Positions 1 through 39,411 of a stretch of DNA of 39,411 nt are shown here, in pieces. Origin of the DNA: a virus; the IMG/VR virus record IMGVR_UViG_3300018080_000064, positions 1-39,411 of that record. The stretch is one strand, 5' to 3'. The translations under genes were made by a program, and so were the position numbers. The notes under the pieces are model-generated. The model saw only the letters and a program-made list of their open reading frames with translations, did no database searches and was not told the DNA's origin. The stretch's first letter is position 1. Every line of letters begins with the position of its first letter.

Positions 1-123
1 ATTTTCTCTCTTTCTTTTTTAGCAATAATATTATATTTCTCCAGCAACTTGGCGACTCCTATCGCCTCGCCAGCTGCCAGAATTACAGAGCCATCATCGA
101 GTGATTCATCTCCAGATCGACCG
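1..123. repeat. Left copy of 123-bp terminal direct repeat
   Basis: Bases 1-123 are identical to bases 39289-39411. The repeat falls inside a small coding sequence that reads continuously through the junction. It is far from the terminase genes, so it looks like assembly overlap of a circular or circularly permuted genome rather than a packaged terminal repeat. Confidence 0.97.
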
Positions 124-170
124 ACAGCATCGTTGAATAATTCCATTGCCTTTGTTTGCCACTCTTTCAT
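1..170 (-). CDS. Small hypothetical protein, 60 aa (5' part; crosses contig junction)
   Basis: The ATG at 170-168 starts MKEWQTKAMELFNDAVGR and continues through base 1 into 39288-39276 of the circular genome. The complete product is 60 aa and ends in KMLNE. The ribosome site AGGAG overlaps the stop codon of the RecE-like exonuclease just upstream, so the two are translationally coupled. Its stop lies within the start region of the putative annealing protein (8-nt overlap). The protein is acidic in the middle, with a lysine/glutamate-rich C-terminus, and has no domain I recognise. Its position between an exonuclease and an annealing protein suggests a recombination accessory role, which is inference only. 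Confidence 0.7.
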   Translation of the reverse strand, partial: MKEWQTKAMELFNDAVGRSGDESLDDGSVILAAGEAIGVAKLLEKYNIIAKKEREK

Positions 171-179
171 TGAGTTCTC

Positions 180-1058
180 CTATTTCAGCCAGCTGGAAGG
201 GTAGAGGCCGTGTTCGGTTATCTCATCGTATCCAGGCCAGATGTTGATCGCTTCACACTCTGCAATTCTTGACAGAGCTGCCCGGAGCAATCGGTGGCCG
301 AGCTGCATGTATTCTTCGTCCACCGGGTAGAGCGTGTTGCCGTATGGTGCCGAGCTTTCGATGGCAAAGACATAGTTCGTCCGCTTCGCTGGCCCCCGAG
401 TGATAGCAACGGCCTCGCGCTGCATTGCTGCCTGGACGTAGTATTTCATGTCCTCGTATGACTTGCGGAATTTGTAGAACGAGGCATCCCGAGTAGTTTT
501 GATATCGGTAACAATCTCACCCTTGCCCTCGGAGACCATATCCGCCCTCGACTTGCACAGCAGCCCAGTCTTCTGGTCGATCCAGAATATCGACTCCTCC
601 ACGATCGATCTCTTGGTCAGATCGCAGATGGCCTTATTCTGCTTTGCTGCTTCCATCATGCCATGAATATCGATTGATGTTTTGTATGGCAGAATTTCCT
701 TGGCCGGATCTTGGAGCTTAGCCCAGTCCTTGTAATCCTTCTTCCGGCGATCGCTGTACTCAGCCGGGCAGGGTATGTAGTGTTTCTGGAACAGCTCTTG
801 CTCCAGCCACGCCGCATGGAATGCCGTACCGAGGTCGGTAGCCGGAGACGGTACAAACGTGTCCTTTGATGTCCTCGCATGCAGCGGTGATCGATCGATC
901 TCTCTAATCATCGATGAGCTGTAGCCCGGCAACTTGTGGTAATCGATTAGAGTGAGATCGGTGGTTCGAGCGGTGAGCCCTTTGACTGTCCAGCCCCGGC
1001 TCGCCAGATCATTGAATAATTCTTGATACTTGGATGGTACTACTTTGGAGGTTTCCAC
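180..1058 (-). CDS. RecE-like PDDEXK exonuclease
   Basis: A 292-aa protein that resembles the PDDEXK nuclease family related to the RecE (exodeoxyribonuclease VIII) catalytic domain. Visible signatures are DLGTAFHAAWLE (about residues 75-86), an acidic pair at 154-155, RAD at 171-173, the core DIKTT at 185-189, and a later Y-x2-Q (206-209). These match the G-x-x-x-H, E, D, D/E-x-K and Y/Q positions of phage recombination exonucleases. The role would be 5'-3' resection of double-stranded ends to feed an annealing protein, and a candidate annealing protein follows two genes downstream. It is the first gene behind a promoter at 1165-1193. ATG start at 1058 after a leader of about 100 nt. Confidence 0.85.
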   Translation of the reverse strand: METSKVVPSKYQELFNDLASRGWTVKGLTARTTDLTLIDYHKLPGYSSSMIREIDRSPLHARTSKDTFVPSPATDLGTAFHAAWLEQELFQKHYIPCPAEYSDRRKKDYKDWAKLQDPAKEILPYKTSIDIHGMMEAAKQNKAICDLTKRSIVEESIFWIDQKTGLLCKSRADMVSEGKGEIVTDIKTTRDASFYKFRKSYEDMKYYVQAAMQREAVAITRGPAKRTNYVFAIESSAPYGNTLYPVDEEYMQLGHRLLRAALSRIAECEAINIWPGYDEITEHGLYPSSWLK

Positions 1059-1066
1059 TTCCCAAA

Positions 1067-1091
1067 TCCCCTTTCTTGTGGTTAGTTCCCT
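1067..1091 (-). promoter_or_regulatory. Leader element shared with the other early operon
   Basis: On the minus strand this reads AGGGAACTA followed by ACCACAAGAAAGGGGA. It is almost identical to 4804-4830, which precedes the first gene of the other early operon. The GGGGA end is close to the coding start and may serve as the ribosome site, but the upstream identity extends beyond a Shine-Dalgarno sequence. The two leaders therefore look duplicated or co-regulated. Confidence 0.6.
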
Positions 1092-1138
1092 TTGCCCGCT
1101 TTCCCGCCAGTTCCCGCTGGTTGCGGGTCTTGTGGTCG

Positions 1139-1160
1139 GGGAGCCGTTCGCGCGGCTCCC
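1139..1160 (-). promoter_or_regulatory. Stable hairpin at the 5' end of the exonuclease transcript
   Basis: A perfect 8-bp GC-rich stem, GGGAGCCG/CGGCTCCC, encloses the 6-nt loop CGCGAA on the minus strand. It starts just downstream of the predicted -10 at 1165-1170, so the mRNA would begin with this hairpin. No U-run follows it on the minus strand, which argues against an intrinsic terminator in the coding direction. A 5' stabilising hairpin or an attenuator are the likely readings. Confidence 0.6.
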
Positions 1161-1164
1161 TTTC

Positions 1165-1193
1165 CTTATACACTGGCACTAACTCGAAGTAAA
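1165..1193 (-). promoter_or_regulatory. Early promoter P2 upstream of RecE-like exonuclease
   Basis: The minus strand shows TTTACT (1193-1188), 17 bases, then TATAAG (1170-1165), a plausible sigma70-type promoter. The -35 lies in the 14-base box TTTACTTCGAGTTA (1193-1180). The same box with one change, TTTACTTCGGGTTA, covers the -35 of the other early promoter. It sits directly downstream of the double-HTH regulator gene. The shared box could be an operator or activator site; that part is inference. Confidence 0.65.
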
Positions 1194-1197
1194 CCTT

Positions 1198-1743
1198 TTA
1201 AATCAACAGATCTGGAATTGAGCAATTTAGCACTGCACCGATTCTGGCCATGGTGTCGACATTCGGACACATTTTGCCAGTTTTCCAACGTCGCACCACG
1301 ACTTCATGAGACATCACCAGATTTGCAAAGTCGACGATTGTCATATGCTCGTGCTTCCGTTTCCAATGATTCAGATGTGCTGAAAACTTAAAACCAAATC
1401 TCACTGGCAGAACCTCAGGAAACCTAGCAACGGTAGCCCATTCGTTGAGTTTTGGCACTTTCTCTGCTGGGTGACGCTTACCGGTTATCCAGCGATCTGT
1501 TTGTAGCATCTCCTCTATGGTCGTGTTAAAGCTACTCGCAATCAAAAGGGCATGATACGGTTTTGGCAGAACTCTTCTAGCTGCCCAGGAATATGCAGTA
1601 ACGTAAGAGACATCAACCGCTCTACCAAGATCGGCAGGGGTCATTCCATCCCAGTCAAGGCAATCGAGTAGCGACTGGTTGTAATACTTCCGGGCCAGCG
1701 CGGTCGCCTTCTTACGCTTGGCCGCTGTCATTACTTTCTTCAT
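1198..1743 (-). CDS. DNA-binding protein with two helix-turn-helix segments
   Basis: A 181-aa basic protein with two Cro/CI-like HTH segments. The first is around residues 32-62 (TPADLGRAVDVSYVTAYSW) and the second around 133-181 (FANLVMSHEVVVRRWKTGK, then a region like TMARIGAVLNCSIPDLL). Both have the usual pattern of two helices plus a C-terminal helix in which the sequence would be held. ATG start, with ATGA overlapping the stop of the methyltransferase upstream. It is the last gene of the first early operon and lies immediately before promoter P2. It is therefore a good candidate for the regulator that binds the box shared by the two early promoters, although no binding evidence is visible. 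Confidence 0.75.
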   Translation of the reverse strand: MKKVMTAAKRKKATALARKYYNQSLLDCLDWDGMTPADLGRAVDVSYVTAYSWAARRVLPKPYHALLIASSFNTTIEEMLQTDRWITGKRHPAEKVPKLNEWATVARFPEVLPVRFGFKFSAHLNHWKRKHEHMTIVDFANLVMSHEVVVRRWKTGKMCPNVDTMARIGAVLNCSIPDLLI

Positions 1744-2303
1744 GTTCCCTCCGTTTCGGCTCCGAGTTCAATCTGTGCCGGCTCGGGCTGATCAAATTCG
1801 GCTCCACATTTTATAAATGTAATCCAGTGAGTCTTGGCCGTTTTGCCGCATCTATTACCATACAGCGGCTTTCTCGGTGTAAGCTCTAGAATCCGCGACA
1901 CAGGTATATCGCCACTGTTCCACTTGAAGACCAATGTTCCTTCCGGCCGCAGAACCCGGAAGCATTCAGCGAAACCGAGGCGAAGCTCTTGCCTCCAATT
2001 GCTGCCAATGGTCCCGTATGTTTTGGCAATCCATCCGCTTTGGCCGTTCCTATTGAAATGCGGCGGATCGAACACAACATGTGCAAAATGATTAGATCTG
2101 AATGGTAACTTAGTAAAATCAGACCGTATATCAGGAGCGATTACACTCGTTCTGTAGCCACCCTTACTTGATTTGTCCTTCAGCAGGTGCGTCTCATGCC
2201 TCACGTCTGCAAACACGGTCAGTGGATTCGCTCTATCAAACCAAAACATCCGCGAGCCGCAACAGACGTCTAATACAAGGTGTTTACCTGCCATTTGCCG
2301 CAT
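1740..2303 (-). CDS. SAM-dependent methyltransferase with DPPH motif
   Basis: A class I methyltransferase. Motif I is LDVCCGSRMFWF near the N-terminus, an acidic motif follows in VFADVRH, and the catalytic-type motif is FDPPHF. DPPH resembles the (N/D)PP(Y/F/H) motif of amino-group DNA methyltransferases, so N6-adenine or N4-cytosine modification of phage DNA is plausible; the target is unknown. The longer reading from a TTG at 2342 overlaps the previous gene. I prefer the ATG at 2303 because AGGAG lies right after the upstream stop; an ATG at 2294 is also possible. The size (about 187 aa) fits small stand-alone phage methylases. Confidence 0.8.
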   Translation of the reverse strand: MRQMAGKHLVLDVCCGSRMFWFDRANPLTVFADVRHETHLLKDKSSKGGYRTSVIAPDIRSDFTKLPFRSNHFAHVVFDPPHFNRNGQSGWIAKTYGTIGSNWRQELRLGFAECFRVLRPEGTLVFKWNSGDIPVSRILELTPRKPLYGNRCGKTAKTHWITFIKCGAEFDQPEPAQIELGAETEGT

Positions 2304-2311
2304 CCTCTCCT

Positions 2312-3094
2312 CTAATGCTTGAAGCCAGCCCTGGTCATCCAATCTGGCAAATTAGAATTGACACGATCTCCACCCTTCGTCACGCCACAAACGCTTGCCC
2401 AGTGACCGCTCTTAGGGTTCCGCAGCTGTAACCAGATCGAGCCATGACAATTGACGCGGGTTCTGGATTCGATCTTAACTCCTGAAGGTCCTATGAATTC
2501 TGGGTGGTCAGACTTCGCGCTTTTACCACCCTCTCCTTCCAATCGTTTCAAGATCTCGACGGCGCGGAGGTGTGGACAACTTGTATAGTGAGTGGGCTTC
2601 TCGTGGCCTTGCACATAGCGACAATAAAAGCACTTATCATCCTCAGTATACCAATCCTCCGCCACCGCCCGCACGAACTCAAGGTGGGGATGTTCTCCTG
2701 GTGGCGTCCAGCCGAGGCTAATTAGTTTTACACGAACGGCATCCTCTTCACCCGCTACAAGTTTGTCAAAGTGATCTGTTGATATTGTCGTTATTCCGTG
2801 TCCAACATTTTTCCTGATAATCGTTGGCCTTTCGGGAAGTATTACCTCTCCGCCATTTGTAGCAGGCAACACCTTCGCCCCCGCCTCATCTAGATCGCTC
2901 TGTGTATGTACACGGCACCCATGATTGTATTCAGGCTCCTTCTCCGGTTCGTCTGAGCCTGGGAGCGGGGGAAGTTGTTCCCAGTCACCGCTCATATTGT
3001 CTGTTCTCCACATAATACCATCATCATCAAGGGCGATATACTCGGTGAAGTCCTCTAATACTGCTACGCTTCCCCCCACAATCTTCCTCTTCAT
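2312..3094 (-). CDS. Hypothetical protein with Cys/His cluster, 260 aa
   Basis: Not recognised. The N-terminal 45 residues look like a small beta unit (GGSVAVLEDFTEYIALDDDG). A central region is acidic and proline-rich. Around residues 150-175 there is a possible metal site, CFYCRYVQGHEKPTHYTSC (C-x2-C, H, H, C). A C-terminal half follows with HGSIWLQLRNPKSGHW. Its ATG overlaps the end of the previous gene by 4 bases, placing it inside the first early operon. The domain-like blocks separated by linkers suggest a modular early protein; the function is unknown. Confidence 0.75.
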   Translation of the reverse strand: MKRKIVGGSVAVLEDFTEYIALDDDGIMWRTDNMSGDWEQLPPLPGSDEPEKEPEYNHGCRVHTQSDLDEAGAKVLPATNGGEVILPERPTIIRKNVGHGITTISTDHFDKLVAGEEDAVRVKLISLGWTPPGEHPHLEFVRAVAEDWYTEDDKCFYCRYVQGHEKPTHYTSCPHLRAVEILKRLEGEGGKSAKSDHPEFIGPSGVKIESRTRVNCHGSIWLQLRNPKSGHWASVCGVTKGGDRVNSNLPDWMTRAGFKH

Positions 3095-3483
3095 CTCTCC
3101 TCCTCGGTTATACGCACGCTATCTAATTCATTTTTGAGCCATTCGGCACACGCCTCCACGCCTTGGGCATAGCCATAATCCGCGCCGTCATATCGGTCGC
3201 AGCAGCCTCTATCTTCAACCCCGCAATGAAGACCAACTTGATATTCTCCGCTAATGTCTTCATCCGGGAACGATTCGCTTTCTAATAATCGTTTGGCTAG
3301 CTCCTCAACCCCCTGCATCTCGGGCGGGCGGGTGTTGGCGGTACTAATATGCTCTCTAATAATCCCTATCACATTGAACCAGAACCCATCGGCATCCGAA
3401 CCAAGATCATCGCTGATAATGACACCGTGATTTTCAAAATATTCTCTTAGTTTGTTTTCTAGCGGCTTCAGTTCATCGGTCAT
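3091..3483 (-). CDS. Hypothetical acidic protein, 130 aa
   Basis: Not recognised. The protein is strongly acidic, begins MTDELKPLENKLREYFENHG and has a cysteine pair in a middle segment (VEDRGCCDRYDGADYGYAQG). A C-terminal helix contains EACAEWLKNELD. AAAGGA lies about 9 bases before the ATG. It ends with a 4-base overlap with the next gene. Small acidic early proteins of this kind can be host-takeover or anti-defence factors, but nothing in the sequence assigns such a role. Confidence 0.7.
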   Translation of the reverse strand: MTDELKPLENKLREYFENHGVIISDDLGSDADGFWFNVIGIIREHISTANTRPPEMQGVEELAKRLLESESFPDEDISGEYQVGLHCGVEDRGCCDRYDGADYGYAQGVEACAEWLKNELDSVRITEEER

Positions 3484-3497
3484 GGGTTGGTCCTTTC

Positions 3498-3608
3498 CTA
3501 ATATCTATGCGCCGCCACGCTAACGATGTAGCCAAGTCCACAGACTGCTAAGATCGCGCCGGCAATCAAGCTGTAGACGACTTCTTTAACGATCTCTCTG
3601 GTTGTCAT
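3498..3608 (-). CDS. Small membrane protein, 36 aa
   Basis: ATG at 3608-3606 and TAG at 3500-3498. The product begins MTTREIVKEVVYSLIAGAIL and continues as one hydrophobic segment to a basic end, AAHRY. It is a single predicted transmembrane helix with a short charged N-terminus. Start and stop are coupled: the ATG overlaps the TAA of the upstream gene as TAATG. It fills what would otherwise be a 124-base gap in a tightly packed operon, which supports it as real. Function unknown. Confidence 0.65.
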   Translation of the reverse strand: MTTREIVKEVVYSLIAGAILAVCGLGYIVSVAAHRY

Positions 3609-3931
3609 TAGATCCGGTCCCTTTCATAGTCGCGGGCAGCTTGATCATTGTCACCCTGGCCGCAGTCCATCGGGTCGCTATAAGATTCTACAAAATTAAT
3701 CGATGTGCCAACGCCTTTCGGGTAGTTTTTCTCCCGAAGTAATTCTAAAAATAGATCTTCAGCTTCATCGACCGAATCACAAGAACCGGCTACATCTTCA
3801 GCCATCATAACCACGCCTCTCGGCTCGCTGCATCCGCCATGAACTTCTATATATGCCACCTTCGCTCCCCTCTCTTCAGGAACATCAATCCCGAGCAGTT
3901 CACCCTCGATCAACCGTTGGAGGGCTGACAT
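3608..3931 (-). CDS. Hypothetical acidic protein, 107 aa
   Basis: I place the start at the ATG at 3931, which overlaps the upstream stop as TAATG, rather than further upstream inside the previous gene. The product begins MSALQRLIEGELLGIDVPEE and contains IEVHGGCSEPRGVVMMAEDV. It ends in a charged tail rich in D, E and R. No family is recognised. It is part of the first early operon, with coupled starts on both sides. Confidence 0.65.
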   Translation of the reverse strand: MSALQRLIEGELLGIDVPEERGAKVAYIEVHGGCSEPRGVVMMAEDVAGSCDSVDEAEDLFLELLREKNYPKGVGTSINFVESYSDPMDCGQGDNDQAARDYERDRI

Positions 3932-4383
3932 TAGCTTGCCTGCCAAAGTGCAGCCACATGGAAGTCGTTTGAATGCGGCCCGCTCTTCACTTCGATCTTG
4001 ACCCAGCATCGGGCATTGTCTTCGTTCATCCGAATCATGTCGCGCCAGACTTTATAGAACTCCGTCTCGGCAATTAGATCGCAACTTGGTGTGCCGCGCC
4101 CCTTGATCTCTTCTGCGTCGAAGATCTCAGCCCGCGATGCCAGCCGCCACTTGATCAGTGCATGCGCTTCCGGGCAGTGTTCGGCAAGCATCAAATCAAT
4201 ATCTTGTATCGAGCTGTCGAAAGCGCTGTCGCAGTCCATCGACTCCTGCCAGAGCCGTTTACGTTTCATATAAATGCGGTGCTGAGCAGCCAGTCTTTCA
4301 CAGCCCCATAGATTCTTTAGTGCGTGCATTTTGTACACATCCAGCACCCGCTTACGGATATCTAGTCGTGCTGATTTAGTCAT
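3931..4383 (-). CDS. Hypothetical protein, 150 aa
   Basis: The start is taken at the ATG at 4383, where ATGACTAA overlaps the stop of the previous gene by 8 bases. The longer open frame upstream would overlap that gene completely. The protein begins MTKSARLDIRKRVLDVYKMH, is helical and basic at the N-terminus, has several scattered cysteines and ends in a mixed region (WVKIEVKSGPHSNDFHVAAL). No domain is recognised. It is the second gene of the first early operon. Confidence 0.65.
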   Translation of the reverse strand: MTKSARLDIRKRVLDVYKMHALKNLWGCERLAAQHRIYMKRKRLWQESMDCDSAFDSSIQDIDLMLAEHCPEAHALIKWRLASRAEIFDAEEIKGRGTPSCDLIAETEFYKVWRDMIRMNEDNARCWVKIEVKSGPHSNDFHVAALWQAS

Positions 4384-4798
4384 TACTCGCAGCCTCCATA
4401 TTGGTTGCATACACAGTCCGTTCACAGTCATTACAGATGCCCTTGACCCAGCCATATATCGGCAGATCGCGGCCATCAATAGCCTTGTCGGTGGTAATAT
4501 CATTCGGCTCGCCGAGCTCGTGGAGATGCACTTCTAAGCAGCCCTCGCAAAGCAACTCCCCGTTGCCGACTGGATATACAGACTCGCCACCATTAACATT
4601 GAGTTGGTGTTGCGTGAATGATAATGAGTCACCGGCATTTTCTGAGATCTCTCCCGCCTTAGCCAGTTTTGCGAGCCGGTTGCAGAAGCGCTCCTCAGCT
4701 TTTGCTTGGCAGCCTGTGTCCTCAGCAATCTCTTGGGCGATCTTTAATACAAAGTCACTCTCGCCATGCCCACATGTCTCAACCTCTAGCCATCTCAT
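4376..4798 (-). CDS. Hypothetical protein with zinc-ribbon-like cysteines, 140 aa
   Basis: First gene of the early operon behind promoter P1. The N-terminal half is helical and charged. The C-terminal half carries CEGCLEVHLHELG and later CNDCERT, two C-x2-C pairs that could bind one zinc ion. GGGGA lies about 6 bases before the ATG at 4798. No specific family is recognised; promoter-proximal placement suggests it is expressed early and strongly. Confidence 0.7.
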   Translation of the reverse strand: MRWLEVETCGHGESDFVLKIAQEIAEDTGCQAKAEERFCNRLAKLAKAGEISENAGDSLSFTQHQLNVNGGESVYPVGNGELLCEGCLEVHLHELGEPNDITTDKAIDGRDLPIYGWVKGICNDCERTVYATNMEAASND

Positions 4799-4803
4799 CT
4801 GCT

Positions 4804-4830
4804 TCCCCTTTCTTGTGGTCTAGTTTCCCT
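4804..4830 (-). promoter_or_regulatory. Leader element shared with P2 operon
   Basis: The minus strand reads AGGGAAACTAG then ACCACAAGAAAGGGGA. The 16-base distal part is identical to bases 1067-1082, and the rest differs only by small insertions. It lies between promoter P1 and the first start codon. Confidence 0.6.
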
Positions 4831-4843
4831 CGAACCTGTATAT

Positions 4844-4873
4844 AATATATCGGAAGTTATAACCCGAAGTAAA
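4844..4873 (-). promoter_or_regulatory. Early promoter P1
   Basis: Minus strand: TTTACT (4873-4868), 18 bases, TATATT (4849-4844). It is embedded in the box TTTACTTCGGGTTA (4873-4860), which matches 13 of 14 bases with the box at P2. The 200-base gap between the lysis gene and the early operon (4799-4998) is AT-rich around this element and holds no convincing gene or terminator. Confidence 0.65.
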
Positions 4874-4998
4874 GGTTTATTTTGATTAAAATGAAAATAA
4901 TTACTTGGCTAGGCGGCGTTGTATCTGTTTGCGGTAATGTCGGTTACGCGATTGCGTGCGAAATGAGGCAGAAATTAGCGCGAGATTCCTACATTATA

Positions 4999-5577
4999 TT
5001 AGGAGTTATGGCGGCATGAAGTCGGCAATTTGTATGAGATCTTGACCCCACGCAACGCCCAATCCTTCGACACGGTCTCGATGGCGATCTGGACCTGATT
5101 GACATATGCCTGGTTGCGAAAGTGGCCCTGATTCGGGGAGCTGGGATCATTAATCCACGTGGCCGTCCCGGCATTATAGGCCGCTAGGGCCTGGGAGAGA
5201 TTGCCATATTTGCGGTATTTCTTGAGGTAGTATTTGCCGCCGAAGTAGATGTTATTAACTGGAATGTAGAGCTTCCACCAATCGCCCTCGTGTGGGAAGT
5301 CAACGCCTCGTAAAATCGCTGTTGTGTACTGTAGCTGCATCAGACCGTGACCGCCCCCAATGATCCGTGGCTGGTCATAATAGCGGTGGTCAGTCCACTT
5401 AGTGCGGTCCTTGATAAACTTCCGGTAGAACGCTTTCTCGCCGTCTCCGTAGGCATGAGCAGATTCATCAAGGCGAGACTCATGCCAGGCGATACCCTTT
5501 AACACCCAGGGGTCGATACCGAGCTGCCGCCCGATATTAAAAAACAAGTGGTCATATCTGGTTGGGATATTCGGCAT
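4999..5577 (-). CDS. Endolysin: soluble lytic transglycosylase (SLT domain)
   Basis: A 192-aa protein with the lysozyme-like SLT fold. The catalytic glutamate is in AWHESRLD (E33), the GLMQLQ motif is at 78-83 and AYNAGT at 133-138, in the usual order and spacing. It would cleave peptidoglycan glycan strands by transglycosylation. No signal peptide is seen. The ATG overlaps the TAA of the upstream holin candidate, so export depends on the holin. As the last gene of the late operon it is most likely the lysis enzyme rather than a virion-borne enzyme. Confidence 0.85.
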   Translation of the reverse strand: MPNIPTRYDHLFFNIGRQLGIDPWVLKGIAWHESRLDESAHAYGDGEKAFYRKFIKDRTKWTDHRYYDQPRIIGGGHGLMQLQYTTAILRGVDFPHEGDWWKLYIPVNNIYFGGKYYLKKYRKYGNLSQALAAYNAGTATWINDPSSPNQGHFRNQAYVNQVQIAIETVSKDWALRGVKISYKLPTSCRHNS

Positions 5578-5741
5578 TACGGACTCGCTGGTGGAAATAG
5601 ACGCAGAGCCAGAACCGCAGCCAAGGCGGTCAGGATAGGAGTCACGATCAGGTAGATGATCTGCCGACCACCCTTCTGCCGGTCAATCCAGGTTTTGTTG
5701 TCAGTGCTTCTTTTTGTATTATCTGCGACTGCTGGTTTCAT
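5577..5741 (-). CDS. Putative holin, 54 aa
   Basis: The start is placed at the ATG at 5741, preceded by a perfect AGGAGG with 8-base spacing; a longer reading from 5810 lacks this. The product has a polar, basic N-terminal half (DRQKGGRQ) and one C-terminal hydrophobic segment, IIYLIVTPILTALAAVLALR. This is the layout of small single-span holins and of XhlA-type proteins. It sits directly upstream of the lytic transglycosylase with overlapping stop and start. Holin identity rests on topology and neighbour. Confidence 0.65.
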   Translation of the reverse strand: MKPAVADNTKRSTDNKTWIDRQKGGRQIIYLIVTPILTALAAVLALRLFPPASP

Positions 5742-5831
5742 GCCATCAACCTCCTGCGATTTTTTTATGCAGTCATCATACCTTGGGCACTCGGAAAAGT
5801 TCACATTCATCTGCCAATACCTCTATCTATT

Positions 5832-6464
5832 TTATATGCCGCCAATGCTTGCGATGTTTTCCACATCAATCCCGCCAACCTTAGCCGGGTTAGTTACACC
5901 CATAATCGTACCAGTCCAGCCGCTTGAGGGTGTATAATAAACAATGCAGTAAACTTGAGAAGCGTTCGTGCTACCGTTGGTGGCCGTGTGGCAAAGCCTG
6001 ACGCCTATTTGCAAATCATCTATGTCGGCCCATTCCCAAGCTGCAGAATCGTCTGGATTAGTTGACCACGTATAAGAATGCAAGGTGAAGGTGTCGCCTG
6101 GATCTCCTACATCGTTTTCTGATATTGTGGAGCCGCTTTTGATAGATATGTAAGCGCCGCAAACTCTAGCCGCCAAAAGGTCGCGGTCGAGGCTTGCATA
6201 TACCACAACACTGTCAATTGTACCCGATCCGCTTGAGGCTGGCAGGTTATACAGGTCGCGCCCGTCTATAGCATCGGACCAAATAACAGTTGTATAATCG
6301 TCCGCCGTTACCTCATCGACTTTATCCCAATGGTAGCCGGTTCCAGGGTCTTGATCTTCTACGTTTGTCTCATCGCCTGCCGCATTAGGCCGGAGCGTTT
6401 CGGTATCAGCCCAAGCGGGAGCGGCTAACAGAATAAACAGGGTTGTAAAAAGTAGTGTTTTCAT
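5832..6464 (-). CDS. Secreted or virion-associated protein with Sec signal peptide, 210 aa
   Basis: Starts with a textbook signal peptide: K at position 3, hydrophobic core LLFTTLFILLAAP, cleavage site AWA|D. The mature part is rich in D, S, T and G, looks beta-structured and ends IMGVTNPAKVGGIDVENIAS. It lies between a second signal-peptide protein and the holin in the late operon, where tail-fibre or receptor-binding genes are usual. GAGG lies 8 bases before the ATG at 6464. Export of a phage late protein is unusual. It might act in the periplasm or cell surface, or the leader may be processed before assembly. Function unknown. Confidence 0.7.
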   Translation of the reverse strand: MKTLLFTTLFILLAAPAWADTETLRPNAAGDETNVEDQDPGTGYHWDKVDEVTADDYTTVIWSDAIDGRDLYNLPASSGSGTIDSVVVYASLDRDLLAARVCGAYISIKSGSTISENDVGDPGDTFTLHSYTWSTNPDDSAAWEWADIDDLQIGVRLCHTATNGSTNASQVYCIVYYTPSSGWTGTIMGVTNPAKVGGIDVENIASIGGI

Positions 6465-7700
6465 CTAATCAACCTCGATTATGATTGCGCAAGGGTCAAA
6501 ATCTATAATATCCGCCGTTGTAGCTTCTCCGATGAATTGTACCTGATCGCCCGATCCACTTGGCGCGGTCTGTGTTAAAGTGTTCCCAGTTGTTCCCGTG
6601 GTAGATATATAGACAGTGCCACCCGGTGTCCAATTCCATGTATCATCACGAGCGTAGCCCATCTTTAACCAGTCGCCGCTCGCTGCCGCCGCGATAGTTT
6701 CGAGTGCCATATATGGCTCTCCGCCCATAGTTGCAGCCGCGTCTGCGTCGGCAAACTCAAGATCGTCATCGGCGGCTATATAGCACACATCACCAAAGGC
6801 CACAGAGCCAGCATTACCATTCGTGAAGGTTGCACGAATTCCGCTAGCCGTATGGTCTGCGTCCGGCGTGCTATCAAACTCAAGCTCGCCTATATCCTCA
6901 ATGTCGTTGCCGTTTGCGTTGGCGTGGTTGTCTAACTCCCAATCATCTATATCTAGCCGCAATTCACTGCCCGATATCGTCGCGGTTGCATGACCGCCGA
7001 TGCTTGCATCTATAGAACCCCCCGCAGCATTGCCTGCTACTACGTGAGCCTCCGTAAGCCCTGGCCCATCAGTCCAATCATCCCAATCGGTGAGCCTCGC
7101 GATATATGCTTCCCAGCTTGCCTCAACAAGTTTAAGCGTATCAACAGAGGCGAAATGTGGATCACTTAATTCATTAGACAAAACAGCAGCAGAGTCCACA
7201 GCACCCGTGCCGATATGCCCGAGCTGGATGGCGTTGGCCTTAATTTCACCCTCACCGACAATCGTATCACCCAACGCCCAATCCGGAATGACGCCCGGAT
7301 AGAATGATTCAGGATTGTAAATTGTACTATCGCCGAGCACCCTACCGGGAATGTGCATGTCATCAGCAACTAGATATTTTGCACCGAGTGAGTCTTTGTA
7401 GCAGTCATAGAAACCCTCTGCTGGGTTTGTCAAATACCATCCAGGATAACCGCTATCAGAAACGGCATACGTCCAGTCGGTTCCCTGGCCAGAGGTATCT
7501 GCTAACGGGATCCAGTTCGGGTAGCCGATGATCTTGACGCCATCTGCATTCGTGATTGGATATCCATACGCATCACGGAACACCCGAGGGTCTTTATGGG
7601 TGGCCTGGTATAGACCGGACCCGCCACCGATAGATTCTTGCGTCCCGAAAAACGCAATGAGCAATATGCAGCACAGAGAACAGAATACAAATAAACGCAT
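6465..7700 (-). CDS. Tail-region structural protein with N-terminal signal-like segment, about 411 aa
   Basis: I choose the ATG at 7700 (AGGAG, 6-base spacing) over the ATG at 7706, which has no room for a ribosome site. The N-terminus, MRLFVFCSLCCILLIAFF, is a strongly hydrophobic signal or anchor, followed by a glycine/serine stretch. No lipobox is visible. The rest is alanine-, glycine- and aspartate-rich, with beta-type blocks such as GSELRLDIDDWELDNHAN. A C-terminal region (GGTVYISTTGTTGNTLTQ) resembles phage fibre or capsid-decoration-like beta domains. It follows the hub gene, so a fibre or tip role is likely, but the signal segment is hard to reconcile with cytoplasmic assembly. Confidence 0.7.
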   Translation of the reverse strand: MRLFVFCSLCCILLIAFFGTQESIGGGSGLYQATHKDPRVFRDAYGYPITNADGVKIIGYPNWIPLADTSGQGTDWTYAVSDSGYPGWYLTNPAEGFYDCYKDSLGAKYLVADDMHIPGRVLGDSTIYNPESFYPGVIPDWALGDTIVGEGEIKANAIQLGHIGTGAVDSAAVLSNELSDPHFASVDTLKLVEASWEAYIARLTDWDDWTDGPGLTEAHVVAGNAAGGSIDASIGGHATATISGSELRLDIDDWELDNHANANGNDIEDIGELEFDSTPDADHTASGIRATFTNGNAGSVAFGDVCYIAADDDLEFADADAAATMGGEPYMALETIAAAASGDWLKMGYARDDTWNWTPGGTVYISTTGTTGNTLTQTAPSGSGDQVQFIGEATTADIIDFDPCAIIIEVD

Positions 7701-7702
7701 TA

Positions 7703-10700
7703 TCATCTCCTTCTGTCATGATAACCACTGGTCGGAGGCCCTGCAATTGGAACCTCGACAGGCGGCTTGTCACCATCGTCATCATCTCGACCGATTGCAC
7801 CGGTTGTAAGCATCACGAGGGTCATTGAACCAGTCGCTAAATCTGGTTCTATTCCAATTATGTAGTGATTTATCACCGTCTCGTCCGGCCACAATCGCGG
7901 ATGTGATATCTCGACCGGCTGCCCGATCTGAACTGAAGTAAGTAGCGGCACTCCATAGGCCGTAGTCAAATATCTTGGGCTGCCCCACTCTTCGGTCGTT
8001 TCTAACATCATAGCGGCTCGAAGAGAATCGATCAGCATGGGCTTAACTAGCGGCTTCCATTCTCGAATGCCATAGATGTTTTGGGACGCCATGTTATCGG
8101 CGCGAGTGATCGAGTGTTTCATCTCCCGAAGCTCAAGACCATTGCAGGTAATAATAACACGATCGCCCACTTCAAAGAGTCCCGTCGTATCTGTTAGATA
8201 TTGCGTCGGCTCAAGCGTGAACGAAACACCTGTTCTGCCTACAGCGTAGGTTTGCCCTGGACGGCGCACCCATATAGCGCCCTTGACCACCGCACCGACT
8301 GGCCACGCAGCATATCCACGACCAGTTCCACACGCACCAGGCTTGACATACAGATAGCCCGGTGATGAGTCCTGGTCATAGAATCCGACGACCTGAACCA
8401 TCATCGTATCGACGAACAAAACCATGCCGATTGCAATATGTTCAATACTGCTGACATGCAGGGTTTTAACTGAGTTCTCCCCCCATACGCCTGTATTAGA
8501 AAATTCCGTTGCGACCGTGCACAATCCATCTAGAGAATCCGATAACCGCCGCCCAGCTGCCGGGATAATAGAAACCGACGACCCGACTTTATAATCGCCA
8601 TCGCCACCGACAGCTCCATCAAGCTGAAGCAGGACCCCCCATGAGAAGAGTACGATATTGGTAATTGTGTTGACGTTTCCACTGCCAACTCGCGCCTGAT
8701 CACCAACCCGGAAGTCTGTATCTCCTAAGCGATAATTATCTCCATCTTGATATGCACCGGCCACGCTTATATCAGTATCCTGTGGAGTTGCCTCTACCTT
8801 GAGAACGCCAGACAGATCTGCATAAGAAGCGGCCCAAGAAAACAACAGCACATTTTCATCGTTAAGATCATCTTCTCCGATCACTGGACGCCCGCCCTGG
8901 ATGCAAGTCAGAACAACCCGCTGAGCCCTAGTCGATGTCTGGATCGCATTGATCGCAGCTGACAGATCAATTTCGTTGTGAATGCGATGGTTTATTATTC
9001 CATCGATAATCGCCGGTGACCGCTCGGCAGAATACGTTTTGATCTTGATCAGATTAACCAGATCTTTCATATATTTCTGAGTCGTTATCCGATCAGCGCC
9101 GACTTCGAATACAGTGCCATCAGTATGGCAATGCTCGAAATTTTTATCTCGTAGTGTTATAAGCCCATCGTTTCTCGGGCACTCCAGGAAATTGATATCG
9201 CCATCTTTGGTAGTGAACGTGCGCCAATCCCGACCTGCCACCTGTCGCAAACACTCAAGAGCATCGTGAGCCTTCATCTCTTTGAAATCAGCAAGCGGGA
9301 TTATATCCGATACCTTTGTCGAATATCTCCAAAGACTGACGCGCCCGGCCGGAGAGTTGTTTGACAAACTTGGCCAGCGACCCTGATTAGCCCATATGCT
9401 GTAGCTGTAAATGCCTTCGTTCGTATCGGCGGGCGGCCCGCTTGCGCTAACGCCAATCAAATCATCATTCGTTGAATCATAAAAGATATTGCATGATGAC
9501 CAGACGTTCTCTTGATCGATCGGATTGTTTTCTGTCAGGCTGATAAATCGTAATTTGGGATCCCAGTTTTCACCAATGCGGACCTCATATATGCCGCCGC
9601 TAGCTTGATCTTGTGCGTAGAACACAGACTCAGACGTTGAAACACCATATTCTCTGTCTGATAGTTCAAACGGTGCTGATGAGGTCGGAAATGAAGTCCC
9701 ATTTTCTGAGCTTCTAAACATCCCATCCCCAGCAACATAGAATCCATATGCCTTGCCGGATATACCTCGATGATTCAGGCACGTTCCGAAGATTGGAGCA
9801 CCGGTTGTTGATTGACTGGTTGCTCGGATCGTGCAAATCAATGGCCCCCACGAGTAACCGTTATCACCCATGTAGTTATCTACAGTATCCCAATCTGCCA
9901 TTTCCGTTGATGGCGTTAGGTCGGTCGGACTTGATAGATGACCTGAGCCGAACGAATATCTATGAATGAACATAGAATCACGGATCTGTGATCTGAACGT
10001 GCCATCGTTTTCAACCAGTGTATGCGTTCCAGCAACATACAGATAATTGCCGAACGGGCAGAAAGCAGTGATCGTATAATCTCTTGCATCGTCTCCCGCA
10101 TAACTCGGCTGTCTGATTTCATGACGCTCAAAGGTTTGATTCTGGAAGTAATACTTACAGATCATATAGCGAGTTCCATCATATGAAATCCAGACAATCG
10201 CATGATGTATATATGATATCTTGAATGCTTCGTGATGCGCTGCATGATGATAGGCATAGACAGGGCTTTCGGCTACGTCGGGATCCGCTGTCCCCCATGC
10301 GGAGTAGTATCCCTTTTCAAATCGCTGCTCATGTTTTTGAACCGTTCTAGTCAATCTATCCGCTGAATCAAATCGTGGATTAACTGTGTGCTGGGTCGCG
10401 GTCTCGCTGTCTACCCCAGTCACAGCGCCCCAGCGATTCTGACCTTCAGCGACACCATTAGCATCTCGAAACGGCGCGGAAGTTTTGCACTTGAACGGAA
10501 CGGCTATTCGCTCACAATCGTCATAATCCTCGACCATGCCCGGTCCCCAGCCATATTGCCTCTCGCTATAATACGTTTTCGATCCTGGCCAAGTTGGGAG
10601 AAAATTGGGCATCCAAGTATCGTAGATCCCCACCACGCCTGAATATGTGAGTGTGTCTTTTGCTATCATGGCCACAGCGCTGTACAAGAGCGTTATATCG

Positions 10701-11656
10701 TGCTGAGTCGATGAGAAATTGCCGATGCTGACGGCGAAGATAAATGTCGTATTGTAGCTTAGGTGATCGGCAACAAAGACGAATTCGTATCCCGCTGAAA
10801 GCTCTGGATATACTTCATAAAGCCATGTGTCGGTATCACGATCCCAGCGAGCTGCCGCCGGACAGTTGTACTGTCGTGAATATCCGACCTGAAATATGAC
10901 CTGGCTCAATCCGCGCTGATCTGCGCACTGGTGGCGAGGAACAAAGTCTCGGTTTTCGTATCTGGTCCCGTCAGTATTCTTGACCGGCACATTTCCCAAG
11001 ACAGAAAATCGTTTCTTTTCGCTGGTGAATTCTATCCGGTCCACTATCTCCGACGACGGCTCCAACTCTCCATGAGAAGTTGTATTGATCAGCTCTTTAA
11101 CCAGCGCTGTAATGTGCCAGTTAGAAAACCACGTATCGCCTCGCTTCATATCAGATGCAGACGTATCAGAGAGTATGCTCAAAGGGTCAGCCAGCGTCGC
11201 CACAGCGATATCGGATGAATCCTGAGCCACTTCCCCGCTGAATATAAAAGTGCCCATCACGTCACGGGAAATGGCCCCACCGGGATTATCTTCGTTATGG
11301 ACGAGAACTATCTGGGCGCGAACATTATCCCAAGCCGTGATACCGTATTCGATTCCATCTTTCCAGAACCGCAGCGTCTCAGGATCTTGGCCGAATATAC
11401 CATCATCGTTCCTGAGCTGGACCTTGAAAGATGGCACCAAGCAGCGCCCGCTTCGATCGATTGGCTTAATCTTCCACTTTGGCAACGCGTGGAGCCTTCG
11501 CCAGCCCTCATCTATCGGGTTGTCCTGGTTCGATTTGTTGATATCTACATACGCCCAGGAGTCGTAATTCTTGCGCTTCATATATACTTCAAATGCCACC
11601 TCGAAAGGCGGCACCCGGCCAGTCAGACTCGCCTTGTCGAAGTTAGAAAGTGCCAC
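7703..11656 (-). CDS. Large tail hub / tip protein, 1,317 aa
   Basis: Likely central hub of the siphovirus tail tip. The start is the GTG at 11656: AGGAGG lies 10 bases upstream and the GTG shares a base with the upstream TAG. The N-terminal third has a hub-like pattern (VQLRNDDGIFG, DVMGTFIFSGEV, IAVATLADPLSILSD). A middle section of several hundred residues is rich in aromatic beta strands (YDGTRYMICKYYF, FGNYLYVAGTHTLV) and looks like an inserted propeller-type domain. It then returns to a hub signature, HDALECLRQVAGRDWRTF and DGDINFLECPR. The C-terminus is again hub-like. It probably carries both structural and receptor-contact functions. Confidence 0.75.
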   Translation of the reverse strand: MALSNFDKASLTGRVPPFEVAFEVYMKRKNYDSWAYVDINKSNQDNPIDEGWRRLHALPKWKIKPIDRSGRCLVPSFKVQLRNDDGIFGQDPETLRFWKDGIEYGITAWDNVRAQIVLVHNEDNPGGAISRDVMGTFIFSGEVAQDSSDIAVATLADPLSILSDTSASDMKRGDTWFSNWHITALVKELINTTSHGELEPSSEIVDRIEFTSEKKRFSVLGNVPVKNTDGTRYENRDFVPRHQCADQRGLSQVIFQVGYSRQYNCPAAARWDRDTDTWLYEVYPELSAGYEFVFVADHLSYNTTFIFAVSIGNFSSTQHDITLLYSAVAMIAKDTLTYSGVVGIYDTWMPNFLPTWPGSKTYYSERQYGWGPGMVEDYDDCERIAVPFKCKTSAPFRDANGVAEGQNRWGAVTGVDSETATQHTVNPRFDSADRLTRTVQKHEQRFEKGYYSAWGTADPDVAESPVYAYHHAAHHEAFKISYIHHAIVWISYDGTRYMICKYYFQNQTFERHEIRQPSYAGDDARDYTITAFCPFGNYLYVAGTHTLVENDGTFRSQIRDSMFIHRYSFGSGHLSSPTDLTPSTEMADWDTVDNYMGDNGYSWGPLICTIRATSQSTTGAPIFGTCLNHRGISGKAYGFYVAGDGMFRSSENGTSFPTSSAPFELSDREYGVSTSESVFYAQDQASGGIYEVRIGENWDPKLRFISLTENNPIDQENVWSSCNIFYDSTNDDLIGVSASGPPADTNEGIYSYSIWANQGRWPSLSNNSPAGRVSLWRYSTKVSDIIPLADFKEMKAHDALECLRQVAGRDWRTFTTKDGDINFLECPRNDGLITLRDKNFEHCHTDGTVFEVGADRITTQKYMKDLVNLIKIKTYSAERSPAIIDGIINHRIHNEIDLSAAINAIQTSTRAQRVVLTCIQGGRPVIGEDDLNDENVLLFSWAASYADLSGVLKVEATPQDTDISVAGAYQDGDNYRLGDTDFRVGDQARVGSGNVNTITNIVLFSWGVLLQLDGAVGGDGDYKVGSSVSIIPAAGRRLSDSLDGLCTVATEFSNTGVWGENSVKTLHVSSIEHIAIGMVLFVDTMMVQVVGFYDQDSSPGYLYVKPGACGTGRGYAAWPVGAVVKGAIWVRRPGQTYAVGRTGVSFTLEPTQYLTDTTGLFEVGDRVIITCNGLELREMKHSITRADNMASQNIYGIREWKPLVKPMLIDSLRAAMMLETTEEWGSPRYLTTAYGVPLLTSVQIGQPVEISHPRLWPDETVINHYIIGIEPDLATGSMTLVMLTTGAIGRDDDDGDKPPVEVPIAGPPTSGYHDRRR

Positions 11657-12660
11657 TATTGGGTGACCTCCTGGAACGTCGCCGCGCACTGGTACATAGC
11701 GTTATCGTCGGGGAAATAATCCAGCGCTTGAGAGAAATTCAAGCTCGGCATATTGGCATAGAACGCATGTTTCATGCCGTCTTTTTGCATGCAGATAATC
11801 ACCGGTTGCTGGGAACCCCGGTCGAATACATTGCATTTATTTGTATCACAATACGCCTCTGTATTTTGCGTGGCAGTCCCCTTATTCCACTGGAAGCATT
11901 TCTCAAAGTGCTCTCGGTCATCGATACTCATGTATGGGAAATTCAGGTTGACCCATCTAGGCGTGATCGGAACCTGACCGATAGATGACCGTGGGCGAAT
12001 CGTTCCGGCCGGTGACTGTGCCCGGCCTGGCGTGGAGAAGCCATCGCTGACCTGAGCATCGAAATTAGAATCCAGAGCATCAAATGGATTAGTTGTATTG
12101 ATTAGCGGCGCCATACCGGCCCATGTGATATAAGCAGCTGACGACGTGCCGGAACTCATATCTCTGAAGGCAATCCGCATTTTGTAATATGAGCAGTCGG
12201 AATCGACTTCCCACTGGACCGCACCAGTCAGCAGCGTGAATTTATCGGATCCGAAATATTGGGAATTATCCGGGTGATCTAAATAGGTTAATCCTGACAC
12301 CGTGCCGACAACCCCGTTAGATTTGACTGACTGGGCCTCGGCCATAACCAAGCGGTTGCTATTAGATGACCAGGTGCTTGTTTTCACGAGAGCGCCGAGC
12401 CACATTGTGACCGTCTTCGCTCCAGAGTTGAACGGATAACCAGCCACACCCCTTGGCGTGACCCCGCTGAGAATACAGTCATCAGAACCGAACAATGCGC
12501 CATCGATATCTATTTTCTCATAAACGCCGGCCATTGCCTGGGAATCACCGCCGCGTTGGAGAGTGTCAATCCCCTGAGATTCCCAGCCCTTCCCATCATC
12601 GATGCCATATAAGAAATTAGGATCTGGCAGCATTAGCCCACGCATCAGGTTGAATTTCAT
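11656..12660 (-). CDS. Distal tail / tail tip protein, 334 aa
   Basis: Lies between the tape measure and the hub, the standard position of the distal tail protein in siphoviruses. No clear Dit motif is recognised. The sequence is beta-rich, with LNFPYMSIDDREHFEKCFQW near the C-terminus and several cysteines (CDTNKCNVFD). Start and stop overlap both neighbours by a base or two, so it is tightly coupled. The assignment is by synteny; the protein could equally be a specialised tail tip component. Confidence 0.65.
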   Translation of the reverse strand: MKFNLMRGLMLPDPNFLYGIDDGKGWESQGIDTLQRGGDSQAMAGVYEKIDIDGALFGSDDCILSGVTPRGVAGYPFNSGAKTVTMWLGALVKTSTWSSNSNRLVMAEAQSVKSNGVVGTVSGLTYLDHPDNSQYFGSDKFTLLTGAVQWEVDSDCSYYKMRIAFRDMSSGTSSAAYITWAGMAPLINTTNPFDALDSNFDAQVSDGFSTPGRAQSPAGTIRPRSSIGQVPITPRWVNLNFPYMSIDDREHFEKCFQWNKGTATQNTEAYCDTNKCNVFDRGSQQPVIICMQKDGMKHAFYANMPSLNFSQALDYFPDDNAMYQCAATFQEVTQ

Positions 12661-14603
12661 TAGGCAACTCCCATCGCACCCAGCTGGATAGCATCCTCGA
12701 TTGCCGGTATGACCTCGGTATCTACCATCTCACGCAGACCACCGAGGCCATATGATGTCACCCCGTGGTGGTTGATATTTACCACGATAGATAGATTCTG
12801 AGCCCGGAGCGTGGCCGTCTTAGAAAACGATGTAACGCCATCCGCCTGGCCGTAAGTATCCCCGCCATCTGTATCAACGATAGACACTGGCGTCGGATCT
12901 GGTGCTGAAGAATCACCTCTGATTGCACCTCCGGCGATTCCGCCTACAGCAGTCCACGCAGCAGCGGATGCGGCAAACTTTGCTGCACTCCAGAAGTTGA
13001 ATGTACCCTGTGCTGTAAACATCTCAGCGATGGCTTCCAGCTTGCCAAGAGCAGCCTTCTTGGTTTTCATTTGAACCCAATCAGCCAGAATGTTCCGGCT
13101 TGTCGCCTTGCTTGCCTTCCAGATTCCAGTGAGCAATTTGCCTTCACCCTTGCCCCAAGCGATTCCCACCTTCTCTATGCCGGTATAATAATCTCTCCAA
13201 TAGCCAGCAGCCAATGCCGTATTCGATTCTAGTTTGTCCTTCCAGTCTTCTAGATCTTCATTAAATTTACCGAACCGATTCTCACCCGCGGGATCTGTAA
13301 TTTCCATCAGCTTATCTAGGCTATCACCGTCTGGTTTTCTGAATCCAGCGGTTGGCATCACAGCATCGGTGAGTGACCCATATGTATCTGGAACGACCGG
13401 TCCCTTGACCTCATAGGCATCTAGTCGACCCAGTAGCTTTTCCAATACCTTGATTAGCGGGGAATCCTGCTTTTCCTCTTTTATGGGCTTGTCTACCTGC
13501 ATCATGGCGCGATACCAATCTGGCGTTTCAATCATCGATCCACCACGAATCTCTTCTGCTGTTTTCTTTGAGAATAGAGCAGCTGCCTTGTCCCACATAC
13601 TCGGATCGGGTAGATACCACTTGCCGCTATCACCGATTGGAGTGCCACCTAACATGGCATCGGCACCGGGCTTATTGATATTCGATCCGCCCTTGCCCAT
13701 AAAGCGCTTGAGCCCTCCGACTACATCATGGCTTGATAAAAATGCACCTAGCTGTTCACCAACTTTTGCCATTTCAATCGTTGCCCGAACCATCACTTTA
13801 ATCGTATCGAGGAACAGCTGAGACAATGTTTTGCCTATAGCCATTGCAGCTTTCTCAGCATCACCGGATGCAAAGGTCTCGCGGATCGATTCCAGCAGGA
13901 TTCCAAATACATCACGCACCGTCACGAATAAACCTGAATCATTGATCAGCTTCGAGAATTTCATCCACTCATCCGCGAACATGGACATGATGCCCTTGTA
14001 GGTTTTGGACATGCGAACCATGCCGCCCATCGCCTTCTTCTCGAACAGCGATATCACGGCTTCCTCGACCTCTTTCAACCCCTCTTTAGTGGATCGATTG
14101 ATCTTGTGCCCGATCTCTTCTGCAATGTGGAATGAGGTTATACCGAATGCCTTTAGCCGTTCCATTTCTCCGGTAGTGGCTCCCGCGATCGCCATGGCAG
14201 CATCTTGAAATGGCTTGCCGAATGCACTTGCCATATCACCGGCAGCAGTCAGAGCACGCTCAGAATAAACGCCGAATGATTCCATGATCCGGGCCGCATC
14301 TACTACGCCCGGCAGCTGGAACGGGGTAGAGGCCGCAAACGTGAAGAGCGATCGCATTCGCTCCTCAGCCGCAGCAGTGGAACCGAGAAGGGTCTCCCAT
14401 TGAACTGTATAAGTCTCAAAATTAGCGCCTGTGTTGACAATTCCCATTAGGGCATCTTTGGCCCGGTTCGCTGTCTGGACTATTTGCCCGAGGATTTTCT
14501 TGCCGACTTCAAGCGCCTGATTGAACTCAGTCCATGAGTTTTTCATCACGGACAGTTCCTTGGTCCCATGCGTTTTTATATTTAGGCCAATCGTGGCTGA
14601 CAT
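12660..14603 (-). CDS. Tape measure protein, 647 aa
   Basis: Long helical protein between the frameshifted chaperone and the tail tip genes. The N-terminal region has the tape measure signature seen in phage TMPs: FETYTVQWETLLGSTAAAEE, then FAASTPFQLP and MERLKAFGIT (about residues 60-180). Two hydrophobic stretches are present, the clearest near the C-terminus (FAASAAAWTAVGGIAGG). With roughly 1.5 angstrom per residue, as known for tape measures, the tail would be about 95-100 nm, which is short to medium for a siphovirus. Confidence 0.85.
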   Translation of the reverse strand: MSATIGLNIKTHGTKELSVMKNSWTEFNQALEVGKKILGQIVQTANRAKDALMGIVNTGANFETYTVQWETLLGSTAAAEERMRSLFTFAASTPFQLPGVVDAARIMESFGVYSERALTAAGDMASAFGKPFQDAAMAIAGATTGEMERLKAFGITSFHIAEEIGHKINRSTKEGLKEVEEAVISLFEKKAMGGMVRMSKTYKGIMSMFADEWMKFSKLINDSGLFVTVRDVFGILLESIRETFASGDAEKAAMAIGKTLSQLFLDTIKVMVRATIEMAKVGEQLGAFLSSHDVVGGLKRFMGKGGSNINKPGADAMLGGTPIGDSGKWYLPDPSMWDKAAALFSKKTAEEIRGGSMIETPDWYRAMMQVDKPIKEEKQDSPLIKVLEKLLGRLDAYEVKGPVVPDTYGSLTDAVMPTAGFRKPDGDSLDKLMEITDPAGENRFGKFNEDLEDWKDKLESNTALAAGYWRDYYTGIEKVGIAWGKGEGKLLTGIWKASKATSRNILADWVQMKTKKAALGKLEAIAEMFTAQGTFNFWSAAKFAASAAAWTAVGGIAGGAIRGDSSAPDPTPVSIVDTDGGDTYGQADGVTSFSKTATLRAQNLSIVVNINHHGVTSYGLGGLREMVDTEVIPAIEDAIQLGAMGVA

Positions 14604-14606
14604 CCA

Positions 14607-15086
14607 CTACTCCTTCGCAGCGACCTTTTTCTCTAGTTCTTTATTACGCCGGTGCTCAATCAGAATCGCCACGCCCCGGACATGCTCAAGTATTTCCTTC
14701 AGCACCCAGGGCCACTCGGAAACGGCCCCGGGAACTGGTGGCTGGTGCCAAGCTGAGAGTCCTGCCTCCATTGACAAAACGGCTGACAGATCCTCTGCAT
14801 CAGACCCGAAATATTTTGAGCATATCGCCTTGCCATCTACCTTGCAGCGCTCCTCTATGAACTTGATCGTGTTCTTTTCAGGCAGTCGCTTCTCGAATTG
14901 CTCCCGCGTGAATAACACGGGCGGCAAACCATCTACGGAGATACAGCGGTGCTCGGTGTCGTCCCAGCAGTGTCGTCCTCTTTTGAGACCCTTGGCTTCG
15001 CAGTATCCGCAGGACCACATGTCTCCAAGTCCCTCTGCCTTGGTCTTGCGTCTGGCTTCTCGGACTTCGAGGAAGAGGGAGACACT
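14607..15086 (-). CDS. Tail assembly chaperone, T-frame made by -1 frameshift (GT fusion)
   Basis: This frame is open in -1 relative to the upstream chaperone gene and is joined to it by slippage at 15086-15092. After the shift the protein reads SVSLFLEVREARRKTKAEGL, then GDMWSCGYCEAKGLKRGRHC. The C-x2-C with nearby C and H resembles a small metal site, a frequent feature of T-domain extensions. 159 residues are added. An independent ATG exists at 15020 but has no convincing ribosome site. The fusion would recruit the tape measure protein to the tail tube during assembly. Confidence 0.8.
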   Translation of the reverse strand, partial: SVSLFLEVREARRKTKAEGLGDMWSCGYCEAKGLKRGRHCWDDTEHRCISVDGLPPVLFTREQFEKRLPEKNTIKFIEERCKVDGKAICSKYFGSDAEDLSAVLSMEAGLSAWHQPPVPGAVSEWPWVLKEILEHVRGVAILIEHRRNKELEKKVAAKE

Positions 15087-15463
15087 TTTTTTAACTTCTC
15101 CAAGGCCTCCACATTCATGATCGCCGAGATCAGCTCGCCGCAGCAGACTTGCGGCATATCTTCGAGCAGACGCTTGATGTCTTCGTACTCGGTCAGCGTC
15201 GGCTTGTCTGGATAGGGTGAGTTTTCCACCTTCGTGACGAAATGAGCCATGTAAGCGATCTGCTCGTCTGTCATCTCATCAGCCTTTTTTGTTGCCGTAG
15301 CCAGATCCGCACGAGCGGCTCCCGGCTTGACAGTGGCCAATGTGACGATTGCATTGTACCGATTCATCTCCCGCGTTTTCATGTTCTTGATATGAAACAC
15401 GGCCCGGGGGTCATCATAATCGGTGGTCAGTTCAATTGGCACTGGGTCGAAGTACAACCTCAT
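14933..15463 (-). CDS. Tail assembly chaperone, G-frame
   Basis: Located between tail tube and tape measure, the conserved site of G-type chaperones. I choose the ATG at 15463 (MRLYFDPVPIELTTDYDDPR) because GAGG precedes it by 5 bases, giving about 176 aa. A longer basic N-terminus starting at 15595 is also open, lies 2 bases after the tube stop, and cannot be excluded. The protein contains NRYNAIVTLATVKPGAARAD and DEQIAYMAHFVTKVE. Without frameshifting it ends 49 codons past the slippery site in a Ser/Pro/Lys-rich tail. Confidence 0.75.
   Translation of the reverse strand: MRLYFDPVPIELTTDYDDPRAVFHIKNMKTREMNRYNAIVTLATVKPGAARADLATATKKADEMTDEQIAYMAHFVTKVENSPYPDKPTLTEYEDIKRLLEDMPQVCCGELISAIMNVEALEKLKKVSPSSSKSEKPDARPRQRDLETCGPADTAKPRVSKEDDTAGTTPSTAVSP
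15086..15092 (-). promoter_or_regulatory. Programmed -1 frameshift site, A AAA AAA G
   Basis: On the minus strand the zero-frame codons are AAG TTA AAA AAA GTG, so the heptamer A AAA AAA is correctly phased for tandem -1 slippage. The -1 frame immediately after it stays open to 14607. This is the classic arrangement of the lambda G/GT type. I did not identify a definite downstream pseudoknot. Confidence 0.85.
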
Positions 15464-15597
15464 ATACGCCTCTTTTCTCTCTTTACTGTACTGAACTCTC
15501 TGTCCATGCTCTGTGCCTGGTGCTCTCAAGCCCGCGAGGTCAGCTCGTATCCTCCATGCGTTCCTCGCAGTCTTTGATCGCTTTCTGTTTGCCATTG

Positions 15598-16626
15598 CTA
15601 AATATACGGGCTAGCCGTTGAACCTCCCGTACTCTTCGGAACAGCAATATCAGGAACCGTGGTTGATCCATCATCAGACGTGGCTGCGGCGAATGTGTAC
15701 TCGATCGCGATCCCACCAGCGACCTCTGAGGGCTTACCCCGGTCGGTGATCTTACACGGTAGATCGTAGTAATGGGTCGTTGCGTTGAATTCCAGCCGGA
15801 CCGATGTTAGCGAGTTAGCCTCATACGCATCGTTCAGATCCACATCGCCCTCGTCACCGGTCATAAAAACAGTAACCTTGCCATCATATCCCCATGAGCT
15901 ACCAATGATTCTAGGCGAATAATCGGAGCCATCCGAGGCAGATTCAGACGACAGCTTGTAGCCTGATGTCAAGTTCAGCGAACCGGAAAGGGCATTGCGG
16001 AAGGTTCCGGCCAGTTCCCACCGACAGTCATGGCCGAATAGCTCAGCTGAGTTGTCGACTGTATTAGTCGCATAACTGAGGTTTGACGGCACAGTCTCTA
16101 AGCGGGCACCATTGCGACCTATGAAGTCCATCTCTCCTGTACAAATTGCACCTTCGGAATCAGGGTCACTGGTCGGAATGGTCAACCGTAAAGCAGTCGG
16201 TACACAGCTCTGTGCCTGCCAGCCTACGAACTCGCCTGCCGTTCGATCAAACAGACCTTGTATTTCTGCATAATTGTCCGGTGTTGGATCTGTATCAAGC
16301 CCGATAGAGTAGTGTGTCGTGTTATCCGTGATATTCCCCTGCCACAGAAGCAGCATGAAATCACGAAGGGCCAGCGGCGTCAGCTCGAATGACAACTTGC
16401 CCGCAGCCCCTTGCCGCCCTTGCCGGTATTGGTAGCTCTGAGGCAACCTAAGCCCCATGCCACCAACACCCGCTGGACTAGATATTTTCTGGCCACCGAA
16501 AATGCACTCTCTACCAGTGTCCTCTCGCAGTTTGATTACATTCGCAGCCGCCGGTGACGTTCCTGCATAAGCCGACATCGGACCATGAAACGCGCCCTCA
16601 AGCTGAAATGGTACTCGTACTCCCAT
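15598..16626 (-). CDS. Major tail tube protein, 342 aa
   Basis: The start is set at the ATG at 16626, preceded by AGGAGG with 8-base spacing; the longer open frame would overlap the upstream gene. The protein begins MGVRVPFQLEGAFHGPMSAY. It contains repeated beta-type segments (KLSFELTPLALRDFMLLLW, AICTGEMDFIGRNGARLETV, DLNDAYEANSLTSVRLEFNA) typical of tail tube folds in two-domain form. It ends in a Ser/Thr/Gly-rich tail. Its position before the chaperones and after the tail terminator candidate fits. A strong ribosome site agrees with high expression. Confidence 0.75.
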   Translation of the reverse strand: MGVRVPFQLEGAFHGPMSAYAGTSPAAANVIKLREDTGRECIFGGQKISSPAGVGGMGLRLPQSYQYRQGRQGAAGKLSFELTPLALRDFMLLLWQGNITDNTTHYSIGLDTDPTPDNYAEIQGLFDRTAGEFVGWQAQSCVPTALRLTIPTSDPDSEGAICTGEMDFIGRNGARLETVPSNLSYATNTVDNSAELFGHDCRWELAGTFRNALSGSLNLTSGYKLSSESASDGSDYSPRIIGSSWGYDGKVTVFMTGDEGDVDLNDAYEANSLTSVRLEFNATTHYYDLPCKITDRGKPSEVAGGIAIEYTFAAATSDDGSTTVPDIAVPKSTGGSTASPYI

Positions 16627-16639
16627 CTGAATATCCCTC

Positions 16640-17515
16640 CTATAAGGCCGTTCTATCTGTGTCCATTCGTCCAACCATGTCAGCATAGCCAGTGAGCAAA
16701 CAGACCATAAACGTTGAACTACTATCATCATTCATCTGCTGAGGCTCGCTCATATTGGGCAGCTTCAAATCAGATACCAAACCGTCCAGAGTGCGCCTCT
16801 CGTCCGCTAGAATCGATCTAACCTGGTCGGCATATGCTTTAGCCTGTTCCCAAGCTTGGTCGCCCCTGCGAGCTTGCCCGGCCACTCCGACCTGAATCTC
16901 TAGCCCTACCCTGACCCGGAAATTGGAACCTTCGTTGCTAGTGGACTCATCTTCACCCAGGGCAGCGAACAATCCTTTGCCTCGGGTGCCGTCTACTTTC
17001 TTGCCGCGTATGATCCGCTTAGCAAATCCATCTAATGCAGCACCGGTGGCAGTGTATTCCTCGAGTATATTTTCTATCCCGCGAGTCACCAGTAGCGCCG
17101 GAGATCCAATTCGGGCAAACATCGCATCCCACCGGTCGAGAGGATTGGTCACGACAACATAATCCATTGCCAAGCCAGACATATCAGGACCATAGCCACC
17201 ATTGGCAAAAGACTGCCCAACCTGTTCTCCAACTACCGGGAAAAACAAGCCCGAGGATGCCAGAATCTTATTATCCTCATCAGCTATCTCTTCCGCACTT
17301 CCAACCCATTCTGATGCCTCGGCATCGGCTAGCGTTCTGAAAGCATGCACGCAGACCATCGTATCACTGGCCGGAGAGAATGCCCGCACATATAGATCTT
17401 GGACAGATGCAGCATACCATTGGAGCCTATAGTTTAAGTTGACCAGATCAAAATAGTCACCATCTGCCCTGGTATCTGTTGGCCACCACGAGGGGAGCCG
17501 AAACGTCATTCTCAT
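16640..17515 (-). CDS. Tail terminator-like / neck protein, 291 aa
   Basis: Lies between the tail-completion protein and the tube protein. The C-terminal half has the alternating pattern of tail terminators: FRVRVGLEIQVGVAG, then a helix, then LADERRTLDGLVSDLKLP and a final strand TFMVCLLTGYADMVG. The N-terminal half (aromatic, RLPSWWPTDTRADGDYFDLV) is not recognised and makes the protein longer than usual terminators. The assignment rests on pattern and order; it may be a two-domain neck protein. Confidence 0.55.
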   Translation of the reverse strand: MRMTFRLPSWWPTDTRADGDYFDLVNLNYRLQWYAASVQDLYVRAFSPASDTMVCVHAFRTLADAEASEWVGSAEEIADEDNKILASSGLFFPVVGEQVGQSFANGGYGPDMSGLAMDYVVVTNPLDRWDAMFARIGSPALLVTRGIENILEEYTATGAALDGFAKRIIRGKKVDGTRGKGLFAALGEDESTSNEGSNFRVRVGLEIQVGVAGQARRGDQAWEQAKAYADQVRSILADERRTLDGLVSDLKLPNMSEPQQMNDDSSSTFMVCLLTGYADMVGRMDTDRTAL

Positions 17516-18087
17516 CTTGCTACCTCGAACATCCGCTTTTGTGCGGTTGCCTCAATCCACTTCTCATCCCCGCGCTGGAATCCTTCAATCTGTCGTGCCG
17601 GCCGCTTGCCAAGTTTATATGAGCGGCGGACAATAGTCCTGCCCATACCGATCGGGATAGCAAAGAACCCACCGGTCGGGTGAGTTATGATCCGTCCGCC
17701 TGGCTCTTCTGTCTGCAAGTATTTCACAGCCTTGTGTGTGTTTCTCAGACTGCATTTCATTGATCCGTTAGATGCGCCGACTGTGCCGTTGAACTTATAT
17801 GCTTCCTCGATACTCGATTTCGAGCGGTTGTGTTTATAGAACACCCTGCTGTCTGATTTGACTAGACGGACGAGAGGCGAGTTCTTGGCCCACAACTTAA
17901 AGCCTTTTCCATAACGACCGGGCACCCGGCCACCATTGCGGAACATCGAAGGAATGCGGTTGTCGAGGATGTATTTCCTAAACAGCTTTAGCAGCCAAGA
18001 CAGATTCTTAGCTCGCTTCTCGTAGTTAGCGATCGTGGCGGCTGTTTCCTTCATGCCTCTGGTCTTTATGGTGATCGTCGGAACCAC
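17512..18087 (-). CDS. Tail completion / virion morphogenesis protein (Mu gpG-like), 191 aa
   Basis: Resembles the phage virion morphogenesis / tail-S family. A basic N-terminal helix region is followed by MFRNGGRVPGRYGKGFKLWA and LVRLVKSDSRV. Near the C-terminus is KLGKRPARQIEGFQRGDEKW, the RPAR-x2-x-G pattern typical of these proteins. It would act at the head-tail joining interface. Start and stop overlap both neighbours by a few bases, in the same connector operon segment. Confidence 0.75.
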   Translation of the reverse strand: MVPTITIKTRGMKETAATIANYEKRAKNLSWLLKLFRKYILDNRIPSMFRNGGRVPGRYGKGFKLWAKNSPLVRLVKSDSRVFYKHNRSKSSIEEAYKFNGTVGASNGSMKCSLRNTHKAVKYLQTEEPGGRIITHPTGGFFAIPIGMGRTIVRRSYKLGKRPARQIEGFQRGDEKWIEATAQKRMFEVAR

Positions 18088-18554
18088 TAATCGCCCTCTC
18101 GTGATTCTATCGTGTTTGGTTGCCAGCTTTCAAAGTCGCCCACAAAGGTCTCGTGGTCTGGCCGGACCTCCGGCTCGTCGTCGTATTCTATTTCATTCGA
18201 TTCCGCATCGGGATCAATCCCGATAGTCCTCCGACCATTACATATATCATTTAGAAGCCCATCCGCCTCTGCTTTCAGTGCCTTAGCTCTCTCGGTGTCT
18301 CGCCCTGAGAATGCGGCAATGAAGCCCCCGAATGCCATGCGCACGGTATACAAAGCAGCGATCAGCTTGATAAGTGAGCCCGGTGTCGTAATTGGCACCG
18401 TGAAGCCTCTTGCCTCCAGCCTGCTATCGATAATCGGTTGGGCATAGATATCACACCAGTTGGTTAGCTCTGCATCAGTGTAAACCGACTGGCCGTCATC
18501 ATTGTTGAACACATCATCTATCTCGCGGATGATCGCGGCTGTTGTGTAGCTCAC
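18087..18554 (-). CDS. Head-tail connector / adaptor protein, 155 aa
   Basis: The helical N-terminal part matches the pattern of Mu gp36-like adaptors: IIDSRLEARGFTVPITTPGS, then a run of helices with DTERAKALKAEADGLLNDI. These adaptors bind the portal from outside and prepare the head for tail attachment. The C-terminal 35 residues are very acidic (EIEYDDEPEVRPDHE). It overlaps the papain-like gene upstream by 4 bases. The family call is by pattern and gene order. Confidence 0.65.
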   Translation of the reverse strand: MSYTTAAIIREIDDVFNNDDGQSVYTDAELTNWCDIYAQPIIDSRLEARGFTVPITTPGSLIKLIAALYTVRMAFGGFIAAFSGRDTERAKALKAEADGLLNDICNGRRTIGIDPDAESNEIEYDDEPEVRPDHETFVGDFESWQPNTIESREGD

Positions 18555-19276
18555 TTCTTTTTCCTCCCAATCGTCCTGAATGGGTGATGATACTTGGCCC
18601 CACGAGGCAAGCTCTCAAAATGAGCCGGTGCATATCTCTCCGGCCACAACCCACGGAACAATGCGTCCCACTTCTCGCCAACATATTTACGGACGACCTC
18701 GAAACAGATCCCGACGCAGCCTGAGCATACTGTTCTCGCCCGACCACCATCGAAGATTGAGACGAATTTATTTCTCGGCACATTGAATATCTCGTTGAAT
18801 GGAATATCGATCAGCTGGCCTTGGTCGTAGGGCCTGAGAATCATACTCCAGGCCGCTTGCTCCAGCGTTAGCTTCACGGCTTCCTTTTTGAAATCCTCAA
18901 ATCGCGGTCTGTGGACTGACCAATCCTGCTCGCTTTCAATCTCTTCCCAACTATCCCACCGCCCATGTGGAGTTGTCATAGAGAGACACCAGTCAGTTCT
19001 GCTTTCTAACATCATGTGATATTGCTGAACGGTCAGTCCCAGCCGCTTTGCGCCGCACTCAAGCAGTCCGTCCTGCCTGGCTTTTTCGATATATGGTCCG
19101 TGCAATTCGCCGATATATAATCGGCTATGCGTTGCTCTCCAGTGCTTGAATCCTTTCGCCCACTGATAAAGCTGTATCCCTCGACAGGCCAACCATGACT
19201 TGGGATTCTTAAATAGATTATAGTGACCAATCGTATTGATCACGTCTCCGCATCTCGGATTAATACTCGGTTTCAT
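18551..19276 (-). CDS. Papain-like amidase/peptidase of the YiiX / NlpC-P60 type, 241 aa
   Basis: The start is taken at the ATG at 19276 (GAGG, 5-base spacing). The N-terminal RCGDVINTIG, then WRATHSRLYIG, resembles the G-D-(I/V) and (S/T)-H-x-(G/R) motifs of permuted papain-like amidases. A likely catalytic cysteine is in ARTVCSGCVGICFE, followed by a helix. Such enzymes hydrolyse amide or lipid-linked bonds, often in cell-wall peptides. No signal peptide or membrane segment is visible. Its place between capsid and connector genes is unusual; it could be a virion-borne wall hydrolase used at DNA entry or a maturation enzyme. Confidence 0.65.
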   Translation of the reverse strand: MKPSINPRCGDVINTIGHYNLFKNPKSWLACRGIQLYQWAKGFKHWRATHSRLYIGELHGPYIEKARQDGLLECGAKRLGLTVQQYHMMLESRTDWCLSMTTPHGRWDSWEEIESEQDWSVHRPRFEDFKKEAVKLTLEQAAWSMILRPYDQGQLIDIPFNEIFNVPRNKFVSIFDGGRARTVCSGCVGICFEVVRKYVGEKWDALFRGLWPERYAPAHFESLPRGAKYHHPFRTIGRKKK

Positions 19277-19368
19277 GGCTACCTCGTATTGAAAAGGGGA
19301 GCACCCAATCCTGGCCTGGTTGGGCCTTGCGAGCACTCCCCCTCTGGTTCACCACCGGCTCGAATCAA

Positions 19369-19671
19369 CTAGCGCTGGGGCGAAGTCGGGTTCTTTGGCG
19401 GTTCATTCGATGGAGCATCGGATGACCCCTCGGTGATCTTCTTTGCCTCGGCCTCAGCCACTTCCTTGTTCTCGGCGGCTTTCTTTAACACCGCCTCGAC
19501 CTCAGCCAGTGCTTTCTGGTGTTTTGCGTATGCGGCCTTGGTAATGGCTGCGCCGCCTTTCACCAATTGCTTGCCGTGAATCTCTTCAATCATGAACTCC
19601 TGACCCGGCTTAATCAGATCAAGACCCTTGTTGATGGTCTTCACGGCTACGTATGTTTTAGTCTCTCCCAT
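19369..19671 (-). CDS. Small head-module protein with FluMu-type N-terminal domain, 100 aa
   Basis: The N-terminal 40 residues (VAVKTINKGLDLIKPGQEF, then a turn ending LVKGGAAIT) look like the short beta domain found in Mu-like phage head proteins of this position. A long Ala/Lys/Glu helix and a Pro/Ser-rich tail follow. GGAGG lies 7 bases before the ATG. It follows the capsid gene and may assist head completion or decoration; no direct evidence of function. Confidence 0.6.
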   Translation of the reverse strand: MGETKTYVAVKTINKGLDLIKPGQEFMIEEIHGKQLVKGGAAITKAAYAKHQKALAEVEAVLKKAAENKEVAEAEAKKITEGSSDAPSNEPPKNPTSPQR

Positions 19672-19714
19672 TGGAACCTCCGGGTTATTGTTTAAGATGG
19701 CCTATGGTCATCCA

Positions 19715-20659
19715 CTACGTGGTTGGGCCAAGACCCGTCAACAGATAACCAGCGTCCGCCGAGACTAGTTTCGTGTCTGAATTTTCCTTGCCGTCGACAA
19801 TGATGTTCTCGGTGGACGTTTCATTCCACTGGCGAATGCTACGACCGGCCTGGAACGTATAGGCGGCTGACGGCATCTCAACAGCAGGTGCTGGAGCCAC
19901 ATAACCGACCCAGCAGTAGTCCTGGCCCCAGATGTCCGTGTAGGTCACATCAGCTTCAGCGGTGCCTTCAGGATCGGTCGTGTATTTACCCTTGCCAACA
20001 AGGAACTGGCTAACGCCGAAGAAGCGGGCCAGCATCGATTCGGTCACGACCTGAGGACCATCACCACCAGCGCCGAACAGACTTGCTAGCACCTGAGCAT
20101 TCCGCTTGATATATCGCATATTCGCACGGCCCACGGCAATCGTGTTAGCTTCGACACCGATCTGATTAGGCACTGCCTCAAGAGCCAGCAGAATGTCATC
20201 GATGATCGTGGCGGTCGCTATCTGATCCCACTTCACGCTAACAGCAGACGTGTTGGTGAAGTTCGTGGCTGAGAACATCAGAGCAGCTGTCACCAACTCC
20301 CGCTTACGCAAGATGTTGCCGGTGACAAACGAGTTCTTGTTGAATAGAAGCCGGTGGATCGCATCAGCGTTCTTCCGGGCTCGCTTGGTGATTCGGGTGG
20401 CAATACCATGTTCCTTCGTCCGATAGCTATCGGTCTCGGTTCCATAGTCTGCCAGAGGGGTCGGATCACCTTCTGGAATCAGCTTGGCATAGTTGCGATA
20501 CCAGAAGGACTTGAGGAATTTCAGGAAGTCATCCGTCTCATTCGCTACCGTAACGATCGGACAGATTTTCGACGCGATGTAGTCGGTGAGATTTTGCTCA
20601 ATCTTGTAGCTCATGTTCGTGAGCAAACCAGACTGATGCCGTTCTTGTGCAGCGGCCAT
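19715..20659 (-). CDS. Major capsid protein, 314 aa
   Basis: Positioned after scaffold/protease and decoration protein, with the typical length of a compact HK97-fold capsid protein. Key segments: SFWYRNYAKLIPEGDPTPLA near the N-terminal arm/E-loop, a spine-like helix region (NADAIHRLLFNKNSFVTGN), IAVGRANMRYIKRNAQV, and the A-domain-like VGYVAPAPAVEMPSAAYTF. No propeptide is obvious, although the protease upstream could trim the N-terminus. GAGGT lies before the ATG. The call rests on order and composition. Confidence 0.8.
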   Translation of the reverse strand: MAAAQERHQSGLLTNMSYKIEQNLTDYIASKICPIVTVANETDDFLKFLKSFWYRNYAKLIPEGDPTPLADYGTETDSYRTKEHGIATRITKRARKNADAIHRLLFNKNSFVTGNILRKRELVTAALMFSATNFTNTSAVSVKWDQIATATIIDDILLALEAVPNQIGVEANTIAVGRANMRYIKRNAQVLASLFGAGGDGPQVVTESMLARFFGVSQFLVGKGKYTTDPEGTAEADVTYTDIWGQDYCWVGYVAPAPAVEMPSAAYTFQAGRSIRQWNETSTENIIVDGKENSDTKLVSADAGYLLTGLGPTT

Positions 20660-20755
20660 GTTTTTACCTCATTTCAATCAGTATTCTAGACCCTCGGGGC
20701 CTTTCGTTTAGTCATACTTCTCAAAGGTAGAAACCGCTCACTGCTTCCGCTTCGA

Positions 20756-21157
20756 TTAGGATCCTGCGTGGAGTAGAGACACGTTGGTGATCTCCATTGC
20801 CTCGATCACGCGGACTGTTCCGCGAGTGTCTGCCGCGATATCCTCATGTGCCCTGGCTACGGCGATAGAGCCATCGGTGGCAACGATCAGCTTGCCCCCA
20901 GTTGTGGCCTTGAGATACTGCCCAGCATCCGCGCCGCCGGTTCCGATCTCGGCGTCGGTATACTCAGTTGGCCCGGCAATCTCGGGACCCTGGCCAACCG
21001 CACACGCTTCTTTCATAACGCCGAGACCGAGAACGCCAGTAGTATTAACCACCACTTGGCCGCCGGTCGCGCCATAGCCAACATAGACAGCCGTAGCCAA
21101 TGCAGTCGGCACTGTCATTTCAGGAACGCCAGGTCCGCTGTATTTGATTCCGCCCAT
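20756..21157 (-). CDS. Capsid decoration / cement protein, 133 aa
   Basis: Small, glycine- and alanine-rich beta protein: IKYSGPGVPEMTVPTALAT, then GQYLKATTGGKLIVATDGS and ARAHEDIAADTRGTVRVIEA. This matches head decoration proteins of phages with Mu-like or lambda-like head modules. It lies directly before the capsid gene, the usual place, and is preceded by a strong GGAGG. It would bind the outside of the expanded capsid and stabilise it. Confidence 0.75.
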   Translation of the reverse strand: MGGIKYSGPGVPEMTVPTALATAVYVGYGATGGQVVVNTTGVLGLGVMKEACAVGQGPEIAGPTEYTDAEIGTGGADAGQYLKATTGGKLIVATDGSIAVARAHEDIAADTRGTVRVIEAMEITNVSLLHAGS

Positions 21158-21216
21158 TGTAATCCTCCAGAGTTATACGTTCTATTTCATCGATTCACCT
21201 AAGCGATCGATCGTCT

Positions 21217-21732
21217 TTAGCCTAGTGTATTTTTCACATCCGAAGGGGCATCGCCCTCGAATTGCTTGTGACATTTTTCCATCAGCTCTTTGTTCCGTGG
21301 ATCGTTTTCACAAGCGGCCAGAGCATCCGGGTACTGCTCAAGCTTCATCTCGTGATCCTTCATGTACTTGTCCACGAGTTCGCCGAACTGTTCATCCGGT
21401 GGCAGTGCAGACTCCTCGGGCTTCTTTGGATCGCCCTCAGGATTCGGCGTGCCCTCTTCCTTCTTGGAATAGGTGCCTTCGGGAACGGCTGACAGTGCTG
21501 AGATGACTGCCTTTCGTGCGTTCTCATCGGTCAGAGCCATTAGGTTCTTGGTTTGTTCGTCGACCTCTTTCGGATCGATTCGGCCCTCGGAGATCAGCGT
21601 TTTAATAGCGGAATTTACGTCCCGCTCGATCAGCTCTTTCTCCTTCGCCTGGTTTGCCTTGGTGGCCTCGGCAAGCGCGTCCTGGCCTTCCTTCAGCTTT
21701 GCTTGCAGGGCCTCCAGCTCCTTCTTGTCCAT
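21217..21732 (-). CDS. Scaffold protein from internal start, 171 aa
   Basis: In-frame ATG at 21732 (residue 309 of the fusion), preceded by a perfect GGAGG (21745-21741) with 8-base spacing. The product starts exactly at the coiled coil, MDKKELEALQAKLKEGQDAL. This copies the I/Z arrangement of Mu and C/Nu3 of lambda, where a nested gene yields excess free scaffold. Its use is inferred from the ribosome site and from the domain boundary. Confidence 0.7.
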   Translation of the reverse strand: MDKKELEALQAKLKEGQDALAEATKANQAKEKELIERDVNSAIKTLISEGRIDPKEVDEQTKNLMALTDENARKAVISALSAVPEGTYSKKEEGTPNPEGDPKKPEESALPPDEQFGELVDKYMKDHEMKLEQYPDALAACENDPRNKELMEKCHKQFEGDAPSDVKNTLG

Positions 21733-22656
21733 TTCATTATCCTCCAGATCAGGTTCTTCGTCGGCTTGGGAGGCTCCCACGCCATATGTCATCAATTCGC
21801 TCGTGGCCTTCTTTGCCGTTGTCTTCATGAGTTCCGGCTTCGATTGCCCGAGGCATATTAGTTCCGCGTTTGGATCCATCGAAAATTCATCGACCGCCTC
21901 CATCAACGGCTTCATCTTAGCCATTGCGGGAGTCTGAACGCCTAGCAGAGCCAGGCCGGCAAACACTCGGTCATAATCCTTCCCGGTCGTCGGGTCTACA
22001 TAGGTCCGGTAGAATTCAGGCGACAAACCGGTGTATCGTAGTGCTGTTATCTCTCCATAGAGTTCAAACGGGACGCCATAGATATCACAGAGACAGTGCT
22101 CTGGTCCGTCTGGGCCTTCCCGGTAATTTTCGATATCGCCCATCGATGGGCCTTCAAATACATGTTCGATCTTGAACTTCGGCTTCACACTCCGGTGGAC
22201 TTCTTTGTCATTGGTGATCGTCCGAGTGAGATCTGCTTCCGAATATTCGCGCCCATTCCATTCACCCACGACAGCGCACTCGACACCCATCAGATCGCAG
22301 GTCTTGACCCCGGTCTCTGCATTAGTGTGGTGGATCACCTTGAAATTTTGCTTGAACTTGAGCAGGTTCGTATCGTCTTCCGGCTCGAGCCCGCTAGCGA
22401 ACTTCTCCACCCACCGGCGGGCTTCTTGCTCTGAGTACTTGGTCGCATCGAAGCCGTAGGCATGGGTCAGATAAGCGCCCTTATCGTTCAGCCCGACTAG
22501 CTTATACACGTGGTGAGAGACATCGTAGGCGTAGAATTCACCGGCGGGGAACTGCTCCTCAGGGCGAACGATCAGCGTGTGTATGTGAATCTCTTCCTTG
22601 CCTTTAACCTTCTTCTGTCGTGCAAAAAAGCTGGCCCAAGCGTCTTTTGGAGTCAT
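21217..22656 (-). CDS. Prohead protease/scaffold fusion (Mu gpI-like), 479 aa
   Basis: The N-terminal ~290 residues resemble Mu I-type prohead proteases, with GEITALRYTGLSPEFYRTYV and FAGLALLGVQTPAMAKM as the clearest segments. They would cleave the scaffold and perhaps the capsid protein. The C-terminal ~170 residues form a charged coiled coil (KELEALQAKLKEGQDALAEA) followed by an acidic tail, as in scaffold domains. The catalytic residues cannot be assigned with certainty by eye. A nested start at 21732 allows the scaffold to be made alone. Confidence 0.8.
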   Translation of the reverse strand: MTPKDAWASFFARQKKVKGKEEIHIHTLIVRPEEQFPAGEFYAYDVSHHVYKLVGLNDKGAYLTHAYGFDATKYSEQEARRWVEKFASGLEPEDDTNLLKFKQNFKVIHHTNAETGVKTCDLMGVECAVVGEWNGREYSEADLTRTITNDKEVHRSVKPKFKIEHVFEGPSMGDIENYREGPDGPEHCLCDIYGVPFELYGEITALRYTGLSPEFYRTYVDPTTGKDYDRVFAGLALLGVQTPAMAKMKPLMEAVDEFSMDPNAELICLGQSKPELMKTTAKKATSELMTYGVGASQADEEPDLEDNEMDKKELEALQAKLKEGQDALAEATKANQAKEKELIERDVNSAIKTLISEGRIDPKEVDEQTKNLMALTDENARKAVISALSAVPEGTYSKKEEGTPNPEGDPKKPEESALPPDEQFGELVDKYMKDHEMKLEQYPDALAACENDPRNKELMEKCHKQFEGDAPSDVKNTLG

Positions 22657-22716
22657 GATTTTTCTCCCGTCTGAGATTACGCTGTATCATTTTGCAGTCC
22701 TCAGCGCAACAATTCT

Positions 22717-23586
22717 TTATCCACCGAACCCCGAGTCTGGCGGATTTTTCTTTCTAGCTCTAGGAACTGAGACTTTCACACCAAGCGATTTACGCATCTC
22801 CTTAGTGATCTGGATCAGTGATGACTTGCACCGGAAATGCAGCGGCGGAATGTTCCCGGTCCACCGATCATCGTTCTTCCGCATGGTCATACCAGCCCGA
22901 CTTAAACACATGTCTGTATGCTCATTGGCTCTGCCGAGGGTGAACTGTAAATACACGACCAGCTCATTATCCATTGCCGAAGCGAAGGTCTGCTCATTAT
23001 GTGAGCGATTCCACCCGGTCTGCATACGCGTGGCACCCTGGCGTGCTTTCAACCGCCAGACAGGTTCATAGTCTTTGCCGGTTTTCTTGGCTGCTTTCTT
23101 CTTCCGGCCAGCCTTCCAATCATCGAGCTGTTTCTGCTGCTTGGCATATTCCCGGGCACCCCGGCGCTGGTTACGCCAGTAGGTCAGATCCTTTGCTTTC
23201 TGAGATGGTGACTTTGGCCTCTTGGCGAATGTGTCCAGTGAATCAGACAGCTGATCGGCATTCTCAATCGGCTCCAGGCCGTCCATAATCACCCGTTTGA
23301 GCTGCTCTCCGACCGTTTCCTGAGAGATGGGTGTTCCAGCCTTGCGGGATCGCAAAGCCTCAGCCAAGACGGCCTTACACTTGCTCTCGATCTCCAGCAC
23401 CCAGGCGGTCCCTTCGATCAGGGCGTCGATCATGATCTGCCTGGTACGCTTGGCCGACACCTTCACTTCGGCCTTATTCAGTGCTTTGACTGTCTCCCGG
23501 TCACCGATCGAGTTGGATGAACGGATCAGGAATGATCGGTTGTGGAATTCGGTGGTCACGGCGCCATCGATGAACACCTCGTACAT
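22717..23586 (-). CDS. Minor head protein (Mu gpF / SPP1 gp7-like), 289 aa
   Basis: The C-terminal region carries the phage head morphogenesis motif: TGWNRSHNEQTFASAM, NEHTDMCLSRAGM, then NIPPLHFRCKSSLIQI, matching the R/N...D-x2-C...PP-x-H-x-R-C pattern. The middle is very basic (WKAGRKKKAAKKTGKDYE). These proteins join the portal and enter the capsid interior, helping head assembly and DNA delivery. It sits directly downstream of the portal gene as in Mu-like heads. Confidence 0.85.
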   Translation of the reverse strand: MYEVFIDGAVTTEFHNRSFLIRSSNSIGDRETVKALNKAEVKVSAKRTRQIMIDALIEGTAWVLEIESKCKAVLAEALRSRKAGTPISQETVGEQLKRVIMDGLEPIENADQLSDSLDTFAKRPKSPSQKAKDLTYWRNQRRGAREYAKQQKQLDDWKAGRKKKAAKKTGKDYEPVWRLKARQGATRMQTGWNRSHNEQTFASAMDNELVVYLQFTLGRANEHTDMCLSRAGMTMRKNDDRWTGNIPPLHFRCKSSLIQITKEMRKSLGVKVSVPRARKKNPPDSGFGG

Positions 23587-23651
23587 GAGTCTCGCTAACC
23601 GCGTCCGCTTCGGGAGTCTAAAACTCTCGATACCTGCCAGCGAACGCGGAG

Positions 23652-25316
23652 CTATTTTCCCTCGCGTTCCTCCAGCTCACCAGCAATGTCGGCCAACGTA
23701 ATACCGCCAATAGCAGACCAGTGGTCGATTGCATCAGCTTCCTCAGTGTTTATCGTGTCATGGTCGAACAGCTTCTCTAGCTTCGTTTTAGCCTTCGCTG
23801 CTGCGTGGAGATCCTTATGGCCATGCTCACACTTTTCCGGTAATTGCGGGAATGAATAGGTGACCGGTTGCTTGAGCTTGCCCTCGACCGCATCATTGAC
23901 CATATAGAACAGCGTGTTTCGGTCTTCCGGCTCCATGCCTGGCGTGCTGATCTGGCCATTGAATTGACGACCTCCGATGATGATGTCCTCTGAGCTTGGC
24001 GACTCAACCCCGAATGCTGACCGGGTAGCATCCTCTCCGAACGTGACACCAATCTCAGACAGCAATTTATACAGCTGGGCCTTCTTGAGCAGATCCTCTT
24101 TATCGTGGGAGTTCATCTGGAACTTAGGACAGCCAACAGTCGGCCCGAAGTTTAGATCGTGGTTTTTGCGTATCAGCTGTTGGGTCATCGTGTCGTCGAT
24201 ATCACCGTGGATGTGGCCCATAACCCAGCCGAATTGAGTACCGGACTGGTCTATCGTCTGAGCCCGTGATCCTGTCGGCCCCTGCTCAAGCACCAGGGAC
24301 GGTAGCAGGCAACATCTTGCTTCAGCCCGATTTGCCATCACCATGGCCGAATCAAACATGTCGCCTGCATCCTTGGTCTTAGGCTCCTTGATATCAACCT
24401 CTAGGCCGTTGGGAATAACCGAGGCTAGATTCTGGTGCAGCTGCTTCAGGTAGCTGAGGAACCGCGTACGCTCGCCCTTTTTCGTCGTGTCATAATCAGC
24501 CTTGCCCACAACAATCGGCAGGCCGAACCGGTCACACACCCGGCCCCATGACTTCAGCACCAACGACTTGAACACATAATACGGATAGGCCGGATAGAGC
24601 AGCGATGAGCCATAGGGATTATCATCAAACGGTCGGTAAGCGTAGTACAGAAAATCTTTCAGCGGCATTCGATTGTACATCTCGCCGCCTGCATCGTATG
24701 AGAACTGCATGATCCCTTCGTCCAGCACATCACCGTATGAGTCGGCCTCGAACCCCAGATACTTCTGTGACTTGTGCTTGACCTGGGAATATGGAATCTT
24801 GCCACGCCATTCACCCTCAAGAATTGGATCGTCCCACAAGATCTCGGCACCTGAAAAGCCGATGAACATGGCATCGATCATATTGAGCAGCAGTTGGTTC
24901 GTGGTACCTCGGATGTGGTCGAAATTCTTTTTCTGCCAGTCTGCTGCCATCACATCCGGGCCGTGACTAGGATCGGCCGGCACTATGTCGTGCCCCGGTG
25001 CAACGGTGGCGAAGGAGACATAGCCCGAGCCCGAGGCGATCATATCATCACGCCGGACCATGTTTCGGAAGATCTCCACCCCCTGTTCCCTGGCCAGCTT
25101 CTCAGGATGCACCACCGGCATTCCTTCGAGCATATAGCCATCGAAGAAGAGAGCTGACTTGAGTGATTGGGTTTTGTGGAGCTCCGAAGTAAGCGGCTCC
25201 AGCTCTGCCATTGCCGCCTTATACATCTCCCGCCGGAGCGCTGCGTCTTCTCTCTCGTGCATGGTTTCCCGGTTTCGGGGTTTACTTCTGAATAGTCGGT
25301 CGAGTAGGTTGGCCAT
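23652..25316 (-). CDS. Portal protein (Mu gp29-like), 554 aa
   Basis: Matches Mu gp29-type portals: MIDAMFIGFSGAEILWDD in the N-terminal half, then DDNPYGSSLLYPAYPYYVFK and WGRVCDRFGLPIVVGKADYD, all family hallmarks. The dodecameric portal is the DNA gate for packaging and ejection. AGGAGG lies a few bases before the ATG, and the gene begins 9 bases after the terminase stop. The C-terminal third is charged and more variable, ending AGELEEREGK. Confidence 0.9.
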   Translation of the reverse strand: MANLLDRLFRSKPRNRETMHEREDAALRREMYKAAMAELEPLTSELHKTQSLKSALFFDGYMLEGMPVVHPEKLAREQGVEIFRNMVRRDDMIASGSGYVSFATVAPGHDIVPADPSHGPDVMAADWQKKNFDHIRGTTNQLLLNMIDAMFIGFSGAEILWDDPILEGEWRGKIPYSQVKHKSQKYLGFEADSYGDVLDEGIMQFSYDAGGEMYNRMPLKDFLYYAYRPFDDNPYGSSLLYPAYPYYVFKSLVLKSWGRVCDRFGLPIVVGKADYDTTKKGERTRFLSYLKQLHQNLASVIPNGLEVDIKEPKTKDAGDMFDSAMVMANRAEARCCLLPSLVLEQGPTGSRAQTIDQSGTQFGWVMGHIHGDIDDTMTQQLIRKNHDLNFGPTVGCPKFQMNSHDKEDLLKKAQLYKLLSEIGVTFGEDATRSAFGVESPSSEDIIIGGRQFNGQISTPGMEPEDRNTLFYMVNDAVEGKLKQPVTYSFPQLPEKCEHGHKDLHAAAKAKTKLEKLFDHDTINTEEADAIDHWSAIGGITLADIAGELEEREGK

Positions 25317-25324
25317 CTCTCCTC

Positions 25325-26917
25325 CTAAAAGGCTTGGAGTTCTTTCAATGATCCCTCGCCTGAACTAAAGGCAGTGTAGTCCTCCAGTTCGAGATCATCG
25401 TCTTCGTAAGATGCTATATCCTGAATCGGCGAGATTTTCCAGCAGAGATATTGAAGGGCATCTGCCCCGTGGGAGAAGATATTCTTATCTGGCTTGTCTG
25501 AAATGATCCGCCCATAGTCGTCTGTCGGGAATGCGTAGCGCTCTATCACGGTGATTAATCGGTCGAGATGATCTCCTACAATCAGCAGCGGAACCACATT
25601 ACCGTGTTCATCAATCACGGTCCGCATGAACTTGCAGGTGTTGGAGATAAGGTTCTGAGTAGAGACGCCAACGCACGGGGAGGGCTGCACCGTCACGCTA
25701 TATTCAGCCCGCTCAGATTTCCTGCTCATGTGATCGCGCCAGCTCTTGAGGTCCCCATGTCGTTGGTCTAGAATATAAGGATCCCCAATATCGAGCATGC
25801 GCGATCGTACGGTATATTGCTCTGCCTTGGCACCCAAGATGCGCCTGTAATAATACGCTGACCTATCACCGCTCTCGATGTAATCAAAGACTGTAAGCTG
25901 TGGCAGGTTGTTACCGGCCTGAGTTTTGATCCACTTGACATGACCGATTAGAATGGCCGTTCTGCCAACTCCAAAGTCATAGCCGCGCCAGACATCCTGA
26001 TTCGGGATGTAAGCGGCCTTGCCGGTGTAGAGATTTCTGTCCCACGAGTAGAAGCACCTGCCCTGCTTAGATCCGCCATATTCGATATTGAGCTCTGCTG
26101 CTATCTGCCGGTCGGTCAACCGCTCGCATGCCTTGGCATACCAGCAATTTACGTGGGGCTCTTCCGGCCCATGGTTGCACAATCTCTCAGGGTGGATATT
26201 CCATGGCGTGGTCATAATCACCATGCCGCCGTGGTCCTTCTCCCAGCGCAGGCGAGAGAATACATCCTCCCCGATATCATGGTCGGGGTGGGGCGTCGAA
26301 ACCATTATCAGCGGGCCGTAGCAGGCAGTATTCATTGAGCCGAGTATTGATTCGCCATGCCGCTGGTGGGCTGCTTCATCCATAAATACACCATCCCAAG
26401 CGCCGGAGCGACCAGCGTTCTCATTTGCTGTAGCGCCTTGAATTACTGATCCAGTACGCTTGTTGTAGATCACCATGTGGTTGACGACAAACTCGTCTCG
26501 CCACTTCTTGGGCAATCGATCGATGATATATCCGGCTTTACCGAGGATTGAGTTGGGCGTCCGCTTCTTGTCGTGTACGAATTCTTCCTTTTCCGAAACG
26601 ACCAGATAAGCGTGCTCAGCTCTAAATATCAATGCCCATACCAGTGCAATAACGACTGTCCAGGTAGCCTGCATCTGGCGAGACTTTTCCCACAGAACGG
26701 ATTCACCATCTTGGAAGCGCCTGAAGAATTCCTTTGACCATTCATGGCAGGGAAACGGTGCAGGGCCGGAAGGCCGGGTTGTTTTGTTCAGCGTGACACA
26801 GAAGTGCTTAGCGAATATATCAAGGCGGGTGACTGAGAGCATCATCAGCGCACTGTTGATCACTCTATCGGCTCTATCCTTAGCCTCTCGGCTAATCCTC
26901 AGTATCGGCTTCTTCAT
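25325..26917 (-). CDS. terL: Terminase large subunit (TerL), about 530 aa
   Basis: ATPase-nuclease motor for DNA packaging. The ATPase domain has the deviant Walker A LWEKSRQMQATW (residues about 77-88), Walker B GVFMDEAAH (DE about 181-182) and the coupling motif MVSTPHP. The nuclease domain begins at YDFGVGRTAIL, whose aspartate (about 314) is the expected first metal ligand. DIGDPYI is a further acidic candidate. The start is uncertain: a TTG at 26923 or an ATG at 26917; I use the ATG. It overlaps the small terminase candidate by 26 bases. Confidence 0.9.
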   Translation of the reverse strand: MKKPILRISREAKDRADRVINSALMMLSVTRLDIFAKHFCVTLNKTTRPSGPAPFPCHEWSKEFFRRFQDGESVLWEKSRQMQATWTVVIALVWALIFRAEHAYLVVSEKEEFVHDKKRTPNSILGKAGYIIDRLPKKWRDEFVVNHMVIYNKRTGSVIQGATANENAGRSGAWDGVFMDEAAHQRHGESILGSMNTACYGPLIMVSTPHPDHDIGEDVFSRLRWEKDHGGMVIMTTPWNIHPERLCNHGPEEPHVNCWYAKACERLTDRQIAAELNIEYGGSKQGRCFYSWDRNLYTGKAAYIPNQDVWRGYDFGVGRTAILIGHVKWIKTQAGNNLPQLTVFDYIESGDRSAYYYRRILGAKAEQYTVRSRMLDIGDPYILDQRHGDLKSWRDHMSRKSERAEYSVTVQPSPCVGVSTQNLISNTCKFMRTVIDEHGNVVPLLIVGDHLDRLITVIERYAFPTDDYGRIISDKPDKNIFSHGADALQYLCWKISPIQDIASYEDDDLELEDYTAFSSGEGSLKELQAF

Positions 26918-27404
26918 CTTCAATCACTTCTGCGTCCTCGATGTCTGCCTTCAGTGCTTCGATCAATGCAGCCGCATCAAGTTTATCTGTGCCGGGCTTC
27001 ATGCTGTTGATCATGGCGATTAGAACTTGAGTGTCGGCGGCTTCCTCTGCCGTCTGAACGCCGTCTGTCATCGTAGCGAATAGCTCATGGAGATACGTGG
27101 CCGGAACTAACTTCATCATCGGGATGAGGACTTTAACAAAGTAGCCTGCTGGGTTCACTAGAGCTTGGGCTTGCAACTTGGCAACGAATTCTTTTCTGGT
27201 CTTGGGATCCTTGATTGCAGCCAGCGGCATCACTGCAACATCCAGAACATTATCCGTGAACATTTTCCACTGATGGCCCTTTTTGGTCGAGAACTTCCGG
27301 CCCTTCTTGCTTCCAGGCTTCGGACCATTAGGCCCACCGATACGAGTGTCGATTGCCTTCTGGGTCTGCTGCTTCGGCTCTTGCAACCCTCCTGGTAATG
27401 TCAT
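26892..27404 (-). CDS. Putative terminase small subunit, about 170 aa
   Basis: First late gene, directly before and overlapping TerL. The N-terminus is basic (GPNGPKPGSKKGRKFSTKKG), a possible DNA-binding arm. A helical core follows (DPKTRKEFVAKLQAQALVNP) and the C-terminus is highly acidic (EDAEVIEDEEADTED), which could contact the large subunit. No canonical HTH is obvious, so the call rests on position, size and charge layout. The ATG at 27404 follows a GGGGG stretch; a GTG 6 bases upstream is also open. Confidence 0.65.
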   Translation of the reverse strand: MTLPGGLQEPKQQTQKAIDTRIGGPNGPKPGSKKGRKFSTKKGHQWKMFTDNVLDVAVMPLAAIKDPKTRKEFVAKLQAQALVNPAGYFVKVLIPMMKLVPATYLHELFATMTDGVQTAEEAADTQVLIAMINSMKPGTDKLDAAALIEALKADIEDAEVIEDEEADTED

Positions 27405-27440
27405 AAACACCCCCGCTTCCGTAAAGGTTACTCGCCCATA

Positions 27441-27470
27441 GTATTAGTGCCACATGTCACTCTATGTCAA
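27441..27470 (-). promoter_or_regulatory. Late promoter upstream of terminase
   Basis: Minus strand: perfect TTGACA (27470-27465), 18 bases, TAATAC (27446-27441). It lies about 40 bases before the small terminase start. It does not contain the TTTACTTCG box of the early promoters, so it is probably controlled differently. Confidence 0.7.
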
Positions 27471-27491
27471 CCACCATGGATCTGGCCCCAT

Positions 27492-27554
27492 TTATACCCC
27501 ATAAATAATTTCGCGCTCTTGGGCGGACACTTCGCACGACATATCTTCCTGCAT
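27492..27554 (-). CDS. Possible 20-aa peptide in the late leader region
   Basis: ATG at 27554 with GGGGG 4 bases upstream and TAA at 27494-27492, encoding MQEDMSCEVSAQEREIIYGV. The TAA is followed directly by another ATG that encodes only nine residues. It is too short for composition to help. The clean ribosome site in a region otherwise lacking genes is the only support. Confidence 0.25.
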   Translation of the reverse strand: MQEDMSCEVSAQEREIIYGV

Positions 27555-27597
27555 AATCCCCCTATGTTCTTGTAGGCATGTGCTTTAGGCTGAACAC

Positions 27598-27657
27598 GTC
27601 CCGAAACGTTTTTATATGCAGATACAGCAAACCCCCGAAACGTCCCGGGTATGCAGA
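27598..27657. repeat. Pair of ~35-bp imperfect direct repeats upstream of terminase
   Basis: CCCGAAACGT occurs at 27600-27609 and 27634-27643, and TATGCAGA at 27615-27622 and 27650-27657, so two units are spaced 34-35 bases. CGTCCCG is also repeated (27598, 27641). The 343-base gap from 27411 to 27753 holds these repeats, the late promoter and perhaps a 20-aa ORF. I see no definite terminator. The repeats are candidates for terminase recognition (cos/pac) or regulator binding. Confidence 0.55.
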
Positions 27658-27753
27658 ACGATTTCGAGGGCTGCTGATCGAGAAACCGTGAGCGATTTCG
27701 TCAAAGGGTAACCGATAGCACTCTTGGTTGGTCGCGTCAAGGTTGGCGTGCCA

Positions 27754-28260
27754 TCACAGCTCGAATCCACCTAGATCAAGACCGCATTCCAGGGACCCCA
27801 AGCCGGTGCCAGATTTCTCGCTTCCTTTTTCCAAGCAGCAGATATTGAATGAGTCTCCAGGAGCCAAGAACATCTTTTTTAATTCCTCGATCCCGCCGAC
27901 TTCACCAAACGACCCAATCAAATATGACTCGACTCGCCTGTTGGCCGACAAATTAGCAGACGTAAATATGATAATTTCATCGTCTATTAGAGCCAGCTTG
28001 GAGTGATTCTTGATCTGCTTAAAAGTGAATCCTGATAAATTTCTAGATCTGCCAACTATAGCCTTGTAAGCATCTGAATTCAGCTGCGAATGAGATGTAT
28101 CGGCGACTAGCAGTACATGCTCGAATGCTCGAATCAACCTGTCAACCTGCTTGACTCCAAAGCCGTACGATGACACATAACACGTTTTCCCAGTGACTAT
28201 ATTTTCCAGGATAATATCGGCAAGATTCCTTCGGCTGCCGTCGACCAGGAAAACACGCAT
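27754..28260 (-). CDS. PLD-family protein with one HKD motif, 168 aa
   Basis: Phospholipase D / Nuc-type fold. The motif HSKLALID (residues 86-93) fits H-x-K-x4-D, followed by the usual small-residue stretch FTSANLSANRRVESYLIGS. Only one motif is present, so the enzyme would act as a dimer like Nuc. A phosphodiesterase acting on DNA is more likely than a lipase in this context. The start ATG overlaps the upstream TAA (TAATG). It is the last gene before the late promoter and packaging region. The tail end is Cys/Gly-rich and unrecognised. Confidence 0.75.
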   Translation of the reverse strand: MRVFLVDGSRRNLADIILENIVTGKTCYVSSYGFGVKQVDRLIRAFEHVLLVADTSHSQLNSDAYKAIVGRSRNLSGFTFKQIKNHSKLALIDDEIIIFTSANLSANRRVESYLIGSFGEVGGIEELKKMFLAPGDSFNICCLEKGSEKSGTGLGSLECGLDLGGFEL

Positions 28261-28478
28261 TATCTGAACACCCACTTGAACACATCGATCATGCCGAGGA
28301 TGGCGCAGAATCCTACGAAGAGCACTATCAGCCAGAAGAGTGTGGCGCCGATCCGCCCGCCTATTTTAGCGGCCCTCGGCTTTTCTTCATGCCCGCACTC
28401 TGATTGCCTGGGCGGCACCTCGTGCATCCTGCCCCGTGACCTGAGTCTGTGCCTTTTGTTTTTCGACATCTTGGCCAT
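28260..28478 (-). CDS. Small membrane protein, 72 aa
   Basis: The ATG at 28478 is preceded by GGAGG with 5-base spacing. The N-terminal half is very basic (KMSKNKRHRLRSRGR) and has one C and several H. The C-terminal half is one hydrophobic segment, ATLFWLIVLFVGFCAILGMI, ending FKWVFR. The layout is cytoplasmic basic tail plus one membrane helix. It could be a holin-like or superinfection-exclusion protein; position gives no further clue. Confidence 0.65.
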   Translation of the reverse strand: MAKMSKNKRHRLRSRGRMHEVPPRQSECGHEEKPRAAKIGGRIGATLFWLIVLFVGFCAILGMIDVFKWVFR

Positions 28479-28489
28479 GACCACCTCCT

Positions 28490-28930
28490 CTACTCTTCCG
28501 GGTCATCGAACTTCGCCCACCACTTGGGATCCTCGAACTCCACGGCGTCTGCTATCGTTTCCCACTGGCCTTTTTCGGTACCGTCCGGGCGGAACTTGAC
28601 CCACTTGCACAGGCCGACGAGCTGCTTGTCCGGGTTGTAGAGCAGGACCGTGGCTCCATCTCTCGGGGCAGGCATGGCATCCATCAGCTGCCACTGGAAT
28701 ACGGCAGTAATAATTCTGCCTGCCATTGCTTCCTCTATTATGCACTTGCCGTCACTCAAGCCCTGATTATATGCACCGATCTGGTCAGCTGCCATCTTGT
28801 TGGCCGGCTTCACCGGCTCTGGCGGTTGTGTCGGAGTCTCGGCCTCCTCCTTCGGGTCAGAATGACGCCAGGCATCATATCTCTCATCACCGTACGCCTC
28901 CCGCCCATCAACTACCGATTTTGCTGTCAT
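28490..28930 (-). CDS. Hypothetical protein, 146 aa
   Basis: The N-terminal half is charged and proline-rich (TPTQPPEPVKPANK). The C-terminal half has WQLMDAMPAPRDGATVLLYN, then GLCKWVKFRPDGTEKGQWET, similar to a short beta domain seen in many phage early proteins in which MP-x2-G-x-x-V-L-L-Y recurs. Function is unknown. AAAGGAG lies 6-9 bases before the ATG. It overlaps the small membrane ORF upstream by 23 bases. Confidence 0.65.
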   Translation of the reverse strand: MTAKSVVDGREAYGDERYDAWRHSDPKEEAETPTQPPEPVKPANKMAADQIGAYNQGLSDGKCIIEEAMAGRIITAVFQWQLMDAMPAPRDGATVLLYNPDKQLVGLCKWVKFRPDGTEKGQWETIADAVEFEDPKWWAKFDDPEE

Positions 28931-29027
28931 GGTCCTTCTCCTTTGGTTTTGTTTGATTTTCGATCACGCGGACTCTGTATGCTAGCCCGGCCAGAATCAC
29001 TAATATGAGTAGCTCCCCGAAACTCAT
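28908..29027 (-). CDS. Small membrane protein, 39 aa
   Basis: ATG at 29027 overlapping the upstream TGA (ATGA); stop TGA at 28910-28908. The sequence starts MSFGELLILVILAGLAYRVR, one N-terminal hydrophobic helix followed by a charged, lysine-rich tail. This matches the size and layout of small phage membrane peptides. It fills the 93-base gap between annotated neighbours and keeps the ATGA coupling rule of this operon, which supports it. Confidence 0.6.
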   Translation of the reverse strand: MSFGELLILVILAGLAYRVRVIENQTKPKEKDHDSKIGS

Positions 29028-29227
29028 CTGCTGACATCCTCAAGTATTTTATTGAATAGTCTGGTCGTCTTTTTCTCTAGCTTGACCAGATCTCTGCATA
29101 AGTCGTGAGTGCCGCGTTCCTCAGTCACTACGATTCGGCATGCGAGGGCAATCATGGCCAGATCGTCGCCGCTCAATTCGACGTGTACAACGCGCTTTGC
29201 TGCTTTCTCCATCAACGCCCTATCCAT
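29024..29227 (-). CDS. Hypothetical protein, 67 aa
   Basis: The start is placed at the ATG at 29227, overlapping the TAA of the HNH gene (TAATG). The product is helical, MDRALMEKAAKRVVHVELSG, then IVVTEERGTHDLCRDLVKLE and a basic C-terminus. No domain is recognised. The longer open frame upstream lies wholly in the HNH gene and is discarded. Confidence 0.6.
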   Translation of the reverse strand: MDRALMEKAAKRVVHVELSGDDLAMIALACRIVVTEERGTHDLCRDLVKLEKKTTRLFNKILEDVSR

Positions 29228-29601
29228 TAAGCCACCGCCATTCTCTTCCTGTAATTCTCCCGGCACCGCTTGTTGTCGCACTCGATACACTGTGGAATGA
29301 CTCCACCGATTGCACTGTTTCTGTTTATATAAAACCCGGTATCTACTGGTTTTGTTTCTCCGCATGTAGTGCAGATCTTGACTAGAACGCCCTGGTCATT
29401 GATCGAGTAGTTGGCGTGGTGTCTCTTGTGTTCGTTCTGCTCCATCAATTCCAGATTTTCCAGTCTGTTGTCTCGGCTGTCGTGGTTGATATGGTGTATT
29501 ACATATCCATCCGGGATCGGACCGTGTGCCTGGGTCCAGACCCATCTATGCTCCAACCAGCTTTCGCCGTTGATCCAGATGGTGATATATTTTCTACTCA
29601 T
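29227..29601 (-). CDS. HNH endonuclease with C-terminal zinc site, 124 aa
   Basis: HNH_3-type endonuclease. WLEHRWVWTQAHGPIPDGYV leads into the core HHINHD (36-41), followed by RLENLELMEQNEHKRHH, the classic ending. A C-terminal ICTTCGETK ... CIECDNKRC segment has two C-x2-C pairs and may bind zinc and DNA. Such enzymes in phages are often free-standing homing endonucleases. The ATG at 29601 overlaps the previous stop by 8 bases, so if it invaded it did so without breaking coupling. Confidence 0.85.
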   Translation of the reverse strand: MSRKYITIWINGESWLEHRWVWTQAHGPIPDGYVIHHINHDSRDNRLENLELMEQNEHKRHHANYSINDQGVLVKICTTCGETKPVDTGFYINRNSAIGGVIPQCIECDNKRCRENYRKRMAVA

Positions 29602-29884
29602 CTGATTCTCTGCATAGGTAGTTAATCTTCTGTTCCAGATAATCATATTGAGCCTTCAACAGATCATCTACTGCCATGTTCATCGCCTTCTTAGAAACAT
29701 TCATTTGTAGAAATCTTCTTTCCCGCCTGGCAAGCAATTTTGCGTACAACCAGCATTCCTCATTCTTACAAACGATTGCTATCTTCTCCACGCTGGCCTT
29801 TTGGCCGGTTATGAAATATAAATCAGCATCTTGCCCGCATTCATCACAGCGTGCCATGTCTGGTATTGGTGTGCCTAGATCCAT
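29594..29884 (-). CDS. Hypothetical zinc-finger-like protein, 96 aa
   Basis: Contains CDECGQDADLYFITG, then CKNEEC: two cysteine pairs compatible with a zinc ribbon in the N-terminal half. A long helical C-terminus follows (NMAVDDLLKAQYDYLEQKIN). AGGGG precedes the ATG by 7 bases. It may bind nucleic acid, but no family is recognised. Upstream, 29885-30075 (191 bases) contains only unconvincing frames of about 20 codons and is otherwise without a gene. Confidence 0.65.
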   Translation of the reverse strand: MDLGTPIPDMARCDECGQDADLYFITGQKASVEKIAIVCKNEECWLYAKLLARRERRFLQMNVSKKAMNMAVDDLLKAQYDYLEQKINYLCRESDE

Positions 29885-30075
29885 TATTTTCCCCTTTTCT
29901 CGTGTGCTTCCTTAGCGAGGCCCCGTGCTCATCAAACGGAAACCCAAACACCTGCACAGAGCCCCGCCGTTCACGACGCTAGTATCAGCCGATAAAATTG
30001 ATCAGCTCTTCGATTAGTCCTCTGATAAACCAAAATATATCGAAAGCGCTCACCCCCTCTCAAGTTGGGAGTCTC

Positions 30076-30276
30076 TTACCGTCTCCGCCCCACGACCACC
30101 CTAGTCGAATCGGCCTTTGCCGGTTCTACAACCTGCTCGATCTTAATCTGCTCCTGACGGTTGAACCAGTCGCGGAAGTAGTCAAGGCACTTATACTGTG
30201 CTAGTATCGCAATACATACTGACGCGCCTAACAAGATCAGCACCCAATAATTTCTTCTTGTTCTTCTTATGTGCAT
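30076..30276 (-). CDS. Small membrane protein, 66 aa
   Basis: Basic N-terminus (MHIRRTRRN), one membrane helix (WVLILLGASVCIAILA) and a charged periplasmic or cytoplasmic tail ending RVVVGRRR. The layout resembles inner-membrane spanin-type proteins in miniature, but no partner lipoprotein is seen and it is far from the lysis genes. AAGGGG precedes the ATG by 7 bases. Function unknown. Confidence 0.6.
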   Translation of the reverse strand: MHIRRTRRNYWVLILLGASVCIAILAQYKCLDYFRDWFNRQEQIKIEQVVEPAKADSTRVVVGRRR

Positions 30277-30279
30277 CTA

Positions 30280-30462
30280 TCATCCCCTTCTCGCCATTGT
30301 CTCTGCCGCCTTGTAATCTTCCAATCGATACCACGTTCCGCATCTTGGACAAATCCAGTTTGACCACATCTCACCCGCACAATCTGCGTGCATTTCCTCT
30401 TCGCGTCCGATCCATCCACAGTCATCGTTCGGACATTTGTATAAGCTAGGTGTATCTGACAT
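30280..30462 (-). CDS. Small zinc-ribbon-like protein, 60 aa
   Basis: Starts at the ATG at 30462, with AGGAGA just after the previous gene's end. Contains YKCPNDDCGWIG, then HADCAG and WICPRCGTWY: three cysteine-bearing motifs, enough for one or two zinc sites. This type of very small multi-Cys protein is common in phage middle regions and often binds host proteins; no specific role can be given. Confidence 0.65.
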   Translation of the reverse strand: MSDTPSLYKCPNDDCGWIGREEEMHADCAGEMWSNWICPRCGTWYRLEDYKAAETMARRG

Positions 30463-30466
30463 GATG

Positions 30467-32056
30467 CTATCTCCTCTCAATCCTCACCTCAGCCGCCTCG
30501 ACCTCTTCGCCGTCGATCCACAGCAAAACACGCTGCTCATGTGTTGGTGGCTCAGAGCTGAACCAGCGGATCGCATCATCGCCTTGGCCCTCGAAGTGTG
30601 CCGAGTAGTCACCGATCCCGTTAAAATACACTGACCACAGATTCGGTAAATGTCGCCACCCCAGCCAGGTGTTTCTGAAATCACAGCCGGTCGGGTTGAG
30701 TATCGTCAGGTTGTAGACATTCGATCCGCCGTAGACTATATCCCAGCCCTGAACCAGCACCAAACACGGCTCGCGGGTCCAGGTGTTGTTCCGAATAATC
30801 AATGAGCGCAGGTCGTGCGGTAGCTTCTGCCCTGATCCCCCATCATAAAGCTCATAGATGCAGATGAACCGATCTTGGGTCACACAGATATTATTCTCGA
30901 ACGTGAGCATCCCCGCCCCAATTTCATCGATATAAAACACCATGCACCCGTGTAATACCTGCAATCGATCAGCAGCCCCGCCGACATATCTAGCCTCGAA
31001 CGTGTTGTGATGTACCCAATTCTTTTGATCTGCCCGGCAACTTATCTTGAAGGCACAGCCGATGCCATTTGCTAACTGATCAGCCCAGACACCAATCGAG
31101 AGAATATAGTTGCCATAGACCTCTGTGTTCGTACAACGCTCCAGGGCCAGCCCGTGAGCGTTGATTCGGTCGTGCGTTGCCCAAGTCGGCGGACACATTA
31201 CACTGACAGTGTTATCGAAGAATCGTATCCCATCGGCCCCTTCTCCAATGTGAACGCCCATGCCGCGTATCGAATCCACTAGATTGTCGTGAACGTCTAG
31301 CTTATCACCGTGTATCCCGAGGCCGTAGCAGTTGACCACCACGCCTTGACTGCTGATAAGGTTATGCGCCACTTCCCCGCGTTCAATTTCACCTTGCCGA
31401 GTGACCCGAATTCCCCACTGTGCAGCATTCACAATCTCATTATCGGTGACAGACAGCGTTCCCTTGTTCAACTGAATGTCTATCGCCGCCCGGCCTTGGT
31501 GTCGGTTGCTGACTACTTTGGTGTAGTCTCGGACCGTGCAATCCCGCACGATTAGGTTAGTGTTCTGCTGGCAGAGAATTGCGTGAGTATCGTCGCCGTA
31601 GATTGCTACCTCAATGCCCTCGACAATCACATCATCGGCATAGGCGACAATGACAGCCGCACACGAATCGCCGCCAGCAATAACTTGTAATATCTGGCCG
31701 TTTCGGATTGTCGGTCTATCGTTCCGATTCCATTTAGTGATATCAGACAGCCGCCATCGCTTCGCGCTGTGTTGGTAATGAGGCGGCACAGCGACACCAT
31801 ATGAATACGGCTGGCCTGAAGTACCGTAGACGACCACGCGCCCACCAAGATCAAGCGTGACGCCTGGAGCGGAGACCACCAGCGCCGTTCCCGGTGTGCT
31901 GATATTCTCAGTCAGGGTGTAAGTTAAATCTGCCTGATCTAGATAATACGGCCCATCTCCAACCAGAGCTTGATCGATCTCGATAGCAATGCAGTCGCCC
32001 ACGAACCACAGTGCGAACAGTGCCAGCGTGAGTAGAATCATTTTGATCGGTTTCAT
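30467..32056 (-). CDS. Secreted right-handed beta-helix protein, 529 aa
   Basis: Begins with a signal peptide (MKPIKMILLTLALFALWFVG; no lipobox). The body shows the repeating short-turn pattern of parallel beta-helix proteins: VTLDLGGRVVV, DVIVEGIEVAIYGDD, NLIVRDCTVRDY, LSVTDNEIVNAAQWGIRV, LDVHDNLVDSIRGMGVHI, IRFFDNTVSV. Pectate-lyase-like and NosD-like folds share it. It could degrade or bind polysaccharide. Unlike typical tailspikes it lies among early/middle genes, right behind RtcB (2-base gap, AAGGGG site), and is predicted to be exported. Function unknown. Confidence 0.75.
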   Translation of the reverse strand: MKPIKMILLTLALFALWFVGDCIAIEIDQALVGDGPYYLDQADLTYTLTENISTPGTALVVSAPGVTLDLGGRVVVYGTSGQPYSYGVAVPPHYQHSAKRWRLSDITKWNRNDRPTIRNGQILQVIAGGDSCAAVIVAYADDVIVEGIEVAIYGDDTHAILCQQNTNLIVRDCTVRDYTKVVSNRHQGRAAIDIQLNKGTLSVTDNEIVNAAQWGIRVTRQGEIERGEVAHNLISSQGVVVNCYGLGIHGDKLDVHDNLVDSIRGMGVHIGEGADGIRFFDNTVSVMCPPTWATHDRINAHGLALERCTNTEVYGNYILSIGVWADQLANGIGCAFKISCRADQKNWVHHNTFEARYVGGAADRLQVLHGCMVFYIDEIGAGMLTFENNICVTQDRFICIYELYDGGSGQKLPHDLRSLIIRNNTWTREPCLVLVQGWDIVYGGSNVYNLTILNPTGCDFRNTWLGWRHLPNLWSVYFNGIGDYSAHFEGQGDDAIRWFSSEPPTHEQRVLLWIDGEEVEAAEVRIERR

Positions 32057-32058
32057 GT

Positions 32059-33231
32059 TTACCCCTTTACTACGCCCAGCGGCCTGAGCTTTGACACGAT
32101 TTCAACTAGATCGCTTTGTGATTCCATAACAGCGTCGATATCTTTGTACGCCTGCGGAGCTTCCCCGAGATCGGGTTTTCCATTTCTTGCCTTGCCCCAT
32201 CGACCGAATACGATCCCATCCATTGCCTTATCGCACTCGTCAACCGTTAGTGTTTTGGATGCTCCCGACCGACTCATTACCCGCCCAGCGCCGTGGCTTG
32301 ATGAACAGAATGATTCTCGATTTCCTAGCCCTTTAACGATATAAGAAGAGGTTCCCATCGATCCTGGTATAACACCCATCAGCCCCTTATTGGCTTTTAC
32401 TGCACCCTTTCTGTGCACCCACACGTTCTTGCCATAATGATTTTCGAGAGCTGCAAAGTTATGATGCACGTTGATATCAAGCTCATCAACAAACTCGCAC
32501 TCCAGTAGTGATCTAATGCACGACTTGGTTCTGTCCATCATTAGCATTCTGTTTTGATATGCAAATCTAAGAGCATAGTTCATTGCTTCGATGTATTCCT
32601 GACCCTCTTTTGAATCAACCGGCAGGAATGCTAGGTCTTTGTTGGGCACATCAGAATGCCACTTGTCGCACAGAGCAATGGCCTTCTCGTTGTATTCCTT
32701 GGCAACGCGATAACCGAAGTTCCTGCTCCCACTATGAACCATTACGGCGATCTCACCTTTATCGACAGCCTGTAATTCAATAAAATGATTACCGCCACCC
32801 AGCGTGCCGAGTTGTCGTCTCGCACTTTCTACATTGCTTTGTATTATCTCGATCTCTGGGGCATTATCAAACCCAGCCCACTCTTGAGCTTCTTCGTGGT
32901 GTTTGAAACCAACCGGCACAAGCGCCCTTACATAACCGAGGATTTCTTTTATCTTGTCGGGTGTGATCATGTTGGCCGGGAAATCAGTCTCCGCATACGA
33001 CATGCCGCACCCGATATCGACACCGACCGCATTGGGTATAACAGCGTCCTTACAGGCAATCACTCCACCTATCGGCATGCCATATCCACAATGACAATCA
33101 GGCATCACAGCGATATGCTTGAACAAACATGGGTGCCTTGATAAATCTTCTATTTGTGTCATCGCACTTTCTTCTATTTCATCACACCATGACATCGCAT
33201 TGATTCTGCTGCTTAGTTCTAATTGTTTCAT
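32059..33231 (-). CDS. rtcB: RtcB-type RNA ligase, 390 aa
   Basis: Complete RtcB. Metal and guanylate site motifs are present: VMPDCHCGYGMPIGG (42-56), GVDIGCGM (70-77), LGGGNHFIEL (144-153), VMVHSGSRNFG (163-173), INVHHNFA (253-260), IPGSMGTSSYIVKG and HGAGRVMSR (313-321), whose histidine is the expected site of guanylylation. RtcB joins a 3'-phosphate or 2',3'-cyclic phosphate to a 5'-OH, as in tRNA splicing and repair. The start is the ATG at 33231 (AAAGGG upstream). A longer frame would run into the tRNA-like gene and is rejected. Confidence 0.93.
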   Translation of the reverse strand: MKQLELSSRINAMSWCDEIEESAMTQIEDLSRHPCLFKHIAVMPDCHCGYGMPIGGVIACKDAVIPNAVGVDIGCGMSYAETDFPANMITPDKIKEILGYVRALVPVGFKHHEEAQEWAGFDNAPEIEIIQSNVESARRQLGTLGGGNHFIELQAVDKGEIAVMVHSGSRNFGYRVAKEYNEKAIALCDKWHSDVPNKDLAFLPVDSKEGQEYIEAMNYALRFAYQNRMLMMDRTKSCIRSLLECEFVDELDINVHHNFAALENHYGKNVWVHRKGAVKANKGLMGVIPGSMGTSSYIVKGLGNRESFCSSSHGAGRVMSRSGASKTLTVDECDKAMDGIVFGRWGKARNGKPDLGEAPQAYKDIDAVMESQSDLVEIVSKLRPLGVVKG

Positions 33232-33245
33232 GATTTTCCCTTTCT

Positions 33246-33335
33246 TGCCCCGCGAAGGACTCGAACCCCCGATCGCTTGATTAAAGGATGACCCGAGAGC
33301 CATCTGTCAAGCGCTCTGCCGTTGAGCTACGGAGC
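33246..33335 (-). tRNA. tRNA(Lys)-like gene with interrupted anticodon loop, 90 nt
   Basis: Cloverleaf on the minus strand: acceptor GCTCCGT/GCGGGGC (7 bp, two G-U) plus discriminator A; D-arm GCTC-AACGGCA-GAGC; T-arm GGGGG-TTCGAGT-CCTTC; variable loop CGATC. The anticodon stem CTTGA/TCAAG is perfect, but its loop has 26 nt instead of 7. The loop ends TTTAA and starts C, as in tRNA(Lys) UUU (C-U-UUU-AA), with about 19-20 nt (AGATGGCTCTCGGGTCATCC) inserted at position 33. The insert can pair GATGG with TCATC. The acceptor/D-arm junction is one base short and CCA is not encoded. It may be an intron-like element, a decoy or a pseudo-tRNA. Confidence 0.7.
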
Positions 33336-33354
33336 GGTTTCGTTGGCCGTCTCC

Positions 33355-33630
33355 TTATACCTCAATGCTGCTGGCTCGTTCGACTGTTTCCTTCAGTGCT
33401 GCGGCGTGTTTGGTGAAGCTGTCTAGCTCAACGAAAATATTTTTGAAGTTGTAATCACTGCTCAGAATGTTGATCTTTTGGATAGTCGACGCATAGTCAA
33501 TGGCTGGTATCTTCTGGCCGATCGTGATTTCTTTCGGTGGTGTACCGTACACAGCACCAAGGATATCTTTTACTTCTGATTTCGTCGCCTCGATCAAGAA
33601 TCCATTTTCCGTTTCTGCTACTACCTTCAT
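33355..33630 (-). CDS. Hypothetical protein, 91 aa
   Basis: Begins MKVVAETENGFLIEATKSEV, a compact beta-alpha start, then KEITIGQKIPAIDYASTIQK and a helical end. AAGGAG precedes the ATG by 7 bases. It is the gene immediately upstream of the tRNA-like sequence (19-base gap), in the same direction. No family recognised. AT-rich TATATAAT just before it (about 33645-33655) could serve as a -10, but no good -35 is seen. Confidence 0.65.
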   Translation of the reverse strand: MKVVAETENGFLIEATKSEVKDILGAVYGTPPKEITIGQKIPAIDYASTIQKINILSSDYNFKNIFVELDSFTKHAAALKETVERASSIEV

Positions 33631-33643
33631 TGGTCTCTCCTTA

Positions 33644-33739
33644 TTAATTATATATCACCCCCGGCACTGCTGCTTCGATGACCACGCTCGGCACTCGCAC
33701 AAACCGACCGGACCAAACAGCGCCAGGGGCAAGTTCCAC
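33644..33739 (-). CDS. Possible 31-aa peptide after the parS gene
   Basis: The GTG at 33739 immediately follows the TAG of the upstream gene, and the frame is open for 31 codons to a TAA at 33646-33644. The product is VELAPGAVWSGRFVRVPSVV plus VIEAAVPGVIYN-like residues at the end. It has no good ribosome site and a GC-rich composition. It could be real by translational re-initiation or simply chance. Confidence 0.3.
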   Translation of the reverse strand: MELAPGAVWSGRFVRVPSVVIEAAVPGVIYN

Positions 33740-33967
33740 CTATGTTTCACGTGAAACATTCCTTCTACATATGCAATTTTTGGTAGCTATGATCACATGT
33801 GCAGCCAATCTAGTTGCATTGACAAAGCTACCAGCGCACCGATCCGCCTCACATCTCGGGCATGGAAACAAATTGATTCTCTCCAGCTCAGTGTCGACCG
33901 TAACTATTCGCGGTGCCTCGTGCTGTTCGATCAGATATCTATCTTCGTCTGTAAATTCGTGGACCAT
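33740..33967 (-). CDS. Small zinc-knuckle-like protein whose 3' end is a parS site, 75 aa
   Basis: Begins MVHEFTDEDRYLIEQHEAPR, contains FPCPRCEADRCAG (three cysteines) and later H and C residues (AAHVIIATKNCICRR). It ends NVSRET, which is encoded by the parS palindrome itself. A GGGGG stretch precedes the ATG at 33967. The cysteine arrangement suggests a small metal-binding fold. No function recognised; the gene may simply carry the site. Confidence 0.65.
   Translation of the reverse strand: MVHEFTDEDRYLIEQHEAPRIVTVDTELERINLFPCPRCEADRCAGSFVNATRLAAHVIIATKNCICRRNVSRET
33742..33759. promoter_or_regulatory. parS: Perfect parS-like palindrome (ParB binding site)
   Basis: ATGTTTCACGTGAAACAT is an 18-bp perfect palindrome. 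Its inner 16 bp, TGTTTCACGTGAAACA, equals the consensus chromosomal parS of many bacteria. It is the only copy I see, and no ParA- or ParB-like gene is present in the genome, so any use would depend on the host ParB. Confidence 0.8.
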
Positions 33968-33976
33968 GGCAGCCCC

Positions 33977-35362
33977 CTAGAATTTAGAAAATAGGTCATT
34001 CAGATCTTCCACATCACCCGATGGATCGCCCATAGGCTCTGCTAATCCTGTCGGTGTGCTTTGCCCTGTAGCGCCGCCTTTGATGGCTTCTCCGGCCTCG
34101 ATGATGATATCTCCATCGCTCTTGCCGACCCGCTCCATCAATATCTGGTATCGGTTTTCCACCGCCCAGTTATTCACCCACTCCATCGAGCTTTCATCGA
34201 GTAGCGATCCGTCCTGAATGAGCATCACCCGAACCTTGGGATTCAGCCGCGCGCCCATCGCGACACTGACCTTTAGTTTTTCGGCACTGCTAGCCTGGTC
34301 GAACGGAATATCGTTATAGGTTACGCCCCGCTCATCTAGCCCCATGCCTTCGACCGGGAACTTAGCAGCGGCCATCTTCTTTGCCTTGGTGTGATCGATC
34401 TGCTCGATCTGTGCTGTGAGTTCATCGGCAGCGCCTTGTTGTGTGGCCAGCTGATGCTCTAGCTTTCTCAGGCGGTTCTGCTCTCTAATTCGCTTGTTGG
34501 TCTCGTCTGCCTTTTCCATGGCTGATTCGATTTCACTCTCGTCTTGTTCTTTGCTATTAGGAATGTCCTTTGCTGCTTCGTCGGCTTCTGCCTTGGCCCT
34601 GCTGAGCCACGCTCTACACTCTTCTAAATCTAGTGCGGCCTGTTCGACAGCCTTATCGGCTTCTGCAATACCATCTTCCGCTAGCTTGTATCTTGCCAGA
34701 ATCCGCTCTGCATTTGCATTATGATCTCGCCGCTTTTTGAGTTCCGCGACCAGATCAGTGATCTTGAACTCATCCGCTGGCAATGAGGGGTCGCTCGGGA
34801 TGGCTTCGATCTGGCCTTCAAGGTCGCGGATCTCTCGGTTGATATTCGTCCTGCCGTCATAGATGTGCTTACGGTTTGCATCCAGCTCGGTGAAGTCCAG
34901 ACCCAGAATGTCGCGTAAAATCTTCTCGGCTTTCTTGGGTTCCATGTTCGCCCAGGCCAGCGGGTCGAACGAGATCTTGCCGATGACTCGATCGAGATGC
35001 TGCTGCGGTCGTTTGATCTCGCCAGTCTCTTTGCTACTAACAACCAGCTTAGGATTCTTGCCTGGCTTGTAATCTCGCCTGATGACTAGATCTTCGGTCT
35101 CGACTTCGATATCTGCTTTCGATTCACCGCGCCGGACGATCTCTTTCACACCTGCCTTGGCTCCGAGAAATGCCAGGCGCACCGATTCCAGTACAGCAGT
35201 CTTGCCTTGAGCATTCTCGCCGCCGATTACCACAAGCCCCTTGCCTGCTTCCGGCCTCAGGTGGACCGCCTTCAGCTTCATCACGTTGTTGATCTTCAGA
35301 CCGATAATGTGCTGGAAGTTCTCGATCTCTTCAGCTTCCACAGTTTCTACGTCGTCTGCCAT
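33977..35362 (-). CDS. RecF/SbcC-like SMC-family ATPase, 461 aa
   Basis: The N-terminal Walker A is VIGGENAQGKTAVLES (about 45-60), after LKAVHLRPEAGKG, typical of ABC-type recombination ATPases. A coiled coil runs roughly from 160 to 330. The C-terminal head has the signature-like FDQASSAEKLKVSVAMG (354-370) and Walker B-like VRVMLIQDGSLLDESS, followed by YQILMERV. The hinge is short, so it is closer to RecF or phage AAA_23-type proteins than to full Rad50. It probably works with the exonuclease and RusA in repair-type replication. ATG with AAGGGG upstream; 16-base overlap with the RusA gene. Confidence 0.85.
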   Translation of the reverse strand: MADDVETVEAEEIENFQHIIGLKINNVMKLKAVHLRPEAGKGLVVIGGENAQGKTAVLESVRLAFLGAKAGVKEIVRRGESKADIEVETEDLVIRRDYKPGKNPKLVVSSKETGEIKRPQQHLDRVIGKISFDPLAWANMEPKKAEKILRDILGLDFTELDANRKHIYDGRTNINREIRDLEGQIEAIPSDPSLPADEFKITDLVAELKKRRDHNANAERILARYKLAEDGIAEADKAVEQAALDLEECRAWLSRAKAEADEAAKDIPNSKEQDESEIESAMEKADETNKRIREQNRLRKLEHQLATQQGAADELTAQIEQIDHTKAKKMAAAKFPVEGMGLDERGVTYNDIPFDQASSAEKLKVSVAMGARLNPKVRVMLIQDGSLLDESSMEWVNNWAVENRYQILMERVGKSDGDIIIEAGEAIKGGATGQSTPTGLAEPMGDPSGDVEDLNDLFSKF

Positions 35363-35829
35363 TTGATTTCCCCTTGTTCTGTCACCTGGAATAGTTCATC
35401 AGGCGATCCGTCTACTTCTGAAATTACTACTTGAACGCGCGGAGTATTTAACTCGCACTCTCGCCCGTGATATACCTTTGCAATTCTAATCATGCACACC
35501 TGCGAATCATCTCGATACGCCACATCATTCAAGGCGTCCTCCACGGCCTTGAGAATATTGCTGGCATCAGGTGTACAGATATGCCACTCAACTGCATTAT
35601 TTTTTAGTCGCTTAGGTCGCGGCATTGAGATAATTAAATCGAGCCGCATAGGCCCTTTACGCTGATGGGCAGCATGAGGAATATGACCCCAGCTATAAAA
35701 CTTGATCCTAGATTCATACTTTTTGGTCGCATTTGGAGTAATGGTCTGGACCCCGCCACGGCGGCGAACTGTCCTAGCACGCTGTTTTGGCTGAGGCTTG
35801 CCAGGAATGTGGATCATGACGGGGTCCAT
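35347..35829 (-). CDS. rusA: RusA-like Holliday junction resolvase, 160 aa
   Basis: Matches RusA: IPGKPQPKQRARTVRRRGG at the N-terminus, then TPDASNILKAVEDALN and YRDDSQV. The three conserved acidic positions fall at D88, D98 and D107 or D108, as expected for metal-dependent cleavage of four-way junctions. A phage uses it to resolve branched replication and recombination intermediates before packaging. AAGGAG lies 10 bases before the ATG. An internal ATG at codon 5 is also possible. Confidence 0.9.
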   Translation of the reverse strand: MDPVMIHIPGKPQPKQRARTVRRRGGVQTITPNATKKYESRIKFYSWGHIPHAAHQRKGPMRLDLIISMPRPKRLKNNAVEWHICTPDASNILKAVEDALNDVAYRDDSQVCMIRIAKVYHGRECELNTPRVQVVISEVDGSPDELFQVTEQGEIKWQTT

Positions 35830-35836
35830 GGGGTGG

Positions 35837-36202
35837 CTACTCCTTCACTTTTTCGATTGGTGCCTCTTCGGGCATCTCTTCTGTCTCAGCCGGTTTAGAT
35901 TCGTCTGGTGGCGTATCTTCCTTGATCGCCTCGGCTTTGTGCAACGGGTCCGGCACTTTCTCCGGGCCGTCTGCTTTCACAAGCCAGTGCGCCTTCTCAA
36001 TCCACTCCTGCTCGATATTGGTTACCGGCCCGGACATCGGTTGGTCCGGGTAGCAGGGGTTTTCCAGGGCGACCACGGGGGCCTCAAGCGAGGTGTGGGC
36101 TGCTCCGGTCGTCTCGATCAGCCCCGGCTTGTAATTCGCCTCGCCTTTCCGCTCCACTGGCCATCTCCAATAAACCACCGCTTTCTGTCTGATTCTGCTC
36201 AT
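35837..36202 (-). CDS. Hypothetical protein with acidic Pro/Glu-rich tail, 121 aa
   Basis: Begins MSRIRQKAVVYWRWPVERKG and has a short folded-looking half, then a low-complexity C-terminus rich in P, E and K (PAETEEMPEEAPIEKVKE). Acidic tails like this are seen on single-strand-binding proteins and accessory replication factors, but the N-terminal half shows no OB-fold pattern I can trust. AAGGA precedes the ATG by 8 bases. It sits between the zinc-containing protein and RusA. Confidence 0.6.
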   Translation of the reverse strand: MSRIRQKAVVYWRWPVERKGEANYKPGLIETTGAAHTSLEAPVVALENPCYPDQPMSGPVTNIEQEWIEKAHWLVKADGPEKVPDPLHKAEAIKEDTPPDESKPAETEEMPEEAPIEKVKE

Positions 36203-36234
36203 CGTGTTTTCCTTTCTGACTAAACATGCGTCTT

Positions 36235-36888
36235 CTATTCGGGGATCCCAACCTGGAGTACCCGCTGGCCGTTACGCACACACCGGCCAGTGTCTTCTAT
36301 TTGCGATCCAAGCGCCGCGTTAATATCGGCCTTGGTTTGATTCATCCGCTGTTCTATTTGCTGAATGTTGCTGGGCCTGAATTTCTTGGTAAATCCAACG
36401 CGCTGAAGATTGGTTGCATTGAATTCCGTTGGTAGATGCTCCGCACCCTCTTCATAGGTTTCACCGGCCCACCGTACGCAATCGATCATCGATAGCTGAT
36501 CTTGTGTAAGCCCGCTTGGAATACCACGGCGGTCATCTGCATAAGCAATCCTGTGAACTTCGTACTGCCACGCGCCGTAGATGCACGAGCAAGCAAATGT
36601 ACACATATGCCAGTATTGTAACTTAGAATTATAAACCCGCGCTGATAAACAACCGCTATTCCCTGAGATCGCCCCGCGCTCATCGTAACAACCTCCGCAT
36701 CGTGGGCAGGTAGGTTCTCCGGTGAAGTCGGCTGAAATGATCGGTTCTTGTTTACCGTTGACCATTTGATATCCGTAAATCTTTTTCGGTATTTGCGTGG
36801 TTGTGCCATCTTGCATCCTGACGACTTGTACGGCATCGATATAATTTGATAGCGCACGCTGTTTTTTTGTGTACTTGGTTTTAGACAA
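36235..36888 (-). CDS. Hypothetical zinc-motif protein, about 217 aa
   Basis: The start is probably the TTG at 36888, with GGAGG 6 bases upstream and an 8-base overlap with the initiator gene; a longer frame lies inside that gene. The middle has TCPRCGGCYDERGAISG, a C-x2-C-x2-C motif, then CTFACSC, so a metal site is likely. The C-terminal half is helical with polar residues (NIQQIEQRMNQTKADINAAL). It follows the replication initiator, where a loader or helicase is common, but no Walker motif is present. Confidence 0.6.
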   Translation of the reverse strand: MSKTKYTKKQRALSNYIDAVQVVRMQDGTTTQIPKKIYGYQMVNGKQEPIISADFTGEPTCPRCGGCYDERGAISGNSGCLSARVYNSKLQYWHMCTFACSCIYGAWQYEVHRIAYADDRRGIPSGLTQDQLSMIDCVRWAGETYEEGAEHLPTEFNATNLQRVGFTKKFRPSNIQQIEQRMNQTKADINAALGSQIEDTGRCVRNGQRVLQVGIPE

Positions 36889-37741
36889 TTCCCGCCTCCG
36901 CTTGCTCTTGCTCGGCCCGTTTATTAAGCCACCATTCAACCTTTTCATAGCTCCACAGAATATGCTTGACCAGATCGTCATACCTGCCAGCGTGAAAATC
37001 TGATTTCATGCAGGCGTCGATGGCCACACACAAGGCGTCGGTCTCAAACTCACCCAACCTAGTTCTGATCTTCTTCTTCCTGGAATCGGTCAGCCGATAG
37101 GTTCCTTCACTTAACCCGGTCGCCTTGAGGTAATGTCTCCACACTCGCTCAGTATCGGCCTTGATGATCTTGGCATTTGCTTTTATCTCATCCGAAACAA
37201 CAGACTGACCGTCAGAATCGGCTTCCGATTTGACGAGAGTGTTTTCTTTTTCTTTAATTCTGTCTTTATCTTTAACTCTGACTTTAACTCTATCTTTAAC
37301 TTTAACTTTAAGATGGCATTCCGTTTGCAATGCGTCGGCAGATGCGTTTGCATATGCGTTCGCATGTTCGTTTGCATCGTTTGGCTTACTGCTATCCCAT
37401 CTTTTTCTAGCTCCGATCGCAGCTGATTTTGACTTAGCAGAGGTCTCGGCTGCTGCGTCCATGATCCGCTTTATCTCCCACCGTCCAGCAGAGTTAAGCG
37501 TCCAGCTACTTGTGATTAGATCCTTCTTAGCTTCGATGATACGAACATCCTGACCGGTCCATCGAGACCATTTTTTGTTGTCATCCGGGAGCGTACCGAC
37601 CGGTTCCTCGAATACTGAACAGCTCCAAAGAACGGATTTGATACCCATCACCACGATGTCGTAATCCAACCGATGCGTGAAATGTTGCATCATCTCGGCA
37701 GGGTAGATCTTGAACCAGATCAGCTTACTTTTGCTAGTCAT
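36881..37741 (-). CDS. Phage replication initiation / replisome organiser protein, 286 aa
   Basis: The N-terminal domain (WFKIYPAEMMQHFTHRLDYD, then GTLPDDNKKWSRWTG) resembles winged-helix-like domains of phage initiators. The C-terminal domain has RLTDSRKKKIRTRLGEFETD and KSDFHAGRYDDLVKHILW, a recurring initiator C-terminal pattern. Between them is a low-complexity linker (ANEHANAYANASADA and KVKVKDRVKVRVKDKDRIKE) encoded by DNA repeats. It would bind the origin, probably within its own gene as in lambda O, and recruit host helicase. ATG overlaps the HTH gene by 8 bases. Confidence 0.8.
   Translation of the reverse strand: MTSKSKLIWFKIYPAEMMQHFTHRLDYDIVVMGIKSVLWSCSVFEEPVGTLPDDNKKWSRWTGQDVRIIEAKKDLITSSWTLNSAGRWEIKRIMDAAAETSAKSKSAAIGARKRWDSSKPNDANEHANAYANASADALQTECHLKVKVKDRVKVRVKDKDRIKEKENTLVKSEADSDGQSVVSDEIKANAKIIKADTERVWRHYLKATGLSEGTYRLTDSRKKKIRTRLGEFETDALCVAIDACMKSDFHAGRYDDLVKHILWSYEKVEWWLNKRAEQEQAEAGIV
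37247..37312. repeat. Tandem CTTTAA-type hexamer-like repeats inside initiator gene
   Basis: On the plus strand CTTTAAC and close variants recur (CTTTAATTC, CTTTATC, CTTTAACTC, CTTTAACTC, CTTTAAC, CTTTAACTTTAAG), an AT-rich block of about 65 bases. It encodes the alternating K/V/D linker of the initiator. It is an AT-rich unwinding-element candidate next to the iteron-like block. Confidence 0.6.
37322..37377. repeat. Iteron-like 12-bp tandem repeats inside initiator gene
   Basis: ATGCGTTTGCAT (37342-37353), ATGCGTTCGCAT (37354-37365) and GTTCGTTTGCAT (37366-37377) are in direct tandem. A further core CGTTTGCA lies at 37322-37329. Together with the adjacent AT-rich block this looks like an origin of replication placed inside the initiator gene. 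Confidence 0.65.
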
Positions 37742-37940
37742 TCAGATAGCCGCCCCGGACGATTCCATATTCGTCCCGCTTGCGAATCCATTCTCTGACC
37801 TCGCCAGCTACCCAGAAGATGTAGCCGTTCTTCCTGTGCCGTCTCTTGGGGAAATTGCCCTTTCGCTCCCAATTATCCAGCGTGCGATCCTTCAACCCGG
37901 TAATTTTAAGCACCTCTGCTTTGATTAGTTTGTTACTCAT
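37734..37940 (-). CDS. AlpA/MerR-like excisionase-type HTH protein, 68 aa
   Basis: Winged-helix HTH of the AlpA/Xis/MerR kind: LIKAEVLKITGLKDRTLDNW, then KGNFPKRRHRKNGYIFWVAG and EVREWIRKRDEYG, the classic order of helix, turn, recognition helix, basic wing and final helix. The ATG at 37940 is used; a GTG 6 bases upstream is possible. It sits just before the initiator gene and may control replication genes. No integrase accompanies it. Confidence 0.8.
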   Translation of the reverse strand: MSNKLIKAEVLKITGLKDRTLDNWERKGNFPKRRHRKNGYIFWVAGEVREWIRKRDEYGIVRGGYLND

Positions 37941-37992
37941 GCGCACAACCTACACCCGATGAACGCAGCATGCAAGTAAAATAAATGCAATT

Positions 37993-38382
37993 TTAAGCAT
38001 CCCGCAAACTCTTGTATCTATTTCGCTTACGATCATCCGCCTCGATCGCCTGCTTCATTTTCTTATCATGCCACACTCGCTCCCAGTATGCTTGGACCTT
38101 TTCTAATTCCTGGTAGCAGAGCTCGCAGCCGTACTTGAGCCGGGCGTTTTCATCGGTGATTTCAAGCTGTCGATCGGGGTGGCGGGTGCAGGCCCCGCCC
38201 TCCTTTTCGAGCAGAACGAATCCGTAGTATTCCTTGGCCTCGGCAGTCTTCGAGCGGATCCAGTCCTTGAACGTCATTCCATCGATCCGGCCATTGTGAA
38301 ATTGCGGATTCATTAGGGCGGGCCGCTCCTCTGCCGGAACGACCCGAAGTGACGGCCTGTTAACTCCACTGTGTGTCGCCAT
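37993..38382 (-). CDS. Hypothetical protein with possible zinc site, 129 aa
   Basis: The ATG at 38382 follows AAGGAGG by 5 bases; the upstream frame lies in the previous gene. The N-terminal part is basic/proline-rich. The second half has GGACTRHPDRQLEITD and YGCELCYQELEKV, giving a C, H, C-x2-C set, followed by basic helices (KKMKQAIEADDRKRNRYKSL). It may bind DNA and may be an accessory of the recombination operon. No family recognised. Confidence 0.65.
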   Translation of the reverse strand: MATHSGVNRPSLRVVPAEERPALMNPQFHNGRIDGMTFKDWIRSKTAEAKEYYGFVLLEKEGGACTRHPDRQLEITDENARLKYGCELCYQELEKVQAYWERVWHDKKMKQAIEADDRKRNRYKSLRDA

Positions 38383-39283
38383 TTGCGCCTCCTTCGAGAA
38401 ACTTCTGAAGGTGCTGGCTCCCGGCTCCGGGTGCCTCACCCAGCTCGAAGATCTCCCGCTTGTCGATCGATCCGGCCTCTATGCCCTTATAAACGCTTCT
38501 AAGGGTCACTATCTCCCGGGGGGTGGTATCATCCAGTTTATGCCCCAAAAACTCGCTCAGCGTGTCCGCTGGCACGCCCAGCACACGATACGCGCTGATC
38601 AGAGCCTCGACCCGCTGGGCCATCGACATTCCGTCCTTACCCCGAGCAAGGGTCTCGATGCACTTTGCCCGGACTGCCTTTTTGGCATGGGGCGGGATCT
38701 GAGCCATGATGCAGGACCGGAGCACCCGCTGGCCGATGTTAAGCACCAACTCTCGTATATCTCGCTCACCTTTGAGCTTGTAGCCTCCCGACTTGGTATC
38801 GCGCCGGTGAGGAAGCTGAATCACGCGCCCGATCGTGACGTTTTGCTGGAGGTCCCAGCAGAAAACATCGATGTCCGATATACCAGATTCAACGTCTCTG
38901 GCGGTCTCCCGGAGCCCATACTCTAGATTTCTCCACTGCTTGGCCATCATCTCAGCCACGCGGATATTATGGCCCTCGACGATCTTGACCTTTCCGGTCT
39001 TGGGATCCTTCCCCCGGGGGTACGAGTACCAGGAATCGTCCGCGAACTCGAACGACTCACACTCCCGAACCATCATAGTGATCGCCTTGGCCTCATCTCG
39101 CGGGGCCGCCTTGGCCATCATCACCTTGGCAAATACATCCGCAAACTTCTTCTGAGCCAGGTCAGTCGCCCCAGCGGTCAACTCTGGACTCAGCTCGATT
39201 CCGGTGGTCTTCTCTAGATCGGGAGGCGGCGCATTGCCATACTCGACAGGGGCGTATTGTTCTTCGATATCTTGATTATTCAT
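38360..39283 (-). CDS. Putative recombination (annealing-type) protein, 307 aa
   Basis: The start is the ATG at 39283 (MNNQDIEEQYAPVEYGNAPP), overlapping the end of the 60-aa gene; a frame starting at 39313 would overlap it further. The core has ECESFEFADDSWYSYPRGKD, GHNIRVAEMMAKQWRNLEYG, then DVFCWDLQQNVTIGRVIQLP and NIGQRVLRSCIMAQIP. This pattern recurs in phage proteins near exonucleases. By operon logic (RecE-like exonuclease two genes upstream) it is a candidate single-strand annealing protein, but it is not a clear RecT, Erf or Red-beta match. Confidence 0.6.
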   Translation of the reverse strand: MNNQDIEEQYAPVEYGNAPPPDLEKTTGIELSPELTAGATDLAQKKFADVFAKVMMAKAAPRDEAKAITMMVRECESFEFADDSWYSYPRGKDPKTGKVKIVEGHNIRVAEMMAKQWRNLEYGLRETARDVESGISDIDVFCWDLQQNVTIGRVIQLPHRRDTKSGGYKLKGERDIRELVLNIGQRVLRSCIMAQIPPHAKKAVRAKCIETLARGKDGMSMAQRVEALISAYRVLGVPADTLSEFLGHKLDDTTPREIVTLRSVYKGIEAGSIDKREIFELGEAPGAGSQHLQKFLEGGANGDTQWS

Positions 39284-39411
39284 TGAGCATTTTCTCTCTT
39301 TCTTTTTTAGCAATAATATTATATTTCTCCAGCAACTTGGCGACTCCTATCGCCTCGCCAGCTGCCAGAATTACAGAGCCATCATCGAGTGATTCATCTC
39401 CAGATCGACCG
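39276..39411 (-). CDS. Small hypothetical protein, 60 aa (3' part; second copy of the junction)
   Basis: This is the 3' portion of the 60-aa gene that begins at base 170 in the circular genome. It is open from the window edge to a TAA at 39278-39276. The ATG of the next gene (39283) lies inside its last codons, an 8-nt overlap of the kind used throughout this genome. It is not a separate gene from the entry at 1-170. Confidence 0.7.
   Translation of the reverse strand, partial: GRSGDESLDDGSVILAAGEAIGVAKLLEKYNIIAKKEREKMLNE
39289..39411. repeat. Right copy of 123-bp terminal direct repeat
   Basis: Exact copy of bases 1-123. Joining the copies gives a 39,288-bp circle in which the 60-aa gene upstream of the putative annealing protein is intact. 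Confidence 0.97.

What the first reader, a model, noticed from the sequence alone, without database searches (positions are those of the whole stretch)
33231..33335. tRNA(Lys)-like gene with a ~19-20 nt insert in the anticodon loop directly upstream of RtcB
The sequence shows a cloverleaf with intact acceptor, D, T and variable elements. The anticodon stem CTTGA/TCAAG closes a 26-nt loop, C + AGATGGCTCTCGGGTCATCC + TTTAA. Removing about 19 nt restores a 7-nt loop with UUU at the anticodon. RtcB, known to ligate tRNA halves after splicing or anticodon-loop breakage, starts 14 bases further on. Inference: the phage may carry a minimal split or intron-containing tRNA with its own ligase, or a decoy whose loop attracts host anticodon nucleases with RtcB as repair enzyme. 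The insert hairpin is not a perfect bulge-helix-bulge and position 33 would not be U after simple excision, so a degenerate pseudo-tRNA remains possible.
Basis: partly seen in the sequence, partly recalled or inferred. Interest (0 to 1): 0.88.

Follow-up and report, generated by a model that had tools for sequence, protein, structure and literature searches.

The report
Phage tRNA mimic with extra hairpin
A bacterial virus carries, just in front of an RNA-repair gene, a tRNA-shaped RNA whose reading loop is interrupted by a small hairpin; similar non-reading tRNA look-alikes turn up in many phages, including the laboratory phage phiC31, and they are probably decoys or other non-coding RNAs rather than tRNAs waiting to be spliced.

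Summary
At 33335-33246 (minus strand) lies a tRNA cloverleaf (Rfam tRNA, 33.9 bits). Its 26-nt anticodon loop contains a 7-bp hairpin, and it ends 14 nt before an intact rtcB. It is the window's only tRNA.

The RtcB-spliced intron reading is not supported. There is no bulge-helix-bulge, and no excision restores a 7-nt loop with U33. None of 49 other virus records sampled for insert-bearing tRNAs holds rtcB. Only 2 of 35 comparable hairpin inserts would leave a 7-nt loop.

tRNA bodies with such inserts are widespread in phages but were not found in 796 bacterial genomes. One family sits unannotated in Streptomyces phage phiC31 and relatives, where compensatory changes preserve both the anticodon stem and the inserted hairpin.

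The best reading is a non-decoding tRNA mimic co-transcribed with rtcB, perhaps a decoy for tRNA-cleaving enzymes. Decay remains a serious rival: this copy has no known relatives, a low score and a missing core nucleotide. D-loop inserts are also common in phage tRNAs. The closest known arrangement is the YrlA-rtcBA operon, but YrlA and TROVE tests were negative.

The parts
33246..33335 (-). tRNA-like gene (cloverleaf, 90 nt, no encoded CCA, discriminator A)
   Evidence: Rfam RF00005 33.9 bits; ARAGORN -i; cloverleaf within 0.5 kcal/mol of MFE
33286..33305 (-). 20-nt insert AGATGGCTCTCGGGTCATCC in the anticodon loop, between C32 and U34, replacing U33
   Evidence: sequence; comparison with Lys(UUU) loop CUUUUAA
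33287..33304 (-). inserted hairpin GATGGCT-CTCG-GGTCATC (7 bp, CUCG loop)
   Evidence: RNAfold; p about 0.027 against shuffles
33276..33311 (-). anticodon arm: stem CTTGA/TCAAG (33311-33307 / 33280-33276) closing the 26-nt loop
   Evidence: sequence
32059..33231 (-). rtcB, RNA ligase, 390 aa; SD-like GAAAGGG directly after the tRNA-like gene
   Evidence: PF01139 E 2.9e-113, phrog_1075; metal-binding and nucleophile motifs kept in alignment with Pyrococcus RtcB 1uc2
33355..33630 (-). upstream ORF, 91 aa, no family; ends 19 nt before the tRNA-like gene (same transcription unit inferred)
30467..32056 (-). downstream ORF, 529 aa, beta-helix (not TROVE/Ro60)
   Evidence: PF13229; TROVE absent

Best explanation
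The element is a tRNA mimic: a tRNA-derived cloverleaf whose anticodon loop is interrupted by a 7-bp hairpin, so that it cannot decode. It lies inside a minus-strand operon between a small ORF and rtcB. Most likely it is transcribed with rtcB and cut out of the mRNA by the host's tRNA-processing enzymes, which recognise the acceptor/T/D body, leaving a stable non-coding RNA. It would then act on proteins that bind tRNA, most plausibly as a decoy or competitor for tRNA-cleaving enzymes, while RtcB independently reseals tRNAs with 2',3'-cyclic-phosphate ends. Shown: the cloverleaf, the insert, the adjacency, an RtcB with intact motifs, and a widespread phage class of the same anatomy that is under structural selection in the phiC31 family. 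Inferred: transcription, processing, and the decoy function.
For: The D arm, T arm, anticodon stem and acceptor all still pair, and the insert itself forms a hairpin. It is absent from 796 bacterial genomes searched with the same pattern; the one hit there is class II-like. With the window's exact arm sequences, 2 of 14 viral tRNAs carry inserts. Insert loops are more structured than shuffles: 13 of 48 at p <= 0.05. In the phiC31 family, 8 base pairs show compensatory change, including two in the anticodon stem and two in the inserted hairpin (one of these also with unpaired cells), with 98.6% of cells paired. In phiBT1 the tRNA body is kept while the arm is replaced by a stem with a 9-nt loop. 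A tRNA-like RNA in an operon with rtcB has a precedent in Salmonella YrlA, proposed as a possible competitive inhibitor of an anticodon nuclease (PMC7790460). Phage tRNA(Lys) counteracting a tRNA-cleaving defence is documented (PMC11555353, PMC12409363).
Against: No relative of this copy was found, so selection on it cannot be tested. It scores lower (33.9 bits) than most peers (about 44-60 bits) and lacks one core nucleotide. rtcB is not a partner of the class (0 of 49). Phage tRNAs carry D-loop inserts as well, so the anticodon loop is not a special target, which weakens a decoy logic aimed at anticodon nucleases. No expression data exist.
Confidence: 0.42

Rival explanations
1. Decaying tRNA gene: a former phage tRNA(Lys) that acquired an insertion in the anticodon loop and is drifting, with no present function.
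For: Low score, a missing nucleotide between acceptor and D stem, four G-U pairs in acceptor and T stems, no relatives carrying it. rtcB relatives at 57-58% identity lack any tRNA.
Against: All four arms still pair, and the insert is itself a 7-bp hairpin (p about 0.027). Phage genomes shed useless DNA quickly (general knowledge). The same anatomy is under structural selection elsewhere.
Confidence: 0.27
2. Intron-containing or split tRNA: the insert is cut out by a nuclease and RtcB joins the halves into a working tRNA(Lys).
For: Adjacency of rtcB; removal of about 19 nt leaves a 7-nt loop with UUU at the anticodon; ARAGORN models it as an intron.
Against: No bulge-helix-bulge (asymmetric CA / CUUUAA internal loop). 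U33 is not restored. Nearest RtcB relatives are in bacteria, mostly Bacillota, and bacteria lack tRNA-splicing endonuclease (general knowledge). rtcB absent in 49 other records sampled for insert-bearing tRNAs. Inserts in the wider set would mostly not leave 7-nt loops (2 of 35).
Confidence: 0.11
3. Cis-acting element: the tRNA-like structure serves mainly as an RNase P/RNase Z processing site that separates rtcB from upstream genes or couples rtcB expression to tRNA-nuclease activity.
For: The element fills the whole gap between the 91-aa ORF and the rtcB ribosome-binding site (19 and 14 nt on either side). No promoter or terminator lies between.
Against: An ordinary tRNA would do the same without an insert. 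No conserved link of tRNA-like genes to rtcB upstream regions in other phages or contigs.
Confidence: 0.12
4. Bacterial Y RNA (YrlA-like) that works with a Ro60 ortholog and RtcB.
For: YrlA RNAs mimic tRNA and lie beside rtcB in rsr-yrlBA-rtcBA operons (PMC7790460).
Against: No RF02553 match in the window (none over the cut-off in 49 other records) and no TROVE protein in any of the 50; the 529-aa neighbour is a beta-helix protein.
Confidence: 0.04

Closest known systems
YrlA (bacterial Y RNA) in rsr-yrlBA-rtcBA RNA repair operons
   Same: Non-decoding tRNA-like RNA encoded in an operon with rtcB; suggested as a possible competitive inhibitor of an anticodon nuclease (PMC7790460)
   Different: No Ro60/TROVE protein, no RF02553 match; here the element is a complete linear cloverleaf with a loop insert
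Phage tRNAs that evade tRNA-cleaving defences (T5 tRNA-Lys against PARIS; phage tRNA-Tyr against retron-Eco7; phage tRNA-Lys against PrrC; PMC11555353, PMC12409363)
   Same: Phage-borne tRNA, Lys-like anticodon arm; the insert sits in the loop region that Lys-specific anticodon nucleases such as PrrC cut (general knowledge)
   Different: Those are working tRNAs, in T5 with point substitutions; this one has no usable 7-nt anticodon loop
phiC31 tRNA-like RNA (NC_001978 31424-31509) and relatives
   Same: tRNA body with a hairpin inserted in the anticodon loop, in a siphovirus genome of about 41 kb
   Different: No sequence homology beyond tRNA arms; no rtcB next to it; intact core nucleotides
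Archaeal/eukaryotic tRNA introns (bulge-helix-bulge, RtcB-ligated)
   Same: Short insert in the anticodon loop; RtcB present
   Different: Wrong position, no BHB, no U33 after excision, probably bacterial host

Membership tests
tRNA (RF00005) | Cloverleaf matching the tRNA covariance model | tested here: met
   33.9 bits, gathering 29
tRNA (RF00005) | 7-nt anticodon loop with U33, able to decode | tested here: not met
   26-nt loop; U33 replaced by the insert
tRNA (RF00005) | Two nucleotides (8, 9) between a 7-bp acceptor stem and the D stem | tested here: not met
   one A only if the acceptor has 7 bp; Rfam alignment leaves one position empty
BHB intron-containing tRNA | bulge-helix-bulge at exon-intron junctions | tested here: not met
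   2-nt / 6-nt asymmetric internal loop
BHB intron-containing tRNA | excision restores a canonical anticodon loop | tested here: not met
   position 33 would be A or C; wider set 2 of 35 leave 7 nt
BHB intron-containing tRNA | tRNA-splicing endonuclease available | not testable with these tools
   host unknown; RtcB relatives mostly in Bacillota
Group I/II intron tRNA | catalytic intron core | tested here: not met
   20-nt insert; no Rfam intron match
YrlA Y RNA | match to RF02553 | tested here: not met
   no match in the window at E <= 1
YrlA Y RNA | Ro60/TROVE protein encoded nearby | tested here: not met
   none
YrlA Y RNA | operon with rtcB | tested here: met
   rtcB 14 nt downstream
Phage tRNA resistant to anticodon nucleases | functional isoacceptor with altered cleavage site | tested here: not met
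   not a decoding loop; cleavage not testable here
Phage non-decoding tRNA mimics with remodelled anticodon arm (this report) | intact tRNA body, structured insert in anticodon arm, phage location | tested here: met
   acceptor/D junction one nt short
Phage non-decoding tRNA mimics with remodelled anticodon arm (this report) | compensatory change in insert and stems among relatives | not testable with these tools
   no relatives of the window copy; met for the phiC31 family
attP derived from a tRNA gene | integrase next to the tRNA-like gene | tested here: not met
   immediate neighbours of the window element carry no integrase family; no tyrosine or serine integrase among the families listed for neighbours of other insert tRNAs (one rve and two phrog transposase matches only; lists cut at 25 families)

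The most novel reading that the evidence does not exclude
Phages, including phiC31, encode a broad class of non-decoding tRNA mimics whose bodies engage tRNA-binding host or defence proteins while the anticodon arm is rebuilt as a structured module; in this window the mimic is paired with an RNA ligase, forming a decoy-plus-repair cassette against anticodon nucleases.
Probability: 0.22. Interest if true: 0.85.

Novelty: new variant of a known kind. Interest (0 to 1): 0.55.

Why it matters
tRNA genes in phages are usually explained by codon usage or by replacing tRNAs cut by defence systems. Here tRNA bodies recur with anticodon arms that cannot decode, in many unrelated phages and in the model phage phiC31, where structure is kept by compensatory changes. 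That is evidence for a tRNA-shaped non-coding RNA in phages, and it can be tested in a laboratory system. Annotation largely misses or mislabels these genes: one relative (Lilbooboo) is annotated as tRNA-Gly, while phiC31 and the other relatives listed carry no annotation there.

Tried and rejected
- Exact insert in IMG/VR: no hits. Lys-like arm with insert in IMG/VR: no hits.
- Relatives of the phage: one near-identical contig (L013) that does not reach the tRNA region. TerL relatives are distant. No relatives from the phrog_1499 neighbour in IMG/VR.
- attP hypothesis: no integrase found beside insert tRNAs.
- Ro60/Y RNA hypothesis: negative.
- rtcB as partner of the class: negative. rtcB neighbourhoods in 8 isolate phages show no insert tRNA.
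- Ochre suppressor reading (ARAGORN 'Stop(tta)'): requires dropping position 26 and excising 21 nt. The phage uses TAA stops in 15 of 40 ORFs, so suppression would be costly.

Full report
Observation. The window is an IMG/VR virus record of 39,411 bases with siphovirus genes: tape measure, portal, large terminase. On the minus strand at 33335-33246 lies a tRNA-like gene. Rfam's tRNA model matches it at 33.9 bits over the whole model; no other tRNA is in the window. ARAGORN misses it by default and finds it when introns are allowed. Reading 5' to 3', the arms are: acceptor GCTCCGT/GCGGGGC, D arm GCTC-AACGGCA-GAGC, anticodon stem CTTGA/TCAAG, T arm GGGGG-TTCGAGT-CCTTC, discriminator A, no CCA. 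The anticodon loop is 26 nt. In it GATGGCT-CTCG-GGTCATC forms a 7-bp hairpin that beats 97% of shuffles. The cloverleaf is 0.5 kcal/mol above the best predicted fold. The element fills the gap between a 91-aa ORF (19 nt upstream) and rtcB (14 nt downstream, with its ribosome-binding site directly after the tRNA-like gene).

What is unusual or damaged. The 3' half of the loop (UUUAA) and its flanks match Lys(UUU): all 7 fetched tRNAs with GACTTTTAATC are Lys(UUU). U33 is replaced by the insert. Only one nucleotide instead of two joins acceptor and D stem, and four of the acceptor and T-stem pairs are G-U. The score is below those of most comparable phage genes, which lie at about 44-60 bits. 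These points keep decay in play.

rtcB. The 390-aa product is a full RtcB (PF01139, E 2.9e-113) and keeps the cysteine and histidine motifs in alignment with Pyrococcus RtcB. RtcB occurs in 657 of 50,697 phage records. The nearest relatives are virus contigs at 57-58% identity and genomes of bacteria, the closest of them Bacillota at 45-54%; none has a tRNA directly upstream except one Pseudomonadales locus that lies in a tRNA array. The host is therefore probably a bacterium, where no tRNA-splicing endonuclease is known (general knowledge).

A wider class. I classified them by pairing. Some are class II tRNAs or tandem genes. Seventy-five elements keep at least 6 of 7 acceptor pairs and are not class II by my test, though a few are probably imperfect class II. 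Many have a proper anticodon stem closing a loop of 18-50 nt. The same pattern in 796 bacterial genomes gave one hit, which is class II-like. With the window's own arm sequences, 2 of 14 viral tRNAs carried inserts. Insert loops are more structured than shuffles in 13 of 48 cases at p <= 0.05. Often the insert tRNA is the only tRNA of its record.

Structural selection in phiC31 relatives. One of these families is the Streptomyces phage phiC31 group: 14 records, unannotated in phiC31 between gp13 and gp14, annotated tRNA-Gly in Lilbooboo. Across nine sequences 98.6% of cells pair, and 8 pairs have changes on both sides, against 4.6 in column shuffles and 0-2 in slid controls. Two of these are in the anticodon stem and two in the inserted hairpin, one of the latter (40:53) also having unpaired cells. 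The hairpins end in GNRA or UUCG tetraloops in most members. In phiBT1 the body is kept but the arm is a plain stem with a 9-nt loop. A body conserved under an arm that cannot decode is what a tRNA mimic would show. This is shown for the phiC31 family, not for the window copy, for which no relative was found.

Against splicing. rtcB is in none of 49 other virus records sampled for insert-bearing tRNAs; expectation at the background rate is below one, so this excludes a required partner in the same record, not a mild enrichment. Hairpin excision would leave a 7-nt loop in 2 of 35 cases. In the window there is no bulge-helix-bulge, and position 33 would be A or C.

Controls that limit the claim. 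Structured inserts in phage tRNAs are thus not confined to the anticodon loop. Virus records may be fragments, and both scans were truncated, so frequencies are not estimates for the collection.

Mechanism. I favour a non-decoding tRNA mimic, co-transcribed with rtcB and released by tRNA processing, acting on tRNA-binding proteins, most plausibly as a competitor for tRNA-cleaving enzymes, with RtcB resealing cut tRNAs. The closest precedent is YrlA in rsr-yrlBA-rtcBA operons, for which a competitor role was suggested (PMC7790460). The window fails the YrlA and TROVE tests, so it is not filed there. Phage tRNAs that defeat tRNA-cleaving defences are known but are working tRNAs (PMC11555353, PMC12409363). 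The open-access searches I ran found no description of phage tRNAs with anticodon-loop hairpin inserts. Subscription papers, including the phiC31 genome paper, could not be read, so the phiC31 element may have been noted before.

Noticed in passing
Loci (from L193), e.g. L213, L216, L222: Phage tRNAs with structured D-loop inserts and normal anticodon arms; one family (GTTGAGG/GTTGTGG acceptor, D-loop such as GTAACTCTTCGGGGTTTAGGT, several with a GAA anticodon) recurs in many contigs.
   Followed up: partly
L022, L025, L028, L050, L058, L061, L088, L113, L120-L123, L125, L129: Phage tRNAs with anticodon UAU (loop CUUAUAC) and a long class II variable arm, an unexpected combination for an Ile-type anticodon.
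   Followed up: no
L057, L103, L162, L066: Insert tRNAs whose loop segment (GGAGCG, AAGGG) can pair with a segment downstream of the anticodon stem (CGCTC, CCCTT), suggesting a conserved pseudoknot in place of the anticodon arm.
   Followed up: no
L149 6287-6438: Just downstream of a Pseudomonadales rtcB, inside a 15-tRNA array, a tRNA-like gene with a large insert holding two hairpins with AGGA loops that resemble CsrA-binding sites.
   Followed up: no
L183-L191 (phiC31 group), alignment A2 columns 34-39: A palindromic hexamer in the insert (CCCGGG) changes to TCCGGA in three relatives, staying self-complementary: possible loop-loop dimer contact.
   Followed up: no
MK977712 (Corynebacterium phage Lederberg) 42413-44518: rtcB matches in two pieces over 2.1 kb, unlike its sisters, suggesting an insertion or intein.
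   Followed up: no
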